Of a stretch of 64,000 nucleotides of DNA, positions 1 through 64,000 are shown in pieces. The notes beneath the pieces were generated by a model. That model saw only the letters and a list, made by a program, of their open reading frames with translations, was not told where the DNA came from and ran no database searches. A program made the translations under genes and the position numbers. The stretch is from Arenibacter sp. F20364 (lineage in GTDB: Bacteria > Bacteroidota > Bacteroidia > Flavobacteriales > Flavobacteriaceae). Where the stretch lies: positions 186,001-250,000 of the forward strand of contig NZ_JALKBD010000003.1 of NCBI RefSeq assembly GCF_023015905.1, read 5' to 3'. Within the stretch, counting starts at the first letter, position 1. Each line of letters opens with the position of its first letter.

Positions 1-111
1 TTCAAAAGTCGCTACAGGTAAGTTTATACGGGCAAAAATGGAAGGATTGGCTGCCATACCTGGCATGAAATAAACATGTATTTTCTTCTGGACCGTTCGG
101 GTTTTTAGCAT
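1..111 (-). CDS. Alpha/beta hydrolase, N-terminal fragment
   Basis: The first 37 codons of a reverse-strand gene run off the left edge. Translation from the ATG at 111 gives a short basic lead followed by IHVYFMPGMAANPSIF and then INLP. Flavobacterial alpha/beta hydrolases commonly open with a similar first beta strand and a PGMA-type oxyanion region, so this family is likely. The nucleophile elbow and catalytic triad lie outside the window, so the family call rests on the N-terminus only. No signal peptide is seen, so the enzyme is probably cytoplasmic. The substrate cannot be inferred. Confidence 0.55.
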   Translation of the reverse strand, partial: MLKTRTVQKKIHVYFMPGMAANPSIFARINLPVATFE

Positions 112-261
112 ACTATTTTAATAGGATAATAACTTTTTTTTCATTAACTTTGTTTTCTTGGCTTTTTCGTCCCTGCTTATGTGTTTACTTAGTTTATGAG
201 CCTAGATTGTAATATGAGAACGTTATGATCCAAAATTAGTCATTATTTAAAATCAAACTAT

Positions 262-555
262 ATGAATGAAGTAGAAATTAAGGACAATGGTTTCTTGAGA
301 CAATTCGAAGCCAGGGTTGACGGCCACTTGGCTAAAATCGAATATTCTTCTCAAGAACGAAAAGTTTTTTTGACCAAACTTGTTATTCCTGAGGAAATAA
401 CAAAGGAAGATTTTAAAGAGGAGTTCATTAAAAGTGTTTTGAGCCATATCCAAGAACAAAATTTAAGAGTTGTGCCTACTAGCCCTCAGATAGCAGGTTT
501 CTTGAGAAAAAATCGACAATACAAAGAAATGCTACCCGTCGGCATAAGAATATAA
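262..555 (+). CDS. Small GNAT-fold N-acetyltransferase (COG2388-like)
   Basis: A 97-residue soluble protein. Length and pattern fit the short one-domain Gcn5-related acetyltransferases related to human GTLF3B/YjdJ. These have an FEARVDGHLAKIEY opening, a central beta strand where the family often reads Y/FLTHTxVP (here VFLTKLVIPEEI), and a C-terminal VVPTSPQIAGFLRKN stretch matching the family's V.P.Cs/p...fl..n segment. The usual Cys and His positions are replaced, so activity is uncertain and the substrate is unknown. The gene stands alone between divergent neighbours and is followed directly by a strong hairpin terminator. Confidence 0.7.
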   Translation: MNEVEIKDNGFLRQFEARVDGHLAKIEYSSQERKVFLTKLVIPEEITKEDFKEEFIKSVLSHIQEQNLRVVPTSPQIAGFLRKNRQYKEMLPVGIRI

Positions 556-563
556 TCACCAAT

Positions 564-593
564 AAAAAACCTCTCATAACCGAGAGGTTTTTT
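564..593. terminator. Bidirectional rho-independent terminator
   Basis: A 12-base inverted repeat AAAAAACCTCTC / GAGAGGTTTTTT separated by six bases lies nine bases after the stop of the small GNAT gene. A-tract and T-tract flanks let it work in both directions, so it can also stop transcripts of the convergent mtaB gene. Confidence 0.85.
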
Positions 594-659
594 ATTATTC
601 CAATATTGTCTATTCCTGATTTGGCCTATCAACATAGCCTCTACCAATGCTGGGTTCGC

Positions 660-1991
660 CTAGGCCGATACAGCACTACCTATTTCTACCCCTCTTACCA
701 TTCCGTCATCATCAATTTCCGTAAGTCTTATCTCCTGTAATGTATTTACCAAGTTGGGATTCCATGGTGCCTTGACCTTTACGTAATTCTCTGTAAATCC
801 ATGGATATAGCCTTCCTTGTTCTCGGCTTCGTACAATACAGTTCTGGTAGAACCCAATTGCCCTTCATAGAAGGCCCTTCTTTTTTTAACGGAAAGTCCC
901 CTTAACATCTTACTTCTCTTATTCCTGACTTTTTTGGGTACAACACTGTCTAATTCCGTCGCCTTGGTATTATCCCTTTCAGAATAGGTAAATACATGCA
1001 GATAGGAAATATCAAGTTCATTCAAGAAATTGTAGGTCTGCAAAAAGTGTTCTTCGGTCTCCCCGGGAAATCCTACTATGACATCTACCCCAATACAGGC
1101 GTGGGGCATAACCTCTTTAATTCTATTTATGCGATCAACATATAAATTGGTCAAATATCTTCTGCTCATCAATTTTAGGATAGCATCACTACCACTTTGA
1201 AGAGGAATATGGAAATGTGGGACAAATGAACTGCTTTGCGCCACAAAATCTATGGTTTCATTTTTTAATAAATTGGGTTCAATGGAAGAAATGCGCAAAC
1301 GGTGGATTCCCTCTACCCTATCCAAAGCTTTTACCAGATCCAAAAAAGTATGCTCATGTTTTTTATTCCCAAATTCACCTTTACCGTAATCTCCAATATT
1401 AACTCCTGTAAGCACAATTTCCTTAATGCCTTTTGATGATATTTCGGCGGCATTATTTAGAACATTCTGAAGGGTATCACTTCTAGATATCCCCCTGGCC
1501 AAGGGAATAGTACAATAAGTGCATTTATAATCACAACCATCCTGTACCTTTAAAAAAGCCCTGGTGCGATCGCCAATGGCATAACTGCCTACATAAAAAT
1601 CGGCTTCTTCTATTTCGCAGGAATGTACCTGGCCAAAATCGTTTTTGGAAAGGTCATTGACGTAATCTGCAATCTTAAATTTTTCGGTGGCCCCCAGAAC
1701 AAGATCAACTCCGTCTACCGCCGCCAAATCCTTTGGTTTAAGCTGGGCATAGCATCCTATAGCGGCCACAAAGGCGTTTGGATTGCTTTTTTGAGCTTGC
1801 TTAACGATCGATTTAAATCGCTTATCGGCATTTTCCGTAACCGAACAGGTATTGATGACATACATATCCGCATTTTCGGAAAAATCTACACGCTCAAAGC
1901 CTTCCTCAACCAAATCCCTAGCTATGGTTGAAGTTTCCGAAAAATTGAGCTTGCAGCCCAAGGTATAGAAAGCGACCTTTTTCTTCATCAT
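660..1991 (-). CDS. mtaB: tRNA t6A37 methylthiotransferase MtaB
   Basis: A 443-residue radical-SAM methylthiotransferase that converts t6A to ms2t6A at position 37 of tRNAs reading ANN codons. The N-terminal MTTase domain carries its three cluster cysteines (C13, C49, C80). The radical SAM domain has the CxxxCxxC set at C153, C157 and C160 in GCDYKCTYC. A C-terminal TRAM-like segment covers roughly residues 375-440. The opening KKVAFYTLGCKLNFSET is typical of MtaB rather than MiaB or RimO. Two adjacent ATGs are possible starts (1991 or 1988). The gene ends facing the terminator at 564-593. Function is confident from family knowledge. Confidence 0.93.
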   Translation of the reverse strand: MMKKKVAFYTLGCKLNFSETSTIARDLVEEGFERVDFSENADMYVINTCSVTENADKRFKSIVKQAQKSNPNAFVAAIGCYAQLKPKDLAAVDGVDLVLGATEKFKIADYVNDLSKNDFGQVHSCEIEEADFYVGSYAIGDRTRAFLKVQDGCDYKCTYCTIPLARGISRSDTLQNVLNNAAEISSKGIKEIVLTGVNIGDYGKGEFGNKKHEHTFLDLVKALDRVEGIHRLRISSIEPNLLKNETIDFVAQSSSFVPHFHIPLQSGSDAILKLMSRRYLTNLYVDRINRIKEVMPHACIGVDVIVGFPGETEEHFLQTYNFLNELDISYLHVFTYSERDNTKATELDSVVPKKVRNKRSKMLRGLSVKKRRAFYEGQLGSTRTVLYEAENKEGYIHGFTENYVKVKAPWNPNLVNTLQEIRLTEIDDDGMVRGVEIGSAVSA

Positions 1992-2114
1992 TGTTCTACT
2001 TAGACCGAATACAATTCGGTTTCTTATACATTAATCCAAAACGTTTGCAAATATACCAATAATTGGGAACCCATAAGGTAAACCCAAGGGTTTGGTTAAT
2101 TTATTAGGTAGAAG

Positions 2115-3290
2115 TTACTCCTTACGCCATCGTTTGGTTTCCTCAAAAACGTGGTTCAATATCTTGGCATCCATTTCATTGAATTCCACTCCCCTACGCG
2201 CCATCATAACCTTAGCAGCTTCAAAAGCCTTTTGGGGTTGGTATGTAGTGAAACCGGAAGCACCTCCCCAACTAAAACTGGGAACAAAATTCCTAGGGAA
2301 TCCGGGGACGTAAATATTACAGTTTACACCTATAACCGTTCCGGTATTAAACATGGTATTAATGGCAGTTTTGCTATGGTCGCCCATCATTAAGCCGCAA
2401 AACTGAAGTCCGGTCTGTTCAAATTTCTCCGTATCATAATTCCATAAACGCACCTTTGCGTAATTATTCTTTAAATTGGAATTATTGGAATCGGCCCCAA
2501 TATTACACCATTCCCCGAGTACTGAATTACCGAGATAACCTTCATGGCCCTTACTGGAGTATCCTATTAAAACAGAATTACTAATTTCACCACAGACTTT
2601 GCTATAAGGTCCAACAGTAGTAGGTCCATAGATTCTCGCACCCATTTTCACTACCGCCTTTTCGCACAAGGCAAAACCTCCCCTAATAAGGTTGCCTTCC
2701 CATACTTCGGAATTCTTACCGAGATAGATTGGGCCCTCCGAGGCGTTTAATATACTGTACTCAACGCTGGCACCTTCCTCCAAGAAAATATTTTCGGGGT
2801 TTACCAAACTATTGGTCTTGGAGATGGGAGCACTTTTTCTGCCCTTGGTCAACAGCTCAAAATCTGCCTGCATTGCTTCTCCATTCTTGGAGAAAATATC
2901 CCAAGTATTTTCAATTCTCAATACGGAACCTTCAAATTCAATATGGGTGTAGGTTGAAAAATCGACCTCTTCCTGAGTCTCTTTTGTATAAAAGGCTATA
3001 ACCTCGTCCCCGTAGAATACGGCTTCATTTTCGTTTAAATTTGATACCAAGTCTACTAAGCCTTCATTGGGTAAAAAGGACGCATTTATAAGTATATTCT
3101 CTTCCATTTCCACCATTGGAAATCTTTCGGAAAGATAATCCTCCGTTATTGTGGTAATGGTGTTACCAAGGTAATTTTCCCACTTTTCCCTTATGGTCAG
3201 AATTCCGATCCTAATATCTGCAACTGGTCTTGTAAAAGTAAACGGCAACAAGGCCCTTCTTACTGTACCGTCAAAAAGAATATAGTTCAT
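2115..3290 (-). CDS. GlmU-like sugar nucleotidyltransferase / acetyltransferase
   Basis: A 391-residue protein of the Bacteroidota alternative GlmU family (the TIGR03991 type as I recall it). It is proposed to combine UDP-GlcNAc diphosphorylase and glucosamine-1-phosphate acetyltransferase activity for peptidoglycan and LPS precursors. The N-terminal half begins MNYILFDG and has RPVADIRIG, an atypical nucleotidyltransferase start. From about residue 165 the sequence runs in hexapeptide-like turns (IYLGKNSEVWEG, GARIYGPTTVG, GEWCNIGADSNNSN), indicating a left-handed beta-helix. It lies downstream of rpmE2 but is separated from it by a hairpin. Exact catalytic assignments are inferred from the family, not proven here. 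Confidence 0.82.
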   Translation of the reverse strand: MNYILFDGTVRRALLPFTFTRPVADIRIGILTIREKWENYLGNTITTITEDYLSERFPMVEMEENILINASFLPNEGLVDLVSNLNENEAVFYGDEVIAFYTKETQEEVDFSTYTHIEFEGSVLRIENTWDIFSKNGEAMQADFELLTKGRKSAPISKTNSLVNPENIFLEEGASVEYSILNASEGPIYLGKNSEVWEGNLIRGGFALCEKAVVKMGARIYGPTTVGPYSKVCGEISNSVLIGYSSKGHEGYLGNSVLGEWCNIGADSNNSNLKNNYAKVRLWNYDTEKFEQTGLQFCGLMMGDHSKTAINTMFNTGTVIGVNCNIYVPGFPRNFVPSFSWGGASGFTTYQPQKAFEAAKVMMARRGVEFNEMDAKILNHVFEETKRWRKE

Positions 3291-3311
3291 ACAACAAAAT
3301 TAAAACAAAAA

Positions 3312-3333
3312 AAGTCACGCAGTTGCGTGACTT
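3312..3333 (-). terminator. Rho-independent terminator of rpmE2
   Basis: A 10-base perfect inverted repeat AAGTCACGCA / TGCGTGACTT with a two-base centre. On the reverse strand it is followed by a T-rich run (complement of the A tract at 3302-3313). It lies 25 bases after the rpmE2 stop and just upstream of the GlmU-like gene start at 3290, so it would uncouple the two. Confidence 0.8.
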
Positions 3334-3357
3334 AATAACTCTTTTGTAAAGAAAATA

Positions 3358-3609
3358 TTATTTTTTGAACTTCTGGTATTTGCTCTTAAATTTATCGATA
3401 CGACCTGCAGTATCCAAAAATTTAGCTTTACCAGTGTAGAACGGATGTGAAGTTCTTGAAATTTCCAATTTAACCAATGGGTATTCAACTCCATCAACAT
3501 CTAAAGTTTCTTTGGTATCGGCTGTGGATTTAGTGATAAAAACCTCTTCATTGGACATGTCCTTAAAGGCTACCAATCTATAATTCCCTGGATGTATATC
3601 TTTTTTCAT
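3358..3609 (-). CDS. rpmE2: Ribosomal protein bL31, type B (zinc-independent)
   Basis: An 83-residue bL31 of the large ribosomal subunit, located at the central protuberance. It opens [18 protein letters not shown] and contains [22 protein letters not shown], both diagnostic. There is no cysteine anywhere, so this is the C-minus (type B) form that does not bind zinc. The length fits type B (about 80-90 residues). It is a single-gene transcript: a consensus Bacteroidota promoter lies 36 bases upstream of the start and a strong hairpin terminator follows. Confidence 0.97.
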
Positions 3610-3644
3610 TGTAAAAACGTTTGTTCCTGCTTAATTTCGAGGTG

Positions 3645-3674
3645 CAAATTTAAATATTTTTCTGAAAAGAACAA
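3645..3674 (-). promoter_or_regulatory. Bacteroidota sigma-ABfr type promoter for rpmE2
   Basis: Reading the reverse strand, TTG, 19 bases, then TAAATTTG. This matches the Bacteroidota housekeeping promoter form (TTTG or TTG, 19-21 bases, TAnnTTTG) exactly. The expected transcription start is about 3637-3640, giving a leader of about 30 bases before rpmE2. Confidence 0.75.
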
Positions 3675-3778
3675 CTTAAAATCTTAAAAAAGGAAAAATA
3701 AAAATAACCTACCTTTAATTGTAACAAAATTAAGTTTTAAACTACTAACCGTAAAAACCATTAATTAAATCAATCAAC

Positions 3779-4303
3779 ATGGAAGAAACCAAACCAAAAA
3801 CAGGAAAATACGCCTTGACTTATGGACTTATCCTTGGAGCCATAAGTGTAGTATTTATTTTGATGTTATATTCGTTGGATATGCATTATCAAGGAGGTCC
3901 CATGGTAATGGGTGTTAGTCTCTTGATTACCATAGCAATGATCATTATCGGAATGATGCAATTTAAAAAAGACAACAATGGTTTCATGACCTTTGGGGAA
4001 GGTCTAAAAATTGGTGTAGGTATTGGCCTGATCGCTGGTATCATTGGCATCATCTTCAATCAGATCCTGGCGGGCGTTATAGACCCTGAAATGATGAACA
4101 AGGCCATGGAGTACCAAAAAGGCATGCTTATGGAGACAACAAAAATGACTCCAGATCAAATTGATGCCCAAATGGAAATGGGCAAAAAATTCACAACACC
4201 CTCCTGGCAAATTATTTTTGGGCTTATTTATAGTATTGTGGCGAGCCTTTTATTGTCACTTATTCCAGCTTTAATTTTAAAAAAGAAAGAAACTATTCAG
4301 TAA
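3779..4303 (+). CDS. DUF4199 family membrane protein
   Basis: A 174-residue integral membrane protein with four hydrophobic segments: about residues 10-32, 38-60, 75-98 and 143-166. Between the third and fourth lies a Met-rich hydrophilic loop (EMMNKAMEYQKGMLMETTKM). Flavobacterial DUF4199 proteins share this topology and the FMTFGEGLKIGVGIGLIAG segment around residues 67-88. No function is established. The gene sits 35 bases before a glycosyltransferase gene and heads a four-gene forward run, which suggests co-transcription with cell-envelope genes. Confidence 0.85.
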   Translation: MEETKPKTGKYALTYGLILGAISVVFILMLYSLDMHYQGGPMVMGVSLLITIAMIIIGMMQFKKDNNGFMTFGEGLKIGVGIGLIAGIIGIIFNQILAGVIDPEMMNKAMEYQKGMLMETTKMTPDQIDAQMEMGKKFTTPSWQIIFGLIYSIVASLLLSLIPALILKKKETIQ

Positions 4304-4338
4304 TTTGTACTTTTGAAAAGATTTTCCATTAGTACCGA

Positions 4339-5295
4339 ATGAATATATCTATTATAATTCCCTTACTCAACGAAGAAGAATCGTTGACCGAACTACATGA
4401 TTGGATTGTACGCGTAATGCAATCCAATCATTTTTTATATGAAATACTTTTTATCGATGATGGAAGTACCGATGATTCTTGGGACATTATCACCTCATTG
4501 GCCAAGTCCAATCCCAATGTCAAAGGAATACGCTTCTTAAAGAATTTTGGTAAATCACAGGCCCTTCATGCCGGTTTTAAGGCAGCAAAGGGCGATGTGG
4601 TAATAACAATGGATGCAGACTTACAGGACAACCCTGAAGAGATTCCGGATTTATATCAAATGATCGATCAGGAAGGGTTTGATCTTATTTCTGGCTGGAA
4701 GAAAAAGAGATATGACTCCATTCTTAGTAAAAATCTACCCTCCAAATTATTTAATTGGGCCGCCCGAAAGACTTCTGGGGTCCGGTTGCACGATTTTAAT
4801 TGCGGCTTAAAGGCCTATAAAAAAGAAGTTGTAAAAACAATTGAAGTTTCCGGAGAAATGCACCGCTATATTCCCGTTTTGGCCAAAAGTGCCGGATTCC
4901 ATAAAATAGATGAAAAAGTAGTACAGCACCAGGCCAGAAAATACGGCAAGACCAAGTTTGGTATGGACCGATTTATTAATGGCTTTTTGGATCTGATTAC
5001 CATTTGGTTTGTTTCCAAATTTGGAAAAAGGCCCATGCACCTTTTTGGGGCTTTGGGTGTACTAATGTTTACTATAGGTTTTGGATTTGCACTTTATTTA
5101 GGTATAGACAAGGTCTTTATCAACCCCTTTGGTCGACTCATCACAGAACGGCCACAATTCTATATTGCACTAACTGCCATGGTAATAGGTACGCAACTCT
5201 TTCTTGCTGGCTTTTTAGGGGAAATAATGGTAAGATCGAGAAAGAATGAAACCCGTTACAATATCTCGGAAGAAATAAATCTTACCGAAAAATAA
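4339..5295 (+). CDS. Family 2 glycosyltransferase, polyprenyl-phosphate type
   Basis: A 318-residue GT-A enzyme of the DPM1/GtrB/ArnC group, which moves a sugar from a nucleotide donor to a polyprenyl phosphate at the inner membrane. Visible motifs are SIIIPLLNEEESL at the N-terminus, FIDDGSTDDSW near residue 40 and MDADLQDNPEEIP (donor- and metal-binding DAD) near residue 95. Two C-terminal membrane segments follow (about 231-252 and 275-300), as in GtrB. It is complete. The sugar donor cannot be told from sequence. The phosphohexomutase gene follows after 45 bases. Confidence 0.88.
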   Translation: MNISIIIPLLNEEESLTELHDWIVRVMQSNHFLYEILFIDDGSTDDSWDIITSLAKSNPNVKGIRFLKNFGKSQALHAGFKAAKGDVVITMDADLQDNPEEIPDLYQMIDQEGFDLISGWKKKRYDSILSKNLPSKLFNWAARKTSGVRLHDFNCGLKAYKKEVVKTIEVSGEMHRYIPVLAKSAGFHKIDEKVVQHQARKYGKTKFGMDRFINGFLDLITIWFVSKFGKRPMHLFGALGVLMFTIGFGFALYLGIDKVFINPFGRLITERPQFYIALTAMVIGTQLFLAGFLGEIMVRSRKNETRYNISEEINLTEK

Positions 5296-5340
5296 ATAAA
5301 TATTCTTCGTATTTTTAAGAACATATAACACCAAACAACT

Positions 5341-7050
5341 ATGGAAGCCATACTGAAAAATGCTAAAAATTGGTTAACCGATTTTTTCGACGATAAGACC
5401 AAAAATGAAATTCAAAAGTTGATAGACAGCAATACTGAAGAGCTAAAAGACCGCTTTTACAAGAACCTAGAATTTGGAACTGGAGGGATGCGCGGGATTA
5501 TGGGTGCCGGTACCAATAGAATCAATAAATACACCTTGGGAAAAAGTACACAAGGTCTTAGTAATTATCTCAATCAAGTATATAATAAGGAACAGGTTAA
5601 AGTGGTCATCGCCTATGACTGTAGGCACAATAGTGATACTTTGGCCAGGACAGTGGCTCAAGTTTTTGCTGCCAATGGTATTAAAGTGTTCCTTTTTTCC
5701 GAGTTGCGCACTACCCCAGAACTATCCTTTGCCGTAAAGTACCTGAACTGCCACGCCGGAATCGTTTTAACGGCTTCACATAATCCGCCGGAATACAATG
5801 GATACAAAGTGTATTGGACCGATGGTGGACAAATAGTACCACCACAGGACGGTGCCATTGTAAGCGAAATAAATAGCCTTGACTTTGAAGACATCAAATT
5901 CAATGCAGATGAAAGCCTAATAGAATTAATAGACCAAAAGGTGGATGAAGCCTTTATTGAGGCATCCGTTAAAAACGGCAACTTCAATGCCAAGGGCAAG
6001 GACGATTTTAAAATTGTCTTTACCTCCCTTCATGGAACTTCAATTACGGCAATCCCTGAGGTACTCAAAAGGGCCGGATATAAAAATGTGACCATTATTG
6101 AGGAACAGGCCAAACCAGATGGTAATTTCCCGACGGTAGTATCGCCAAACCCTGAAGAGCCCGAAGCCCTATCCATGGCCATTAAAAAGGCAGAGGAAAT
6201 TGGCGCTGATATGGTAATTGGTACCGATCCGGATAGCGACCGCCTTGGTGTAGCCGTTCGTAATCTTGAGGGAGAAATGGAAATCCTGAACGGTAACCAG
6301 ACGATGATCATGATGACCAAGTTTTTGTTGGACCAAAGGAAGAAAAAAGGAATTACAGGAAAAGAATTTATAGCTTCCACCATTGTTTCTACACCTATGA
6401 TGGACTCACTGGCCAAGGCCTATGGTGTGGAATGCAAGACAGCGTTGACAGGTTTTAAATGGATTGCCAAAATGATCAAGGATTTCCCTGAACAGCCCTT
6501 TATCGGTGGTGGCGAGGAGAGTTTTGGTTTTATGGTCGGAGATTTTGTACGCGATAAGGATGCGGTAACCTCTACTCTACTGGCATGTGAAATTGGTGCC
6601 AACGCCAAAGCAAATGGCAGTTCGTTCTACAAGGATTTAATAGACTGTTATGTGGACTATGGCTTTTTCAAAGAAAAACTGATTTCCCTAACCAAAAAAG
6701 GAATGTCCGGAGCGGAAGAAATTAAGCAGATGATGATAGATTTTAAGGATAATCCTGTCGACACCATCGATGGCTCCAAAGTGGTTACAGTGGAAGATTA
6801 CAATACGGCAACCTCTAAGAATGTCCTAACAGGAAAAATAACTCCTATAGACATTCCAAAATCCAATGTATTGATATACATTACCGAGGATGGCACCAAA
6901 ATGGCCGCCAGACCTAGTGGTACGGAGCCAAAGATCAAATTCTATTTTAGCATCAACACCGCATTGAAGAATGCAGCCGATTATAAAAAAGTAGATGCCG
7001 AGTTGGATGCTAAGATTGCAAGAATCCTTAAAGAACTGAACATAGGTTAA
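5341..7050 (+). CDS. Phosphohexomutase (phosphoglucomutase/phosphomannomutase)
   Basis: A 569-residue alpha-D-phosphohexomutase that interconverts hexose 1- and 6-phosphates for nucleotide-sugar supply. The phosphoserine loop is TASHNPPEYNGYK with catalytic S146. The metal loop is DPDSDR (D296, D298, D300). The sugar loop is GGGEESFG near residue 385. The C-terminal phosphate-binding loop reads RPSGTEPKIKFY. Length matches the long Pgm2-like branch common in Bacteroidota, so specificity may be glucose 1-phosphate, mannose 1-phosphate or pentose 1-phosphate. Its TAA stop shares one base with the ATG of the ABC exporter gene, showing tight coupling. Confidence 0.92.
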   Translation: MEAILKNAKNWLTDFFDDKTKNEIQKLIDSNTEELKDRFYKNLEFGTGGMRGIMGAGTNRINKYTLGKSTQGLSNYLNQVYNKEQVKVVIAYDCRHNSDTLARTVAQVFAANGIKVFLFSELRTTPELSFAVKYLNCHAGIVLTASHNPPEYNGYKVYWTDGGQIVPPQDGAIVSEINSLDFEDIKFNADESLIELIDQKVDEAFIEASVKNGNFNAKGKDDFKIVFTSLHGTSITAIPEVLKRAGYKNVTIIEEQAKPDGNFPTVVSPNPEEPEALSMAIKKAEEIGADMVIGTDPDSDRLGVAVRNLEGEMEILNGNQTMIMMTKFLLDQRKKKGITGKEFIASTIVSTPMMDSLAKAYGVECKTALTGFKWIAKMIKDFPEQPFIGGGEESFGFMVGDFVRDKDAVTSTLLACEIGANAKANGSSFYKDLIDCYVDYGFFKEKLISLTKKGMSGAEEIKQMMIDFKDNPVDTIDGSKVVTVEDYNTATSKNVLTGKITPIDIPKSNVLIYITEDGTKMAARPSGTEPKIKFYFSINTALKNAADYKKVDAELDAKIARILKELNIG

Positions 7051-8870
7051 TGGAATATTTTAAAAAAATTCTTCGCTTTGCGAAACCCTACCGTAAATAC
7101 GGATTTTTAAACATTTTTTTTAATATTCTATACGCCCTTTTCAGTGCACTTTCCTTTGCTGCCTTAATTCCAATGCTTGACGTGCTTTTTAAGCCGGAAA
7201 AAAAGATTTTGGTTGAACCGGTATATGAAGGTATGGGTCAGTTAAAGGATTATTTACAGGACTATATTAATTATCGGGTAAATGCATATTCCGGTGATGA
7301 CGAAATGAAAGGTTTGATCCTGGTCATTGGCCTGGTATTGATCCTATTCCTTTTAAAGAATTTCTTTAATTACCTGGCCATGTATTTTATTACCTTTTTA
7401 AGAAATGGGGTACTAAAAGACATAAGAAATAAGATGTACGCCAAAATAGTGGATTTGCCAATTTCCTATTATTCGGAGAAGAGAAAGGGCGATGTTATCG
7501 CCCGTATTACTTCGGATGTATTGGAGATTCAACATTCCTTTCTATCTATATTGGAACTCATTGTCAGGGAGCCTTTAACCATATTGTTTACCATAGTAAT
7601 CATGTTCGGGATAAGTACAAAACTTACCCTATTCGTGTTTATTTTTATCCCCATAGCGGGAATGATCATTTCAAGGATCGGAAAATCCCTGAAAAAGAAA
7701 TCGGATCGGGTTCAACGGGAACAAGGTCAATTTTTATCCATTGTAGAGGAGACCTTGGGAGGATTGAGGGTTATCAAGGCCTTTAATTCAGAATCTAGAT
7801 TCTATAAAACCTTTACCACTTCCACCAACAGGTTTTTCAACTTCTCCAACAAATTGTTGAACAGACAAAACCTTGCTTCCCCTACTGGAGAATTTTTAGG
7901 GATATTGGTCATTGGAGTACTGCTTTGGTTTGGTGGAAAAATGGTCTTGATAGATAAAACTCTGGATGCATCCTCTTTTATTGCCTATATGGGTCTTGCA
8001 TACAACATTCTAACCCCTGCCAAGGCTATAAGCAAGGCATCATTTGGGGTTAAAAAGGGTAATTCCGCAGCGGAACGGGTATTGGAAATATTGGAAACTG
8101 ATAATCCCATTGTAGAAAAGAACAATGCCATTTCAAAATCCACTTTTGATCAGGGAATAGAAATTAAAAACGTTTCCTTCAAATATGAAGATGAATTCGT
8201 TTTGAAGAATTTTAATCTAAAAGTTGATAAGGGTCAGACCGTGGCCTTGGTAGGTCAATCCGGCAGTGGAAAAAGTACTATCGCCAACTTGATGACACGC
8301 TTTTATGATGTAAACGAAGGTGAAATAACCATTGATGGTTTGGATATTAAGGATTTTACCAAAAAATCGCTTCGCAATTTGATGGGACTAGTTACCCAAG
8401 ATTCCATTTTGTTCAATGATACCGTTAAAAACAACATAGGACTAGGCAAGGATAATGCTACAGAAGAGGAAATAATTGCCGCTGCCAAAATAGCCAATGC
8501 CCATGATTTTATCTCTGAGCTTCCCCTTGGTTATGATACCAATATTGGAGACAGTGGAAATAAATTGAGCGGCGGACAAAAACAACGCCTGTCCATCGCC
8601 AGGGCCGTACTAAAAAATCCACCCATAATGATTCTGGATGAAGCTACCTCTGCCTTGGACACCGAAAGCGAAAGATTGGTACAGGATGCCTTGGAAAAAA
8701 TGATGCAGAACAGGACTTCGATAGTTATTGCCCATAGGCTTTCCACCATACAAAATGCCAATACTATAGTGGTTTTACAAAAAGGTGAGATTGTGGAGCA
8801 GGGCTCCCATTCACAGCTAATGGGGAAAGACGGCGTTTATAAGAAGTTGGTGACCATGCAGTCTTTCTAA
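7050..8870 (+). CDS. MsbA-like ABC exporter (fused permease and ATPase)
   Basis: A 606-residue half-transporter. An N-terminal six-helix permease (about residues 15-325) is followed by an ATPase domain with Walker A GQSGSGKST (402-410), the signature LSGGQ (506-510), Walker B IMILDEATSALD and the H-loop IVIAHRLS. The architecture is that of lipid-A or lipid-linked exporters such as MsbA. A long loop between TM1 and TM2 (about 47-85) is usual in the flavobacterial members. Translation is coupled to the upstream phosphohexomutase (TAATG). Context with a glycosyltransferase suggests export of a lipid or glycan, but the substrate is not shown. Confidence 0.9.
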   Translation: MEYFKKILRFAKPYRKYGFLNIFFNILYALFSALSFAALIPMLDVLFKPEKKILVEPVYEGMGQLKDYLQDYINYRVNAYSGDDEMKGLILVIGLVLILFLLKNFFNYLAMYFITFLRNGVLKDIRNKMYAKIVDLPISYYSEKRKGDVIARITSDVLEIQHSFLSILELIVREPLTILFTIVIMFGISTKLTLFVFIFIPIAGMIISRIGKSLKKKSDRVQREQGQFLSIVEETLGGLRVIKAFNSESRFYKTFTTSTNRFFNFSNKLLNRQNLASPTGEFLGILVIGVLLWFGGKMVLIDKTLDASSFIAYMGLAYNILTPAKAISKASFGVKKGNSAAERVLEILETDNPIVEKNNAISKSTFDQGIEIKNVSFKYEDEFVLKNFNLKVDKGQTVALVGQSGSGKSTIANLMTRFYDVNEGEITIDGLDIKDFTKKSLRNLMGLVTQDSILFNDTVKNNIGLGKDNATEEEIIAAAKIANAHDFISELPLGYDTNIGDSGNKLSGGQKQRLSIARAVLKNPPIMILDEATSALDTESERLVQDALEKMMQNRTSIVIAHRLSTIQNANTIVVLQKGEIVEQGSHSQLMGKDGVYKKLVTMQSF

Positions 8871-8874
8871 AGCT

Positions 8875-9924
8875 TTATCGTGACACCTGTTGCTCCAAAA
8901 TTTGATTCTGTATCGTCCTGAATTTAAGCACATCCAAGTACTCAAGGGCTTCCTTGTTGTCATAATCCAAATGTGACTTTGAGGCCCATTCAATGGCCTT
9001 TTTCAAATCCCCATTGATTTCGTTCATAACCGCCAAATTATAACAGGCCCTACCTGCAATTTTTGGATTGGAATTGTCCAATTCCTTTTCCCAAAGTTGG
9101 GATGCTCCCTGCCAATCCCCGTTTTCCAAAAGATTGTCCGCCAAATCCAGGTTGTTGCTACCACGTGCAAAATATAACCTTTCTACACTGTGTTCATAGG
9201 GTAATAATCGCAGACCATAATTGCTGCCTGTGGTCATGCTCTGTTCCACTAAGGTATCTTTTCTTCCCTCTATGGCCCTATAGGCCTCCATGGGATTAGT
9301 GCCTTTACCTATGGAGACTATATGATCATTGAAAACAAATTCGTCAATGATTTCATTGCTATTTGGGTAATATATCTTCCAACCATTTTCTATAAGCGTT
9401 TCCAAGGTAATCTCTTGGGCAGGCACCTTGACCTTTACTCGCATTAGATTAGGTTGCAACATAGATGTTTTCTTAAGGGACACAGTTGTTTCAGCATCAA
9501 AAAAGGACATTGAGAAAATGGCATCCACATCGTAGGTGTCGCAAATTTGTTCAATCTGTTCCCAAGAAATTGAATCGTTTCCAGCATCAAAATTCAATAA
9601 CTCCTGAGGTACGGAATCGAGCATTTTAATAGTTTTGAATCGGCTATCCTTTAACAGCTCGTTGAACAATCCAGTTAGTGCAGCATCCCTGCCCTGCTCA
9701 GAAAGCCATTGCTCTTCGGCAGCCACCATTCTATTAAGGCCTGTTTCATGTCCTTCCACATTTGGAAGTACACTCCTATTGATGATGCCTATCCTTTTAA
9801 TTTTTTGGGAAATAAGTACAGGTGAAGGCTCCATCGTTTGAAGAACTATTTCTTTGGTAGGACTGCACCCTATCATTGAAAACAGAAAACCAAACATAAA
9901 GAAATGTGTACAAAACTTGCTCAT
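8875..9924 (-). CDS. DUF6340 family lipoprotein (copy 1)
   Basis: A 349-residue predicted lipoprotein. I start it at the ATG at 9924, because this places a signal peptide directly before the lipobox MIGC with Cys20; an upstream in-frame start at 9990 would add 22 non-signal residues. After the lipobox come the family motif KIKRIGIINRS, a central alpha/beta region ending EIIDEFVFNDH, and a C-terminal TPR-like part (DNLLENGDWQGASQLWEKEL, then RACYNLAVMNEINGD). The function is unknown; the repeats suggest protein binding at the outer membrane. It is a tandem paralogue of the gene at 10238 with the same mature layout, and faces the ABC gene with four bases between stops. Confidence 0.85.
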   Translation of the reverse strand: MSKFCTHFFMFGFLFSMIGCSPTKEIVLQTMEPSPVLISQKIKRIGIINRSVLPNVEGHETGLNRMVAAEEQWLSEQGRDAALTGLFNELLKDSRFKTIKMLDSVPQELLNFDAGNDSISWEQIEQICDTYDVDAIFSMSFFDAETTVSLKKTSMLQPNLMRVKVKVPAQEITLETLIENGWKIYYPNSNEIIDEFVFNDHIVSIGKGTNPMEAYRAIEGRKDTLVEQSMTTGSNYGLRLLPYEHSVERLYFARGSNNLDLADNLLENGDWQGASQLWEKELDNSNPKIAGRACYNLAVMNEINGDLKKAIEWASKSHLDYDNKEALEYLDVLKFRTIQNQILEQQVSR

Positions 9925-10148
9925 GCCTTGTAAATTAAATTCAATCGAAAAAAAGACTAGACGTAATATCATAACCTTTGTAAAACTCATTTTATAGGTA
10001 AAATATTGTCCTTTTTTTCCAAAAACATGGAATTTGGACCCTTATTTCATTCTTTTTGACGCAATCCCTTCTTTTATTAATGGCCTTTCTTGTGGTATTG
10101 GAAGGGTGTAGGAACAGTATTGAACTTGGAAAAACACCCACTAAACCT

Positions 10149-10189
10149 AAAAGAGTCCAATTCCCATTTTATGGAAGCTGAACTCTTTT
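10149..10189 (-). terminator. Probable terminator after DUF6340 copy 2
   Basis: AAAAGAGT / ACTCTTTT arms enclose a nested TTCC / GGAA stem. It lies about 50 bases beyond the stop of the second DUF6340 gene and is followed on the reverse strand by a T-containing run. The loop is long, so this is moderate. Confidence 0.4.
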
Positions 10190-10237
10190 CTTTCGTTGAT
10201 TTATTCCTAAAATATATTCCTTACCCTATGCTTCTAT

Positions 10238-11287
10238 TTACCGGGAAGCCTGTTGCTCCAAGAGTTCATTTTGTGATACTCTATATTTAAGAATATTCAA
10301 ATATCTAAGGGCATCCTTATTATCGTAATCCGCATAGGATTTTGAAGCCCAATCCATAGCAGCGTTCAAATCTCCGTTGATCTCATTTATTATTGCCATA
10401 TTGTAACAGGCCCTGCCTGCAATTTTGGACTTGGAATTATCCAGTTCCCTTTCCCATAGTTGGGCAGCTCCTTGCCAATCCCCGGTTTGAGCCCTTCTTT
10501 TGGCCACTACGAAATTGTCCGTGCCACGAACAAAGTAGTCCCTGCTGATCCTATGTTTGTATGGGGATAGTCTAGATCCATATGCATGACCAATATTCTT
10601 ACTGAACTCCTCAACAGCCTCATTCCTACGGGCTACGGCTTCGATTGCTTTTATAGGATTAATACCCCTTCCGGACGATACCAAGTGGTCGGTGTACATA
10701 AATTCATCCACAATTTGCCGAGTTTGAGGGTTGTAAATGCGCCATCCATTTTTTATAAAGGTGTTGAGCGTGACTTCATGGGCCGGTACCGACACTTTAA
10801 CTCCCAAAGCGTTGGGAAGCTGCATTAAAGATGGCTTATAGGAAACCTGTGTATCCGTATCGTAAAATGCCAAGGAAAAGATAGCATCAACACCATTTGC
10901 CGCACAAATCTCCTCTATAACATCCCAGGACAAGCTGGCCGGGAAGACATCAAGGCCTTTCCTGATTTCCATTTCGTTATCCAAAACAAGTATTTCTTCA
11001 AACCGTCCAGTTCTTTCCAGTTCGTCCGATAGAGCATCTAGAGCCGCCTCAGCCCCTTTTCTATCAAGATTAAGCCCTTCGGCGGACAAAATCTGATCAA
11101 TTTTGTCCAATTGTTTATTCCCTTCAGAAGGCAAACTTCTGTTAATTATACCTATTCTCTGTATATCTTTGGGAAGATGCACTATGGCCGGTTCAGTGGC
11201 GCCCATCGTTAAATTATTGGTGGCGCTACAGGACATTAATAATATGCTTATGCCAATATATCCAAGTATTAATTTATGGTTTTTCAT
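10238..11287 (-). CDS. DUF6340 family lipoprotein (copy 2)
   Basis: A 349-residue predicted lipoprotein from the ATG at 11287, ten codons inside the longest frame. The start is chosen so that MKNHK leads into a hydrophobic core and the lipobox LLMSC with Cys20, exactly as in copy 1. It shares QRIGIINRSLPSEGN, the region NGWRIYNPQTRQIVDEF and the TPR-like tail TGDWQGAAQLWERELD with RACYNMAIINEINGD. Both copies end LEQQxSR. The pair arose by tandem duplication. Role unknown; both are likely anchored in the outer membrane facing the periplasm. A 313-base spacer separates copy 2 from the start of copy 1 and holds a possible terminator. Confidence 0.85.
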   Translation of the reverse strand: MKNHKLILGYIGISILLMSCSATNNLTMGATEPAIVHLPKDIQRIGIINRSLPSEGNKQLDKIDQILSAEGLNLDRKGAEAALDALSDELERTGRFEEILVLDNEMEIRKGLDVFPASLSWDVIEEICAANGVDAIFSLAFYDTDTQVSYKPSLMQLPNALGVKVSVPAHEVTLNTFIKNGWRIYNPQTRQIVDEFMYTDHLVSSGRGINPIKAIEAVARRNEAVEEFSKNIGHAYGSRLSPYKHRISRDYFVRGTDNFVVAKRRAQTGDWQGAAQLWERELDNSKSKIAGRACYNMAIINEINGDLNAAMDWASKSYADYDNKDALRYLNILKYRVSQNELLEQQASR

Positions 11288-11460
11288 GGTGTGGTTTTTA
11301 AGGTTTTTATTTAACACTTTTGTAATGTCCTAGCTATAAAACACATACTATGCCAAAAATATTGTTCTGGAAACCAACATTCCTTTTCATTTTCAGGGAA
11401 CGGCGGGAGTCCTTGGACTAAAAAAGGCGGGCCAGGGCAATAAATACATGCTTTACTTTC

Positions 11461-11490
11461 TTTCCATATTGCACCTATTCCTTACCTTTG
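11461..11490 (+). promoter_or_regulatory. Candidate promoter of mutS2
   Basis: TTT, 19 bases, TACCTTTG fits the Bacteroidota promoter form with a weak upstream box. The predicted start near 11497 leaves a leader of about 30 bases before the ATG at 11528. Confidence 0.45.
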
Positions 11491-11527
11491 AAGGTTATAA
11501 AACCTGATGGAAAGGAAAATTGAATAA

Positions 11528-13699
11528 ATGAATAAAATAAGTTCAAAAACGCTTCAAGATTTAGAATTTAATACCGTTCTATTACAGTTGGCTGCCCGTT
11601 GTACCACCGAGCTCGGAAAAGAACAAGTACTAGGTTTGGAACCAATATCCGACAAAACCGAATTATTGAACGTTTTGGGGCAGACTTCCGAATATTTGGC
11701 CTCCTACTCCAACGACAATAGGATACCCAATCATAACTTTGATACCATTAACCCAGAGTTAAAGCTCCTTAAAATAGAGAATACCACCTTGGAAGTGGGT
11801 GGATTTAAGAAGATTGGTTCCATTTGCACAACAGTAGCTACCCATATTAAATTTTTTATAAAATTTAAGGAATACTACCCCCTACTTTTTGCTGTTTCAG
11901 ATGGTATTACCCTGAACACTGACATCCCCAAAAATATAGAGGCTGTTATTGATAAATTTGGAGAAATAAAGGATAATGCATCCAATAACCTTCAAAATAT
12001 CCGTTCGCAAATGGTCGTTGTAAAAGGCAAAATAAACCAAAGTTTTGCCACGGCCCTGAATACCTACCACGCTTCCGAACTTTTGGATGAAATAAGGGAG
12101 TCCGTAGTGGATAATAGACGTGTTCTTGCCGTAAAGAGCATGTATCGAAAAAAAGTAAAGGGAGCCGTGATGGGAACTTCCAAAACCGGAAGTATTGTCT
12201 ATATAGAACCGGAGGCCACTTTAAGATATAGTAGGGAATTGGGTAATCTGGAATTCGAGGAAAGAGAAGAGGTTCAAAAAATATTGAACGACTTAACCAA
12301 TCGCATACGGCCTTTTTCCCCTGAGTTATACGCTTATCAAGATTTTCTGGTTCATATCGACATTACGGCATCAAAGGCAAAATATGCCTTGGAAATGGAT
12401 GCCCTTTTACCGGAAATAAGTGATAATAGGGAGCTTTATCTTAGGGATGCCTACCATCCTTTGTTGTTTTTGAGCAATAAATACAAAAAGGAAAAAACAT
12501 ATCCGCAAACAATTGCCCTACATCCCGAAAACAGAATTATAGTTATTTCTGGACCCAATGCCGGGGGTAAAAGTATAACCCTAAAAACCATTGGCCTCTT
12601 ACAAGTAATGCTGCAAAGTGGCCTTTTGATTCCTGTGCATGAGCGGTCCAAAGTTTGTTTGTTCGATAATGTTCTGACGGATATAGGCGACAACCAATCC
12701 ATAGAAAACCATCTCAGCACCTATAGCTATCGTTTAAAGAACATGAATTACTTTTTGCGAAAGTGCAATGATAAGACCTTATTTTTAATCGATGAATTTG
12801 GTACTGGAAGCGACCCGGAACTGGGCGGGGCATTGGCAGAGACCTTCTTGGAGGTTTTCTACGAAAGGGGAGCCTATGGTGTAATTACCACCCATTATGC
12901 CAATCTTAAACTGTTGGCCAATGAATTGCCCCATGTTACAAATGCCAATATGCTATTTGATGGAAAATCTTTGGAACCCACCTATCAATTGGTCTTGGGA
13001 CAGGCCGGTAGCTCCTTCACCTTTGAAGTGGCGCAAAAAAATGGAATACCCTATAGCCTTATCAACAAGGCAAAAAAGAAAATTGAACATGGCAAGGTCC
13101 GTTTTGATGCCACTATAGCCAAACTCCAAAAGGAGCGCAGTAAGATGGCAAAGACTGGTTCCAGACTACAAGAAGAGGAGTCCAAGGCTAGAACGGAAGC
13201 CCAAAAATTAGAAGACCTAAATTCCAAGATCAAATCCAAACTGGAGAACTATCAGGAACTGTATGACCACAACCAGCGGATGATCTATTTGGGAAATAAG
13301 GTAAATACGGCTGCAGAAAAATATTTTCAAGATAAAAAGAAGCGCAATTTGGTTTCCGAATTAATACGTATCGTAGAAACCGAGAATAGTAAGCGCAAAA
13401 AACAAACGGTAAAAGAAGTAAAGGCCCAAAAGGAAAAAAAGGCTAAAGTGGAACAGGAGGTCATAAAAAAGGTAGAGGTAATCCGCGAAAAGAAAAAAGT
13501 AGAAAAAAAGAAGGCAGAGGTAAAAGAAAAAAACAAGCCACGCCCGGTATTTAAAATCGGGGATCGCGTTAGATTAATGGATGGCAAAGCTGTGGGCAGT
13601 ATAGATAGTTTGGAAAAAAATAAGGCCATAGTAAATTATGGCATTTTTACCACCAATGTAGCAGTGGACCAGCTGGAATTGGTAGAAAGAAAAACGTAA
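11528..13699 (+). CDS. mutS2: MutS2-family ATPase without Smr domain
   Basis: A 723-residue MutS2 homologue, a family that acts on recombination intermediates or, in some bacteria, on collided ribosomes. The lever/clamp region spans about residues 130-320. The ATPase has Walker A SGPNAGGKS (341-349), Walker B FLIDEFGTGSDPELGG and the MutS dimer motif TTHYANLK. A long charged coiled coil (about 520-670, KEKKAKVEQE-type repeats) leads to a small beta-barrel domain KIGDRVRLMDGKAVGSIDSL. The protein then stops, so the C-terminal Smr nuclease domain of B. subtilis MutS2 (785 residues) is absent. It is probably co-transcribed with the DCC gene 22 bases downstream. Confidence 0.9.
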   Translation: MNKISSKTLQDLEFNTVLLQLAARCTTELGKEQVLGLEPISDKTELLNVLGQTSEYLASYSNDNRIPNHNFDTINPELKLLKIENTTLEVGGFKKIGSICTTVATHIKFFIKFKEYYPLLFAVSDGITLNTDIPKNIEAVIDKFGEIKDNASNNLQNIRSQMVVVKGKINQSFATALNTYHASELLDEIRESVVDNRRVLAVKSMYRKKVKGAVMGTSKTGSIVYIEPEATLRYSRELGNLEFEEREEVQKILNDLTNRIRPFSPELYAYQDFLVHIDITASKAKYALEMDALLPEISDNRELYLRDAYHPLLFLSNKYKKEKTYPQTIALHPENRIIVISGPNAGGKSITLKTIGLLQVMLQSGLLIPVHERSKVCLFDNVLTDIGDNQSIENHLSTYSYRLKNMNYFLRKCNDKTLFLIDEFGTGSDPELGGALAETFLEVFYERGAYGVITTHYANLKLLANELPHVTNANMLFDGKSLEPTYQLVLGQAGSSFTFEVAQKNGIPYSLINKAKKKIEHGKVRFDATIAKLQKERSKMAKTGSRLQEEESKARTEAQKLEDLNSKIKSKLENYQELYDHNQRMIYLGNKVNTAAEKYFQDKKKRNLVSELIRIVETENSKRKKQTVKEVKAQKEKKAKVEQEVIKKVEVIREKKKVEKKKAEVKEKNKPRPVFKIGDRVRLMDGKAVGSIDSLEKNKAIVNYGIFTTNVAVDQLELVERKT

Positions 13700-13721
13700 T
13701 AAGTGGTTGGCCACAATTGAC

Positions 13722-14135
13722 ATGACACAAAACAATAAAATCATTCTCTTTGACGGGGTTTGTAACCTCTGTAATAATTCCGTTCAATACGTTATTAAAA
13801 GGGACACCAACAATGCCTTTAAGTTTGCCGCACTACAAAGTGAAATAGGGCAAAAATTAACGCTGGAACGCGGTATTGATACCTCTATGGTGGATTCCAT
13901 TATTCTGATAGAACCAGGTGTTGCCTATTATACCAAATCTACAGCTGCCCTAAAGATTGCCAAATCCTTTGGTGGTGTCTGGCAACTGATTAGCTTGTTG
14001 GAATGGATTCCAGAAAATATTAGAAATTGGGTGTACGACTACGTTGCCAGAAACCGCTACAAATGGTACGGCAAAAAAGATGCCTGTATGATTCCTACTC
14101 CCGAGTTAAAATCTAAATTTTTAGATCAGGGATAA
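13722..14135 (+). CDS. DCC family thiol-disulfide oxidoreductase
   Basis: A 137-residue protein of the DUF393/DCC family. The name motif is seen as FDGVCNLCN, giving the CxxC pair. The downstream RFAALQS-like part reads FKFAALQSEIGQ, followed by STAALKIAKSFGGVWQL. I start at the ATG at 13722; a TTG at 13707 would add five residues with no support. Family members are predicted thiol-disulfide oxidoreductases of unknown substrate. There is no signal peptide, so it is cytoplasmic. It follows mutS2 closely in the same direction. Confidence 0.88.
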   Translation: MTQNNKIILFDGVCNLCNNSVQYVIKRDTNNAFKFAALQSEIGQKLTLERGIDTSMVDSIILIEPGVAYYTKSTAALKIAKSFGGVWQLISLLEWIPENIRNWVYDYVARNRYKWYGKKDACMIPTPELKSKFLDQG

Positions 14136-14158
14136 CCAACTCCTGAGCATTTAGATAT

Positions 14159-14189
14159 TTTAATACTTAACTAGATAAATGTAAATTTG
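14159..14189 (+). promoter_or_regulatory. Candidate promoter of fumC
   Basis: A consensus TAAATTTG at 14182-14189 with a weak TTT box 20 bases upstream. The predicted start near 14196 gives a leader of about 20 bases before fumC. Confidence 0.45.
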
Positions 14190-14216
14190 TAATTATCAAT
14201 AAACTCAATGTAAATT

Positions 14217-15614
14217 ATGGAATACCGTATAGAAAAGGATACCATGGGCGAGGTTAAAGTGCCGTCCGACAAATATTGGGGAGCCCAGACCGAACGCTCT
14301 AGAAATAATTTTAAGATTGGCCCAGCGGCGTCAATGCCTTTGGATGTAGTTTATGGATTTGCCTATTTAAAAAAAGCTGCGGCATATACCAATTGTGAAC
14401 TAGGTGTACTTTCTGAAGAAAAAAGAGATCGTATTGCCCAGGTTTGTGATGAAATTTTAGAGGGAAAGCATGATGACCAATTTCCATTGGTGATTTGGCA
14501 AACCGGTTCGGGAACCCAAAGCAATATGAACGTAAACGAAGTTATCGCCAATAGGGCCCATGAACTGGCAGGAAAACAAATAGGTGAAGGTGAAAAAACC
14601 ATTCAACCCAATGATGATGTAAACAAATCGCAATCCTCCAATGATACTTTTCCAACAGGGATGCATATTGCAGCCTATAAAAAGATTATTGAAGTTACGG
14701 TACCTGGGGTTACCCAACTAAGAAATACATTGGATAAAAAAGCGAAGGAATTTGCGAAGGTGGTAAAAATAGGACGTACCCATTTAATGGATGCCACTCC
14801 CCTAACCTTGGGACAAGAAATATCGGGCTATGTTTCCCAATTGGACCACGGATTAAAAGCTTTGGACAACACCATGGATCACCTTAGTGAATTGGCACTT
14901 GGAGGTACTGCCGTAGGAACTGGTTTAAATGCTCCAAAGGGTTATGACGTATATGTTTCTCAATATATAGCTAGATTTACGGGGCTTCCTTTTAAAACGG
15001 CAGATAATAAATTTGAGGCCCTAGCATCCCACGATGCCATTGTGGAAACCCATGGTGCCTTAAAGCAGTTGGCCGTATCCCTTAATAAAATAGCCAATGA
15101 TATTAGAATGATGGCTTCAGGGCCTAGATCCGGGATTGGTGAAATTATGATCCCAGCTAACGAACCTGGTAGTTCAATAATGCCGGGAAAAGTTAACCCA
15201 ACGCAATGTGAAGCATTGACTATGGTCTGCGCACAAGTAATGGGGAACGACGTTGCCATAAGTGTTGGCGGTACTCAAGGCCATTACGAACTAAATGTTT
15301 TTAAGCCCATGATGGCGGCGAACATATTGCAATCCGCACAATTGATAGGAGATGCCTGTGTTAGTTTTGATGTAAATTGTGCCGTAGGCATAGAACCTAA
15401 TCACGATGTCATTAAGCAACTATTAAACAACTCCTTAATGTTGGTTACCGCCCTAAATACCAAAATAGGTTATTATAAGGCTGCGGAAATCGCCAATACG
15501 GCCCATAAAAATGGTACTACCTTGAGGGAAGAAGCTATTAATTTGGGATATGTCTCCGCCGAGGACTACGATGAGTGGGTAAAACCAGAGGATATGGTAG
15601 GTACTTTGGATTGA
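14217..15614 (+). CDS. fumC: Class II fumarate hydratase
   Basis: A 465-residue iron-independent fumarase that interconverts fumarate and malate in the TCA cycle. The opening [28 protein letters not shown] is typical. The GSGTQSNMN and [11 protein letters not shown] substrate segments and the superfamily signature [11 protein letters not shown] (318-328) are intact, with the catalytic Ser at 319 in the flexible loop. Length equals the family norm. It is monocistronic: a candidate promoter precedes it and a repeat element and hairpin follow. Function is confident. Confidence 0.97.
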
Positions 15615-15790
15615 TATTTACAGTCCATAAATAAAAACACGTAAAAAACCCTTGAAGTAAGCTTCTTGGTAATAGAACTAAATATCCCGCTTTTGCAGTG
15701 GGAGTGGTTTAATTAATAAAGGTAATAAATCCTAAGCCAAGCCCTAGCTCACCTTTAAGATCCACATCCAGGTATAGGGGTAATTAAACG

Positions 15791-15869
15791 AGAAACCTCG
15801 CCGATAAGGCGGGGATAGTTTAGACTAACGCATTTCATTACGCCTGCGGCTTTTGAAATACGGGTTTCA
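15791..15869 (+). repeat. Dispersed intergenic palindromic repeat, copy A
   Basis: About 79 bases similar in series to the reverse complement of 20856-20934. Shared blocks are an AACC-N-rich left part, AGGCGGG, GACTA(A/T)CG(C/T)ATTTCA, CCTGCGGCTT and AAATACG-GTTTCA. The core can fold: CGCATTT... pairs with ...AAATACG and a GCC-TGC-GGC hairpin sits inside. It occupies the 316-base gap between fumC and the next gene; the rest of that gap (15615-15790) shows no ORF or other clear element. Confidence 0.65.
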
Positions 15870-15875
15870 TTAATA

Positions 15876-15907
15876 AAAAAGGCCAATCCCGAAAGATTGG
15901 CCTTTTT
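15876..15907. terminator. Bidirectional rho-independent terminator
   Basis: A 13-base perfect inverted repeat AAAAAGGCCAATC / GATTGGCCTTTTT with a six-base loop. It serves the reverse-strand gene ending at 15931 and also the fumC side. Confidence 0.85.
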
Positions 15908-15930
15908 AGTTAAATGGATAGTGTTACTTA

Positions 15931-16818
15931 CTATTTTAATTGAAACTTGGAAGTTCCCAATAATTTTAGACTGTTATCATACACATTTACCATGTAGTTC
16001 CCTTTTTGGAATTCACTTGCTGGTTTGTTAATGAAATCACATACATCCAAAGAGCGGTTTTCGTAGTAGAAATCGGTTCCTTTGCTGTAAGTTACAGAAG
16101 ATCCTGAATCACTTGTTTTAGAGAAACTTTCTCCTAAAACATTACCTTGTGGATCCAATACTTCAATAAAGAATTGTCTGTCACCAGCTTGGGCAATAAC
16201 GTTATCTGCAACGGTAAAACAAACTTTTAATTTATCTGTAGCCTTAGCCCTGGAAGTAGAAACCAATTTACCACTGCTTCTTTCCTTAACTGCATCTACA
16301 GAAAATTTGGAAAGGTTTAAAGCTGAACCTTTTTCAACCACATCAGCCAACTGAGTGTTTTGTACTACCAATGAATCATTGAAAACTGTTTGTTTTTCCA
16401 ATTCAACAAAAGTACTGTCCCTCTGCATAGCCAAGAAAGTATTGGATCTAGTTAAAGAATCCACTTTTCTAATCAACTGCTCTCTTTCTTTGGTTAAAAT
16501 ACCTACTTGCTTTCTGTAACGATAAAGACTAGCAATATCGGCTTTCATTGTTTTTACGGAATCAATGTATTTTGCAATATTGTCCCTGGCAGAAACCAAT
16601 TCCTCATTGGTAGCATTACTTTCCAAGATCGCTTTGTCGTACTCTGATTTTAAACTGGTCAAATCTTCAACAACCAATTCTTTTTCTTTTGTAAGCATAG
16701 CAGTGTTCTTTTGTTTCTCCTGGTATAAACTTACGGTGTATATGATTACACCAAGTAAAATTACCCCCAATAAACCCGCTATAACCTTCAATCCATTATT
16801 GCTTTTTGTTTCAGTCAT
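15931..16818 (-). CDS. Membrane-anchored coiled-coil protein, unknown function
   Basis: A 295-residue protein with one N-terminal membrane helix (about 10-30, KVIAGLLGVILLGVIIYTV). A long coiled coil follows (about 35-165, heptad-rich, LTKEREQLIRKVDSL). The C-terminal beta-rich domain (about 190-295) contains KLKVCFTVADN and FFIEVLDPQGNVLGES. Homologues are common in Flavobacteriia and are sometimes labelled as chromosome partitioning proteins because of the coiled coil, but no ParA or SMC ATPase motif is present, so I do not accept that name. It is probably a periplasmic-facing structural protein. A bidirectional terminator lies just after the stop. Confidence 0.7.
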   Translation of the reverse strand: MTETKSNNGLKVIAGLLGVILLGVIIYTVSLYQEKQKNTAMLTKEKELVVEDLTSLKSEYDKAILESNATNEELVSARDNIAKYIDSVKTMKADIASLYRYRKQVGILTKEREQLIRKVDSLTRSNTFLAMQRDSTFVELEKQTVFNDSLVVQNTQLADVVEKGSALNLSKFSVDAVKERSSGKLVSTSRAKATDKLKVCFTVADNVIAQAGDRQFFIEVLDPQGNVLGESFSKTSDSGSSVTYSKGTDFYYENRSLDVCDFINKPASEFQKGNYMVNVYDNSLKLLGTSKFQLK

Positions 16819-16991
16819 AATTGTAATTATTAATTATTTAATTTTTTTTTAACCTTAAATTTATTTGTTTGTAACACTCTATATACGATCAAGTTCGGAT
16901 TTTAGATTTTTTTAGTTAAAAAAAATTAAACTTCCTTCCCGCGAATCCAGAATGATTACCTTAACTTTATAAAACTAGTCATTTTTCTGGT

Positions 16992-17456
16992 ATGTCCTTA
17001 AATATAATTCCTTATGAATCGCGCTATGCTACAAGGTTTAAGGACCTCAATATAGTATGGTTGGAAAAATACTTTTATGTGGAACCAATGGATACTATTC
17101 TTTTGGAAAATTGTGATGCCAACATTATTGATAAAGGAGGATTTATATTTTTTGCACAATACAATGAAGAAATAGTAGGTTGCTTTGCACTGCTAAAATT
17201 ACGGGACAAGGAATTTGAATTGGGCAAAATGGCGGTAGATCCCAATTATCAGGGTTTGAAAATTGGCCAGACACTCTTGGGCTTTGCCATTGACCTCGCT
17301 AAACAGAACGAATGGAATAAATTAATTTTGTATTCCAACACCAAGTTGGAAAATGCCCTTTATATTTATAAAAAATACGGTTTCAAACAAACTGAGATCG
17401 AAATAAATCTCCCCTACGCGAGGAGTGATATTAAAATGGAACTATTATTAAATTAA
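16992..17456 (+). CDS. GNAT family N-acetyltransferase
   Basis: A 154-residue single-domain acetyltransferase. Beta strand 4 and the acetyl-CoA loop are seen in FELGKMAVDPNYQGLKIGQTLLGFAI, where QGLKIG matches the Q/RxxGxG/A pyrophosphate loop in degenerate form. The C-terminal motif B region is LILYSNTKLENALYIYKKYGFKQTE, typical of the family's asn-then-YkkxGF ending. The substrate is unknown. It lies 12 bases ahead of the lipoprotein hydrolase gene, so the two are likely one transcript. Confidence 0.88.
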   Translation: MSLNIIPYESRYATRFKDLNIVWLEKYFYVEPMDTILLENCDANIIDKGGFIFFAQYNEEIVGCFALLKLRDKEFELGKMAVDPNYQGLKIGQTLLGFAIDLAKQNEWNKLILYSNTKLENALYIYKKYGFKQTEIEINLPYARSDIKMELLLN

Positions 17457-17468
17457 AATATTCTAATT

Positions 17469-18269
17469 ATGCGCTATTTAAAATGCATTGTAATACTAAC
17501 CATGTTGACGGGATTATTGACCATAGGATGCAAAGAAAAATCCAAATCGACAATTCCTGATGAGCAAGCGGTCAATCTTAGTACCGATAAAGAGACTCTA
17601 GGTCTAAAAATTATTCCCATTGAACATGCTACAGCGGTTTTGGATTGGGATGGTACTGTCATTTATATAGATCCCGTTGGAGGGAAAGATGCCTTTGTAA
17701 ATATCAAGGAACCAGACCTGATATTGATTACGGATATTCATGGTGATCATTTCAGTTTGGAAACCTTGCAGGCACTGAATACCCAAAAAGCAAAAATTGT
17801 GGTCCCCCAAGCAGTTGCAGATAAGATACCTTCCGAATTTACTCCCCAATTGGATATTTTAAATAATGGGGACTCTAAAGAACGTTACGGAATTAACATA
17901 GAGGCCATACCCATGTACAACCTTAGAGAGGAAGCCAGGGATTTTCATATTAAAGGGCGAGGTAACGGTTATGTACTCTCTAAGAATAATCAACGTATTT
18001 ATTTTGCCGGTGATACTGAGGATATCCCAGAAATGCGGGCCTTGCAAGATATTGACAAAGCCTTTGTTTGCATGAACCTTCCCTATACCATGACCGTAGA
18101 AAGTGCCGCAGACGCTGTGTTGGAATTCAAACCCAAACAGGTTTATCCTTATCATTATAGAGGAAAACCGGATGTTGGCGATGTTGCTAAATTCAAACAA
18201 TTAGTGAACGATAAGAATCCCAATATTGAAGTAGTACAGTTGGATTGGTATCCCAAGGAAGATTATTAG
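17469..18269 (+). CDS. Lipoprotein MBL-fold metallohydrolase (UlaG/YtkL-like)
   Basis: A 266-residue protein with a signal peptide and lipobox TIGC (Cys21), so it is probably a periplasmic lipoprotein. The metallo-beta-lactamase fold is recognisable. The UlaG-like start IIPIEHATAVLDWDGTVIYIDP precedes the metal motif TDIHGDHFS near residue 90, and GNGYVLSKNNQRIYFAGDTEDIPEM supplies the later Asp. The first His of HxHxDH is replaced by Asp in DIHGDH, which is usual in this branch. YPYHYRGKPD near the end resembles the final metal His region. The substrate is unknown. Confidence 0.82.
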   Translation: MRYLKCIVILTMLTGLLTIGCKEKSKSTIPDEQAVNLSTDKETLGLKIIPIEHATAVLDWDGTVIYIDPVGGKDAFVNIKEPDLILITDIHGDHFSLETLQALNTQKAKIVVPQAVADKIPSEFTPQLDILNNGDSKERYGINIEAIPMYNLREEARDFHIKGRGNGYVLSKNNQRIYFAGDTEDIPEMRALQDIDKAFVCMNLPYTMTVESAADAVLEFKPKQVYPYHYRGKPDVGDVAKFKQLVNDKNPNIEVVQLDWYPKEDY

Positions 18270-18317
18270 GGTAAATTCAATTAATTTTTGATGGTAAAGA
18301 GTTATTTAGGGTAATGC

Positions 18318-18479
18318 TTTCCAACTGTAGTCACTTCGACAGAGCCCCTTTTCGGGACGACGAGAAGTCTCACATACTGGTCGAGAGCAACATGCGCGCT
18401 TTAACTCATGCCATATTGATTTTAGGGGTATTCGCGAGCCTTAGGTTTCTCATATTCATTCGAAATGACTACTTGGAAA
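18318..18479. repeat. MITE-like intergenic element with inverted ends
   Basis: About 162 bases with no ORF, bounded by imperfect inverted ends: TTTCCAA-ct-GTAGTCACTTCGA on the left and, reverse-complemented, TTTCCAA-GTAGTCATTTCGA on the right. The ends and the TTCGAAATGAC-type terminus resemble short non-coding repeats seen in other flavobacterial genomes. It fills part of the 491-base gap 18270-18760. The rest of that gap holds only the ettA terminator and AT-rich DNA in which I see nothing else. Confidence 0.6.
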
Positions 18480-18702
18480 CCTTCAATTTATAACCTAAAA
18501 CTATAGCTATCTCTCTACCATAGTCGTCTTTATTATATACCTTAAAACTAATGTTTTAAAAGTATGTCACAATAGCGTCTTAAGATTTTTTTGTCCTCTG
18601 TTTAGAAGACAGAAACATTATATTAGAAAAAGTGATAATAAGCAGTTCAAAATTAAACTTAAGTCCAACCCACCTTAAACTATAGGTCTCAATTAATAAA
18701 AA

Positions 18703-18741
18703 AATACGCTGTTGCCACAAAAATTATGGAAACAGCGTATT
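18703..18741 (-). terminator. Terminator of ettA
   Basis: A 15-base imperfect inverted repeat (AATACGCTGTTGCCA / TGGAAACAGCGTATT, one mismatch) followed on the reverse strand by a T-rich run. It lies 20 bases after the ettA stop. Confidence 0.8.
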
Positions 18742-18760
18742 GTTAAATCAATCAGTCGAA

Positions 18761-20452
18761 TTAGCGTACCAACTTTTTATACTTTAATCGCTTAGGGATT
18801 AAATCGCCCCCTAAACGTTTCTTTTTATTTTCTTCGTATTCAGAGAATGATCCCTCAAAGAAATACACTTGGGAATCACCTTCAAATGACAGGATATGGG
18901 TACAAATTCTATCCAAGAACCACCTGTCGTGGGAAATGACCACGGCACATCCGGCAAAATTCTCCAAGCCTTCTTCCAAAGCTCTTAGGGTGTTAACGTC
19001 CAAATCGTTGGTTGGCTCATCCAAAAGTAGCACGTTGCCCTCTTCTTTGAGGGTCATGGCCAAATGCAGACGGTTACGCTCCCCACCGGAAAGCATATCC
19101 ACTTTTTTATTTTGCTCGCTTCCGGAAAAATTGAATCTACTTAAATAGGCCCTGGAATTTACCTGCCTACCGCCCATCATTATAAGTTCTTGCTCATCAC
19201 TAAAATTCTGCCAGATAGTCTTATTGGGATCAATATTGGAATGACTCTGGTCCACATAAGCGATTTTAGCCGTTTCCCCTACTACAAACTCCCCTTTATC
19301 AGGTTGTTCCTCACCCATAATCATACGGAAAATAGTAGTTTTACCAGCCCCGTTCGGACCTATAATTCCCACAATACCCGCCTGTGGTAATTTAAAATTC
19401 AAGTCCTCATACAGCAATTTATCCCCGTATGCCTTACTTACACCCTTAGCTTCTATTACATTGGTCCCCAACCGAGGTCCATTAGGGATATAGATCTCCA
19501 GTTTCTCATCCAGTTGTTTCTGGTCCTGGCTCATTAATTTGTCATAGTTCTGCAAACGGGCCTTTTGTTTGGTCTGTCTACCCTTGGCCCCTTGTCTAAC
19601 CCAATCCAACTCCCTTTCCAGTATTTTCTGTCTTTTGGAAGCCGTTTTACTTTCTTGGGCCATACGCTTGGATTTTTGGTCCAACCAACTGGAGTAATTC
19701 CCTTTCCACGGTATACCCTCACCCCTATCCAATTCCAAGATCCATCCTGCCACATTATCCAAGAAATACCTATCATGGGTAACTGCAATTACAGTTCCTT
19801 TATACTCGGCTAAATGATGCTCCAACCAGTGGACTGATTCGGCATCCAAATGGTTTGTTGGCTCATCCAACAACAAAATTTCAGGTTCCTGCAACAATAA
19901 TCTGCACAGGGCAACACGCCTTCTTTCACCTCCGGAAAGTATTCCGATTTTCTTATCGGAATCCGGGGTGCGCAAGGCATCCATGGCAACTTCCAATTTG
20001 TTGTCCAGCTCCCAAGCATTGGTAGCATCTATTCTATCCTGAAGTTCGGCCTGCTTATCCATGAGTTTTTGCATTTTATCCGCATCCTCATATACCTCTG
20101 GAAGCCCGAACATATCATTGATCTTATTGTATTCGTCCAGAATGGCCACGGTTTCTGCCACGCCTTCTTTGACTACCTCCAAAACGGTCTTGTTCTCGTC
20201 CAACTCTGGCTCCTGTTCCAAATAACCCACTTTATAACCTGGGGAAAAAACTACATCTCCCTGAAAGTTTTTATCCACTCCAGCAATTATCTTGAGCAGA
20301 GTAGATTTACCTGAACCATTAAGACCTAAAATTCCGATCTTAGCTCCGTAAAAGAAGCTTAAATAAATATTCTTTAATACTGGGGTATTGGCAGTTTTGT
20401 ACGTTTTTGTAACCCCAGACATGGAGAAAATGACTTTCTTATCGTCCGACAT
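18761..20452 (-). CDS. ettA: Energy-dependent translational throttle protein EttA
   Basis: A 563-residue ABC-F protein with two ATPase domains and no membrane segment. It binds the ribosomal E site and tunes the first elongation cycle to the energy state. Walker A of domain 1 is GLNGSGKST (43-51) and of domain 2 GPNGAGKTT near residue 366. Signatures LSGGE occur in both domains, with Walker B LLLDEPTNHLD and LLLDEPTNDLD. The linker carries the arm and basic tooth (KRQKILERELDWVRQGAKGRQ), characteristic of EttA rather than Uup. Length matches E. coli EttA (555). It is a single-gene unit with its own terminator. Confidence 0.95.
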   Translation of the reverse strand: MSDDKKVIFSMSGVTKTYKTANTPVLKNIYLSFFYGAKIGILGLNGSGKSTLLKIIAGVDKNFQGDVVFSPGYKVGYLEQEPELDENKTVLEVVKEGVAETVAILDEYNKINDMFGLPEVYEDADKMQKLMDKQAELQDRIDATNAWELDNKLEVAMDALRTPDSDKKIGILSGGERRRVALCRLLLQEPEILLLDEPTNHLDAESVHWLEHHLAEYKGTVIAVTHDRYFLDNVAGWILELDRGEGIPWKGNYSSWLDQKSKRMAQESKTASKRQKILERELDWVRQGAKGRQTKQKARLQNYDKLMSQDQKQLDEKLEIYIPNGPRLGTNVIEAKGVSKAYGDKLLYEDLNFKLPQAGIVGIIGPNGAGKTTIFRMIMGEEQPDKGEFVVGETAKIAYVDQSHSNIDPNKTIWQNFSDEQELIMMGGRQVNSRAYLSRFNFSGSEQNKKVDMLSGGERNRLHLAMTLKEEGNVLLLDEPTNDLDVNTLRALEEGLENFAGCAVVISHDRWFLDRICTHILSFEGDSQVYFFEGSFSEYEENKKKRLGGDLIPKRLKYKKLVR

Positions 20453-20591
20453 ATTATATGTATATTATTAATTGTGATTATTTGAATTTAAAATGTCAGG
20501 CCAGTTGCTTGCAGTCATTACACCCTAATTTGGCTAATATGGTGCCAGGATAGCCCTCAATTTTTCAAATCGCTAAAACCTTATAGGGAGA

Positions 20592-20774
20592 CTATACTCT
20601 ACCCTTTAGTGCGTTAAATACCCATGCAATTGCAAAGAAACCTATTCCAACCGAGGCAAATCCCCATCCGGCAACATCATCGTATCTAAAAGCACCTAAC
20701 GCTATAAGCGAAAGACCTACAATTATCATTATAAAGGTTGCCCATGCAAGCACTGTATTCTTATTCATTCCCAT
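20592..20774 (-). CDS. Small two-helix membrane protein (CAL67264-like)
   Basis: A 60-residue protein with two hydrophobic helices (about 8-28 and 35-55) joined by the turn FRYDDVAGWGF. Similar short proteins occur across Flavobacteriia and are, from memory, named the CAL67264 family; no function is known. The ATG at 20774 or the one two codons later may be used. It lies upstream of ettA in the same direction, 139 bases from its start. Confidence 0.65.
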   Translation of the reverse strand: MGMNKNTVLAWATFIMIIVGLSLIALGAFRYDDVAGWGFASVGIGFFAIAWVFNALKGRV

Positions 20775-20855
20775 TTTTTAACTGGTTTGGTTTGTAGAGC
20801 CTCAAATATCGTAAATTTTGCAAGAATTTGTCATTTTACAAAAAAACTTTATTCC

Positions 20856-20934
20856 TGAAACACGTATTTTAGAAGCCGCAGGCTCATTGAAATACGATAG
20901 TCGAACGAATCCCGCCTGTTTATTGGGGTTCCTA
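20856..20934 (-). repeat. Dispersed intergenic palindromic repeat, copy B
   Basis: The inverted-orientation relative of the element at 15791-15869. The core contains CGTATTT and AAATACG arms around AGCC-TGC-GGCT, so it can form a cruciform or RNA hairpin. It lies in the 227-base gap between the small membrane protein and the Gfo/Idh gene, again away from coding sequence. Confidence 0.65.
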
Positions 20935-21001
20935 GTTTTATACCACTACCCTTGGATTGTTACCTAAAAGGGGTTCAGGTATTCCCTTGTGGTTTAACCT
21001 T

Positions 21002-21985
21002 TTATTCCTCAAATGGAAATACAATCCCATTTTGTTTTCTCACGGTGTCCATTAAGCTTATTAAATCCAAACTATTCTGATGGCTCCAGAGACTGCTTTC
21101 CAATTTGCCGTGGTTGATGCAGTCATTAACCTCCTTAATTTCGTAAAAATATCCCCTTCCGGTAGTTGGTAAGCTGAACTCTTCTTTTTCACTATTTTTT
21201 TCAACGATATAACCTTGAGCCTCGTGCCACCTCGTAGGAATATATATGCTCCCCTTTTCTCCTGATATTTCCGCCTTCATTTCGGATCTGCTTGTAAACC
21301 CTGAATATAAAATGGCCTGGGCCTTGGGGTATTTAAAGATCATTGAAGTCTGTATTTCTGTGCCATTACCATGAAAGTTGGATGTTGCTAAAATCTGGTC
21401 CGGTTTGCCAAGAAGTAAATAGGCAAGGAAAATAGGATAAATACCTATATCCAATAAAGAACCTCCAGCAAGTTCAGGATTTAGCACTCTTCCCTTAATA
21501 TCACGATCCATAGCATAAAACGCAAAATCCGCATGTAGATAAGCTAATGGACCAATATCCCCAGTTTCTACCAACTGCTTTACCTTCAGAATGGACGGAT
21601 TAAACCTGCTCCATAGGGCTTCCATTAAAAAAACCTTGTTTAGTTGGGCTGCCACTATCATTTTTTCGACCTCTACCCTATTTATCCCCATTGGTTTTTC
21701 ACATAGTACATGCTTGCCATGTTCCATAGCCATTATGGATAGCTCGCAATGGGAAGTGTGCGGTGTAGCAATATAGACCGCATCTATTTCCTTACACTCC
21801 AAAAGTTCCTTATAACTCCCAAAGGCATTTGGAATATTATATTCGTTGGCAAACCCATTGGCCTTTTCCAAATTTCTAGAGGCTGCCGCGTATATTTGAG
21901 CTTCATTGACCAGAGCAAGGTCCTTGACAAAATTACGGGCTATATTGCCCAATCCGATAATTCCCCATCTTACTTTTTCACCCAT
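21002..21985 (-). CDS. Gfo/Idh/MocA family oxidoreductase
   Basis: A 327-residue NAD(P)-dependent oxidoreductase. The Rossmann start is RWGIIGLGNIARNFV. EKPMG near residue 97 (HVLCEKPMGINRVEV) carries the family Lys that contacts cofactor and substrate. The C-terminal alpha/beta domain includes GGSLLDIGIYPI with the Asp/His-like catalytic region. The closest known activities are dehydrogenation of sugars or dihydrodiols; the substrate cannot be fixed. It is divergent from the carboxylase gene, sharing a 73-base intergenic region that must hold both promoters. Confidence 0.9.
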   Translation of the reverse strand: MGEKVRWGIIGLGNIARNFVKDLALVNEAQIYAAASRNLEKANGFANEYNIPNAFGSYKELLECKEIDAVYIATPHTSHCELSIMAMEHGKHVLCEKPMGINRVEVEKMIVAAQLNKVFLMEALWSRFNPSILKVKQLVETGDIGPLAYLHADFAFYAMDRDIKGRVLNPELAGGSLLDIGIYPIFLAYLLLGKPDQILATSNFHGNGTEIQTSMIFKYPKAQAILYSGFTSRSEMKAEISGEKGSIYIPTRWHEAQGYIVEKNSEKEEFSLPTTGRGYFYEIKEVNDCINHGKLESSLWSHQNSLDLISLMDTVRKQNGIVFPFEE

Positions 21986-22058
21986 TTAGAATATAATTTA
22001 GTTAAAGTTAATAAATATAACTCCTTATCTTTATTGCGCAAAAGAAAGGCGTCTCAAC

Positions 22059-23687
22059 ATGGATATCAACTTCAACAAAAACGAAGACCACAATAAATTA
22101 CTATTATCAGCATTAAAACATAAACTGGCCAAGGTAAAACTCGGAGGCGGAAAAAGCAGGTTGGAAAAGCAGCATGCCCAAGGTAAATTAACTGCCAGGG
22201 AGCGTATCGATTATCTTTTGGATAAAGGAAAGGAGGCCATAGAAATCGGGGCTTTTGTTGGTGATGGTATGTACGAGGCCCATGGCGGATGCCCCTCTGG
22301 AGGTGTTGTGGTAAAAATTGGTTATGTACAGGGAAAACAATGCATTGTTGTTGCCAATGATGCCACGGTAAAAGCAGGGGCATGGTTTCCTATCACGGCA
22401 AAAAAGAACCTAAGGGCCCAAGAAATTTCCATTGAAAATCGCTTGCCCATTATTTACCTAGTGGATAGTGCTGGTGTATACCTTCCAATGCAGGACGAAA
22501 TATTTCCGGACAAGGAACATTTTGGCAGGATTTTTAGAAACAATGCTGTAATGAGCAGTATGGGAATCACCCAAATTTCAGCTGTTATGGGCAGTTGTGT
22601 TGCAGGAGGGGCTTATCTCCCCATTATGAGCGATGAGGCATTGATAGTTGATAAAACAGGGAGTATTTTTTTGGCCGGAAGCTATTTGGTAAAAGCCGCG
22701 ATTGGGGAAGTAATCGATAATGAAACCTTGGGAGGTGCCACAACTCATTGTGAAATTAGTGGAGTAACGGATTACAAGGCGAAGGACGACAAAGACGCTT
22801 TGGATACCATTAAGAACATTATGGGAAAAATAGGCGACTATGATAAGGCAGGATACAATAGGGTAACTAGCGCAAAACCCAAGGAAAAGGAAGAGGATAT
22901 TTATGGTTTAATTCCAAAATCGAGGGCCGAACAGTACGATATGTTAGAAATTATAAATCGCCTGGTAGATAATTCCGATTTTGAACAATACAAGGAAGGT
23001 TATGGAAAAACTATACTTACTGGATATGCCCGCATAGATGGATGGGCAGTGGGTATCGTTGCCAACCAACGCAAAGTGGTAAAGACCAAAAATGGGGAAA
23101 TGCAGTTTGGAGGGGTCATCTATTCCGATTCTGCTGATAAGGCCACGCGTTTTATTGCCAACTGCAACCAAAAGAAAATTCCCTTGGTTTTTTTACAGGA
23201 CGTAACCGGGTTTATGGTTGGGAGTAAAAGTGAACATGGAGGTATAATTAAGGACGGTGCAAAAATGGTTAATGCGGTGAGTAATTCTGTAGTACCTAAA
23301 TTCACTGTTATTGTAGGCAATAGTTACGGAGCGGGAAATTATGCCATGTGCGGAAAGGCCTACGACCCAAGATTAATTGTAGCTTGGCCCAGTGCCGAAT
23401 TGGCGGTAATGAGTGGTAATTCTGCCGCCAAAGTGTTACTACAGATAGAAACAGCTTCCCTAAAGAAGAAAGGCGAGAAAATAACGGAGGCTCAGGAAAA
23501 CGAACTTTTTAATAAAATAAAAGAACGATATGACAACCAAATATCTCCCTATTATGCAGCTTCGCGCTTATGGACGGATGCTGTGATAGATCCTTTGGAC
23601 ACTCGCAAATGGATATCTATGGGTATTGAGGCGGCAAACCATGCCCCTATTGAAAAGCCCTTTAATATGGGGGTGGTACAGGTTTAG
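22059..23687 (+). CDS. Acyl-CoA carboxylase beta (carboxyltransferase) subunit
   Basis: A 542-residue biotin-dependent carboxyltransferase of the PccB/MccB group. It transfers carboxyl from carboxybiotin to an acyl-CoA. The N-terminal crotonase half includes LTARERIDYLLD, VDSAGVYLPMQ and the oxyanion-type GSCVAGGAYLP. The C-terminal half includes FLQDVTGFMVGSKSEHGG and NSYGAGNYAMCGKAYDP. The QDEIFPDKEHFGRIFRNNA segment is typical of methylcrotonyl- or geranyl-CoA carboxylase beta chains, so MccB-like specificity is most likely. No alpha (biotin) subunit gene is nearby in this window, so the partner must be encoded elsewhere. Confidence 0.88.
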   Translation: MDINFNKNEDHNKLLLSALKHKLAKVKLGGGKSRLEKQHAQGKLTARERIDYLLDKGKEAIEIGAFVGDGMYEAHGGCPSGGVVVKIGYVQGKQCIVVANDATVKAGAWFPITAKKNLRAQEISIENRLPIIYLVDSAGVYLPMQDEIFPDKEHFGRIFRNNAVMSSMGITQISAVMGSCVAGGAYLPIMSDEALIVDKTGSIFLAGSYLVKAAIGEVIDNETLGGATTHCEISGVTDYKAKDDKDALDTIKNIMGKIGDYDKAGYNRVTSAKPKEKEEDIYGLIPKSRAEQYDMLEIINRLVDNSDFEQYKEGYGKTILTGYARIDGWAVGIVANQRKVVKTKNGEMQFGGVIYSDSADKATRFIANCNQKKIPLVFLQDVTGFMVGSKSEHGGIIKDGAKMVNAVSNSVVPKFTVIVGNSYGAGNYAMCGKAYDPRLIVAWPSAELAVMSGNSAAKVLLQIETASLKKKGEKITEAQENELFNKIKERYDNQISPYYAASRLWTDAVIDPLDTRKWISMGIEAANHAPIEKPFNMGVVQV

Positions 23688-23690
23688 GAA

Positions 23691-23719
23691 TTTGATGATT
23701 TGATGATTTGATGATTTGA
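23691..23719. repeat. Octamer tandem repeat TTTGATGA
   Basis: Three perfect copies of TTTGATGA and a partial fourth begin four bases after the carboxylase stop codon. It is a short microsatellite and a possible slippage site, with no evident function. Confidence 0.75.
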
Positions 23720-23804
23720 AAGTGTACCAATGTTTTAATGTAGCACTGGGATAATTTGGTAATAGGCTATGGGATTAGAGACATCAATCAGGTCAAGTAA
23801 AAAA

Positions 23805-24881
23805 CTATTCTAATTTCAATGTTCCTAAGGATACCACTCTATTTACCTTTCCACTACCTGTCTCCACAAACTGGGGTACACTAAATATTGCTTTGGGAAT
23901 TTCAAATTTAGTGATTGAGCTATGGGATTTTATATCTATTGACAGTTGATTCGCATCTACATTACCTTCTACCACCAATATGAGTTTTTGTCCCAAATTC
24001 GGATCAGGGATGCCCGCCACAAAAAATCTGGATTTGATCAAAGACGACAACTTATTTTCCAATAGTTCTGGAATTATTTTTACTCCCCCAGAATTAATAA
24101 CATTGTCATACCTGCCCAACCATTGAAACTCAGTAGAAGATATTAGGTTTACCAAATCATTGGTAACTATAACAGTATCGGAAACTTTAGGGGCTTTGAT
24201 TACCAGGCAATCCCTATGGTCCTTAGAAAGAACTACATCAGGAAGGGACTTAAAATTGAAATCCTCCGAACCTTTGGCAAGCTCCTTTACGGCTATATGG
24301 GTAATGGACTCGGTCATACCATAGGTTTCAAAAACATGCGTATTTACCTTGTTCAGATCTGATTTTAATTCAGGTGAAATAGGTGCTCCCCCAATTATTA
24401 AAGTGTTTATTTGCTCTAAATTTGATATGGAGCCTTTTACCTGTAAAGGAACCATAGCCACAAAGTCGTAGTGTTTGGAAGTGAACTGCAAAGGATTGGA
24501 AGAGGGTTCCACCGTGTCTATTACCCAGCCAAGTACCATGGCCCTGATCAACATCATTTTACCAGCAATATAATCGGCGGACAAACATTGAAGGGCTTTT
24601 GTTCCAGGGCCCATTTTAAAGAATGTTCCTGTGGCCAAAGCGGAATTGACCATGTGTTCCTTTTTCAGGGCAATTGTTTTGGGGACACCTGTGGATCCAG
24701 AGGTGCGGACTTCTAGGGAGTCTGAATCATCCAGCCAATCCATCAGAAAATTTCCAATGGCTTTTTCATACTCCTGTCCCTCCTTGACAAGGCTATAAGC
24801 AAGTTCCTTTAAATCTCCAAAATCGTAATGGACTTGGTTGAATTTGAATTTAGGGTGGATATTTTTATAGCTTGGATTCAC
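23805..24881 (-). CDS. menE: o-Succinylbenzoate-CoA ligase (AMP-forming)
   Basis: A 358-residue acyl-adenylate enzyme, shorter than typical (about 450) as is usual for Bacteroidota MenE. The phosphate loop is RTSGSTGVPKTIALKK near residue 60. The adenine/acyl motif is FETYGMTESITH near residue 200. The hinge region is WLGRYDNVINSGGVKI, and the C-terminal catalytic Lys is in SGKVNRV. It activates o-succinylbenzoate for the menaquinone ring. It is the third gene of the menC/CPBP/menE operon; its start overlaps the CPBP gene by 17 bases. The call is strengthened by menC in the same transcript. Confidence 0.88.
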   Translation of the reverse strand: MNPSYKNIHPKFKFNQVHYDFGDLKELAYSLVKEGQEYEKAIGNFLMDWLDDSDSLEVRTSGSTGVPKTIALKKEHMVNSALATGTFFKMGPGTKALQCLSADYIAGKMMLIRAMVLGWVIDTVEPSSNPLQFTSKHYDFVAMVPLQVKGSISNLEQINTLIIGGAPISPELKSDLNKVNTHVFETYGMTESITHIAVKELAKGSEDFNFKSLPDVVLSKDHRDCLVIKAPKVSDTVIVTNDLVNLISSTEFQWLGRYDNVINSGGVKIIPELLENKLSSLIKSRFFVAGIPDPNLGQKLILVVEGNVDANQLSIDIKSHSSITKFEIPKAIFSVPQFVETGSGKVNRVVSLGTLKLE

Positions 24882-25824
24882 CTTCTTCTATTAATTGTAC
24901 CGATTCAGGGCTTTTCACATCACCTGTAAGGCGATCCTTCCAATTGGTCCAGCCGTATTTTTTGGAGAATACATACAGGAGAATTGGATAAATTACCAAA
25001 ACGGGCAAAAATACATCCCAGCCTAATTTAGGTTCGGATATATCCCTGTAAAGAGATTCGGTCTGGAAAGCGGTCCAATCCGCGGTCACCAAAAGTGCGG
25101 TCAATAAATTATTGGCAGCATGAAAACCAATGGCCAATTCCAATCCTTCATCCATTAGGGTCAATATCCCTAAAAAGAATCCAGTGCCAATATAATAGAC
25201 CATTATTCCATATCCCAATTTTTCAACCTCAGGATTAAAAAGGTGTAACAACCCAAAAATCATGGAGGTGATTACCAAGGGAACCCATCTTTTGCCGGAC
25301 ATTAAACCAATACCCTGCATCAGATATCCCCTCATAAAATATTCTTCAAAACTGGTTTGGAGAGGAATCAATAAAATAGAAATAAGGCACAATAAAATAA
25401 AGGGCACCACCTTAAAATTTAGGACGTAATCCTCAGGGGACAATAATATATCCAGTCCCGTAAGGAAAATGGTTATGAAACCCCAAAGACCAAAGGCAAA
25501 AAACACTCTTTTCCAATCTATATTATTTCTACTTGTAGTCAGCGAAACTATACTTTGCCGATGGACAAATTTTGTGGTAAGAAATGTGGCCAAAAGACCA
25601 AAAACAAAAGAAATCAACATTAAGAACAGGAAGAGGTTGCTTCCCACCATTTTGGACATCCCAGCAACATCCGTGGGAAAGGTTTCCCCTCCTAGTGACT
25701 TTACTATGATGACGCCAAGTAGTGGAATGGACCCCAAAAGTTGCCAGCCAATAAATATGATCAAAACCCCAACTAGATATCGCCACGATTCATGGTTCCC
25801 TTTATATCCCTGTTCTATATACAT
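24865..25824 (-). CDS. CPBP (Abi) family intramembrane metalloprotease
   Basis: A 319-residue polytopic protein with about seven membrane segments. Motif 1 of the CAAX-protease/bacteriocin-processing family is SFEEYFMRGYL (EExxxR). The second motif is a His in FGLLHLFNP and the third is IGFHAANNLL (HxxxN). It is predicted to cleave within the membrane; the substrate is unknown. It starts within the end of menC (10-base overlap) and overlaps menE at its end, so it is translated as the middle gene of a menaquinone operon, which is the only functional hint. Confidence 0.88.
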   Translation of the reverse strand: MYIEQGYKGNHESWRYLVGVLIIFIGWQLLGSIPLLGVIIVKSLGGETFPTDVAGMSKMVGSNLFLFLMLISFVFGLLATFLTTKFVHRQSIVSLTTSRNNIDWKRVFFAFGLWGFITIFLTGLDILLSPEDYVLNFKVVPFILLCLISILLIPLQTSFEEYFMRGYLMQGIGLMSGKRWVPLVITSMIFGLLHLFNPEVEKLGYGIMVYYIGTGFFLGILTLMDEGLELAIGFHAANNLLTALLVTADWTAFQTESLYRDISEPKLGWDVFLPVLVIYPILLYVFSKKYGWTNWKDRLTGDVKSPESVQLIEEGESKL

Positions 25825-26867
25825 ATATTCTCAATTAAATTATTTTCCCAATTCTTGTTTTTATCATAGAATATCGATCCATTTTTAACTCTTAACGGAC
25901 ATTCAAAATTATTGGTATATAAACCTCCGGTACCTAATCCCTGTGGTAAACGATTATCCAAAGTATAGGTCCACTGGGCTATGGCATTAAGACCAATGTT
26001 ACTTTCCAGCGCACTGGTAACCCACCATTTTACATTTAATTTTTCCGCAATTTTGATCCATTCCATACTTCCCTTAAATCCACCGATTAAACTTGGTTTA
26101 AGGATTATATAGGCGGGATTTATTATTTGTAGCAATTTCTCCTTTTCCGTTACATCCGTAATCCCGATCAGTTCCTCGTCCAAGGCTATGGGGATTGGCG
26201 ACATTGAACACAATTCCTTCATTTCGTTAGGATTGCCTGCCTTGATAGGTTGTTCAATGGAGTGTAGACCAAATTGGGAAAGGCGTTCCAATTGAAGCAT
26301 GGCCTGGTCAGGGATAAATGCACCATTGGCATCCACCCTCAATTCTATTTCCTTTTCACTATATTTATTTCTAATGGATGCCAATAGGGCAATTTCTTTC
26401 TCGAAATCGATCGCTCCAATTTTCAATTTAATACACGTGAAGCCTTCCCTAAGTTTCTGCTGAATCTGTTGATGCATAAAATGCTCATCCCCCATCCAAA
26501 TCAATCCATTTATGGCTATTGGTTGAATGTTTTCGGTGAATTCAGAAGTATAAAGCAAAAAAGGATCATTGGCATTTAGGGATAAAAAGGCCTGTTCTAC
26601 CCCAAACTGAATGCTGGGATAATTCACTAAGGCTTCCCACAAAGCATTTTTTCCCAAATGAATATTATTACAGGTCCATTTTAGTCTTTCCTCATAATCA
26701 GGAACATCATCAATACTTAATCCCCTTAAAATACCGCATTCCCCAATTCCAAATTCTTTATCCTGTTCCAAAATAATAAAGAAGGTTTCTTTTTGGGTCA
26801 TTATACCCCTGGAAGTACCGCTGGGACGTTTAAATTCTAAAATGTATTTTTTGTAGGTCGCTTTCAT
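25815..26867 (-). CDS. menC: o-Succinylbenzoate synthase
   Basis: A 350-residue enolase-superfamily enzyme that dehydrates SHCHC to o-succinylbenzoate in menaquinone synthesis. The start at 26867 (MKATYKKYILEFKRPSGTSRG) is preferred over one five codons upstream, because a promoter -7 element sits immediately before it. Superfamily residues are visible: KxK in CIKLKIG near 150, metal ligands in VDANGAF, EQPI and DEEL, and the second catalytic Lys in ILKPSLIGG. It is the first gene of the menC/CPBP/menE operon and is divergent from the SDR gene. Confidence 0.9.
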   Translation of the reverse strand: MKATYKKYILEFKRPSGTSRGIMTQKETFFIILEQDKEFGIGECGILRGLSIDDVPDYEERLKWTCNNIHLGKNALWEALVNYPSIQFGVEQAFLSLNANDPFLLYTSEFTENIQPIAINGLIWMGDEHFMHQQIQQKLREGFTCIKLKIGAIDFEKEIALLASIRNKYSEKEIELRVDANGAFIPDQAMLQLERLSQFGLHSIEQPIKAGNPNEMKELCSMSPIPIALDEELIGITDVTEKEKLLQIINPAYIILKPSLIGGFKGSMEWIKIAEKLNVKWWVTSALESNIGLNAIAQWTYTLDNRLPQGLGTGGLYTNNFECPLRVKNGSIFYDKNKNWENNLIENICI

Positions 26868-26879
26868 GAAATATAAAAT

Positions 26880-26887
26880 CAAATTTA
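26880..26887 (-). promoter_or_regulatory. Candidate -7 element for menC
   Basis: The reverse strand reads TAAATTTG, the Bacteroidota -7 consensus, 13 bases from the menC ATG. This predicts a nearly leaderless transcript. No good -33 box is seen in the 49-base divergent spacer. Confidence 0.4.
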
Positions 26888-26916
26888 ACTATCTTTTTTT
26901 CTAAATATGTAAAAAA

Positions 26917-27711
26917 ATGAAAACAAAAGTCGTTAAGGTAGTTTGGATAACAGGGGCTTCATCAGGAATAGGGGAAGCGCTGGCCTATGAACTTAATCGC
27001 AAAGGCTATAAACTGATTATATCTTCCAGGAAATTAGTAGATCTTCAACAGGTAAAGGCCCGTTGCCCACATGGCGACAATATTTCCCTGCTCCCATTAG
27101 ATTTGATGGATATTGATAAAATGTCTGAAAAAGTTACGGAAGCCATGTCTTTATATGGGTCAATAGACCTATTGATCAATAATGCCGGCATAAGCCAACG
27201 ATCCTTGATTATGGAAACCGATCTGGAAGTATATAAAAATTTAATGAATGTAAATTATATGGGTACCATAGCCCTTTCCAAAGCAATCCTTCCTTATTTC
27301 GTATCCCGAAAAAAAGGCCATTTTGTTACCGTAACCAGCCTAATGGGAAAATTTGGCTCTCCCTATCGCTCTGGATATTGCGGGGCCAAGCACGCTCTTC
27401 ACGGTTTTTTTGATGTTTTGCGCATGGAACATGAAGAGGACAATGTAAAGGTTACCATGGTATGTCCTGGATTTGTTAATACCAATGTCGCCATAAACGC
27501 CCTTACCGCAAATGGGACTCCCCAACTAGACAATGATGTGGCCACCAAAAATGGGTTACCTCCCCATGTTTTTGCCAAAAAAATGGTCGAGGCCATTGAA
27601 AAAGAGAAATTCGAAGTTTACATTGGCCGGAAAGAAGTAATGGGTGTCTATATGAAAAGATTTTTCCCAAAACTGCTCCATAGGCTAGTACTAAGAAGTA
27701 AAGTGAGGTAG
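26917..27711 (+). CDS. SDR family short-chain dehydrogenase
   Basis: A 264-residue classical short-chain dehydrogenase/reductase. The cofactor loop is TGASSGIGE (12-20), NNAG is seen in LLINNAGISQRS, and the catalytic pair is Y154 and K158 in SGYCGAKHAL with Ser in TVTSLMGKF. The layout matches the DHRS7-like/YdfG branch with a C-terminal helix (MKRFFPKLLHRLVLRSKVR). The cofactor preference is probably NADP(H) from the basic region after the loop (SSRK). The substrate is unknown. Its stop codon touches the stop of the opposing UPF0173 gene with no spacer. Confidence 0.9.
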   Translation: MKTKVVKVVWITGASSGIGEALAYELNRKGYKLIISSRKLVDLQQVKARCPHGDNISLLPLDLMDIDKMSEKVTEAMSLYGSIDLLINNAGISQRSLIMETDLEVYKNLMNVNYMGTIALSKAILPYFVSRKKGHFVTVTSLMGKFGSPYRSGYCGAKHALHGFFDVLRMEHEEDNVKVTMVCPGFVNTNVAINALTANGTPQLDNDVATKNGLPPHVFAKKMVEAIEKEKFEVYIGRKEVMGVYMKRFFPKLLHRLVLRSKVR

Positions 27712-28392
27712 TTATACCGTTAAAGACCCACCTATTTCCAAAAGAATTAGCTCTTTGCCATGCTTGGAAAATTTTTGAACGGATTCTTTATGATCGATTA
27801 CAATATACCCGAAAGTGTCATAATGATACCCCAATATCTTAGGGCATTCCACAAAATCGGAAGCTACAAGGGCATCATCGACACCCATGGTAAAATTGTC
27901 TCCAATGGGTAAGACGGCAAGATCCAATTTAAAGGACATCGGAATTAGTTTCATATCCATGGTCAAGGCAGTGTCACCGGCAATATAAATATGCTTTCCT
28001 TCGGAAGATAGAATAAATCCCCCCGGCTGGCCTCCATAAGATCCATCGGGAAACGAAGAAGTATGAATGGCATTTACATATTTTAGGGTGCCAAAATTAA
28101 ATTGCCAACTCCCACCATGGTTCATTGGATGGGCTTCTAGTCCTTTATTTTCATAGTAAGTAGCAATTTCAAAATTACTTACCACTTTGGCATTGTTCAT
28201 TTTTCCAATTTCCTCAACATCCAAAATATGGTCTTGATGGGCATGGGTAACCAAGATGTAATCAGGTCTTAGATTTTTTATATCGATTTTCCCAGTGGCT
28301 TTTTCATTCCCGGAAATAAATGGATCTACCAACAATCTTTTGCCAGCTGTCACAATTAATAATGAGGCATGGCCTAGAAAAGTAATTTGCAT
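27712..28392 (-). CDS. UPF0173 family metal-dependent hydrolase
   Basis: A 226-residue MBL-fold protein. It opens MQITFLGHASLLIV and has VDPFISGN. The metal motif is THAHQDHILD (HxHxDH), followed by GGSWQF and HTSSFPDGSYGGQPGGFIL, which are hallmarks of the UPF0173/YtkL group, then YIAGDTALTMDM and the late His in KILGYHYDTFG. There is no signal peptide, so it is cytoplasmic. Its reaction is not known. It lies 25 bases after the histidine kinase gene in the same direction. Confidence 0.92.
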   Translation of the reverse strand: MQITFLGHASLLIVTAGKRLLVDPFISGNEKATGKIDIKNLRPDYILVTHAHQDHILDVEEIGKMNNAKVVSNFEIATYYENKGLEAHPMNHGGSWQFNFGTLKYVNAIHTSSFPDGSYGGQPGGFILSSEGKHIYIAGDTALTMDMKLIPMSFKLDLAVLPIGDNFTMGVDDALVASDFVECPKILGYHYDTFGYIVIDHKESVQKFSKHGKELILLEIGGSLTV

Positions 28393-28416
28393 AAGTTGAA
28401 CTGTTTTTATTCAAAT

Positions 28417-30384
28417 TTATTTAAAATTGAACCAAAAACGAACTCCTTCCGATGTTTTGTCGATATTTAAAGTAGATTGAAGCTGATTTACCAAACGATT
28501 CATTAACCTAATTCCCATGGAGGAATTGGCCCTGTCGTCTGTATCTTCCGGCAGTCCAACGCCATTGTCCGTGTATTCAAAATAACCCTGTCCACCATTT
28601 TTCCTCAAGTGGATATAAATTTTTCCATTTTCGTCATCCTCAGGGAAAGCGTATTTAAATGAATTGGATACCAATTCATTTAAAATAAGACCAAAGGGAA
28701 TTGCCCTATCAATATCCAATTCAACGCCTTCGGCATCAATAGTAATATTTATATTATGACCTCCTTTTTTGTATACCGATTGTACACTGTTGATAAGACT
28801 CTCTATATAACCCTGCATTTCTATAACGGAGAGATCATCGTTCTGATATAGTTTTTGATGGATAAGAGCCATTGCCTTTACCCTACTCTTGCCTTCCTCC
28901 AATGCTTCTATAGCTGCTTTACTACGGGTGTTTTTTGTTTGAAGGCTAAGTAGACTGGACACCATCTGCAGGTTGTTTTTTACCCTGTGGTGAATTTCTT
29001 TTAAAAGTGAATCCTTTTCAACCAGAGAAGCTTCAATAATACGTTTCTGATCTGCAATGAGTCGCTGGTTCTTAATACTTTTTAAATAAGCAAAAACCAG
29101 GCCTGCAAATCCCAAAAGCGTAAATATCAACGAAATAAAAACAATGTTTATCCTTTCTTCTTTGGCCTGTAAATCGCTTCGGGATTGCTCAAGGTCCTTT
29201 TTCTGTTGCTCCATCATTTTTTTGGAGTATTCAATCTCTTGTCCGGCAACGGCTGCCAACTGTTGCTTTTTCATGGAGGATTCATTTCTATTTAACGAAT
29301 CCCTAATCCTAACATTTCTCTTTAAATATTCCACGGAATTTTTATAATCCCCTATACGGTCGTAGTACGCCGCCAACAATCTATTCCTTCTAAGAATATT
29401 TTCAATTTTCACCGGATCGTGCTGTGGACCTTTCAATAGATAATCCTTGGCCTTGTCATAATCCTCTTTCTGCAGATAGCAATCTGCCAGTTCCAAGGTG
29501 TTCTCTACCAATTCTGAGGAGAACTTTCCTTTATTGTATTCGTTGATAAGGTTGATGGAGTTTTCCAAGTATGGAATTGCAATATCGTATTCCTTAAGCA
29601 GGGCATGGCATTTACCAATATTGCCTTCTATAATGGCTTTCAATAAATTGCCTTTGGTAATTTCCTGCTCCGTTTTCTCCCTACTAATATCATTTAGGTA
29701 AACATCAATAAACCCCTTTGCCTTTTTATAATAGGTCAAAGCAGTAGGAATGGACATATCCAAAAGGAGATAGTTCCCAACATTGCTCTGATATTGCGCT
29801 TGCCCAAAATAGTCATCCTCCCGTATGGTTTTCAATTTGTCCTTGATATAATCGTCCATCGCCTTTCTATGAAGACCAAGGTTGGAATAGATATCATAAA
29901 AAATAACCTTATCGGTAAGACCTAAATTCTTTTTTTCATTTCTTATTTCAAATTGCCGATCGTATAGCCCTAACTTCGCATAGTTATTGTCTATAAGGTC
30001 CAGAAGGATCTTTTTGGATTCCAAATCCAGCGTTTCAATTTTCTTGTACAACTGGTTGGCAATGGCCACACTTTTACTAAAGTCGCCAATATCATAATAG
30101 AGTTGGGACTGCATAAGCTCATACTTGGTGACACTAGAAGAATCTTTGACCTTTTGGGCATTATTGTGATAGACGTTTACCACTGCCTGCCAGTCATAGG
30201 CTGAATCCTCTATATAACGATTGGGGACGCCAAAGAAATAATCGAATCTTTCCTGTACTCCTTTCTGATTTTGAAACTCCTGAAAATAATCGGGTTTGGT
30301 GGCAGAGTCTTGGGCAGAGGAATACCAAATACACAATGAACAAATCATTAATGAAAAAAACATTTTTTTAAAATACTTCACCAT
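28417..30384 (-). CDS. TPR sensor histidine kinase (HisKA_2 type)
   Basis: A 655-residue sensor kinase. A signal peptide (about 1-24, ending SSAQ) leads to a periplasmic TPR-like helical region (about 30-370) and a coiled coil (380-410, MMEQQKKDLEQSRSDLQ). One membrane helix follows (about 412-432, NIVFISLIFTLLGFAGLVF). The cytoplasmic kinase has the HisKA_2 phosphoacceptor EIHHRVKNN (H466 by alignment) and an ATPase with NELVSNSFKYAF (N box), DNGVGLP and the G2 region SSMGIRLMNRL. This layout is common in Bacteroidota and usually partners a LytTR response regulator; none is adjacent. A long upstream region carries LytTR-like repeats. Confidence 0.9.
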   Translation of the reverse strand: MVKYFKKMFFSLMICSLCIWYSSAQDSATKPDYFQEFQNQKGVQERFDYFFGVPNRYIEDSAYDWQAVVNVYHNNAQKVKDSSSVTKYELMQSQLYYDIGDFSKSVAIANQLYKKIETLDLESKKILLDLIDNNYAKLGLYDRQFEIRNEKKNLGLTDKVIFYDIYSNLGLHRKAMDDYIKDKLKTIREDDYFGQAQYQSNVGNYLLLDMSIPTALTYYKKAKGFIDVYLNDISREKTEQEITKGNLLKAIIEGNIGKCHALLKEYDIAIPYLENSINLINEYNKGKFSSELVENTLELADCYLQKEDYDKAKDYLLKGPQHDPVKIENILRRNRLLAAYYDRIGDYKNSVEYLKRNVRIRDSLNRNESSMKKQQLAAVAGQEIEYSKKMMEQQKKDLEQSRSDLQAKEERINIVFISLIFTLLGFAGLVFAYLKSIKNQRLIADQKRIIEASLVEKDSLLKEIHHRVKNNLQMVSSLLSLQTKNTRSKAAIEALEEGKSRVKAMALIHQKLYQNDDLSVIEMQGYIESLINSVQSVYKKGGHNINITIDAEGVELDIDRAIPFGLILNELVSNSFKYAFPEDDENGKIYIHLRKNGGQGYFEYTDNGVGLPEDTDDRANSSMGIRLMNRLVNQLQSTLNIDKTSEGVRFWFNFK

Positions 30385-31017
30385 TGTTCAATTGTTGTCT
30401 AAATATTCTAATTACTCCCTAGTATTTTTAATAGTTTTATAAGCTCTGTCTAATGGCACACAATACTACAAACGCCAAAGCAGGGTTATTGTTGTACCCC
30501 GCATATCCCTAAAATCCTTTATCATTACTTACCCGATAACAAGACGAACCCAATAGTTGGCTTTGTGGGCAAGGTAACCATTATTTTATCTTTCCAATTT
30601 TTTATACCAATAGTAAGTTTAAAAAATAAAAAAGGCGATACAATATAATTGCACAGCCTTTTTATATATGTAATGATAAGATTTGGGACTCTTTATCAGC
30701 TCAAAAATATGTTGTAGTAATGTGAAATATGGATTTTTGTTGTGTAACACCAATATCTTGTTGTGAAAGCCGGAAATTGAAGATATTCTTGTATTTCATC
30801 GATAAAATTATGCATTTCATCGGATAAAAGGCTTATAAGGGAAACCTTACAATTAGAAGATATTAATCCTATTCAAACTAAAAATTTCTGATGGGTTAAA
30901 GCTCTACACATTTAAAGATGTATGGGAAAATCGGTTTCAATAATTTTATTTGAGAACAAAAAGCTCCTGAATACAATATACCGGATACGGCAATTGCTGC
31001 CTATTAATGGTGCTGTT
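30385..31017. other. Long intergenic region upstream of the TPR kinase gene
   Basis: This 633-base gap has no credible ORF on either strand. It holds the direct repeats at 30737-30829 and a weak hairpin AAAAAAGGC / GCCTTTTT at 30628-30663 that could end transcripts in either direction. The remainder is AT-rich with nothing else recognisable. Confidence 0.6.
30737..30829 (-). promoter_or_regulatory. LytTR-like direct repeats upstream of the TPR kinase gene
   Basis: Two sets of direct repeats, each with a 21-base period. ATTTCATCGATAAAA at 30793 recurs as ATTTCATCGGATAAAA at 30814. TTGTTGTGTA at 30737 recurs as TTGTTGTGAA at 30758. Read toward the kinase gene the order is CGATGAAA, CGATGAAA, TTTCACAACA. 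The same order and period occur at 62358-62414 before the other TPR kinase gene. A 9-base repeat with 12-base spacing is the known site geometry of LytTR regulators. The distance to the kinase start is long (about 350 bases). Confidence 0.55.
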
Positions 31018-31785
31018 TTAATTATTTACTTTCTTTAATTGATTTTTAAGCTCATCCATGGATTCCTGCAACTGTCTCAGTAATCCCTTTTCGGAAGTGG
31101 CATCCACACCAAAGGTTATTTTGCTACTAACTTGCCAAAGCTCCTGTAAGTCCTCTGTGTTAACGCTATACGGAGGATAGTTTTCATTTAATGATATTAA
31201 GGAAATTACGGCTGGATTGGGAGATTTTTCAATTTTTTTCACCAATACGGCGTCCTGCAGCACTACAACATAGATCTTATTGGGACTTATATCCTTTAGA
31301 CCTTCTACGGCCCTGGCCAATACCCACTCCCCTGGCTTTAAATTGGGCAACATGCTATCCCCTTCAATTTGGAAACCTCTATAAGTTGCATTTCGGAATT
31401 CAGGCAAGGGAATATCAAAAGCAGGCAACTGCTTGTACCAACTCGTGTCCTGAATATTCTGAGGATAACCGGCTGCGGCTTTAGCATTTACCAAAACCAT
31501 ATTCTCGTTTTCGGATGAATTTACTGTAACCACCTTTGGAATAACACTGATATTTGTAACAGCTAAATGTTTTTGGGAGCTTTCCCCAAATAACCAAAGC
31601 GGATTAATCTTGAATTGCTTGAGCAGTTCCGCCACTACTTTTCCTGATAATTTTGTACGGCCCCTTTCTATATCCGCAGTGGTATTTGAAATACCAAGTA
31701 AGTTGGCAAAGTCAGATTGGGTATACCCCAATTCCCTGCGTAGATCAGTAAAACGCTTTGTCACTATTTCCATATCCTCGTTCAT
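31018..31785 (-). CDS. LexA-like XRE/S24 self-cleaving repressor
   Basis: A 255-residue transcription factor from the ATG at 31785. The longer frame to 31860 is rejected because a promoter -7 element overlaps that start. The N-terminal helix-turn-helix (about 9-62) reads YTQSDFANLLGISNTTADIERGRTKLS. The C-terminal S24 peptidase domain has Ser144 in IEGDSMLPNL and the Lys general base in AVLVKKIEK (183/184). AKAAAGYPQ offers an Ala105-Gly106 bond like the LexA cleavage site. This is therefore predicted to self-cleave on RecA-type signalling, though only sequence supports that. It is divergent from the operon at 31958 across an operator array. A C-terminal coiled tail (LLRQLQESMDELKNQL) may aid dimerisation. 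Confidence 0.88.
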   Translation of the reverse strand: MNEDMEIVTKRFTDLRRELGYTQSDFANLLGISNTTADIERGRTKLSGKVVAELLKQFKINPLWLFGESSQKHLAVTNISVIPKVVTVNSSENENMVLVNAKAAAGYPQNIQDTSWYKQLPAFDIPLPEFRNATYRGFQIEGDSMLPNLKPGEWVLARAVEGLKDISPNKIYVVVLQDAVLVKKIEKSPNPAVISLISLNENYPPYSVNTEDLQELWQVSSKITFGVDATSEKGLLRQLQESMDELKNQLKKVNN

Positions 31786-31857
31786 ATTGCGGGTTTTAAA
31801 TTCATATAACCAACATGGATATACCCTATTCATATAAAAGGTTTCATCCAATAGCTT

Positions 31858-31887
31858 CAAATATACGGATTTTGGAATATATCCAAA
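31858..31887 (-). promoter_or_regulatory. Promoter of the S24 repressor gene
   Basis: On the reverse strand, TTTG, 18 bases, TATATTTG. The -7 box covers the longest-frame start codon at 31860, so the true start lies inside (31785 chosen). Operator site 1 occupies the -33 box and the spacer toward the -7 element, which predicts autorepression. Confidence 0.65.
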
Positions 31888-31948
31888 ATATTTATTGGAC
31901 TATTTCCATAATTAGGAAATAATCCATATATTTGGAATAATTACAAAA
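31870..31948. promoter_or_regulatory. Array of four operator-like palindromes
   Basis: Site 1 at 31870-31888 is TTTTGGA-ATATA-TCCAAAA, a perfect palindrome. Sites 2 (TTGGA-CTATT-TCCAT, 31895-31909), 3 (TAGGA-AATAA-TCCAT, 31913-31927) and 4 (TTGGA-ATAAT-TACAA, 31932-31946) share the five-base spacer, with weakening arms. Centres are 23, 18 and 19 bases apart. Site 1 covers the repressor promoter and sites 2-4 cover the operon promoter. This is a phage-like multi-operator arrangement for the S24 repressor. Confidence 0.7.
31903..31934 (+). promoter_or_regulatory. Promoter of the small-protein/TIGR03915 operon
   Basis: TTTC, 20 bases, TATATTTG. The predicted start near 31940 lies 18 bases before the ATG at 31958. 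Palindrome 2 overlaps the -33 box, palindrome 3 fills the spacer and palindrome 4 overlaps the -7 box. Confidence 0.6.
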
Positions 31949-31957
31949 ACATATAGA

Positions 31958-32140
31958 ATGACTTTGGACGATTTACATCAAACATTAAGCAGTCTGGCCT
32001 ACTCCGGGATGGAGGATAACCACTTCACATCCGTTAGATCTAAGAGAGAAAACAGTTTAACCAAAAGTCATTCAGTAAAAAGGGAAAGAAGACGTTTAAA
32101 AAAAAGGGATATAAGTGTACAACTAAGTTTATTTGATTAA
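31958..32140 (+). CDS. Small basic protein with C-terminal clamp-binding-like motif
   Basis: A 60-residue protein of no family I recognise. Residues 1-20 are acidic and amphipathic (MTLDDLHQTLSSLAYSGMED). Residues 28-51 are strongly basic (KRERRRLKKRD). The last six residues are QLSLFD (55-60). QL(S/D)LF is the consensus by which bacterial polymerases and repair proteins bind the beta sliding clamp. The gene is first in an operon two bases ahead of the TIGR03915 gene, under the operator array of an S24 repressor. The ORF is real in context: operator-proximal promoter, tight coupling and a sensible C-terminus. A role as a clamp-binding peptide or adaptor is inference. Confidence 0.6.
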   Translation: MTLDDLHQTLSSLAYSGMEDNHFTSVRSKRENSLTKSHSVKRERRRLKKRDISVQLSLFD

Positions 32141-32142
32141 TT

Positions 32143-32856
32143 ATGGAAAATCCTAAAATTTTAATTTACGACGGTAGCTTCAATGGTTTTCTAAGCACCG
32201 TTTTCAGAGTTTTTGAGGAGAAGATCCAAGTGGCCGATATTCAAAGGAATAGGGAGATTCAGAAGGGACTTTTTTCTGAAGCGATAACTGTTTTTACCCA
32301 AATGGATAAAGCCAGACGCGTCTGGAACAGCATACAGAACAAGAATAATGCTGCCATTAAGTCCATTTACTTTGCTTTTCTAAGTGAAACCAAGGGTATT
32401 GAACTGATGCTTTACCAGTACATCCGTTCTATGTATGCCAACCCCAGTGAAGATCCCATAGATGGAATTTCGGAAATTATTTTGAAAATTCAGCAACACT
32501 CCAGAATGGTAGCAAGGGAAAAACATAGAATTGAAGCAATTGCCACTTTTGAAATTTCTAAGGACCAGATCTACTTTTCCAATGTTGCTCCCGGATTTGA
32601 TGTATTGCCATTGATCTCAAAACACTTTCGGTCAAAATTCCAGGGTCAAGAATTTATCATTTATGATGAAAAGAGAAAGTATGCCATTCATTACAACTGC
32701 TATACTGTTGAAATAATTTCTTTGGAATTATCCAATTATAACGGTAACGGAGGCCTTTCCCATACAAACTTAAAACAACTTATAAACAACAAGTTGCATT
32801 CACATCGTACTATAAAGACTCAAGTAGCCCATGTAGGTGAAAAGGAGGCAGTTTAA
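32143..32856 (+). CDS. TIGR03915-type putative DNA repair protein
   Basis: A 237-residue protein. ILIYDGSFNGFLSTVFRVFE at the start, the central FAFLSETKGIELMLYQYIRSM and WNSIQN-type helices, and the ending FIIYDEKRKYAIHYNCYTVEII match the family called TIGR03915. That family is linked in genomes to a radical-SAM protein (TIGR03916) and to UdgX-like uracil-binding proteins. It is full length. The biochemical role is not established; genome context supports DNA repair or modification. No radical-SAM partner gene lies in this window. It is coupled to the 60-residue gene upstream (two-base gap) and is presumably regulated by the S24 repressor. Confidence 0.8.
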   Translation: MENPKILIYDGSFNGFLSTVFRVFEEKIQVADIQRNREIQKGLFSEAITVFTQMDKARRVWNSIQNKNNAAIKSIYFAFLSETKGIELMLYQYIRSMYANPSEDPIDGISEIILKIQQHSRMVAREKHRIEAIATFEISKDQIYFSNVAPGFDVLPLISKHFRSKFQGQEFIIYDEKRKYAIHYNCYTVEIISLELSNYNGNGGLSHTNLKQLINNKLHSHRTIKTQVAHVGEKEAV

Positions 32857-32973
32857 TTATAGAACATTGGTTTGCCAAAGTGTTTTTTTAACCCGCTATT
32901 ACTGTTTATGGATATACTCCAACTTCCATTCGATTGAAAGAAATCACACTGCTCAATGGATTATAAATATAAT

Positions 32974-33501
32974 TTACTTGGTTCTTTCACCTACAAAATT
33001 ATCGCTCTGATTTTTGAATAGTACGTTAAATGTGGTTAGGCTACCGTAAATACGGGTAATATATTGTTGTAGGTCAACCTTTTCCTGATCATCCAAATTA
33101 TTACTGCTGTTTATTTTCTGTTCCATTACCCTAATTCTGTCCCTAACCATAACAATTTTGTGAAAAAAGGTATCCAAGGGAATTTCTTTATCCGATAAGT
33201 TGGAATCGCCCGGTTTCAAAACTAGACTTCCCCCCTTCCACTTGTCCGCAATTGGAGTAATGGAGCTAGCATCGCTCCAACGTTTTAAAATAGAGATCAA
33301 CGATTGTTCCACTTCGGAAAAACTTATGGTATCCACTTCGTCCTCCACTGCCTCTATAATCTCAAAACTCGAATCCACATCTATAGTTTCCAGACCACTA
33401 TCCATGAAAGTAACCCAATAATGCTTAGACGTAACATTGGTAACCACTCCTTTTCCAAATTCGCTGTGGTTAAGCCGAGAACCAATTCCTAAAAGTTGCA
33501 T
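32974..33501 (-). CDS. Conserved flavobacterial protein with SH3-like start
   Basis: A 175-residue soluble protein of unknown function. Residues 1-45 (GIGSRLNHSEFGKGVVTNV then YWVTFMDSGLETIDV) resemble the small beta-barrel at the C-terminus of UvrD/PcrA helicases, which reads GxxVxHxxFGxGxV. Residues 60-175 are helical, with DTFFHKIVMVRDRIRVMEQKIN and IYGSLTTFNVLF. Homologues in Flavobacteriia keep this arrangement as far as I recall. It is divergent from uvrA across 109 bases. A role with nucleic acid or RNA polymerase is only a guess. Confidence 0.65.
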   Translation of the reverse strand: MQLLGIGSRLNHSEFGKGVVTNVTSKHYWVTFMDSGLETIDVDSSFEIIEAVEDEVDTISFSEVEQSLISILKRWSDASSITPIADKWKGGSLVLKPGDSNLSDKEIPLDTFFHKIVMVRDRIRVMEQKINSSNNLDDQEKVDLQQYITRIYGSLTTFNVLFKNQSDNFVGERTK

Positions 33502-33616
33502 TTAATAATAATTTATAGTTAGAAGGCTAATTTATAGCTAAGCTTTTAATCTACAAAAAACTAAATGGCGCCTACTTCATTTTTAGTCATCAAAGTCGTA
33601 ACTTCGCACATTGCTA

Positions 33617-36457
33617 ATGAAAATGATTAACTACGAAGAGAATATTGAGGTTAAAGGCGCCCGCGTGCACAACCTTAAGAATATAGATGTTACCATACCC
33701 CGTGAGAAACTGGTTGTAATTACCGGATTGTCAGGAAGCGGCAAATCATCCTTGGCCTTTGATACCATTTACGCTGAAGGTCAACGGAGGTATATTGAGA
33801 CGTTTTCCGCCTATGCCCGACAGTTTTTGGGAGGGTTGGAACGACCGGATGTGGACAAGATAGACGGACTTTCACCAGTTATTGCCATTGAACAGAAAAC
33901 AACCTCTAAATCTCCTAGGTCTACTGTTGGCACCATTACAGAAATCTATGATTTTCTGAGACTTTTATTTGCCAGAGCGAGTGACGCTTACAGTTACAAT
34001 ACTGGGGAAAAGATGGTCAGCTATAATGATGATCAGATAAAGGAGCTGATCATATCCTCTTATAAGGGCAAGAAGATAAATATATTGGCTCCAATCATTA
34101 AATCCAGAAAGGGCCACTATAGGGAACTGTTCGAGCAGATTGCAAAACAGGGCTTTGTTAAGGTTAGGGTAGATGGAGAAATAAAGGATATTGTAAAGGG
34201 CATGAAAGTGGACCGATACAAGACCCATGACATTGAGATAGTTATTGACCGTCTCAAAATTGAGGAGAGCACCGAATTGGACAAACGTGTTTCCGAAACT
34301 ATAAATACCGCCATGTACAGCGGTGAAAATGTATTGATGATTTTGGAAGAAGGTGCGGAAGAGTCCCGTTATTTCAGTAGGGACTTAATGTGTCCCACCA
34401 CTGGAATTTCATACCCTGCGCCAGAGCCCAATACGTTTTCCTTTAATTCACCCAAGGGAATGTGTCCCGATTGCAATGGGTTGGGACATATTCATGAGGT
34501 AAACGAAAATAAAATATTTCCAAACAAAAAGTTATCAATAAAAGGAGGAGGCATAGCACCCTTGGGAGAATATAAAAATTCCTGGGCCTTTAAACAGATA
34601 GAAACCATAGCGCAGCGGTATAATTTTGAACTTACCACCTCAATTTCCCAAATACCTGAGGAAGCCATTACTGTTTTGCTCTTTGGTGGCAAGGAAAGTT
34701 TCGAAGTAGACTCTAAAACCTTAGGGGTAAAGCGGCTTTACAAAATAGATTACGAAGGTATATCCAACTTTATCAAAAATCAGTTTAATGAGGCCAACTC
34801 CACTTCCATAAAGCGTTGGGCCAAGGAATATATGGACAAAATTAAATGTCCTACCTGTGAGGGTACTAGATTAAAAAAGGAGTCCCTAAACTTTAAGATC
34901 GCTAACAGTAACATTGCCGACCTATCCAATTTGGATATTTCGGAATTGGCAGATTTCTTCAACGATCTGGAGAAGAAATTGGAGGGTAACCAATTAAAAA
35001 TAGCCGAGGAAATAATAAAAGAGATAAAAACCAGGCTCCAATTTTTATTGGATGTAGGCTTGGATTACCTCGCCTTAAATAGAAGTAGTAAATCCCTTTC
35101 CGGGGGCGAGGCGCAGCGTATTAGATTGGCAACCCAAATAGGGTCGCAATTGGTAGGGGTGCTCTATATTCTAGATGAACCCAGTATTGGTTTACACCAA
35201 AGGGATAACGAACGTTTAATAAAGTCTTTGGAATCCCTCAGGGATATCGGTAATTCAGTAATTGTAGTGGAACATGACCGCGATATGATTGAACGTGCGG
35301 ACCATGTCATAGATATTGGGCCAAAAGCAGGAAAGCACGGTGGGGAAATAATTTCAGAAGGAAAACCTGATGCCCTTAAAAACCATCATACCCTAACTGC
35401 GGATTATATTTCCGGAAAATTAAAAATTGAAGTTCCTGAAAAAAGAAGGGAAGGAAATGGAAATAGCCTAGAATTATCTGGCTGTTCCGGAAATAATCTT
35501 AAAAATGTTTCAGTTAGCTTCCCCTTGGGAAAAATGATCGGGGTAACAGGTGTTTCCGGTAGTGGAAAGTCTACCTTGATTAACGAGACTCTGTACCCAA
35601 TTTTAAATGCCTATTATTTTAATGGTGTTAAAAAACCTATGCCCTATAAAAAAATTAAGGGCTTGGAACATATAGACAAGGTCATAGATATTAACCAGTC
35701 GCCCATAGGTAGGACACCAAGGTCCAATCCGGCTACTTATACTGGGGTATTTAGTGAAATCAGGTCGCTTTTTGCCAAGACACAGGAAGCATCCATAAGG
35801 GGATACAAGCCTGGTCGTTTTAGTTTTAATGTTACCGGTGGACGTTGTGAAACCTGCCAAGGAGGAGGTCTCAGGGTCATTGAAATGAATTTCCTTCCGG
35901 ATGTTTATGTAGAATGCGAGACCTGCAATGGAAAACGGTTTAATAGGGAAACTTTGGAGATAAGATATAAGGGTAAATCCATTGCCGATGTACTGGAAAT
36001 GACCATAAACGAATCTGTAGAGTTCTTTGAGCATATCCCCAAAATATATCGCAAATTAAAAACTATTCAGGATGTTGGGCTCGGGTATATTTCTTTGGGC
36101 CAGCAATCTACTACTCTATCCGGTGGTGAGGCTCAACGTATAAAACTGGCTACAGAACTATCCAAAAGGGATACAGGAAACACCTTTTATATTCTGGACG
36201 AACCAACAACTGGGCTCCACTTTGAAGATATTAGGGTATTGATGCACGTACTCAATAAATTGGTAAACAAGGGGAACACCGTTCTGGTTATTGAACACAA
36301 TATGGATGTCATAAAGATGGTGGACCATATTATCGATATTGGATATGAAGGCGGTCGCAATGGTGGTATGGTAGTTGCGGAAGGAACTCCTGAAGAAGTA
36401 GCCCATGATAAAAAAAGTTACACCTCAAAATTTCTAAGAAAAGAATTAGGTTTGTGA
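33617..36457 (+). CDS. uvrA: Excinuclease ABC subunit A
   Basis: A 946-residue UvrA, the damage-recognition ATPase of nucleotide excision repair. Walker A1 is GLSGSGKSS near residue 37 and Walker A2 is GVSGSGKST near 645. Both signature motifs are LSGGEAQRI. Zinc modules are seen in [18 protein letters not shown] and [10 protein letters not shown]...CETCNGKR. Walker B reads [11 protein letters not shown] and [11 protein letters not shown]. The frame reaches a TTG at 33611, but a possible promoter element TAACTTCG at 33599-33606 places the transcript start near 33612. The ATG at 33617 is therefore used here, and the ATG at 33623 is also possible. Confidence 0.96.
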
Positions 36458-36509
36458 AATTAACAATCGATTAAAGATTCTATTTTCTTTAAAAACATTT
36501 TATAACGTT

Positions 36510-36554
36510 ATGAAAACAATAGTTCAAATTGATTATGATAATATAGTACGATGA
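36510..36554 (+). CDS. Possible 14-codon leader peptide of the LOG gene
   Basis: The reading frame MKTIVQIDYDNIVR ends in a TGA that overlaps the ATG of the next gene (ATGA). The arrangement is typical of translational coupling. It is too short to judge by coding statistics and could be chance. No stem-loop attenuator is evident. Confidence 0.3.
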   Translation: MKTIVQIDYDNIVR

Positions 36555-37237
36555 GAAAAGAACAGCATCATAAAGGATGGAATGAGATAAAAACAAACGA
36601 TTCCTGGGCCCTATTTAAGATTATGGGCGAGTTTGTGAATGGATTTGAAAAAATGAGTGCTATTGGCCCTTGCGTTTCTGTCTTTGGGTCGGCACGCAAC
36701 AAACCGGGTGATAAATACTATGAATTGGCGGTCAATGTCGCCAAGAGTATTGCTGAAGCTGGCTACGGAATCATTACCGGAGGTGGACCTGGAATAATGG
36801 AGGCCGGAAATAGAGGTGCTCATTTGGCAGGCGGTACTTCTGTCGGATTGAATATTGATTTACCTTTTGAGCAACATGACAATCCATACATAGACAGCGA
36901 TAAAAGCTTGGATTTTGATTATTTCTTTGTCCGCAAGGTTATGTTTGTAAAATATTCCCAAGGCTTTGTAGTTATGCCTGGAGGTTTTGGAACGCTTGAT
37001 GAACTTTTTGAAGCAATAACACTTATACAGACCAACAAAATAGAGAAATTTCCTATAATTCTAGTGGGCTCTGATTTTTGGAATGGATTGATAGTTTGGA
37101 TAAAGGATACTATGCTTAGTATGGGAAATATTAGCCCTAATGATCTGGATTTAATACAAATAGTAGACTCGGAAAAAGAAGTGGTGGACATAATCGATTC
37201 CTTCTACAAAGGAAATATATTAAGCCCTAATTTCTAA
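36551..37237 (+). CDS. TIGR00730/LOG family Rossmann protein
   Basis: A 228-residue protein of the LOG (lysine decarboxylase-like) family. Characterised members are cytokinin riboside 5'-monophosphate phosphoribohydrolases that release adenine-type bases from nucleotides. Both family motifs are present: GGGPGIMEAGNRGA near residue 78 and the signature PGGFGTLDELFEA (PGGxGTxxE) near residue 140. The opening GPCVSVFGSAR is typical. The N-terminal extension of about 38 residues places it in the type common in Bacteroidota. In bacteria the role is probably nucleotide salvage or clean-up. It is followed by the M1-like gene after 11 bases. Confidence 0.9.
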   Translation: MRKEQHHKGWNEIKTNDSWALFKIMGEFVNGFEKMSAIGPCVSVFGSARNKPGDKYYELAVNVAKSIAEAGYGIITGGGPGIMEAGNRGAHLAGGTSVGLNIDLPFEQHDNPYIDSDKSLDFDYFFVRKVMFVKYSQGFVVMPGGFGTLDELFEAITLIQTNKIEKFPIILVGSDFWNGLIVWIKDTMLSMGNISPNDLDLIQIVDSEKEVVDIIDSFYKGNILSPNF

Positions 37238-37248
37238 ACACGGAATTC

Positions 37249-40095
37249 TTGAAGAAGTTGGAATATTTACGGAAACCTATTTTATTGTTGATAATTTTAC
37301 TTGTCAATGGCATGTCCGTAGCCCAACATTCCAACAAACTTACGGCCACCTTGAATGTCGAGAGCAAAGAGGTCACCATACAGCAAGAAATTGAATATGT
37401 AAACAATTCCAATGACACCTTAAAGCTTATTTACTTTAATGATTGGGCCAATGCCTATGCCGACAAGAATACGGCACTGGCCAAAAGATTTTCCGAAGAA
37501 TTTAAGAAAGGCCTCCATCTCGCCAAGGACGATGAAAGGGGAAATACCAAAATAACTAGTACCGTTGACGATAATTACCGAGGATTGGACTGGGAATATG
37601 CCCCTGGTAGGGACATTATTAAAATTGATCTCAACAATCCCCTAGCTCCTAAGGAATCCACTAAAGTATTCATAACTTACAAGGTAAAATTACCGTCCGA
37701 TAAGTTCACTACTTACGGATATGACAACAGAGGTGGCTACTATTTAAAGGACTGGTACCTGACCCCAGCCGTATACGATGGGCAATGGCATTTATATTCC
37801 AACAAGAATTTAGAAGATCTTTTTACGGATATGGCCAATACGTCCATTGAACTCATTATACCAGAAAATTTATTTGCGGTCTCCAATTTTCATGAGTTGG
37901 GCAAAAACATAGTAGGTAACAATCAACATATTTATTTTCAAGGCATTAATCAAAAAAGTGGAGAAATAATAATAAGTCCGACCAATCAATTTGTAAGGCA
38001 TGTAACTCCGGAGATGACCATATTGACCAATCTGCAGTCTCCAAAGTACGATGATATATCCTCGGGAATATCCATTAATAGGGTTTCAAAATACATTTAC
38101 GAAAACCTGGGCGATTTTCCACATAAACAATTATTGGTTTCTGAATTGGATTATGACAAGGACCCCCTTTATGGAATAAACCAACTTCCAAGCTTTATTA
38201 GGCCCTATGAGGAACAGTTTCAATTTGAAATGAAATTTCTGAAAACCGCCCTCAATAGTTTTATTAGGGAAACTATGTTCCTTGATCCAAGAAAGGAAAA
38301 ATGGGTTACCGATGCCATTCTTAACTATCTAATGATCGGTTTTGTACAAGATTACTATCCGGATCAAAAATTGTTGGGCAAATTATCCAAGATATGGGGA
38401 GTGCGCAGTTTTCATTTGGCCAAAATGAATTTTAACGAACAATATCCCCTACTGCATATGTTATCGGCCCGAAAAAATGTCGATCAATCCCTTACTACTC
38501 CCAACGATTCACTCATTAAGTTCAATCAAAAAATAGCCAACAGATATAAGGCTGGCTTGGGATTGGCATATTTAGCAGATTACACAGGTAAAGAACATGT
38601 AGACCGCAGTGTTAAGGAATTTTACATCAATTATAGATTAAAACCGTCCACAGCGGCAGATTTTAAATTTATAGTTGTAGAAAACTCTGACAAGGATATT
38701 AATTGGTTCTTTGATGAATACGTGTCCACTACCCAGAAAATTGATTTTAAGATAAAAACGGCTAAAAGACTAGGGGATTCATTGGTGGTCGTATTAAAAA
38801 ATAAACAAGGTACCAATGTACCTATTTCCCTTTTTGGGTTAAGAAATGATACCGTAGTTTCCAACTATTGGTTCACAAATATTGTGAATCAAGAGGCTTA
38901 TCAAATTCCTAACAACGGTGAGGATAGGTTGGTTTTGAATTATGATCAAACCATCCCGGAATTTAACCAAAGGGATAATTGGAAGTCATTGAACGGTTTC
39001 TTTTCAAGTAACAAAAAATTAAAATTTCAGTTTTTCAAGGATGCCGAGGATCCCTTCCGCAACCAAATTTTTTATGTACCCGTGCTGGGATTCAATAAGT
39101 ATGACGGACTTTCTCCAGGCATGCGACTATACAACAAAACCTTATTGGAAAGGCCATTTGTTTTTGATCTGGCCCCTTCCTATGCTCCTAATGAGAAGAC
39201 CTTTGTTGGTTACGCAAAATTCAATTTTCGGAAATACCATGGTAAAAGCGGTTTATACGTCTCCAATTATTCCCTAAGGGGATCTACCTCCCATTTTCAA
39301 GAAAATTCGCGTTACAGCACAATAAGCCCCTCCGTAGGTTTTGGTTGGAGGCCAAGCAATCTTTTGCTGAACAAAAGGGAAGCCTTAATTTTTAGGTCTA
39401 TCAGTGTTTTTAGGGATATAGATCCAACTTTACAGACTTTGGGTCTGGAAACAGATCCGGATTATAATGTGTTCAACGCACAATATTACAATACCACCAA
39501 CAATATAATCAATTACCTATCTTGGTCAGTGGATGCACAGTATTCAGATAAATTCACGAAACTAGCCTATGAATTGGAATACAGAAGACTATTTGAAAAC
39601 AATAGACAATTTAATTTACGTTTTTTTGCCGGGAAGTTTCTAAGAAATGAAACGGCCGGGGTTACGGATTTTTTTAGTTTTTCCCTGGATAGGCCAACAG
39701 ATTACCTTTTTGATTACGACTATCTGGGTAGATCGGAAGGGTCGGGAATCTATAGTCAACAGATCATAGTTGCAGAGGGCGGATTTAAATCCAAATTGGA
39801 AAATCCCTTTGCCAATGACTGGATGGCCACTGTCAATGCCAGTGTAAATGTATGGCGATGGATAGAATTGTATGGTGATTTAGGTTTTGTTAAGAATAAA
39901 GGGCTTAAGGAGCGTTTTGTCTATGACTCCGGTGTACGTCTCAATTTGTTGACCGATTATTTTGAACTTTATTTCCCCCTGTACTCCAATAATGGCTGGG
40001 AGATTTCACAACCGCATTACAATCAAAAAATTAGATTTGTCATAACCTTTAGTCCAAGGACTTTAACCGGGTTGTTTACTCGGAAATGGTTCTAG
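37249..40095 (+). CDS. M1-like outer-membrane protein without zinc site
   Basis: A 948-residue protein from a TTG start at 37249. That start is needed to include the signal peptide KPILLLIILLVNGMSVAQ. Residues about 27-500 follow the M1 aminopeptidase layout (beta sandwich, then a helical catalytic-like domain). Where HEXXH is expected, SFIRETMFLDPRKEKWVTDA is found, so zinc ligands are lost. From about residue 600 the chain is rich in alternating strands and aromatic residues (YAKFNFRKYHGKSGLYVSNY) and ends in FTRKWF with a terminal Phe, as in outer-membrane barrels. It is likely a surface or outer-membrane protein that binds rather than cleaves. Function unknown. Confidence 0.75.
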   Translation: MKKLEYLRKPILLLIILLVNGMSVAQHSNKLTATLNVESKEVTIQQEIEYVNNSNDTLKLIYFNDWANAYADKNTALAKRFSEEFKKGLHLAKDDERGNTKITSTVDDNYRGLDWEYAPGRDIIKIDLNNPLAPKESTKVFITYKVKLPSDKFTTYGYDNRGGYYLKDWYLTPAVYDGQWHLYSNKNLEDLFTDMANTSIELIIPENLFAVSNFHELGKNIVGNNQHIYFQGINQKSGEIIISPTNQFVRHVTPEMTILTNLQSPKYDDISSGISINRVSKYIYENLGDFPHKQLLVSELDYDKDPLYGINQLPSFIRPYEEQFQFEMKFLKTALNSFIRETMFLDPRKEKWVTDAILNYLMIGFVQDYYPDQKLLGKLSKIWGVRSFHLAKMNFNEQYPLLHMLSARKNVDQSLTTPNDSLIKFNQKIANRYKAGLGLAYLADYTGKEHVDRSVKEFYINYRLKPSTAADFKFIVVENSDKDINWFFDEYVSTTQKIDFKIKTAKRLGDSLVVVLKNKQGTNVPISLFGLRNDTVVSNYWFTNIVNQEAYQIPNNGEDRLVLNYDQTIPEFNQRDNWKSLNGFFSSNKKLKFQFFKDAEDPFRNQIFYVPVLGFNKYDGLSPGMRLYNKTLLERPFVFDLAPSYAPNEKTFVGYAKFNFRKYHGKSGLYVSNYSLRGSTSHFQENSRYSTISPSVGFGWRPSNLLLNKREALIFRSISVFRDIDPTLQTLGLETDPDYNVFNAQYYNTTNNIINYLSWSVDAQYSDKFTKLAYELEYRRLFENNRQFNLRFFAGKFLRNETAGVTDFFSFSLDRPTDYLFDYDYLGRSEGSGIYSQQIIVAEGGFKSKLENPFANDWMATVNASVNVWRWIELYGDLGFVKNKGLKERFVYDSGVRLNLLTDYFELYFPLYSNNGWEISQPHYNQKIRFVITFSPRTLTGLFTRKWF

Positions 40096-40205
40096 TCTTT
40101 TAATAAATTCTTAGTTTATGAGGTTATTTTTATGATATTCTCAATATTTAAAAATACACTTCCCCTTTCTTTAAATAATTATTAATTATTATCCTCTTAT
40201 ATTGG

Positions 40206-40236
40206 TTGCAAAAACCATATTGATTTGATATTTTTG
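40206..40236 (+). promoter_or_regulatory. Promoter of the fused E1 gene
   Basis: TTG, 20 bases, TATTTTTG fits the Bacteroidota form. The start near 40243 gives a leader of about 15 bases to the ATG at 40258 and rules out the upstream TTG at 40225. Confidence 0.6.
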
Positions 40237-40257
40237 CGAGAAACCATTAATTCCGTA

Positions 40258-42669
40258 ATGAATATAGATTCCGAAGCCAGCAACGACATTTCATTTGACG
40301 ATTTTCAATTACAAATATTGAAAGACTATGAAATTGCTGTTACGAGCAGGGAATGTAGCTTATTGGGCAGAAGGGAAGTTTTGACCGGAAAAGCTAAATT
40401 CGGAATTTTTGGGGACGGTAAGGAACTTCCACAATTGGCTATGGCCAGATCTTTCAGGGATGGCGATTTTAGAAGTGGTTATTATAGGGATCAAACTTTT
40501 ATGATGGCTTTGGATCTTCTTTCCCCAAAGGAGTTTTTCCATGGTTTGTATGCCACCACCGATATAAAAAAAGACCCCATGAGCGCCGGTAGGCAAATGG
40601 GGGGGCACTTTACTACTTTTAGCCTAAATGAAGACGGAAGCTGGAGGGACCTCACCAAACAAAAAAACAGCAGTGCCGATATTTCTTGTACTGCGGGGCA
40701 AATGCCTAGATTGCTAGGTCTGGCACAGGCATCAAAAATATATAGGAACGTCAAAGTTGAACATAGTGCCAAATTTTCGGATAATGGCAATGAAGTAGCT
40801 TGGGGAACCATTGGTAATGCCAGTACTAGTGAAGGTGTCTTTTTTGAAACCATAAATGCGGCCGGAGTATTACAGGTACCCATGGTCATCAGCATATGGG
40901 ATGATGATTACGGTATTTCTGTTCACGCCAAACATCAGACGACCAAAGAAGATATATCAAAAATTTTGGCCGGCTTTCAAAGGGACAAGACCAATGCAGG
41001 CTATGAGATCCTAAAAGTTAAAGGTTGGGATTATACCGCCTTGATCCATGCTTATGAAAATGCCTCGGATATCGCCAGGGACGAACACGTGCCAGTAATT
41101 ATACATATAACCGAACTAACGCAACCACAGGGACATTCTACTTCAGGTTCACATGAACGGTACAAGAGCGAGGAGCGTTTACAATGGGAAAGAGAAAATG
41201 ACTGCAATAAGCGATATAGGGAATGGATTTTAGCAAATAGGATTGCCACAGAAGAAGAGCTGAAAACTCTGGAAAAGAATATTAAAAGACAGGTTCGAAG
41301 TGCTCGTAAGGAGGCATGGGAAGAGTTTTTGGCTCCCCATAAGGAACAGAAAAAAAAATTGGTGAACCTGTTGGAAAATGCAGCCAACGCCAGTGTCAAT
41401 AAAAATTTTATCACCAAATTAAAAAACGATTTAATTGCCGTTGAAGAACCCATAAAAAAAGATATGGCTTCCAAGGCTAGAAAGGCTATGCGATATTTAT
41501 TGGGAGAAAGTAGCAAGGAGAAAGATCTTTTGGCCGCTTGGACCAATAATTTTTTAGAGGAATCCCAAAACAAGTACAGTACCTATTTGTATAACGAACA
41601 AAATAACAATGCGTTGAGTGTTCCTGAGGTACAGCCTACTTTTGATGCAGAACCCGAGGAAGTAGATGGAAGAATTATTTTAAGGGATAATTTTGATGCC
41701 CTTTTTGAAAGATACTCCCAAGCCTTGATCTTTGGTGAGGACAGTGGAGCCATAGGTGACGTAAATCAGGGATTGGAAGGATTGCAAAAAAAATACGGGG
41801 AACTCAGGGTAGCCGATGTCGGTATTAGGGAGGCCAGTATAATTGGGCAAGGAATAGGGATGGCGTTGAGAGGATTGCGTCCAATTGCGGAAATTCAATA
41901 TTTGGATTATATCTTTTATGCACTGTTTACTTTAACCGATGATTTGGCGACACTACTCTATAGAACGGTCGGAAAACAAAGGGCTCCATTGATCGTAAGA
42001 ACACGTGGACACCGATTAGAAGGTATATGGCATTCGGGTTCGCAAATGGGTGGACTGATCCATTTATTGCGGGGCATGTATATTTTAGTACCCAGAAATA
42101 TGACCAAGGCAGCCGGTTTTTACAACACCCTTATGAAAGGAAACGAGCCGGCATTATTAATTGAGAGTTTAAACGGGTATAGATTAAAGGAACCCAAACC
42201 CAGTAACCTAGGGGCTATATGCACTCCCATCGGTATTGTTGAAGTAGTGAGACCGGGAACGGATATTACCTTGGTTTCCTATGGCTCTACCCTGAGGATA
42301 GTAATGCAGGCAGCAGAGGAACTCAGAGAAGTAGGTATCGATGCCGAAGTTGTGGATGCCCAAAGCTTATTACCGTTCGATTTGCGTCAGGACGTACTTA
42401 GGAGTGTTAAAAAAACCAATAGGCTATTGGTAATAGACGAAGATGTTCCAGGAGGATGCTCTGCCTATCTAACACACGAAATTATTGAAAAACAAGGAGC
42501 GTATAAATATTTGGACAGTGCTCCCCAAACCCTTACCGCAAAGCCACATAGACCGGCTTATGCCACTGACGGCGACTACTTTTCCAAACCTAATTCCGAA
42601 GATATATTTGAAAAAGTCTATGCCATTATGCACGAATTTAATCCGACTGATTTTCCAAAATTAAGATAA
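40258..42669 (+). CDS. Fused alpha/beta 2-oxoacid dehydrogenase E1
   Basis: An 803-residue thiamine-diphosphate enzyme joining E1 alpha and beta in one chain. It is the decarboxylating component of a branched-chain or related 2-oxoacid dehydrogenase complex. The alpha part (about 15-400) includes the GDG-N-type ThDP motif region NEVAWGTIGNASTSEGVF. The beta part (about 470-803) starts IILRDNFDALFERY and has GEDSGAIGDVNQG, IREASIIGQGIGMALRG and the C-terminal transketolase fold with VVDAQSLLPFD. An intervening linker is charged and helical. Start from the ATG at 40258. No E2 or E3 gene is adjacent, so the complex partners lie elsewhere. Confidence 0.92.
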   Translation: MNIDSEASNDISFDDFQLQILKDYEIAVTSRECSLLGRREVLTGKAKFGIFGDGKELPQLAMARSFRDGDFRSGYYRDQTFMMALDLLSPKEFFHGLYATTDIKKDPMSAGRQMGGHFTTFSLNEDGSWRDLTKQKNSSADISCTAGQMPRLLGLAQASKIYRNVKVEHSAKFSDNGNEVAWGTIGNASTSEGVFFETINAAGVLQVPMVISIWDDDYGISVHAKHQTTKEDISKILAGFQRDKTNAGYEILKVKGWDYTALIHAYENASDIARDEHVPVIIHITELTQPQGHSTSGSHERYKSEERLQWERENDCNKRYREWILANRIATEEELKTLEKNIKRQVRSARKEAWEEFLAPHKEQKKKLVNLLENAANASVNKNFITKLKNDLIAVEEPIKKDMASKARKAMRYLLGESSKEKDLLAAWTNNFLEESQNKYSTYLYNEQNNNALSVPEVQPTFDAEPEEVDGRIILRDNFDALFERYSQALIFGEDSGAIGDVNQGLEGLQKKYGELRVADVGIREASIIGQGIGMALRGLRPIAEIQYLDYIFYALFTLTDDLATLLYRTVGKQRAPLIVRTRGHRLEGIWHSGSQMGGLIHLLRGMYILVPRNMTKAAGFYNTLMKGNEPALLIESLNGYRLKEPKPSNLGAICTPIGIVEVVRPGTDITLVSYGSTLRIVMQAAEELREVGIDAEVVDAQSLLPFDLRQDVLRSVKKTNRLLVIDEDVPGGCSAYLTHEIIEKQGAYKYLDSAPQTLTAKPHRPAYATDGDYFSKPNSEDIFEKVYAIMHEFNPTDFPKLR

Positions 42670-42793
42670 GAGCAATCTGTATACCCTTGTTTTGAAACCT
42701 GTGGTAATCAAAATTCACTTTGTTTTTAGAAAACTAATAGTTACTTTTAACAACTTATAAAGCTATTATTTTCCTAAAACCCAATTCACCCCA

Positions 42794-43156
42794 ATGAAAG
42801 ACCTAGGCCTACTATTTTTGCGCATATCTTCTTCTGTTTTAATGATAACCCATGGACTACCGAAATTTCAAAAGCTCATTGGAGGTAATTTTGAATTTGG
42901 CGATCCCATTGGTATTGGCGCTACCCCTTCCCTATTTCTGGCGGTCATAGGAGAACTTATATGTCCTATTTTGGTTATTATAGGTTTTAAAACACGCTGG
43001 GCAACAGTGCCAACTATTATTACCATGTCGGTTGCAGCATTGATAGTACATGGGTCCGACCCTTTTAACGTAAAGGAAAAAGCCATATTATTTTTAATAA
43101 GCTTCACCTCCATACTTCTGTTGGGTCCTGGAAAATATAGTTTGGATAAAAAGTAA
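42794..43156 (+). CDS. DoxX family membrane protein
   Basis: A 120-residue protein with four hydrophobic segments (about 5-22, 45-62, 68-86 and 98-115). The DoxX pattern LLFLRISSSVLMITHGLPKFQKL opens it, followed by GFKTRWATVPTIITMSVAALIVHG. Family members are small quinone- or redox-linked membrane proteins, and some are subunits of quinol oxidases, but most are uncharacterised. It lies 125 bases after the fused E1 gene and converges on holA. Confidence 0.88.
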   Translation: MKDLGLLFLRISSSVLMITHGLPKFQKLIGGNFEFGDPIGIGATPSLFLAVIGELICPILVIIGFKTRWATVPTIITMSVAALIVHGSDPFNVKEKAILFLISFTSILLLGPGKYSLDKK

Positions 43157-43301
43157 ACCCTACTACAATTAGTATTTTTTTTTGCCTCCCAGTTCCTATG
43201 GGCTTCTGAGATTTGTAGTACACGGAATAAATTGCTAGCATGCTATTTGCGCATGACTAGTATATTTTACCAATTCTGAAAGCCGTTCTGTCTTATAAAG
43301 T

Positions 43302-44300
43302 TTAGAATATTTTGATCAGTAACTCTTTAAGTAGATCCTCCTGCGAAATGTTGGATCCAACGCCTTTGCCCTTAACATCCAATTCCCTTAGATTGGAAAT
43401 AATTTCACTTACACGCCTCATAGGGTAATTTCTTGCCGCCGTCTGAATTTCCGAAACAAAAAATGGCCTAATTCCCAAGGCCGTGGAAACACTTTTGGAG
43501 GAATGATCCTTTAAGCCGTGATAAGACAGCAACTGTATAAAAAATGAATACAAAAGGGTTATTGTTAGAACAAAGGGATTGTCCTTTGGATTCTGGGCAA
43601 AATAATTGACAATTCTTGTTGCTTTTTCAATGTCCTTCTCCCCTATTGCTTTTTTAAGTTCAAAATTGTTATAATCCTTACTTATCCCAATGTTGGATTC
43701 AATGGCTTCCGGGTTTATTTCAACTCCTTTTGGGACAACCAAACACAATTTTTCAAGTTCCTTGTCGATTTTACCTAAATCGGTCCCAAGAAACTCCACC
43801 AATAAGTTGGCTGCCTTAAAGGTAATTCCGTACCCTCTTGAATGTAAAGATTTTTTAATCCAATCCGCTACTTGGTTCTCATAAAGCTTTTTACCTTCAA
43901 ATATTGTCCCCGATTTTTTAATGGACTTGTACAACTTCTTACGCTTATCCAGTTTACTGTATTTGTAACATAAAACCAATACCGTAGAAGGTTGGGGTTG
44001 ATCGGCATAGGAAACCAGATTTTCTATGGACCGCGAAAGATGTTGTGCCTCCTTTACAATGACTACCTGTCGCTCCGCCATCATTGGATATCTCTTGGCA
44101 TTGCCAACGATGTCCTCAATCGTGATTTCCTTACCATATAGAATAACCTGATTAAACCCACGTTCTTCCTCTGACAGGACGTTTTTCTCAATATACTCCG
44201 ATATCTTGTCAATATAGTACGGTTCCTCACCAGTCAGAAAATATATGGGTGCTATATTTCCATTTTTTATATTGCTTACAATCTGTTTTACCTCGTCCAT
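43302..44300 (-). CDS. holA: DNA polymerase III delta subunit
   Basis: A 332-residue HolA, the clamp-loader subunit that opens the beta clamp. The opening PIYFLTGEEPYYIDKISEYI is the delta hallmark, followed by ERGFNQVILYGKEI and the region RYPMMAERQVVIVKEAQ that contacts the clamp. The C-terminal collar domain (about 215-332) includes NPFVLTITLLYSFFIQLL and LREDL-type NLRELDVKGKGVG. Length matches the family (about 330-340). It is divergent from the HsdR_N gene with only 26 bases between start codons, so the promoters overlap. Confidence 0.93.
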   Translation of the reverse strand: MDEVKQIVSNIKNGNIAPIYFLTGEEPYYIDKISEYIEKNVLSEEERGFNQVILYGKEITIEDIVGNAKRYPMMAERQVVIVKEAQHLSRSIENLVSYADQPQPSTVLVLCYKYSKLDKRKKLYKSIKKSGTIFEGKKLYENQVADWIKKSLHSRGYGITFKAANLLVEFLGTDLGKIDKELEKLCLVVPKGVEINPEAIESNIGISKDYNNFELKKAIGEKDIEKATRIVNYFAQNPKDNPFVLTITLLYSFFIQLLSYHGLKDHSSKSVSTALGIRPFFVSEIQTAARNYPMRRVSEIISNLRELDVKGKGVGSNISQEDLLKELLIKIF

Positions 44301-44326
44301 CTAAAAAAAATCATCAAATTTGCACA

Positions 44327-44773
44327 ATGCAACCATTAAACTATCCCTCATATCCCTTTCGATTCAAAAATAGGGAAAATAAAGTCTTTATTTTTGATGT
44401 CATACGCAAAAAATTTGTGGTTTTACAACCGGAAGAATGGGTAAGACAGCACGTAGTGCATCACCTAATTTTGGATAAAAATTATCCTAAGGCACATATC
44501 AACGTTGAAAAACAATTGCTAATAAACAATTTAAAAAAAAGATATGATGTGGTCGTCTTCAATCCAGACGGAAGTATCGAAATTGTGGTGGAATGTAAAT
44601 CTCCCCAGATTAAAATAGACCAAATGGCTTTTGACCAAATTGCCCGTTATAACCTTCTGCTCAAGGCCAAATATTTAATGGTCACCAATGGCTTGGACCA
44701 TTTCTTTTGTAGCATGGATTTCGACAAGGAAAAATATAGTTTTCTTGAGGATATCCCCCTTTATAGGCCCTAA
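44327..44773 (+). CDS. HsdR_N-domain PD-(D/E)xK nuclease-fold protein
   Basis: A 148-residue stand-alone version of the N-terminal nuclease domain of type I restriction HsdR. The nuclease motif is intact: RYDVVVFNPDG supplies the Asp and EIVVECKSP the ExK. WVRQHVVHHLI and the following QKQLLINN-type segment match the family. Start from the ATG at 44327; the frame extends to 44249 but that would run into the divergent holA gene. No methylase or specificity subunit is near, so this is not a restriction system. The pairing with holA is common in Flavobacteriia as I recall, hinting at a DNA-replication or repair role. Confidence 0.85.
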   Translation: MQPLNYPSYPFRFKNRENKVFIFDVIRKKFVVLQPEEWVRQHVVHHLILDKNYPKAHINVEKQLLINNLKKRYDVVVFNPDGSIEIVVECKSPQIKIDQMAFDQIARYNLLLKAKYLMVTNGLDHFFCSMDFDKEKYSFLEDIPLYRP

Positions 44774-44937
44774 TAAAGTATACTAAAAATATTACATGAC
44801 CAATACAAAAGCCATTGCTAGAGACTGCAGTTGTCAAAATATTCATAGTCATTTATAAAATATTTCTTTACATTGCCGACTTAATCGAATCCTTATAATT
44901 TTGAATATATGTCCTACTGTTTTGGACATTATAGAGA

Positions 44938-45942
44938 ATGTTAAAAATAGCAGTTGTCATACTTAATTGGAACGGAGAAGCTCTTTTGAAAAAGTTTCTT
45001 CCTTCCGTAACCGAATTCTCCAAGGAGGCGGACATATATGTCGCCGATAATGCATCTACGGACGGCTCTATCGACTTTGTAAAGAAAAGATACCCGCACA
45101 TAAGTATCATTCAAAATTCGGCCAATGGTGGTTATGCCAAGGGATACAATGATGCCTTGCCACAGGTAAATGCTGATATTTTTTGCCTATTGAATTCCGA
45201 TGTGGAGGTTACCAAGGATTGGCTATTGCCAGTACTAAAGGAATTTGAGGACAACCCTTTGGCGGCAATTGTTCAACCCAAAATATTGGACTTTAAAAAT
45301 AAGACCTGTTTTGAATATGCTGGTGCTGCAGGTGGATTTATTGATAAATTTGGTTATCCGTTTTGTCGGGGACGCATTTTTAATGAATTGGAAGAAGACA
45401 ACGGCCAATACAATGACATAAAGGAAATATTTTGGGCTACTGGAGCATGTTTGTTTATAAAGAAGGAGGTTTTTGGAAAGTTAAAGGGATTTGATGAAGA
45501 TTATTTTGCACATCAAGAAGAAATAGACCTATGCTGGAGGGCAAAAAACAAGGGGTACAAAGTATTTTATGTAGGAAACTCCGAGGTTTACCATGTTGGC
45601 GGTTCTACCTTAAGCAGTATGAATCCACAAAAGACTTTTCTCAACTTCAGAAATTCCCTTTACTCCCTGGTTAAAAACCTTCCTTCATCCAAAGTAGTCC
45701 AAATAGTACTTTTAAGACTTGTTTTGGATGGTTTAGCGGGACTATTTTTTATTTTTCAAGGCAGATTTAAGCATTTTTGGGCGATTTTACGGGCTCATTT
45801 TAGTTTTTACAGAAATTTTTCCAGTATGTACCAAAAGCGTGGAAAAGCCTATTTTACAGGCGATTATTACGCAACAAAATCCATTGTTTGGGCTTATTAT
45901 ATAAATCATGTAAAAATTTTTAACAATTTAGTAAAAGATTAA
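44938..45942 (+). CDS. GT2 family glycosyltransferase (rhamnosyltransferase-like)
   Basis: A 334-residue GT-A glycosyltransferase. Motifs are VVILNWNGEALLKKFL, ADNASTDGS near residue 40, NGGYAKGYNDAL near 65 and LLNSDVEVTKDW (metal-binding DxD position) near 93. The acceptor-side ED-type region reads FDEDYFAHQEEIDLCWRAKNKGY. This pattern is that of the WcaE/RfbN-like group that adds rhamnose or related sugars to polysaccharides. One amphipathic stretch near 255-275 may touch the membrane. It is not linked to an O-antigen cluster here. Gene is complete; acceptor unknown. Confidence 0.9.
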   Translation: MLKIAVVILNWNGEALLKKFLPSVTEFSKEADIYVADNASTDGSIDFVKKRYPHISIIQNSANGGYAKGYNDALPQVNADIFCLLNSDVEVTKDWLLPVLKEFEDNPLAAIVQPKILDFKNKTCFEYAGAAGGFIDKFGYPFCRGRIFNELEEDNGQYNDIKEIFWATGACLFIKKEVFGKLKGFDEDYFAHQEEIDLCWRAKNKGYKVFYVGNSEVYHVGGSTLSSMNPQKTFLNFRNSLYSLVKNLPSSKVVQIVLLRLVLDGLAGLFFIFQGRFKHFWAILRAHFSFYRNFSSMYQKRGKAYFTGDYYATKSIVWAYYINHVKIFNNLVKD

Positions 45943-45975
45943 CTAAATTGGTCTCGCAAAATATTGCGTTTTATA

Positions 45976-45983
45976 TAATTTTG
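45976..45983 (+). promoter_or_regulatory. Candidate -7 element of the OmpA lipoprotein gene
   Basis: TAATTTTG followed by CG, 55 bases before the ATG. The nearest TTG box is 25 bases upstream, slightly too far. The same TAATTTTGC is found before the OmpA paralogue at 53445. Confidence 0.4.
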
Positions 45984-46038
45984 CGAACATTAAAACGAAC
46001 CTATTAAATTATAAATTATTAATTCTATTATCATAACT

Positions 46039-46890
46039 ATGAGAAAAATCATTTTAGGCTGTTTAGGTATTACCCTTTTATTGGGTTCATGTGTGTCGCA
46101 GAAAAAATATGCGGATATGGAAGCTAAGGCTAAGGAAGCACAAGATTTATTGAATTCCGCGACAGTTAAATTAAACACCTGTTTAGAAGATAAGGCAGCT
46201 GCAACTTCAAAAATGCAGACCTTGGAAGATCAGAATGCCTTCCTTAAAGCCAACAATCAAGACTTGATCAACAACATGGGCAACCTTACTACCCTAACTA
46301 GTAAAGGTGCCGATAACTTGGAGAAATCCTTGGAAAGCTTAAAAGAAAAAGACCTTACGATAAGAAAGCTTAATGATGCCATTACAAGAAGGGATTCTGT
46401 TAATTTGGCTTTAGTACAAAGTTTAAAAGGTGTTCTTGGAAACTTGGATGATGAGGATATCGAGATCAGCGTAGAAAAAGGAGTTGTTTTCGTTTCTATT
46501 TCTGACAAGTTATTATTTAGAAGTGGTAGCTTCAATGTAACTGCTAGAGCTAAAGAAATTTTAGGTAAAGTTGCACAGGTAGTTAACAACAAACCAGATT
46601 TCGAATTTATGGTTGAAGGTCATACCGATACTGATCCTTACAACAGCGGAGTTTTATATGACAACTGGGATTTAAGTGTTAAGCGTGCTACATCTGTTGT
46701 ACGTATCTTACAAAAAGATTACGGTGTTGATCCCAAGCGTATGACTGCTGCAGGTAGAGGAGAATATATTCCTGTATCACCTACAGCTGATAAGGCTAAA
46801 AATAGAAGAACACGTATTGTAGTACTTCCAAAAATCGATCAGTTCTACAGTATGATCGAAGAAGGAATGAAAGATCCTAAGATCAACTAA
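46039..46890 (+). CDS. OmpA-family peptidoglycan-binding lipoprotein
   Basis: A 283-residue outer-membrane lipoprotein. The lipobox is LLGSC with Cys18. A coiled coil follows (about 25-125, EDKAAATSKMQTLEDQNAF). The C-terminal OmpA/MotB domain (about 140-265) carries all peptidoglycan-binding hallmarks: VEGHTDTDP (Asp contacting the peptide stem), LSVKRATSVVRIL and KAKNRRTRIVV with the binding Arg. It should tether the outer membrane to the cell wall. It stands alone between a -7-type promoter and a strong terminator and is probably highly expressed. It shares layout with the degenerate copy at 53445. Confidence 0.93.
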   Translation: MRKIILGCLGITLLLGSCVSQKKYADMEAKAKEAQDLLNSATVKLNTCLEDKAAATSKMQTLEDQNAFLKANNQDLINNMGNLTTLTSKGADNLEKSLESLKEKDLTIRKLNDAITRRDSVNLALVQSLKGVLGNLDDEDIEISVEKGVVFVSISDKLLFRSGSFNVTARAKEILGKVAQVVNNKPDFEFMVEGHTDTDPYNSGVLYDNWDLSVKRATSVVRILQKDYGVDPKRMTAAGRGEYIPVSPTADKAKNRRTRIVVLPKIDQFYSMIEEGMKDPKIN

Positions 46891-46909
46891 GCATTAACTT
46901 ATTCAAATT

Positions 46910-46936
46910 AAAAAGCGACCTATCGGGTCGCTTTTT
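46910..46936 (+). terminator. Rho-independent terminator of the OmpA gene
   Basis: AAAAAGCGACC / GGTCGCTTTTT with a five-base loop and T run, 20 bases after the stop. Confidence 0.85.
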
Positions 46937-46973
46937 TTTGTGCTATATGTTAATGATAAAACTATGTTTGGCC

Positions 46974-47594
46974 TTAAAAGATATCCAAACTACCCTTTCC
47001 TTCCCTGACTACTACAGGTTCATCTTCCGATAAATCTATCACGGTAGAGGCCATATTGTCACCGTAACCCCCATCGATAACTATATCCACCAGATTTCTC
47101 CATTTTTCATAGATCAATTCTGGGTCGGTAGTATATTCCAAAAGCTCATCCTCATCACGAATGGAAGTTGAAACTATAGGATTTCCCAGAGCTTCGACCA
47201 AGGCACGGGCGATGGAATTATCCGGGATACGAATACCCACTGTTTTTTTCTTTTTAAATTCCTTGGGCAGATTATTATTTCCTGGAAGAATAAAGGTATA
47301 AGGTCCGGGCAGGGCCCGTTTTAGAATTTTAAAGGTAGAAGTATTAATCTGTCTCACGTAATCCGAAAGATTGCTCAGATCGGCACAAATAAAGGACCAA
47401 TTGGCCTTAGCCAATTTAACCCCTTTGATCCGCGCAATTTTTTCCAATGCCTTGGTATTTGTAATATCACACCCCAGGCCATACACGGTGTCTGTTGGAT
47501 AAATAATTAGACCCCCTTTACGCAAAACATCCACAACCTTTTTAATCTCCTTAGGATTAGGATTCTCAGGATAAATTTTAATAAATTCAGACAT
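46974..47594 (-). CDS. tsaC: L-threonylcarbamoyladenylate synthase (YrdC/Sua5 type)
   Basis: A 206-residue YrdC-fold enzyme that makes threonylcarbamoyl-AMP for t6A37 tRNA modification, the step before MtaB acts. Motifs include GGLIIYPTDTVYGLGCDITN, KGVKLAKANWSFICADLSNLSDYV, a GPYTFILPG segment and VGIRIPD. It has one domain and no Sua5 C-terminal extension. The YciO branch is the alternative, as KxR/SxN positions look partly changed (GNPIVSTSIRDEDELLEYTTDPEL is close to YciO). The choice between TsaC and YciO is open. It follows uvrD/pcrA in the same direction after 135 bases. Confidence 0.8.
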   Translation of the reverse strand: MSEFIKIYPENPNPKEIKKVVDVLRKGGLIIYPTDTVYGLGCDITNTKALEKIARIKGVKLAKANWSFICADLSNLSDYVRQINTSTFKILKRALPGPYTFILPGNNNLPKEFKKKKTVGIRIPDNSIARALVEALGNPIVSTSIRDEDELLEYTTDPELIYEKWRNLVDIVIDGGYGDNMASTVIDLSEDEPVVVREGKGSLDIF

Positions 47595-47729
47595 ATTATC
47601 GGTTCTAAATAAACATTGTCAATTTAAGAAATAATGTTCAATGCATTTGGTTACAGTTCAAACTAATCTTTGGGTTCCAATTAGTTGTAGCCCTTTCAAA
47701 CTTGGGAAATTCAACTACAACGGCCAAGA

Positions 47730-50051
47730 CTAGAGTACCTCCAGCTTGGCAAACCTTAACAATAGCTTTTTAATGTCTCCCTTATCGAATTTAATTTCTG
47801 CTTTTCTGTCATTTCCTACTCCTTCAATTTTTAGCACCTGCCCTCTGCCAAATCTAGTATGGTTAACTAGGGACCCCTCGGTTAAATTGGGATCTACCGA
47901 GTTGGTGTTTCCTACCGGAGTACTAAGTTCAGGTTTTAGTTTGCGCAGCTTTCTCAATTGATTTTCATTGGGCCTAACGCCACTGGGGGGTGTTCCCTGT
48001 GTGGGTTTGTTCTGCCTTAGTTTACTCTTATCAACATCGCCAAAAATATCAACATCAATTAAGGGTGTATATCTAGATCTCTGAACAGGCGTTAGGTTTT
48101 CAACATATTTTTCATCAATTTCCTCAATAAATCTACTTGGCTCAGCATCTACCAATTTGCCCCAGCGATATCTATTTTGGGTATAGGTTAAATATGCCTG
48201 TTTTTCAGCTCTTGTCAGGGCCACATAAAACAAGCGTCTCTCCTCTTCCAACTCACTCCTGGTATTCATACTCATAGCGGACGGGAAAAGATCTTCTTCC
48301 ATCCCAACTATGAATACATGTGGAAATTCCAATCCTTTTGCCAAGTGAATGGTCATTAAAGCCACGCGGTCATCATCCCCCGTATCCTTATCGAGGTCGG
48401 TTGCCAGGGCCACATCTTCCAAGAATTCGCCAATGTCCCCTTTGGCATCCGCCAATTCTTTTTGTCCCTCTACGAAGTCCTTGATTCCGTTCAACAGCTC
48501 CTCAATATTCTCCATTTTGCCAATTCCTTCAGGTGTACCGTCTTTTTTAAATTCCAACAATACTCCGGATTTTTTGGCAACATGTTCTGCCAAGGTAAAG
48601 GCATCGGCACTTTCGTTCATGATCTGAAAACTCTTGATCATGGCAACAAAGTCGCCCAATTTTCTTTTGGTACCGGAATTTATCTTTAAATCTATCCTAT
48701 CAAGGTTCTCAATAACCTCGAAAATAGAACGGTTATAGTGATTTGCAGCAACCGTTAATTTATCCATGGTACTCTGTCCAATTCCCCTTGCCGGGAAATT
48801 GATAATACGTTTTAAGGCCTCTTCATCCTTCGGGTTAATGACCAATCTCAAATAAGACAGAACGTCCTTTATTTCTTTCCGCTGATAAAAAGAAAGTCCA
48901 CCATAAATGCGATACGGAATATCACGTTTTCTCAAGGCATCTTCAATGGCCCTTGATTGGGAATTGGTCCTATACAATACCGCGAAATTGCCATTGGGCA
49001 TCTGGTTTTGCATTTTTTCTTCAAATATAGTCCCAGCAACAAACCTCCCCTCCTCCGCATCTGTAGGGCTGCGATGAACCTTGATCAATGGTCCTTCGTC
49101 ATTGGATGTCCAAACAACTTTTTCCAATTGATTCTTATTCTTGGCAATAATGGAGTTCGCAGCATTTACAATATTTCTGGTAGATCTATAATTCTGCTCC
49201 AAACGATACATGCCTACATTGTCATAATCTTTCTGGAAATTTAAAATATTGCTAATGTTTGCTCCCCTGAAGGAATATATACTCTGTGCATCGTCGCCTA
49301 CTACGCAGATATTCTGAAACCTATCCGATAGGGCCTTAACGATCAAGTATTGGGAATGGTTGGTATCCTGGTACTCGTCTACCAAAATATATCGAAACCT
49401 ATCTTGATACTTGGCCAAAACTTCGGGATATCTTGTAAGCAGTTCGTTAGTGCGCAACAACAGGTCATCAAAATCCATTGCCCCTGCCTTAAAGCACCGA
49501 TCCACATAATTTTGATATATTTCTCCCATCCGTGGACGCTTGGCCATGGCATCTGCCTCTACCAGATCGGGATTGTTGTAATATGCCTTTACCGTAATTA
49601 GACTGTTCTTGTAGGAGGATATTCTATTTTGTACCTGCTTATACTTATAGATGTCCTTATCCAGGCCCATCTCCTTGATGATAGCGGAAATAAGACGCTG
49701 TGAATCCTGTGTATCATATATGGTAAAATTGGCCGGATAACCCAACTTGTCCCCATCAAACCTCAAAAGCTTTGCAAAAACGGAATGGAAAGTTCCCATC
49801 CAAAGGTTCTTGGCTTCGGAGGTACCCACAATGTCGGCAATACGCTTCTTCATTTCCCTGGCTGCCTTGTTGGTGAAGGTCAATGCTAAAATATTAAAGG
49901 AATCCACTCCCAGACTCATCAAATAGGCAATGCGGTAAGTCAATACCCTTGTCTTACCGGAACCTGCCCCTGCAATCACCATTAAAGGTCCGTCCTTGTG
50001 CAAAACAGGAGCCTTTTGGGCCTCATTTAATTCGTTGATATACTTCTCCAA
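47730..50051 (-). CDS. UvrD/PcrA-type superfamily 1A DNA helicase
   Basis: A 773-residue 3'-5' helicase for excision repair and replication-fork maintenance. Motif I is AGAGSGKT (27-34), motif Ia is LALTFTNKAAREMKKRI, motif II is LVDEYQDTN, motif III is VVGDDAQSIYSFRGA, motif IV is LEQNYRST, and motifs V-VI are MTIHLAKGLEFPHVF and RRLFYVALTRAEKQ. A C-terminal barrel (GSLVNHTRFGRGQVLKI) is the RNA-polymerase-binding Tudor-like domain. Translation starts at TTG (50051): no ATG is in frame upstream of motif I other than internal Met24. The gene is intact. Confidence 0.95.
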   Translation of the reverse strand: MEKYINELNEAQKAPVLHKDGPLMVIAGAGSGKTRVLTYRIAYLMSLGVDSFNILALTFTNKAAREMKKRIADIVGTSEAKNLWMGTFHSVFAKLLRFDGDKLGYPANFTIYDTQDSQRLISAIIKEMGLDKDIYKYKQVQNRISSYKNSLITVKAYYNNPDLVEADAMAKRPRMGEIYQNYVDRCFKAGAMDFDDLLLRTNELLTRYPEVLAKYQDRFRYILVDEYQDTNHSQYLIVKALSDRFQNICVVGDDAQSIYSFRGANISNILNFQKDYDNVGMYRLEQNYRSTRNIVNAANSIIAKNKNQLEKVVWTSNDEGPLIKVHRSPTDAEEGRFVAGTIFEEKMQNQMPNGNFAVLYRTNSQSRAIEDALRKRDIPYRIYGGLSFYQRKEIKDVLSYLRLVINPKDEEALKRIINFPARGIGQSTMDKLTVAANHYNRSIFEVIENLDRIDLKINSGTKRKLGDFVAMIKSFQIMNESADAFTLAEHVAKKSGVLLEFKKDGTPEGIGKMENIEELLNGIKDFVEGQKELADAKGDIGEFLEDVALATDLDKDTGDDDRVALMTIHLAKGLEFPHVFIVGMEEDLFPSAMSMNTRSELEEERRLFYVALTRAEKQAYLTYTQNRYRWGKLVDAEPSRFIEEIDEKYVENLTPVQRSRYTPLIDVDIFGDVDKSKLRQNKPTQGTPPSGVRPNENQLRKLRKLKPELSTPVGNTNSVDPNLTEGSLVNHTRFGRGQVLKIEGVGNDRKAEIKFDKGDIKKLLLRFAKLEVL

Positions 50052-50307
50052 AACGTATGTTGATATTAAGCTCGTTACGATCGGTGAATTTAACCATAAA
50101 TAGCCTTATCAAAAAATCAACTTTAATATTTGTGATAATTGAATTCCCTAATAGTTCTAATTTGAATATATTTATACTATTAATCCAATTATACAGAAAA
50201 TAGCATTTTTAAGCACGAATGTCATCTGTAAAAATATTGAAAACTATGTCCAGTGGTTAAGACAATAAGATCTTAGGCATCTTAAATTTAAAATTCCATG
50301 TAATTGT

Positions 50308-51582
50308 ATGAAGTCTTATTTAATAATCCCAATGCTATTATGGTGTTTTTATTCCTCGGCCCAGAAATATAATTTTGAAAAGGATTATAAAGGTATTGAA
50401 CAAAAGGTTATAGATTGGAGGAGAGATTTTCACCAAAATCCAGAACTATCCAACAGGGAGTTCAATACCGCGAAAAAAATAGCATCCCATTTAAAATCCT
50501 TGGGGATAGAGGTACAAACCAGAATTGCCAAAACCGGGGTTGTAGGAATCCTTAAAGGCAATAGGAATGGTAAAGTAATTGCTCTGAGGGCCGATATTGA
50601 TGCCCTACCAGTTACCGAGAGAAACGACCTAACTTTTAAATCTACGGTTTCATCGGAATTTCTAGGTCAAGAGGTTGGTGTTATGCATGCCTGCGGTCAC
50701 GATACCCACACTGCTATCCTTATGGGTGTTGCCGAAATACTTTCCAATAATAGGGACAAAATTAAAGGAACCATTAAGTTCATTTTTCAACCTGCCGAAG
50801 AAGGCCCTCCACCCGGTGAGGAAGGCGGGGCTTTGTTAATGGTCAAGGAAGGGGTACTCAAAAACCCGGATGTAGATGCTATTTTTGGGCTACATATCAA
50901 GTCCTCTACCCCGGTTGGTGTAATTAAGTATAAATCCGAGGGTCTCATGGCCGCTGTACAACGATTCGTTATTCAAGTAAAAGGAAAACAGACCCATGGA
51001 TCCGAGCCTTGGAAGGGTGTGGACCCCATTCTTATAAGTGCTAAAATCATAGATGGATTGCAGACCATTATTAGCAGGGAAGTTAACCTCACCAATGAGG
51101 CAGCGGTGATAAGTGTGGGCAAGATTACAAGTGGTGTCCGTTTTAATATTATCCCTGAAAGTGCGGAAATGATAGGAACCATAAGGACCTTGGACTATGA
51201 TATGCAAAAACAGATTACAGAGAGAATGAAAGAAATGGTACCCGATATCGCCAAGACCTATGGCGGAACGGCCAGCATAGATATTAAAAGCAATACGGAC
51301 ATTACCTTTAACGATCCCGAGCTTGTAACTCAAATGTTACCTACCCTTAATAGGGTGGCGGGCAAAGATAACGTTCAGATACAAAAGGCTGTTACGGGAG
51401 GTGAGGATTTCTCCTATTTTCAAAATGAAGTACCTGGATTTTTCTTTTTTTTAGGGGGAATGACTCCTGGAAACACGAAATCCTTTCCGCACCATACCCC
51501 CGATTTCAGTATAGACGAAAATGGAATGATACTTGGGGTAAAGGCTCTCACTGAAATGAGCTTGGACTTCTTGAACAAGTAA
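50308..51582 (+). CDS. Secreted M20-family amidohydrolase
   Basis: A 424-residue binuclear zinc hydrolase of the HipO/IAA-amino-acid hydrolase group, with an N-terminal signal peptide (about 1-19, ending SSAQ). Metal motifs are HACGHDTHTAIL (H131, D132), FQPAEEGPPPGEEGG (catalytic and metal Glu) and FGLHIKSSTPVG. The dimerisation lid is present (about 215-330). The C-terminal His is in KSFPHHTPDFSIDE. Members release acids from N-acyl amino acids. The periplasmic or outer location and carbon scavenging role are inferred. It stands alone with 257 bases upstream lacking other features. Confidence 0.9.
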   Translation: MKSYLIIPMLLWCFYSSAQKYNFEKDYKGIEQKVIDWRRDFHQNPELSNREFNTAKKIASHLKSLGIEVQTRIAKTGVVGILKGNRNGKVIALRADIDALPVTERNDLTFKSTVSSEFLGQEVGVMHACGHDTHTAILMGVAEILSNNRDKIKGTIKFIFQPAEEGPPPGEEGGALLMVKEGVLKNPDVDAIFGLHIKSSTPVGVIKYKSEGLMAAVQRFVIQVKGKQTHGSEPWKGVDPILISAKIIDGLQTIISREVNLTNEAAVISVGKITSGVRFNIIPESAEMIGTIRTLDYDMQKQITERMKEMVPDIAKTYGGTASIDIKSNTDITFNDPELVTQMLPTLNRVAGKDNVQIQKAVTGGEDFSYFQNEVPGFFFFLGGMTPGNTKSFPHHTPDFSIDENGMILGVKALTEMSLDFLNK

Positions 51583-51759
51583 ATTACCTCGGGGCAAGCG
51601 TCGGAGCAATATAACCTCGATTATCGAGTAAAACCTTTGGTAAACAAGTGAAGATATTTATTTATTACAGAGGCAGATTATGTCTGGGGCAAAGGCTGAT
51701 TTGTCAATAAAGTTACCCTAAGATCCTTTAAGTCATCTCTCAAAACTATAATTTATATT

Positions 51760-53346
51760 ATGAATTCAATTTTAAATACCTTAGCAAACCTACCATGGTG
51801 GGCCTGGATAATAGTGTTTTTGATACTGGTTGCTATTAGGGACATCTTTGTGCAAAAAGGGCATACTATTTCGCATAACTTCCCCATAGTAGGACATTTA
51901 AGGTATTGGCTGGAGAGTATTGGTCCTGAAATGAGGCAATATTTTGTTGCCAACAACCGGGAGGAACTTCCTTTCAACCGAATAGAAAGAGGATGGATCT
52001 ACGCTTCGGCAAAGAAGGAAAATAATTATGAAGGCTTTGGTACGGACAGGGACATTTATGCCCATCAACATATTTTTGTTAAGAACCAAATGATGGCCTA
52101 TAAACTTCCAGGGAAACACCCAAACATTACAGATCCCTGCTTTTTGCCCTGTGCCAAAACAATTGGGTCTTACAATAAGCGCAAAAAACCATATAGGCCT
52201 GCCTCTATTATTAATGTCTCTGCCATGAGTTTTGGGTCCTTATCAGCAGCTGCTGTCAATGCAATGAACAATGGAGTGCAAAAGGCCGGGGCATATCAGA
52301 GTACGGGAGAAGGCGGACTTTCCCCTTATCACAAACAGGGAGGAGATGTTATATTTCACTTTGGAACAGGATATTTTGGGGTGCGAAGCGAAGATGGAAA
52401 TTTTTCCATGGATAAAATGAAACAATTGGTTCGTGACAATCCCTGTATCAAAGCCATTGAAATAAAATTATCCCAAGGAGCAAAACCTGGCAAGGGAGGT
52501 GTTTTACCGGCCGCAAAGATAACCCAAGAGATCAGTGAAATCAGAGGTGTTGTTATGGGAAAGGATGTATTGTCACCGGCCTCACATTCCGCTTTTAATT
52601 CCATTCCGGAACTAATGCAGTTAATTGAGGATATAGCCGAACAAACCGGTCTTCCTGTTGGCATAAAGGGTGCCATTGGCAAATTGGATCAATGGGAAGA
52701 GCTTGCCAAACTAATGATCAAAACAGGCAAGGGTCCAGATTTTATTACCGTTGATGGTGGCGAGGGTGGAACGGGAGCTGCCCCTCCAAGTTTCGCCGAT
52801 CACGTTTCCCTGCCCTGGGTATACGGATTTTCCAGTATTTACAAATTATTTAAAAAGTACGACCTTAACGAAAGAATAGTGTTCATCGGAAGTGGTAAAT
52901 TAGGTTTTCCGGCAAAAGCAGCTATGGCCTTTGCCATGGGGGTGGATTGTATCAATGTAGCAAGGGAAGCCATGATGAGTATAGGTTGTATACAAGCCCA
53001 AGTATGCCATACCAACAGGTGTCCAACTGGAATAGCTACCCAAAATAAATGGTTGCAGGGGGGAATAAATGTTCCCCTTAAATCTGATCGATTGGCCCAA
53101 TATTTCAAAACCTTTAGAAAGGAATTCTTGGAGATAACACATGCCGCCGGCTATGAACACCCCTGTGAGTTTACTATGGACGATATTCAGGTCAATGTGG
53201 ATGACAACGATTTAAACAGGTCCTTATCCTCTACTTATGGTTATAATAAAGCTTCGGTACCTTTTTCTGGTCTTCAAGACCTGTATAATTGCCCTTATTT
53301 GGGAGGAAAAGATTATATGGAAGAAATAAGACAGCTTCTTAATTAA
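51760..53346 (+). CDS. FMN-binding glutamate synthase-like membrane flavoprotein
   Basis: A 528-residue protein holding the FMN/glutamate synthase central domain. One N-terminal membrane helix (about 10-32, LPWWAWIIVFLILVAIRDIF) precedes a linker and a TIM barrel. Flavin and substrate motifs are NVSAMSFGSLSAAAVNAMNNG, GEGGLSPYH, EIKLSQGAKPGKGGVLP and ITVDGGEGGTGAAP, then GSGKLGFPAKAAMAFAMG. The cluster-binding Cys region is CIQAQVCHTNRCPTG. The amidotransferase and GXGXG domains of GltB are absent. Similar proteins are widespread; their electron donor and true substrate are unknown. Confidence 0.9.
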   Translation: MNSILNTLANLPWWAWIIVFLILVAIRDIFVQKGHTISHNFPIVGHLRYWLESIGPEMRQYFVANNREELPFNRIERGWIYASAKKENNYEGFGTDRDIYAHQHIFVKNQMMAYKLPGKHPNITDPCFLPCAKTIGSYNKRKKPYRPASIINVSAMSFGSLSAAAVNAMNNGVQKAGAYQSTGEGGLSPYHKQGGDVIFHFGTGYFGVRSEDGNFSMDKMKQLVRDNPCIKAIEIKLSQGAKPGKGGVLPAAKITQEISEIRGVVMGKDVLSPASHSAFNSIPELMQLIEDIAEQTGLPVGIKGAIGKLDQWEELAKLMIKTGKGPDFITVDGGEGGTGAAPPSFADHVSLPWVYGFSSIYKLFKKYDLNERIVFIGSGKLGFPAKAAMAFAMGVDCINVAREAMMSIGCIQAQVCHTNRCPTGIATQNKWLQGGINVPLKSDRLAQYFKTFRKEFLEITHAAGYEHPCEFTMDDIQVNVDDNDLNRSLSSTYGYNKASVPFSGLQDLYNCPYLGGKDYMEEIRQLLN

Positions 53347-53355
53347 ATTTAATCT

Positions 53356-53363
53356 TAATTTTG
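53356..53363 (+). promoter_or_regulatory. Candidate -7 element of the OmpA-like gene
   Basis: TAATTTTG followed by C lies ten bases after the previous stop, with no clear -33 box. It is identical to the element before the OmpA gene at 46039. Confidence 0.35.
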
Positions 53364-53444
53364 CACCCAAAATCAAATTGCATATCCTTGCAGTAAATCA
53401 ACTAATTTATAAATACCGAATATTCTAATAAACAAATTTTATCC

Positions 53445-54251
53445 ATGAGAAGAAGAATTTCTACCATTCTAATTTTATTAATGTTCATTACCATTTCCCA
53501 TGCACAGAGCAAAAAAGATCTAATACAGGAAGTAGATGGTCTAAGGACCCAATTAAGGGAGTCTGAAACTGCCTTATCCGAATCCAAACGTCAGGAAAGA
53601 ATTGCGTCCGCCAAAGTAGAATCTTACGAGGCCCAAGTCAATGAACTTAAGGAAACCAATGGCAATCTATTAAAGAACTTGAATAGTTTTACAGAGGCCT
53701 CCAATAAGAGATCCGATCATATAAACAGTACCCTTGAGAGTCTAGTTCAGAAAGAAGCGCAACTGAGAATTATCAATGATGAATTGAGTAGGCGCGACTC
53801 TATAACCCTAGCCGTTTTTACCCAATTTAAGCAAACTTTAGGCAGTGACCCAAAGATAACGGTAAGCAATGGCGCGGTAGCAGTGGTCATGGACAACAGT
53901 TATATGTTTGGGGAAAACTCCAAAAATTTCAAGGTACAGGACAAGGCGGAAGCAATCATTGCCAATATAGGCAGCGTTCTAAAAGCCAACCCTTCATTGG
54001 ACATTCAAATTGTAAGTAACAGTAATTTAGTGGAATCCAAGGATAATAAGTTGAACAACTGGGAGATTGGCACCCAACAAGCCTCTGCCGTGGCCAGGAT
54101 CTTGGAAAGTAAGTATGGAATAGAGCCCAAGCGAATCATTGCCACCGGTAAGTCGGAATTAGGGCTTTACAGCATCGAAACCGCCACAGAGATTATAGTA
54201 CAACCAAAATTTTACGAATTCTATAAACTGGTAAAAGAAAGTATGAAATAA
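53445..54251 (+). CDS. Degenerate OmpA-like periplasmic protein
   Basis: A 268-residue paralogue of the OmpA lipoprotein at 46039, sharing the order coiled coil, IRK-type linker (LRIINDELSRRDSITLAVF) and OmpA-like domain. It has a cleavable signal peptide (HAQ near 21) instead of a lipobox. Key peptidoglycan-contact residues are gone: the GHTD position reads SNSN, the RA helix reads IGTQQASAVARIL, and the NRR position reads ETATEII. The fold is kept (YGIEPKRIIATGKSELGL). It therefore probably no longer binds diaminopimelate and may act as a partner of the intact copy. Followed by its own terminator. Confidence 0.8.
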   Translation: MRRRISTILILLMFITISHAQSKKDLIQEVDGLRTQLRESETALSESKRQERIASAKVESYEAQVNELKETNGNLLKNLNSFTEASNKRSDHINSTLESLVQKEAQLRIINDELSRRDSITLAVFTQFKQTLGSDPKITVSNGAVAVVMDNSYMFGENSKNFKVQDKAEAIIANIGSVLKANPSLDIQIVSNSNLVESKDNKLNNWEIGTQQASAVARILESKYGIEPKRIIATGKSELGLYSIETATEIIVQPKFYEFYKLVKESMK

Positions 54252-54277
54252 ATTTTTGTAATTCATGATCACAATTT

Positions 54278-54301
54278 AAAAAGTACTTTCGAGCGCTTTT
54301 T
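54278..54301 (+). terminator. Rho-independent terminator with TTCG loop
   Basis: AAAAAGTACT / AGCGCTTTTT arms (one mismatch) close a TTCG tetraloop, followed by a T run, 27 bases after the OmpA-like stop codon. Confidence 0.7.
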
Positions 54302-54413
54302 TTTTGACTAAGTTCGAAATAAATGAATTGGCGAGTAAAAAATTAAAACCCGCAATAATTTTTAAAGGAATAAGTCGTTAAATAATCAACAAACCAAAAA
54401 ACACCAATACAAA

Positions 54414-54932
54414 ATGACTGGAGAGGAAATTTTTCAACTATTTGCCTATTTATTGCCTGCTGTGGTAACCGGAGCCGTCGCCTTTTACTTTTTTAGACTG
54501 CATACCAGAAATGAAGAAGGAAGAAGACGGTACTTACTACATAAAGACAGTCAAAAAGACACCTTGCCCATTAGGTTACAGGCATATGAAAGAATGGTCC
54601 TGTTTTTGGAACGAATTGCCATTCCTAGTTTGGTGGTACGTGTTGGCCCGAAGAACGGCAACAAAAATGATTATGAAAATTTGCTCATCAAAAGTATCGA
54701 AAATGAATTTGAGCATAACCTATCCCAACAAATCTATATGACGGACGAATGTTGGAACATCATTAAAGCAGCCAAAAGCGCAACTATCCAAATGATCAGG
54801 AAGGCAGGTATGAGCGAATCGGATTCGGCAGACAAACTTCGTGAGGACATACTAAATGAAACCATGGAAAAAAACTCGCCTTCGGCAACAGCTTTGGCCT
54901 ATGTTAAAAAGGAAATTGGGGAACTTTGGTAA
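54414..54932 (+). CDS. Conserved membrane-anchored flavobacterial protein
   Basis: A 172-residue protein with one N-terminal membrane helix (about 6-29, QLFAYLLPAVVTGAVAFYFF) and a cytoplasmic helical body. The segment LPIRLQAYERMVLFLERI and then FEHNLSQQIYMTDECWNIIKAAK is conserved among flavobacterial homologues, which I believe were recently given the DUF7935 label (not certain). Function unknown. It lies between the OmpA-like gene and the convergent patatin gene, which ends eight bases away. Confidence 0.7.
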   Translation: MTGEEIFQLFAYLLPAVVTGAVAFYFFRLHTRNEEGRRRYLLHKDSQKDTLPIRLQAYERMVLFLERIAIPSLVVRVGPKNGNKNDYENLLIKSIENEFEHNLSQQIYMTDECWNIIKAAKSATIQMIRKAGMSESDSADKLREDILNETMEKNSPSATALAYVKKEIGELW

Positions 54933-54940
54933 AATATACC

Positions 54941-55831
54941 TTAGGTAACACTAGAAAATTTTTCCTCAGCATACTTATAACCTTGTTGCCACCATTGCGA
55001 CATAAGTTTTTTATTGAAAACCAAAGAGTTTTCAGTTAACTTAGTAGGGGTGTAATACAGATTTAATTGCACCCCATTATGTTTTGCTGCCAATACCCCT
55101 TCAGAAATATCGTGATATTCTATCTGGTCCAATACAAATCCGTAAATACTTAACATAAGAGAGAAAGGGTTCTTTCCCAAGACTTTGTTGTGTTCCATAT
55201 TTTCGGATTCCAAAATTATAGCATCAATTTCTGTTGCCCCTCTTCTAATTGCTTCCCTTATGGGAACAACACATCCCAACCCACCATCGCCATACTCAAA
55301 TCCGTCTCTTTTGACCAGGGACATGAACGGGATATAATTACAGGAAATCCATATCCAATCACAGAATTCATCATAAGAGAAATCTTTAATAGACTTATAC
55401 TCGATCCTATTTTTGGAAAGGTTGGAAACGGTTACAACCACATCCCTATGACTTGTTTTTATGGTATTGAACTCCGTCGTGGAGAAATTTTTTCTTATGG
55501 TCCTTCTCAAGGCCTTACTCTCCCCAAAAGTACGCTTGCTCTTTACAAATTGCAGAATGGTATTTAAAAAGTTTATGGAAACATATTCCCTGTTATCCTT
55601 TTTTCGGACTACGAAAGGATTTAGGCTAAAAATGGAACGTTGATTAACATTCGTATAAATATCATGCAGTTTACCAATTTGGCCTAAAGCCAATTGGGGA
55701 ATTAAAAGGCTCCCTGTGGAGGTCCCCACTAAAATATCATATTCCCGTTTTTCAACTTCCATTAGGTATTGGGCCACTCCACCTGCAAAGGCTCCTTTAC
55801 TGCCTCCCCCACTTATTACCAGTGCTTTCAT
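54941..55831 (-). CDS. Patatin-like phospholipase (copy 2 of a tandem pair)
   Basis: A 296-residue patatin-family serine lipase. The oxyanion loop is SGGGSKGAFAGG (7-18), the nucleophile elbow is GTSTG (36-40, Ser38) and the catalytic Asp is in YGDGGLG near residue 178. No signal peptide. The gene start overlaps the stop of copy 1 (ATGA), so it is translated by coupling. It is clearly a paralogue of its neighbour (same CNYIPFMSLVKRDG / CNYTPFMTLVKKNG segment). Substrate lipids are unknown. It is last in the M1-peptidase/patatin/patatin operon. Confidence 0.9.
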   Translation of the reverse strand: MKALVISGGGSKGAFAGGVAQYLMEVEKREYDILVGTSTGSLLIPQLALGQIGKLHDIYTNVNQRSIFSLNPFVVRKKDNREYVSINFLNTILQFVKSKRTFGESKALRRTIRKNFSTTEFNTIKTSHRDVVVTVSNLSKNRIEYKSIKDFSYDEFCDWIWISCNYIPFMSLVKRDGFEYGDGGLGCVVPIREAIRRGATEIDAIILESENMEHNKVLGKNPFSLMLSIYGFVLDQIEYHDISEGVLAAKHNGVQLNLYYTPTKLTENSLVFNKKLMSQWWQQGYKYAEEKFSSVT

Positions 55832-56739
55832 TGAATTCCTGTCTCTATTAGGTTGGTTTCAGAATTTTTATGTTTGGCAAAATTAAATCCACTTTCCCAC
55901 CATACGGTCATTTTTTCCTTTTCAAATATAAGGGAGTTGGTGGTGAGTACCGTGGGAGTGTAATAGAAATTGATAATGGCATTATTATGGTTGGCCACAA
56001 ACTTACCTATCCTAATATTTTGTTGTTCAATCCTATCCAGCATAAAAGCAAACATGCTTGTCAGTAGGGAAAAGACATTCTTGGAGGGCATTCTATTTAA
56101 TTGGGTAACTTCAGTTTGCAGTATTATAGCGTCTACAACCTTGGCCCCTCTTCTAATAGCTTCTTCAATAGGAACCATACTGCCCAACCCACCATCCGCA
56201 TATTCACATCCATTCTTCTTTACCAAGGTCATAAATGGGGTGTAGTTGCAGGAAATCCAAATCCATTCACAAAACTCCTCATACGTACAATTTTTGATAG
56301 ATTTATATTCTACCTGGTTCAACGACAAATTGGAGACCGTTACCACAATATCCAAAGGTCCATTTTTCAAATGCTCAAATTCCACTATTGAAATGGTATT
56401 TTTGATCAATTGTAATAAATTATGACTTTCCCCAAAAGTCTTACTTCCCCTGAAAAAATTTTTCATCACATTTAAATGATGGACTCCAATGGTCTCTATG
56501 CCATATTTCTTTTTTATAACAAAAGGACAATTACTAAAAATATCATTTTGATTTACCGAAGTATAAACCTGTTTAATTTTTGCAATTTTCTGCAGGGCCA
56601 GATGGGAAATCAAGAGACTGCCTGTGGAAGTACCCAAAAACAAGTCGTAATTGTGGTTCAATTCCTGCATTAAATATTGGGCAACTCCACCAGCAAATGC
56701 CCCCTTGCTACCACCACCAGAAATTACCATTGCTCTCAT
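55828..56739 (-). CDS. Patatin-like phospholipase (copy 1 of a tandem pair)
   Basis: A 303-residue patatin with the same catalytic layout: SGGGSKGAFAGGVAQY, GTSTGSLL with the nucleophile Ser, and EYADGGLGSMVPIEEAIRRGA with the Asp. It is cytoplasmic, or acts at the inner face of the membrane. It overlaps the M1 peptidase stop by four bases (ATGA) and its own stop overlaps copy 2 the same way. Tandem duplication with both active sites kept suggests divided substrate ranges or a heterodimer; neither is shown by sequence alone. Confidence 0.9.
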   Translation of the reverse strand: MRAMVISGGGSKGAFAGGVAQYLMQELNHNYDLFLGTSTGSLLISHLALQKIAKIKQVYTSVNQNDIFSNCPFVIKKKYGIETIGVHHLNVMKNFFRGSKTFGESHNLLQLIKNTISIVEFEHLKNGPLDIVVTVSNLSLNQVEYKSIKNCTYEEFCEWIWISCNYTPFMTLVKKNGCEYADGGLGSMVPIEEAIRRGAKVVDAIILQTEVTQLNRMPSKNVFSLLTSMFAFMLDRIEQQNIRIGKFVANHNNAIINFYYTPTVLTTNSLIFEKEKMTVWWESGFNFAKHKNSETNLIETGIQ

Positions 56740-58823
56740 TCAGAAATCAGTTTGTTGCTAATATAACGCAATTCCTCCTCATTTAATTTTACCCTCAACC
56801 CACCTATTCTATCCCTATATTCCTTTTTTTCCAAAAGTTGGTCCAATAATGTGCGGGTATATTTTCTAAACTGCCAAGAATGATGTTGGGTTGCATCTAC
56901 TAGATCCAACAAATTCTTATCTGAAAAACCAATCAATTGCTCCAAGAATTGAAATGCCAATTGACGAACTTCATAGGAATACACTGGGGAGGTATACCCA
57001 CTGAGTTCTACATAATAATCGTTGGTGTTGTTGGGTTCAAAATCCTTGGTGAGCAAGGCCAAACTGAGCCACAATAATCGAATGTTCTTATTTGAAAAGC
57101 CAATTATGCCTTTAGTTTTGTTTAAGTATTTCACCCTTTCATTTGGGTAATTTATCCAAAGTTTGTACAACATTTCCTCTATGGTAATATAACTATCGTC
57201 ACCCAAGAGTGATTCATATTCAGATTTTAGATCCAAAGGCAACTGCCCTGCGGAGACCGCTAGCGCCTGCCGTAGAACGACATTCTTGGTCTCAAATATT
57301 TCCTTTAAAAAATCTTGGGATAGGGATTTATAATAGGTTTTGATTATTTTGGCTTTTAACATCTCGGATTTTGTGGTGTTCCAAAACCTTTTGATTATAG
57401 ATTCATTAGCCATACTACTTATCATCATTTCTCTTTGAATCTTGAAAAAAGTGTTTAGATCCTCAGATTCACGGATAAGGATTTTTTTTGCCACATCAAA
57501 AGGAAATTCTTGATCAACCAACCATTTATTCCGGAAAATGCCAAGGTCATAGCCAGTCACCAACTCCATTTCCCCAATAAAGTCGTCTATTGTTGCATTT
57601 TTAAATCCGTACTTTTTCAGGTACTGTTGAATCCCCTTCCTAAAACTCTCCTCCCCTATTTGATATTTTAAAACGTGCAAGGCCCAAGCACCTTTTTCAT
57701 AAAATGTTAGGCTACTTGCCTTTGGATCAATAAGCGCCTCCCCCTTATTTTTATTGGATAATTCCTGTAATTGAATAGCGGATTCGTATAGTTTCCAATA
57801 ATAATACTCTTTACCAAAAAGCTCTTTCTCGGCCAATAGGGCATAATAGGTTGCGAAACCTTCATGAAGCCAATGGCTACTGCCATCCACTTCAGTAACA
57901 AAATCACCGAACCACTGATGTGCCATTTCATGGGCGTTTACGTTTACATAGTTTCTGTCCGTAAATGCAATGGAATCCATTACATAAGAATCAGAAAAAA
58001 CTGTAGTCCCGGTATTTTCCATGCCGGCATATAGAAAATCCCTCACCGGAATCTGTTTGTAATTTTGCCAAGGATAGGCAACACCAATTTCCTTTTCAAA
58101 GAAGTCAAAAATTTCCTTGGTATATCTATACGTAGGCTCTACCAACAGACTATCGCTTGGATAGTGATAAAGATCAATAGGAATACCTGTATGGGATACA
58201 ATTTCTTTTCTATGGTAATCACCAATGACAAAAGCCAACAAATAGCTACTCATGGGATTCTCCATATTAAAGCTCCATTTTCTTAATCCGTCGAGTTCCT
58301 TGGTTCCTACTAAGGCTCCATTGGCAATTACTTCGTAGTTTTTGTTAAAACTGATATCCAGATCATACTCGACCTTTTCAGTCATATCATCAAAACTGGG
58401 AAGCCAGTGACTGGTATATTTTCCTTGACCTTGTGTCCAGACCTGTTCGTTGCCGGCTACGTCGTCCGTCCATCCCAAAAAATAAACCGCCTGTTTGGGA
58501 TTGGCAGTATAAGTAATATCCAAAGTATAGGTTTTATTGGCCTTGAGGCGTTTATAAACTACTATTGTTTCGCCGTTATTAGTAGTCTCGACCTTTTTAT
58601 TATTGAGTTTGACCTCTATGGTATTTATATTTTGGGCATCAAGAAAAACAGTATCCACTTTTTGTAGAACCTTCAATTTGTAGGCTACAGACCCTGTAAT
58701 AGTTTTGGTCTTGGGAGCTATTTGTATAGCTACTTTTCCGTGAATAAAATCTACCTTGTCCTGATGCTGGGCAAATGCCACAAAGGAAGATTGGACCAAA
58801 AGAAAAAGGAATACATATTTCAT
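56736..58823 (-). CDS. Secreted M1 family metallopeptidase
   Basis: A 695-residue aminopeptidase with an N-terminal signal peptide (about 1-18, ending AFAQ). The zinc site is intact: HEMAH (298-302) and Glu321 in WLHEGFATYY, giving HEXXH-x18-E. The exopeptidase motif is GMENTGTTVF (GxMEN form) near residue 268. Domain order is beta sandwich, thermolysin-like domain, then a helical C-terminal part (about 470-695). It is periplasmic or outer-face. It is the first gene of a coupled operon with two patatins, linking protein and lipid turnover. Contrast with the zinc-less M1-like protein at 37249. Confidence 0.93.
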   Translation of the reverse strand: MKYVFLFLLVQSSFVAFAQHQDKVDFIHGKVAIQIAPKTKTITGSVAYKLKVLQKVDTVFLDAQNINTIEVKLNNKKVETTNNGETIVVYKRLKANKTYTLDITYTANPKQAVYFLGWTDDVAGNEQVWTQGQGKYTSHWLPSFDDMTEKVEYDLDISFNKNYEVIANGALVGTKELDGLRKWSFNMENPMSSYLLAFVIGDYHRKEIVSHTGIPIDLYHYPSDSLLVEPTYRYTKEIFDFFEKEIGVAYPWQNYKQIPVRDFLYAGMENTGTTVFSDSYVMDSIAFTDRNYVNVNAHEMAHQWFGDFVTEVDGSSHWLHEGFATYYALLAEKELFGKEYYYWKLYESAIQLQELSNKNKGEALIDPKASSLTFYEKGAWALHVLKYQIGEESFRKGIQQYLKKYGFKNATIDDFIGEMELVTGYDLGIFRNKWLVDQEFPFDVAKKILIRESEDLNTFFKIQREMMISSMANESIIKRFWNTTKSEMLKAKIIKTYYKSLSQDFLKEIFETKNVVLRQALAVSAGQLPLDLKSEYESLLGDDSYITIEEMLYKLWINYPNERVKYLNKTKGIIGFSNKNIRLLWLSLALLTKDFEPNNTNDYYVELSGYTSPVYSYEVRQLAFQFLEQLIGFSDKNLLDLVDATQHHSWQFRKYTRTLLDQLLEKKEYRDRIGGLRVKLNEEELRYISNKLISE

Positions 58824-59093
58824 GCGTTTAAAAGCAAATATTTTGAAGGGTACGGTGCAATTTGGACAACATCTTAATTAAAAAAACGAATAACAATATT
58901 TATGTCAAAAATTTAACCCATAAATTGCGGCCATTGATATTCTTTTTCAAATTTAGCATTTTAGTTTATTGCAGTTGTATTGCGGAACCCCTATTTTAGT
59001 CTATAGAAAAAAAATATAATATCAAATATAGTCGTCTTAAATGAATTGCATTGGCACATAATAAGACTTCTACTAATAATTAAGTGTATCCCA

Positions 59094-61193
59094 ATGAATT
59101 CCAATGTACTACAAACGCCCATTGTTTACCTAAAAGGCGTTGGTCCCAACCGTGCAGAGACCTTACAATCGGAGCTTGGCATACAGACGTATCAGGATTT
59201 AATAAATCTTTTTCCCAATCGCTATATAGACAAAACCCAATATTATAAAATTAACCAACTACAGCGGACCAGTTCGGATGTTCAAATTATTGGCAAGATT
59301 GTCAATATTAAAACGGTTGAACAAAAAAGGGGTAAGCGCTTGGTTGCCAAATTTATTGATGATACAGGAGAAATGGAGTTGGTTTGGTTTAGGGGGCAAA
59401 AATGGATCCGCGAAAATCTGAAATTAAATATTCCTTGTGTTATTTTCGGAAAGGTAAATTGGTTCAATGGTACCTACTCCATGCCGCATCCAGAAATGGA
59501 ATTGTTGGAAGACCATGAAAAAGGATTAAAAATAAGTATGCAACCTGTGTATCCTTCCACCGAAAAACTTAGCAATAAGGGTATTACCAATAGGGTTACC
59601 AATAAACTTATTCAGCAATTGTTTATGGAAACAAAGGGACAGTTCAGGGAAACCCTATCCCCTAGCCTCATAAATGAACTGGGGCTTATCTCTAAAAGTA
59701 AAGCGCTTTTCAATATACATTTTCCTAAAAATCAGGAACTGTTGGCCAAGGCACAATTTCGGTTGAAATTTGAGGAATTATTCTATATACAACTGCAGCT
59801 TATTTCCAAAAATCTACTGCACAAGCAAAAAATAAAAGGGTATAATTTTGATAAGGTAGGAACACTTTTCAAAACATTTTATGAGCATCACTTGCCTTTT
59901 GAACTCACCCATGCCCAGAAAAGGGTAATAAAGGAAATTAGGGCCGATTTAGGGAGCAATGCCCAAATGAATAGATTACTGCAAGGGGACGTAGGATCTG
60001 GAAAAACTATTGTAGCCCTAATGACCATGCTGCTCGCTATAGACAATGGCTACCAAGCCTGCTTAATGGCCCCAACGGAAATTTTGGCCAACCAACACTT
60101 TATGGGAATCAAGGAACTTCTTGGTGATATTGGGGTGAACATAGCCCTGCTTACTGGCTCCGTCAAAAAACCGGACCGTAGGGTAATCCATGAGCAATTG
60201 GAGAATGGGCAGCTTCATATTCTAATTGGCACCCATGCCTTACTGGAGGATAAGGTTGCCTATAAAAATCTGGGACTTGCCATTGTAGATGAACAACACA
60301 GATTTGGTGTGGCACAGCGTGCCAAGTTATGGCACAAGAATGATATCCCCCCCCATATATTGGTAATGACTGCTACCCCCATTCCTAGGACCTTGGCTAT
60401 GAGTTTATATGGCGATCTGGATATTTCCACAATAGATGAACTGCCTCCAGGAAGAAAACCTATTAAAACCGTACACCGCTACGACTCCAACCGTTTAAAG
60501 GTGTTTCAATTTATTAGGGATGAGATTAAAAAAGGGCGCCAAATTTATGTGGTATATCCCTTAATTCAGGAATCCGAAGCGTTGGATTATAAGGATCTTA
60601 TGGATGGTTACGAGAGTATAGCAAGGGATTTTCCTTTACCAGATTTTCAGATTTCGATTGTACATGGCAAAATGAAACCTGCCGACAAGGATTATGAAAT
60701 GGATCGTTTTGTTAAGGGAGAAACACAAATTATGGTTGCTACTACTGTAATAGAGGTGGGCGTTAATGTGCCCAATGCCTCAGTCATGATCATTGAAAGT
60801 GCGGAACGATTTGGTTTATCGCAACTACATCAGCTGAGGGGTAGGGTTGGTCGCGGGGCCGATCAAAGTTTTTGTATCCTAATGACCGGACACAAACTGT
60901 CTTCAGACTCAAAAACCAGGTTGGAAACAATGGTTGGCACCAATGACGGATTTCAGATTGCGGAGGTGGATTTAAAGTTACGTGGTCCGGGAGATTTAAT
61001 GGGGACCCAACAAAGTGGTGTTCTTAATCTAAAAATAGCGGATATAATCAAGGACAACGATATTCTAAAGACAGCCAGATACCATGCCCTTAAAATTCTA
61101 AAGGAAGATATTTCTTTGCAACAGCATCCAATTATACTCCATACCTACACACAATTGGTGAAGTACAAAAACATTTGGAATTATATTAGCTGA
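59094..61193 (+). CDS. recG: ATP-dependent DNA helicase RecG
   Basis: A 699-residue RecG that remodels stalled forks and Holliday junctions. The wedge/OB domain (about 1-150) starts TPIVYLKGVGPNRAETLQSELG and includes the FRGQKWI-type contact. The helicase domains have Walker A GDVGSGKT (298-305), motif Ia MAPTEILANQH, DEQH box VDEQHRFG, motif III MTATPIPRTL, and the motif V-VI area TTVIEVGVNVPNA and QLRGRVGRG. I start at the ATG at 59094; the frame opens at a TTG at 59046 but the intervening residues are not homologous. Length matches the family (about 690-700). Confidence 0.96.
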   Translation: MNSNVLQTPIVYLKGVGPNRAETLQSELGIQTYQDLINLFPNRYIDKTQYYKINQLQRTSSDVQIIGKIVNIKTVEQKRGKRLVAKFIDDTGEMELVWFRGQKWIRENLKLNIPCVIFGKVNWFNGTYSMPHPEMELLEDHEKGLKISMQPVYPSTEKLSNKGITNRVTNKLIQQLFMETKGQFRETLSPSLINELGLISKSKALFNIHFPKNQELLAKAQFRLKFEELFYIQLQLISKNLLHKQKIKGYNFDKVGTLFKTFYEHHLPFELTHAQKRVIKEIRADLGSNAQMNRLLQGDVGSGKTIVALMTMLLAIDNGYQACLMAPTEILANQHFMGIKELLGDIGVNIALLTGSVKKPDRRVIHEQLENGQLHILIGTHALLEDKVAYKNLGLAIVDEQHRFGVAQRAKLWHKNDIPPHILVMTATPIPRTLAMSLYGDLDISTIDELPPGRKPIKTVHRYDSNRLKVFQFIRDEIKKGRQIYVVYPLIQESEALDYKDLMDGYESIARDFPLPDFQISIVHGKMKPADKDYEMDRFVKGETQIMVATTVIEVGVNVPNASVMIIESAERFGLSQLHQLRGRVGRGADQSFCILMTGHKLSSDSKTRLETMVGTNDGFQIAEVDLKLRGPGDLMGTQQSGVLNLKIADIIKDNDILKTARYHALKILKEDISLQQHPIILHTYTQLVKYKNIWNYIS

Positions 61194-61212
61194 GATTTAC
61201 CGATACGATTTG

Positions 61213-61809
61213 TTAGTCGGTTTTATTTCTATTTTTTGGGGGCTTGCACTCCTTACAAAAATAGGAAAATTGATTAAGTTCTTTTTTTACAACTTTATGT
61301 TCTTTTTCCAAGACCGCCTCTTTATTTCCAAAATCCGTTTCTGAATAGACCCTGGCACTGACCACATTACGTTCCTCTATCATTTTGTCAAAATAGGGTT
61401 GAAAAAACGTTGCATCGGAAAAGGTCTTTTTGTTTTCAAACAGTTCCTTTCTAATCTTTCTGGCATAAAGTTCCGAGAGATCAAAGTCAAATTCAACAAG
61501 AGCTATCAATCTTTCAGCACCTACACTATCCGGTGCCATTAGAACAGCCTTGTCTTTTTGAAACGTACAACCCACTTTAGAATTGAAGTTTTTTGTGAAC
61601 ATAAATTCAACATTGGACATTTGAAATGCAAAATCGAGCATCACCCCCGATTGAACAAACACATTTTCTATATCCTCATTAATGGCGGTTTTAGGACCTT
61701 GAAAATCTTCAATTTTAAAGGTGTAACCCGGTTCCCATTCAATCCTATTCTCCTGAGAATAGAGGCAATTGGTTAAAACGAAAAAAAGCAGCGATAATCT
61801 AAATGACAT
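61213..61809 (-). CDS. Secreted protein of unknown function
   Basis: A 198-residue protein starting at the ATG at 61809 (five codons inside the longest frame), giving the signal peptide SFRLSLLFFVLTNCLYSQ. The mature part has WEPGYTFKIEDFQGP, FQMSNVEFMFTKNFNSKVGCTFQ and a later helical region (ELYARKIRKEL, FFQPYFDKMIEERNVVS), ending in a Lys-rich tail with a CKEC pair. The W-x-F-x-DFxGP start resembles DUF922-like secreted proteases, but no HEXXH is visible, so no function is assigned. It converges on recG. Confidence 0.6.
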   Translation of the reverse strand: MSFRLSLLFFVLTNCLYSQENRIEWEPGYTFKIEDFQGPKTAINEDIENVFVQSGVMLDFAFQMSNVEFMFTKNFNSKVGCTFQKDKAVLMAPDSVGAERLIALVEFDFDLSELYARKIRKELFENKKTFSDATFFQPYFDKMIEERNVVSARVYSETDFGNKEAVLEKEHKVVKKELNQFSYFCKECKPPKNRNKTD

Positions 61810-61824
61810 ATATTTGATTTCCAT

Positions 61825-62121
61825 TAGCTAAAAACAGTCCTATCGTAATGATTAATGATACCTATTTCAACCGTAAATATAGTAAATCCAGGTATTATTG
61901 ATAGCCATCTCCAAAACACAGAATGAACCGGGAATTCGCCCTAATACCCCCGGGAACCGAAACATTTTGGGATTGATCCAAAGAAATCGCAGATTCACGA
62001 AAACCTATTAAAAACAATAGAAATCACTAGAGTAAAATGAAAAAATATTTATAACCTAAGTTTTATTCGATTCCAAATTATACTTAATCTGCAATTTTGC
62101 ATAAAATATGGGGCACAAAAA
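61825..62121. other. Intergenic region without recognised features
   Basis: About 297 bases between the secreted protein and the tRNA terminator. It is AT-rich with no ORF and no repeat that I can tie to the other elements in the window. It probably holds the promoter of the secreted-protein gene. Confidence 0.5.
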
Positions 62122-62145
62122 AACCCTGTCATTTCTGACAGGGTT
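62122..62145 (-). terminator. Rho-independent terminator after tRNA-His
   Basis: A 10-base perfect stem AACCCTGTCA / TGACAGGGTT with loop TTTC, with a T tract on the reverse strand, nine bases past the tRNA 3' end. Confidence 0.85.
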
Positions 62146-62154
62146 GAATTTCTG

Positions 62155-62229
62155 GGTGGAAGACCGGGTTCGAACCGGCGACCCTCGGTACCACAAACCG
62201 ATGCTCTAACCAGCTGAGCTACAACCACC
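62155..62229 (-). tRNA. tRNA-His (GTG)
   Basis: Read on the reverse strand, the molecule folds as a cloverleaf. The D stem is GCTC/GAGC and the anticodon stem TCGGT/ACCGA closes the loop TTGTGGT with anticodon GTG. The T arm is GCCGG-TTCGAAC-CCGGT. An extra G at position -1 (62229) faces C73, as histidyl-tRNA synthetase requires. The acceptor stem GTGGTTG/CTTCCAC has two adjacent T-T oppositions (5:68 and 6:67) as read here. CCA is not encoded. A terminator follows at once. Confidence 0.9.
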
Positions 62230-62357
62230 ATTTGTAAGCGGTGGCAAAGATAAATCTTTAGTTCTATCACGCAAAATAAATTTTAGATTATTTTATAACA
62301 TATCTTAAAATACCCCTATCAAACTTTATTTCCATTGATTTTATAACTTCCCTTTGT

Positions 62358-62414
62358 CGATGAAACACACGTTTTACGGGACGAAACACACAAAAAACCT
62401 CACTTTCACAACAT
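62358..62414 (+). promoter_or_regulatory. LytTR-like direct repeats before the second TPR kinase gene
   Basis: CGATGAAACACAC at 62358 recurs as GGACGAAACACAC at 62379, a 21-base period, then TTTCACAACA at 62404. It is the same set, order and orientation as at 30737-30829. Here the element ends 57 bases before the kinase ATG, a normal distance for an activator site. Confidence 0.6.
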
Positions 62415-62470
62415 AAATTAGCCTATTTTTTAAATGAAAGATATTTTTAACAACAGATAATTGAAGAAAA

Positions 62471-64000
62471 ATGTCTTTTACAGCATTAAAATTAACGTCA
62501 CGGGAATTCAAAGCAAAAATGACCGGCTTCCTAATTCTAATTTTCCTCTGCGGAATTATATCAGCACAGGAGTCCTCGGTCAATGACATAAGAACCAAGA
62601 TAACCAGGTTAAGAAGTCAGAACAAGCAAATTAAAAAGGATACCTTATATATTGGATTATTGATAGATCTTGGTGCAAAACTACGGTTTTTAAATCCAGA
62701 CAGTCTTTTATTGCTTTCCAGCGAAGCTCTAGACCTAAGCAGTACCCTGGCTTACAGAAATGGAGAAAGTGAAGCTCTGTTCAATTTGGGAACCTATTAT
62801 TTCGATATAGGTCAACATTCAACGGCAATAGATAATTATGAAAAGGCACAAAATATTGCCAAAAGGAATGATAATTACGATTTGTTATTAAAAATTAGCA
62901 ACGAATTGGCTAATGAAAATGTGTACATCGGAAACTATTCAACCGCTTTATTAGGTTATTTAGAAAATATTAAACTGGCACAGACCTTGGGCAACAGTTC
63001 CATGGAATCTATCCTGTATGAAAACATTGCTGATTTATATGCTACCCAAAAGGATTATGATCAAGCCCTCTATTTTTATAATAAGGTGGAAAAACTCAAT
63101 AATATAATTGGAAATGACATAAACTCGGCCCAGACCATGAGCAATGTAGCTTCCATTTATGCCGAAACCGGAGATTTCCAGAACGCGCTATTCAAGATAA
63201 ACCGTAGTCTCAAAATCTTTGAAAAAGCTGAGGAATGGGATTGGCTTGCCTTTGCCTATGAAGTAAAGGGAAAGATTTACTTAAAGCAAAAACAGTATAC
63301 CAGAGCCTTGTATTGGTACGACAAAAGTTCTGAACTCCATGAAAATCTTCAGGACGATCGTGGGATAATAGATTTGTACAATGGTATGGCCGAAGCCAAT
63401 TTTGAACTGGAAAAGGACAGTCTTTCTCATAATTATGCCATGATGGCCTATGAAATATCCTCCACCATAAAATCAATGGAAGGTATTAAAAAATGTTCCA
63501 ACATGCTTTATAAGATTTATAAGAACAATGAGAATTATGCCTCTGCTTTAAAATATCATGAAATTTACAGACAAATCTCGGATACCTTATCGAGGGATGA
63601 GAACAAAAAAAGTCTGACCATGTTAAAAACAGAGATCAGCCATAAGAATCAGCAGGAAGCCTTGGTTTTGAAAAATGAAAAAGCCCTGGCCAAGCAACGC
63701 CTCTATGTTTACATAGCCATAATATTTATAATTATTTTGGGAGCAATAGCCTTTTTAGTCACAAGAGGACAAAAAATATTAAAGAAACTGAACAGGGAAT
63801 TAGAAAAGCAAAAACAGGATCTAGAATTGAGGGAATCCGAACTGTGGGAGACCAATAACACTAAAAACAAACTCTTTTCTATAATTGCCCATGATCTGCG
63901 TGGCCCCATTGGCGCTCTTGAAGGCCTATTAAAATTACTGAACAGCGGTGATATTAAAGAATCGGAATTTAAGCAGTTTATCCCTAAATTAAAGAACGAC
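62471..64000 (+). CDS. TPR sensor histidine kinase (HisKA type), C-terminus off window
   Basis: 510 codons are present and the frame runs off the right edge. A signal peptide (about 17-33, ending ISAQ; start ATG at 62471 or 62519) is followed by a TPR region of about six or seven repeats (60-370). A coiled coil leads to a membrane helix (about 416-436, YVYIAIIFIIILGAIAFLV), a second coiled coil and the HisKA phosphoacceptor IIAHDLRGP (H474). The ATPase domain lies beyond 64000. It differs from the kinase at 28417, which uses HisKA_2, but shares topology and the upstream repeat element. Confidence 0.88.
   Translation, partial: MSFTALKLTSREFKAKMTGFLILIFLCGIISAQESSVNDIRTKITRLRSQNKQIKKDTLYIGLLIDLGAKLRFLNPDSLLLLSSEALDLSSTLAYRNGESEALFNLGTYYFDIGQHSTAIDNYEKAQNIAKRNDNYDLLLKISNELANENVYIGNYSTALLGYLENIKLAQTLGNSSMESILYENIADLYATQKDYDQALYFYNKVEKLNNIIGNDINSAQTMSNVASIYAETGDFQNALFKINRSLKIFEKAEEWDWLAFAYEVKGKIYLKQKQYTRALYWYDKSSELHENLQDDRGIIDLYNGMAEANFELEKDSLSHNYAMMAYEISSTIKSMEGIKKCSNMLYKIYKNNENYASALKYHEIYRQISDTLSRDENKKSLTMLKTEISHKNQQEALVLKNEKALAKQRLYVYIAIIFIIILGAIAFLVTRGQKILKKLNRELEKQKQDLELRESELWETNNTKNKLFSIIAHDLRGPIGALEGLLKLLNSGDIKESEFKQFIPKLKND

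Follow-up and report, generated by a model that had tools for sequence, protein, structure and literature searches.

A candidate SOS-controlled clamp adaptor in the TIGR03916 slot beside a decayed TIGR03915 gene in Arenibacter and other Flavobacteriaceae

Introduction

A non-canonical LexA that recognises GGA-N5-TCC has been published for Bacteroidetes, with both DNA binding and induction by mitomycin C reported; the tested member of the group is Salegentibacter agarivorans WP_075324850.1 (PMC8565304). An earlier note on the DNA analysed here had stated that canonical LexA is generally missing from Bacteroidota; the view that these bacteria lack an SOS repressor is outdated by this publication. 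The window – the whole stretch of 64,000 nucleotides of Arenibacter sp. F20364 that was analysed – encodes a repressor with the features described for that group: HTH_3 and S24 domains, an Ala-Gly bond and a Ser-Lys dyad, GGA-N5-TCC at its own promoter, a host among the Flavobacteriaceae, and the same motif ahead of dinB, SRAP and SplB-like genes (PMC8565304). Compared by these features rather than by direct sequence identity, the two show no difference, and the window's repressor is probably a member of this known type, the Flavobacteriaceae non-canonical LexA of the GGA-N5-TCC group. Neither 'clamp' nor 'Arenibacter' occurs in the main text of the paper describing it (PMC8565304).

A second point of reference is the operon that pairs TIGR03916 with TIGR03915 (COG4277 with DUF4130/UDG), two genes predicted to act together in SOS repair and occupying the same slot divergent from the repressor. 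Its TIGR03915 is homologous to the window's, and the ends of its TIGR03916 are resembled by a 60-residue protein of the window, here called mini. Unlike that operon, the window has no TIGR03916 partner, with no match in its own whole genome, and in alignments its TIGR03915 is without the otherwise conserved C-terminal stretch KLHxQHVPKRYWKYLSEK (the RYWK motif). In Proteobacteria, DUF4130-UDG fusions annotated as the UdgX family also follow TIGR03916, as in the family's own operon, and the TIGR03916 beside them likewise carries a QLxLF-like C-terminal motif; there, however, all 4 DUF4130 proteins scanned carry a fused UDG domain, whereas the window's TIGR03915 protein has none. A search of open-licence PMC papers returned none that describes mini, assigns a DHH fold to DUF4130 or reports a clamp motif for TIGR03916. 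What is new here is the form of the operon in which mini stands in the TIGR03916 slot.

Results

The repressor gene (31018..31785, minus strand) encodes an HTH-S24 protein of 255 residues (Pfam HTH_3, 1.7e-7; Peptidase_S24, 6.3e-12). As called, its reading frame spans 31018..31860 and opens with TTG at 31860; the ATG at 31785 is the more likely start, because the TTG falls inside a minus-strand element, TATATTTG, matching TAnnTTTG, the -7 consensus of Bacteroidetes. Counted from this ATG, the Ala105-Gly106 bond, Ser144 and Lys183 given in the earlier note are exact, and the architecture is that predicted for a self-cleaving repressor, as had been proposed. Among 77 named orthologues the Ala-Gly bond is present in all, GDSM in 75, and the catalytic-lysine pattern V-x-V-K-[KR] in 69 and so not throughout. 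A sequence search of solved structures matched the N-terminal part to an entry named DBP48 (E 7.6e-4).

The palindromes that had been reported between the divergent genes are real, and comprise three GGA-N5-TCC dyads: GGA-ATATA-TCC (31874..31884), GGA-CTATT-TCC (31897..31907) and GGA-AATAA-TCC (31915..31925). Evidence that these are operators came from footprints in relatives and from a count of their spacing. The triple, at 22-23/18 bp, is found in 74 of 80 named loci and in 0 of 20,000 base-shuffled 300-base stretches, a recurrence above chance; locus L162 had no operator in the region searched. Within the 64-kb window plain GGA-N5-TCC occurs 15 times, and GGA-[AT]5-TCC only twice, both times among the three operators. 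Putative -7 elements, assigned by their fit to the consensus and both reading TATATTTG, serve the repressor gene (31858..31865, minus strand) and the mini-TIGR03915 operon (31927..31934, plus strand); CAAATATA of the former is preserved in those genus footprints displayed in readable orientation. A fourth dyad, TTTGGAATAATTACAAA (31931..31947), is imperfect in the window, is preserved in many relatives, and in some loci (for example L165, L192, L196 and L204) stands as a perfect GGA-N5-TCC.

In this genome the same motif lies upstream of dinB, SRAP and SplB-like (PA0069-type radical SAM) genes, in pairs 19 bp apart. For this reason the repressor is most likely the SOS master repressor of the genome rather than a switch acting on two genes alone: the SOS-like module of the earlier note stands as a prediction, its confinement to the two neighbouring genes does not. 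That note had also held that its reading would fall if operon and palindromes were not conserved in related genomes; both are found in relatives, the 60-residue ORF being patchy outside the genus.

The divergent operon consists, as had been described, of mini (31958..32140, plus strand) and the TIGR03915/DUF4130 gene (32143..32856, plus strand). Mini comprises a helix-like N-terminal stretch, a basic linker and the C-terminus VQLSLFD, of which QLSLFD agrees with the clamp-binder consensus QLxLF (PMC4549789) and in which Q55, L58 and F59 are invariant across 19 aligned sequences; its candidacy as a clamp binder is borne out as a prediction. The ORF behaves as coding. Among 11 equal-length Arenibacter sequences, the window's own left out, all 55 pairs had pN below pS; the pooled pN/pS ratio was 0.49 overall, 0.71 in the middle and 0.25 at the two ends, which are under purifying selection. 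Pfam matches to EF_assoc_1 (0.0019) and DUF1828 (0.0052) were under the cut-offs and were taken as chance. The protein has no NCBIfam match, to TIGR03916 or otherwise, and none of its 60 residues is a cysteine, so that it has no radical-SAM Cys cluster.

An unusual point, overlooked in the earlier note, is that this ORF occupies the TIGR03916 slot and resembles TIGR03916 at the two ends alone, in the N-terminal helix and the C-terminal clamp-type motif. At the C-terminus QLxLF is present in 43 of 43 distinct TIGR03916 proteins; seven plasmid homologues examined end in QLSLF or QLALF in four cases and in the variants QLSLL, QLSLI and QLLLDF in three. At the N-terminus the two align without gaps. 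When a profile was built from 19 minis, its median TIGR03916 score was matched by 0 of 564 control genes (TIGR03916 proteins having been removed by a widened filter) and 0 of 20,000 shuffles; with a profile restricted to the minis of G049 and G043, 1 control in 564 and 9 shuffles in 20,000 scored that high. For some minis the match is weak, being equalled by 88 of 816 controls (G160) and 44 of 816 (G358), and the best control of that test, at 23.7 bits, may itself be another TIGR03916 that escaped the filter. In trees the minis fall into several clades, and the backbone is poorly supported. As to TIGR03916 itself, the columns of its alignment are on average 87% identical, an N-terminal helix is predicted with low confidence at residues 3-17, and a sequence search of solved structures returned RuvA (E 0.003-0.005); a predicted structure (pLDDT 51.7, pTM 0.34) was too poor for use.

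The 237-residue TIGR03915 protein (DUF4130, 1.5e-20) scores 152.8 bits against a curated cut-off of 112.25 and covers model positions 1-194 of 243; the earlier note did not recognise that it is a decayed form and that the partner it usually has is missing. Its predicted structure resembles the DHH (RecJ/Cdc45) fold. The top structural matches are consistently of the DHH family, with Foldseek TM only about 0.3: residues 3-216 align to PAP phosphatase (E 3.2e-4 at that TM), for which VIA gives Z 9.8 and rmsd 4.0 over 189 aligned residues at ~7-11% identity. By sequence, no solved structure in the PDB matched at E<=0.1. The metal motif of the DHH superfamily contains conserved Asp and His. Since no histidine is invariant in an alignment of 46 TIGR03915 sequences, the metal site seems to be absent, as in Cdc45. 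Among viral contigs, 53 pattern matches yielded 0 confirmed relatives.

The distribution of these genes is partitioned in the sampled family. TIGR03916 precedes TIGR03915 in 61 of 80 named loci. Of 397 family genomes, 101 have TIGR03916, and exactly these have the high-scoring TIGR03915. The decayed, low-scoring form is found in 37 of the 397, 36 of them without TIGR03916. Mini lies between repressor and decayed TIGR03915 in 19 of these 37; none was seen in the other 18, and TIGR03915 accordingly does not need mini everywhere. Mini fills the TIGR03916 slot in Arenibacter and 11 other genera, while one further genus – that of G216 and G395 – has mini and full TIGR03916 side by side. In the loci read, mini lies directly upstream of TIGR03915 or of TIGR03916-TIGR03915; where a long gap separates the latter two genes, a mini sought there proved to be a different small ORF. 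Outside the sample the strict partition breaks down: L146, L161, L170 and L177 carry a near-complete TIGR03915 (239-270 bits), with TIGR03916 absent from the whole genome or record. These look like recent losses of TIGR03916 in which the C-terminal TIGR03915 motif has not yet decayed, and the mechanism put forward below does not depend on a strict partition.

Discussion

The explanation that we favour, and hold to be reasonably probable as a whole, is that an SOS repressor governs a small clamp adaptor together with its TIGR03915 partner. Repressor dimers would occupy the three operators between the divergent genes. Upon DNA damage, RecA filaments would trigger self-cleavage at Ala105-Gly106, derepressing the mini-TIGR03915 operon, the repressor gene itself and the distant SOS genes. 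Mini would then dock in the sliding clamp by its C-terminal QLSLFD, its basic middle may contact DNA, and its N-terminal helix would hold a partner, for which the product of the adjacent TIGR03915 gene is the likeliest candidate. With both ends present, the full-size TIGR03916 of relatives could bring TIGR03915 as well as itself onto the clamp. Arenibacter and other genera would have lost the enzyme and kept a tether, their TIGR03915 losing the C-terminal motif that accompanies the enzyme. Cleavage, clamp binding, the contact between helix and TIGR03915, and the action of TIGR03915 on DNA we infer. Counting against an adaptor is the shortness of the clamp motif, which can readily arise anew. 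In its favour, a Q[LIMFP]xLF end is found in 37 of the 5,745 distinct small ORFs of all loci examined, and of these 33 are minis of this operon, one is a scar in L146 and three are unrelated.

The foremost alternative is that mini is a decoy, induced by damage to fill the clamp pocket and so slow or unload the replicative polymerase, while TIGR03915 acts separately. Mini does have little beyond a clamp motif and basic residues, it sits behind SOS operators, and TIGR03915 is retained in loci without it. A pure decoy, however, has no need of a TIGR03916-like N-terminus, nor would it lead one to expect strong selection on the two ends together or a position directly before TIGR03915 or TIGR03916-TIGR03915; we consider this reading unlikely, if worth keeping in view.

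Considerably less likely, and already disfavoured, is that mini is a functionless remnant of TIGR03916, decaying after an internal deletion. The shared slot, the similar ends and the repeated loss of TIGR03916 suit such a history, as does L146 (a MAG), where between the operators and TIGR03915 only codons for QQLSLFN are left. Set against this are the excess of pS over pN in every pair, an ORF that remains open in 17 of 18 Arenibacter genomes and in 12 other genera, the fact that G216 and G395 carry mini next to an intact TIGR03916, and a G-x-x-D signature, counted by eye in 15 of 18 minis listed, where TIGR03916 has AAKYD instead. The coexistence in G216 and G395 means that mini is not simply a replacement for TIGR03916; together with the signature it opposes a plain deletion product and argues for an older, separate gene as a possible origin.

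That the repressor is a phage-derived switch of this operon alone, as a CI-like HTH and matches to five phage records (24-41% identity) might suggest, is very improbable given the paired motif before dinB, SRAP and SplB-like genes, a single repressor of this kind in each of 18 Arenibacter genomes (E<=1e-20), and conservation of repressor and operators across the family.

Returning to the clamp adaptor, we suggest a broader generalisation with a good deal less confidence: in many Flavobacteriaceae, SOS-controlled adaptors of 54-75 residues might couple a Cdc45-like, catalytically silent DHH-fold TIGR03915 to the clamp, and might descend from an ancestral operon of repressor and mini-TIGR03916-TIGR03915, still present in G216 and G395, from which lineages later kept either enzyme or tether.

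The adaptor reading offers a testable role for two uncharacterised families that accompany SOS regulons. It predicts that TIGR03916 is a radical-SAM enzyme repairing DNA while tethered to the clamp, and that TIGR03915, with a DHH fold, is the partner of this enzyme. Mini would reveal which parts of such a system selection retains once the chemistry is lost, and short peptides derived from it would allow clamp tethering to be tested in the SOS response of Bacteroidota.

Organization of the locus

In the 5.7-Mb genome of Arenibacter sp. F20364 the locus comprises, in order, a 255-residue HTH_3/S24 repressor (31018-31785, minus strand, ATG start at 31785), a 60-residue protein with the C-terminus QLSLFD (31958-32140, plus; here the mini), a TIGR03915/DUF4130 protein (32143-32856, plus), a 175-residue ORF on the opposite strand (32974-33501, minus; no Pfam match) and uvrA. 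Genome G043 has the same order, with a small ORF in the 60-62-residue range and its 175-residue ORF again on the opposite strand; in G018 the order is repressor, TIGR03916, TIGR03915, uvrA. Counterparts of the 175-residue ORF were seen in G001, G011, G043 and G049.

Among 80 named loci – chosen as top-scoring hits to TIGR03915 of the window, and so not a random sample – TIGR03916, a radical-SAM protein with a helix-hairpin-helix, lies ahead of TIGR03915 in 61 (some cut by a contig end), a mini in 14, neither in four and a scar alone in one (L146). The composition found in the window, a mini instead of TIGR03916, is unusual, and no TIGR03916 was found elsewhere in the same genome. TIGR03916 starts at most 65 bases from the start of the last operator in all 56 measurable loci that carry it, which leaves no room there for a mini. 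By eye, about two dozen loci (for example L137, L145, L172-L174, L184 and L198-L203) contain a further small basic ORF between TIGR03916 and TIGR03915; it is conserved, roughly 45-75 aa long, with a pattern like LERxRxxILxLGYDFVxFKSKxKKSL and no clamp motif.

Within the genus the mini was recovered from 16 of 18 genomes by sequence search, and from G001 by direct reading of the locus; it is gone from G011. Three genus genomes (G001, G003 and G008) bear an additional, complete TIGR03916-TIGR03915 pair at another site, with GGA-N5-TCC sites absent just upstream. A C-terminal TIGR03915 fragment with an internal stop (G004:C1:3818918-3819040) suggests that such a pair was recently lost from a further member.

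The repressor and its operators

The residues named in an earlier note – Ala105-Gly106, Ser144 and Lys183 – are exact when the repressor is numbered from the ATG at 31785. Non-canonical LexA proteins of Bacteroidetes have been described; one group, chiefly from Flavobacteriaceae, binds GGA-N5-TCC, and its genes are induced by mitomycin C (PMC8565304). The domains, residues and motif of that group, as described there, are all present in the window, and on these sequence features the repressor belongs to a type already described, as a probable non-canonical LexA of the GGA-N5-TCC group. All 77 named orthologues show the Ala-Gly pattern, 75 have GDSM and 69 have V-x-V-K-[KR].

Three GGA-N5-TCC sites occupy the intergenic stretch (31874, 31897 and 31915; start-to-start 23 and 18 bp); beyond the third lies another, imperfect dyad. 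Across genus loci displayed in readable orientation, GGA and TCC are retained and the spacer letters vary. The triple recurs in 74 of the 80 named loci (64 at 23/18 bp, 10 at 22/18 bp) and in none of 20,000 base-shuffled 300-base stretches. Of the remaining six, L153, L168 and L175 lack the repressor in the available piece of the locus, and L156, L162 and L178 missed the triple within the region searched; separate readings list two sites in L156 and four in L178, at 23/18/23 bp, so that the triple is present in L178 after all.

Genome-wide, WGGAWWWWWTCCA has 37 matches on one strand and 43 on the other, versus 17 and 17 for a reversed control pattern, and inspection of every occurrence placed the majority within ORFs. 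Intergenic pairs with starts 19 bp apart precede DinB (L230), a PA0069-type SplB-like radical SAM gene (L237) and an SRAP gene from which an 85-residue ORF diverges (L238). This small classical SOS set makes the repressor most likely the SOS master regulator. No target is clear for a fourth such pair (L221:1544-1574, contig C125), which is overlapped by a 104-residue ORF lacking a Pfam match and lies about 1.2 kb from the start of an ORF that by eye resembles Ssb. Lone intergenic sites at L083, L220 and L224 adjoin no evident SOS gene. The 85-residue ORF (L238:1932-2226, contig C95), directly after two operators and without Pfam or NCBIfam match at E<=0.01, is a further candidate SOS gene.

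The mini resembles both ends of TIGR03916

In an alignment of 19 minis M1, L10, D20, Q55, L58 and F59 are invariant; TIGR03916 carries M1, L10, L13, A14 and D20 at the corresponding positions, and its C-terminus is of the QLxLF type. Against 36 TIGR03916 N-termini the 19-mini profile scored a median of 8.5 bits, a value that neither the 564 other genes (maximum 0.0; a set filtered to exclude TIGR03916 proteins) nor the 20,000 shuffles (maximum 6.8) reached. A profile of the 17 Arenibacter minis alone gave the same outcome, with no control and no shuffle; one built from the G049 and G043 minis alone was reached by one of 564 controls and nine of 20,000 shuffles. When the test was reversed, with offsets allowed, no more than 12 of 816 control N-termini scored as well as or better than 16 of the 18 minis; those of G160 (88 of 816) and G358 (44 of 816) were not distinguished.

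QLxLF is the bacterial clamp-binder consensus (PMC4549789). An end of this type closes 43 of 43 distinct TIGR03916 proteins in the set of loci used for this count. Over all loci examined, Q[LIMFP]xLF ends 37 of 5,745 distinct small ORFs (33 minis, the L146 scar and three unrelated) and three of 875 longer ORFs unrecognised as TIGR03916 by the filter, two of which resemble TIGR03916 tails. Codon counts give a pN/pS of 0.25 for the two ends of the mini versus 0.71 for its basic middle, which points to selection on the ends and little on the middle.

Partition of TIGR03916 and TIGR03915

Of 397 sampled Flavobacteriaceae genomes, 101 contain TIGR03916 and 138 contain TIGR03915, which falls into two score classes. 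High-scoring TIGR03915 (249-286 bits) occurs in exactly the 101 genomes with TIGR03916; of the 37 with a low-scoring form (75-218 bits), 36 lack TIGR03916, and the exception, G311, carries a separate complete pair. The remaining genome, G188, has a mere fragment. Complete forms have RYWK within the stretch KLHxQHVPKRYWKYLSEK near the C-terminus; a similar motif remains in one of 37 low-class proteins (KHWK, G043). All 37 low-class genomes have a repressor ORF in the locus (G238 counted for presence, not position). Inspection of all 37 slots revealed a mini in 19 and none in 18, where a very divergent one may escape notice. Besides Arenibacter, minis occur in genera g19, g27, g33, g127, g128, g129, g131, g145, g177, g236, g255 and g185; both g185 genomes (G216 and G395) have mini, TIGR03916 and TIGR03915 consecutively.

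The partition, clean within the sample, is broken outside it: L146, L161, L170 and L177 lack TIGR03916 in the slot and in the whole genome or record, and the motif is nearly intact in their TIGR03915, which scores 261, 245, 239 and 270 bits, respectively. We read these loci, from records of unstated completeness that include MAGs, as apparent recent losses in which the enzyme disappears before the motif erodes. In L146 (a MAG), just upstream of 4001, only codons for QQLSLFN separate operators from TIGR03915, apparently a scar left by deletion of TIGR03916.

The TIGR03915 fold

An AlphaFold2 model from 46 sequences reached pLDDT 83.7, residues 218-237 being unreliable. At E<=0.001 Foldseek returned two matches, each to a chain of the same PAP phosphatase (TM about 0.3, rmsd 12, E 3.2e-4), and at weaker E-values RecJ and other DHH-family proteins, interspersed with unrelated ones from rank 9. 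VIA-align gave a best Z of 9.8 (189 aligned, rmsd 4.0) and placed RecJ and Cdc45 at 8-9.6; by the tool's own caution, queries lacking a true relative often reach a top Z of 7-8. Its rows 1-36 we take to be all or nearly all DHH superfamily. The 46-sequence alignment contains no invariant histidine, so a classical metal site seems absent. DUF4130 was predicted in a 2013 paper (PMC3765255) to be an enzyme related to mutagenesis, with links to SplB-like proteins and uracil-DNA glycosylases. In Proteobacteria it is fused to a UDG domain and located behind TIGR03916 (four of four scanned).

Origin and proposed function

Two origins can be envisaged for the mini: a long-standing gene of its own, standing beside TIGR03916 in one genus, with one or the other lost elsewhere, or repeated reduction of TIGR03916. 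Minis are scattered in trees of weak backbone: G302 groups with G450, L146 and L150 (support 98), and G208 and G389 fall in a different clade.

We propose that LexA-like dimers on the three operators repress the locus, and that DNA damage would provoke self-cleavage and release, whereupon repressor, mini and TIGR03915 would be produced. Shared ends, gene order and partition together suggest that the mini most likely ties TIGR03915 to the sliding clamp. Seven of seven plasmid TIGR03916 homologues, chosen from 158 records, end alike (QLSLF in three, QLALF, QLSLL, QLSLI and a weaker QLLLDF); those of Thioclava, Azospirillum, Agrobacterium, Phaeobacter and Caballeronia (L299-L303) end in QLSLF, QLALF, QLSLL or QLSLI. 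Such proteobacterial C-termini suggest that tethering to the clamp may be a general property of this radical-SAM family.
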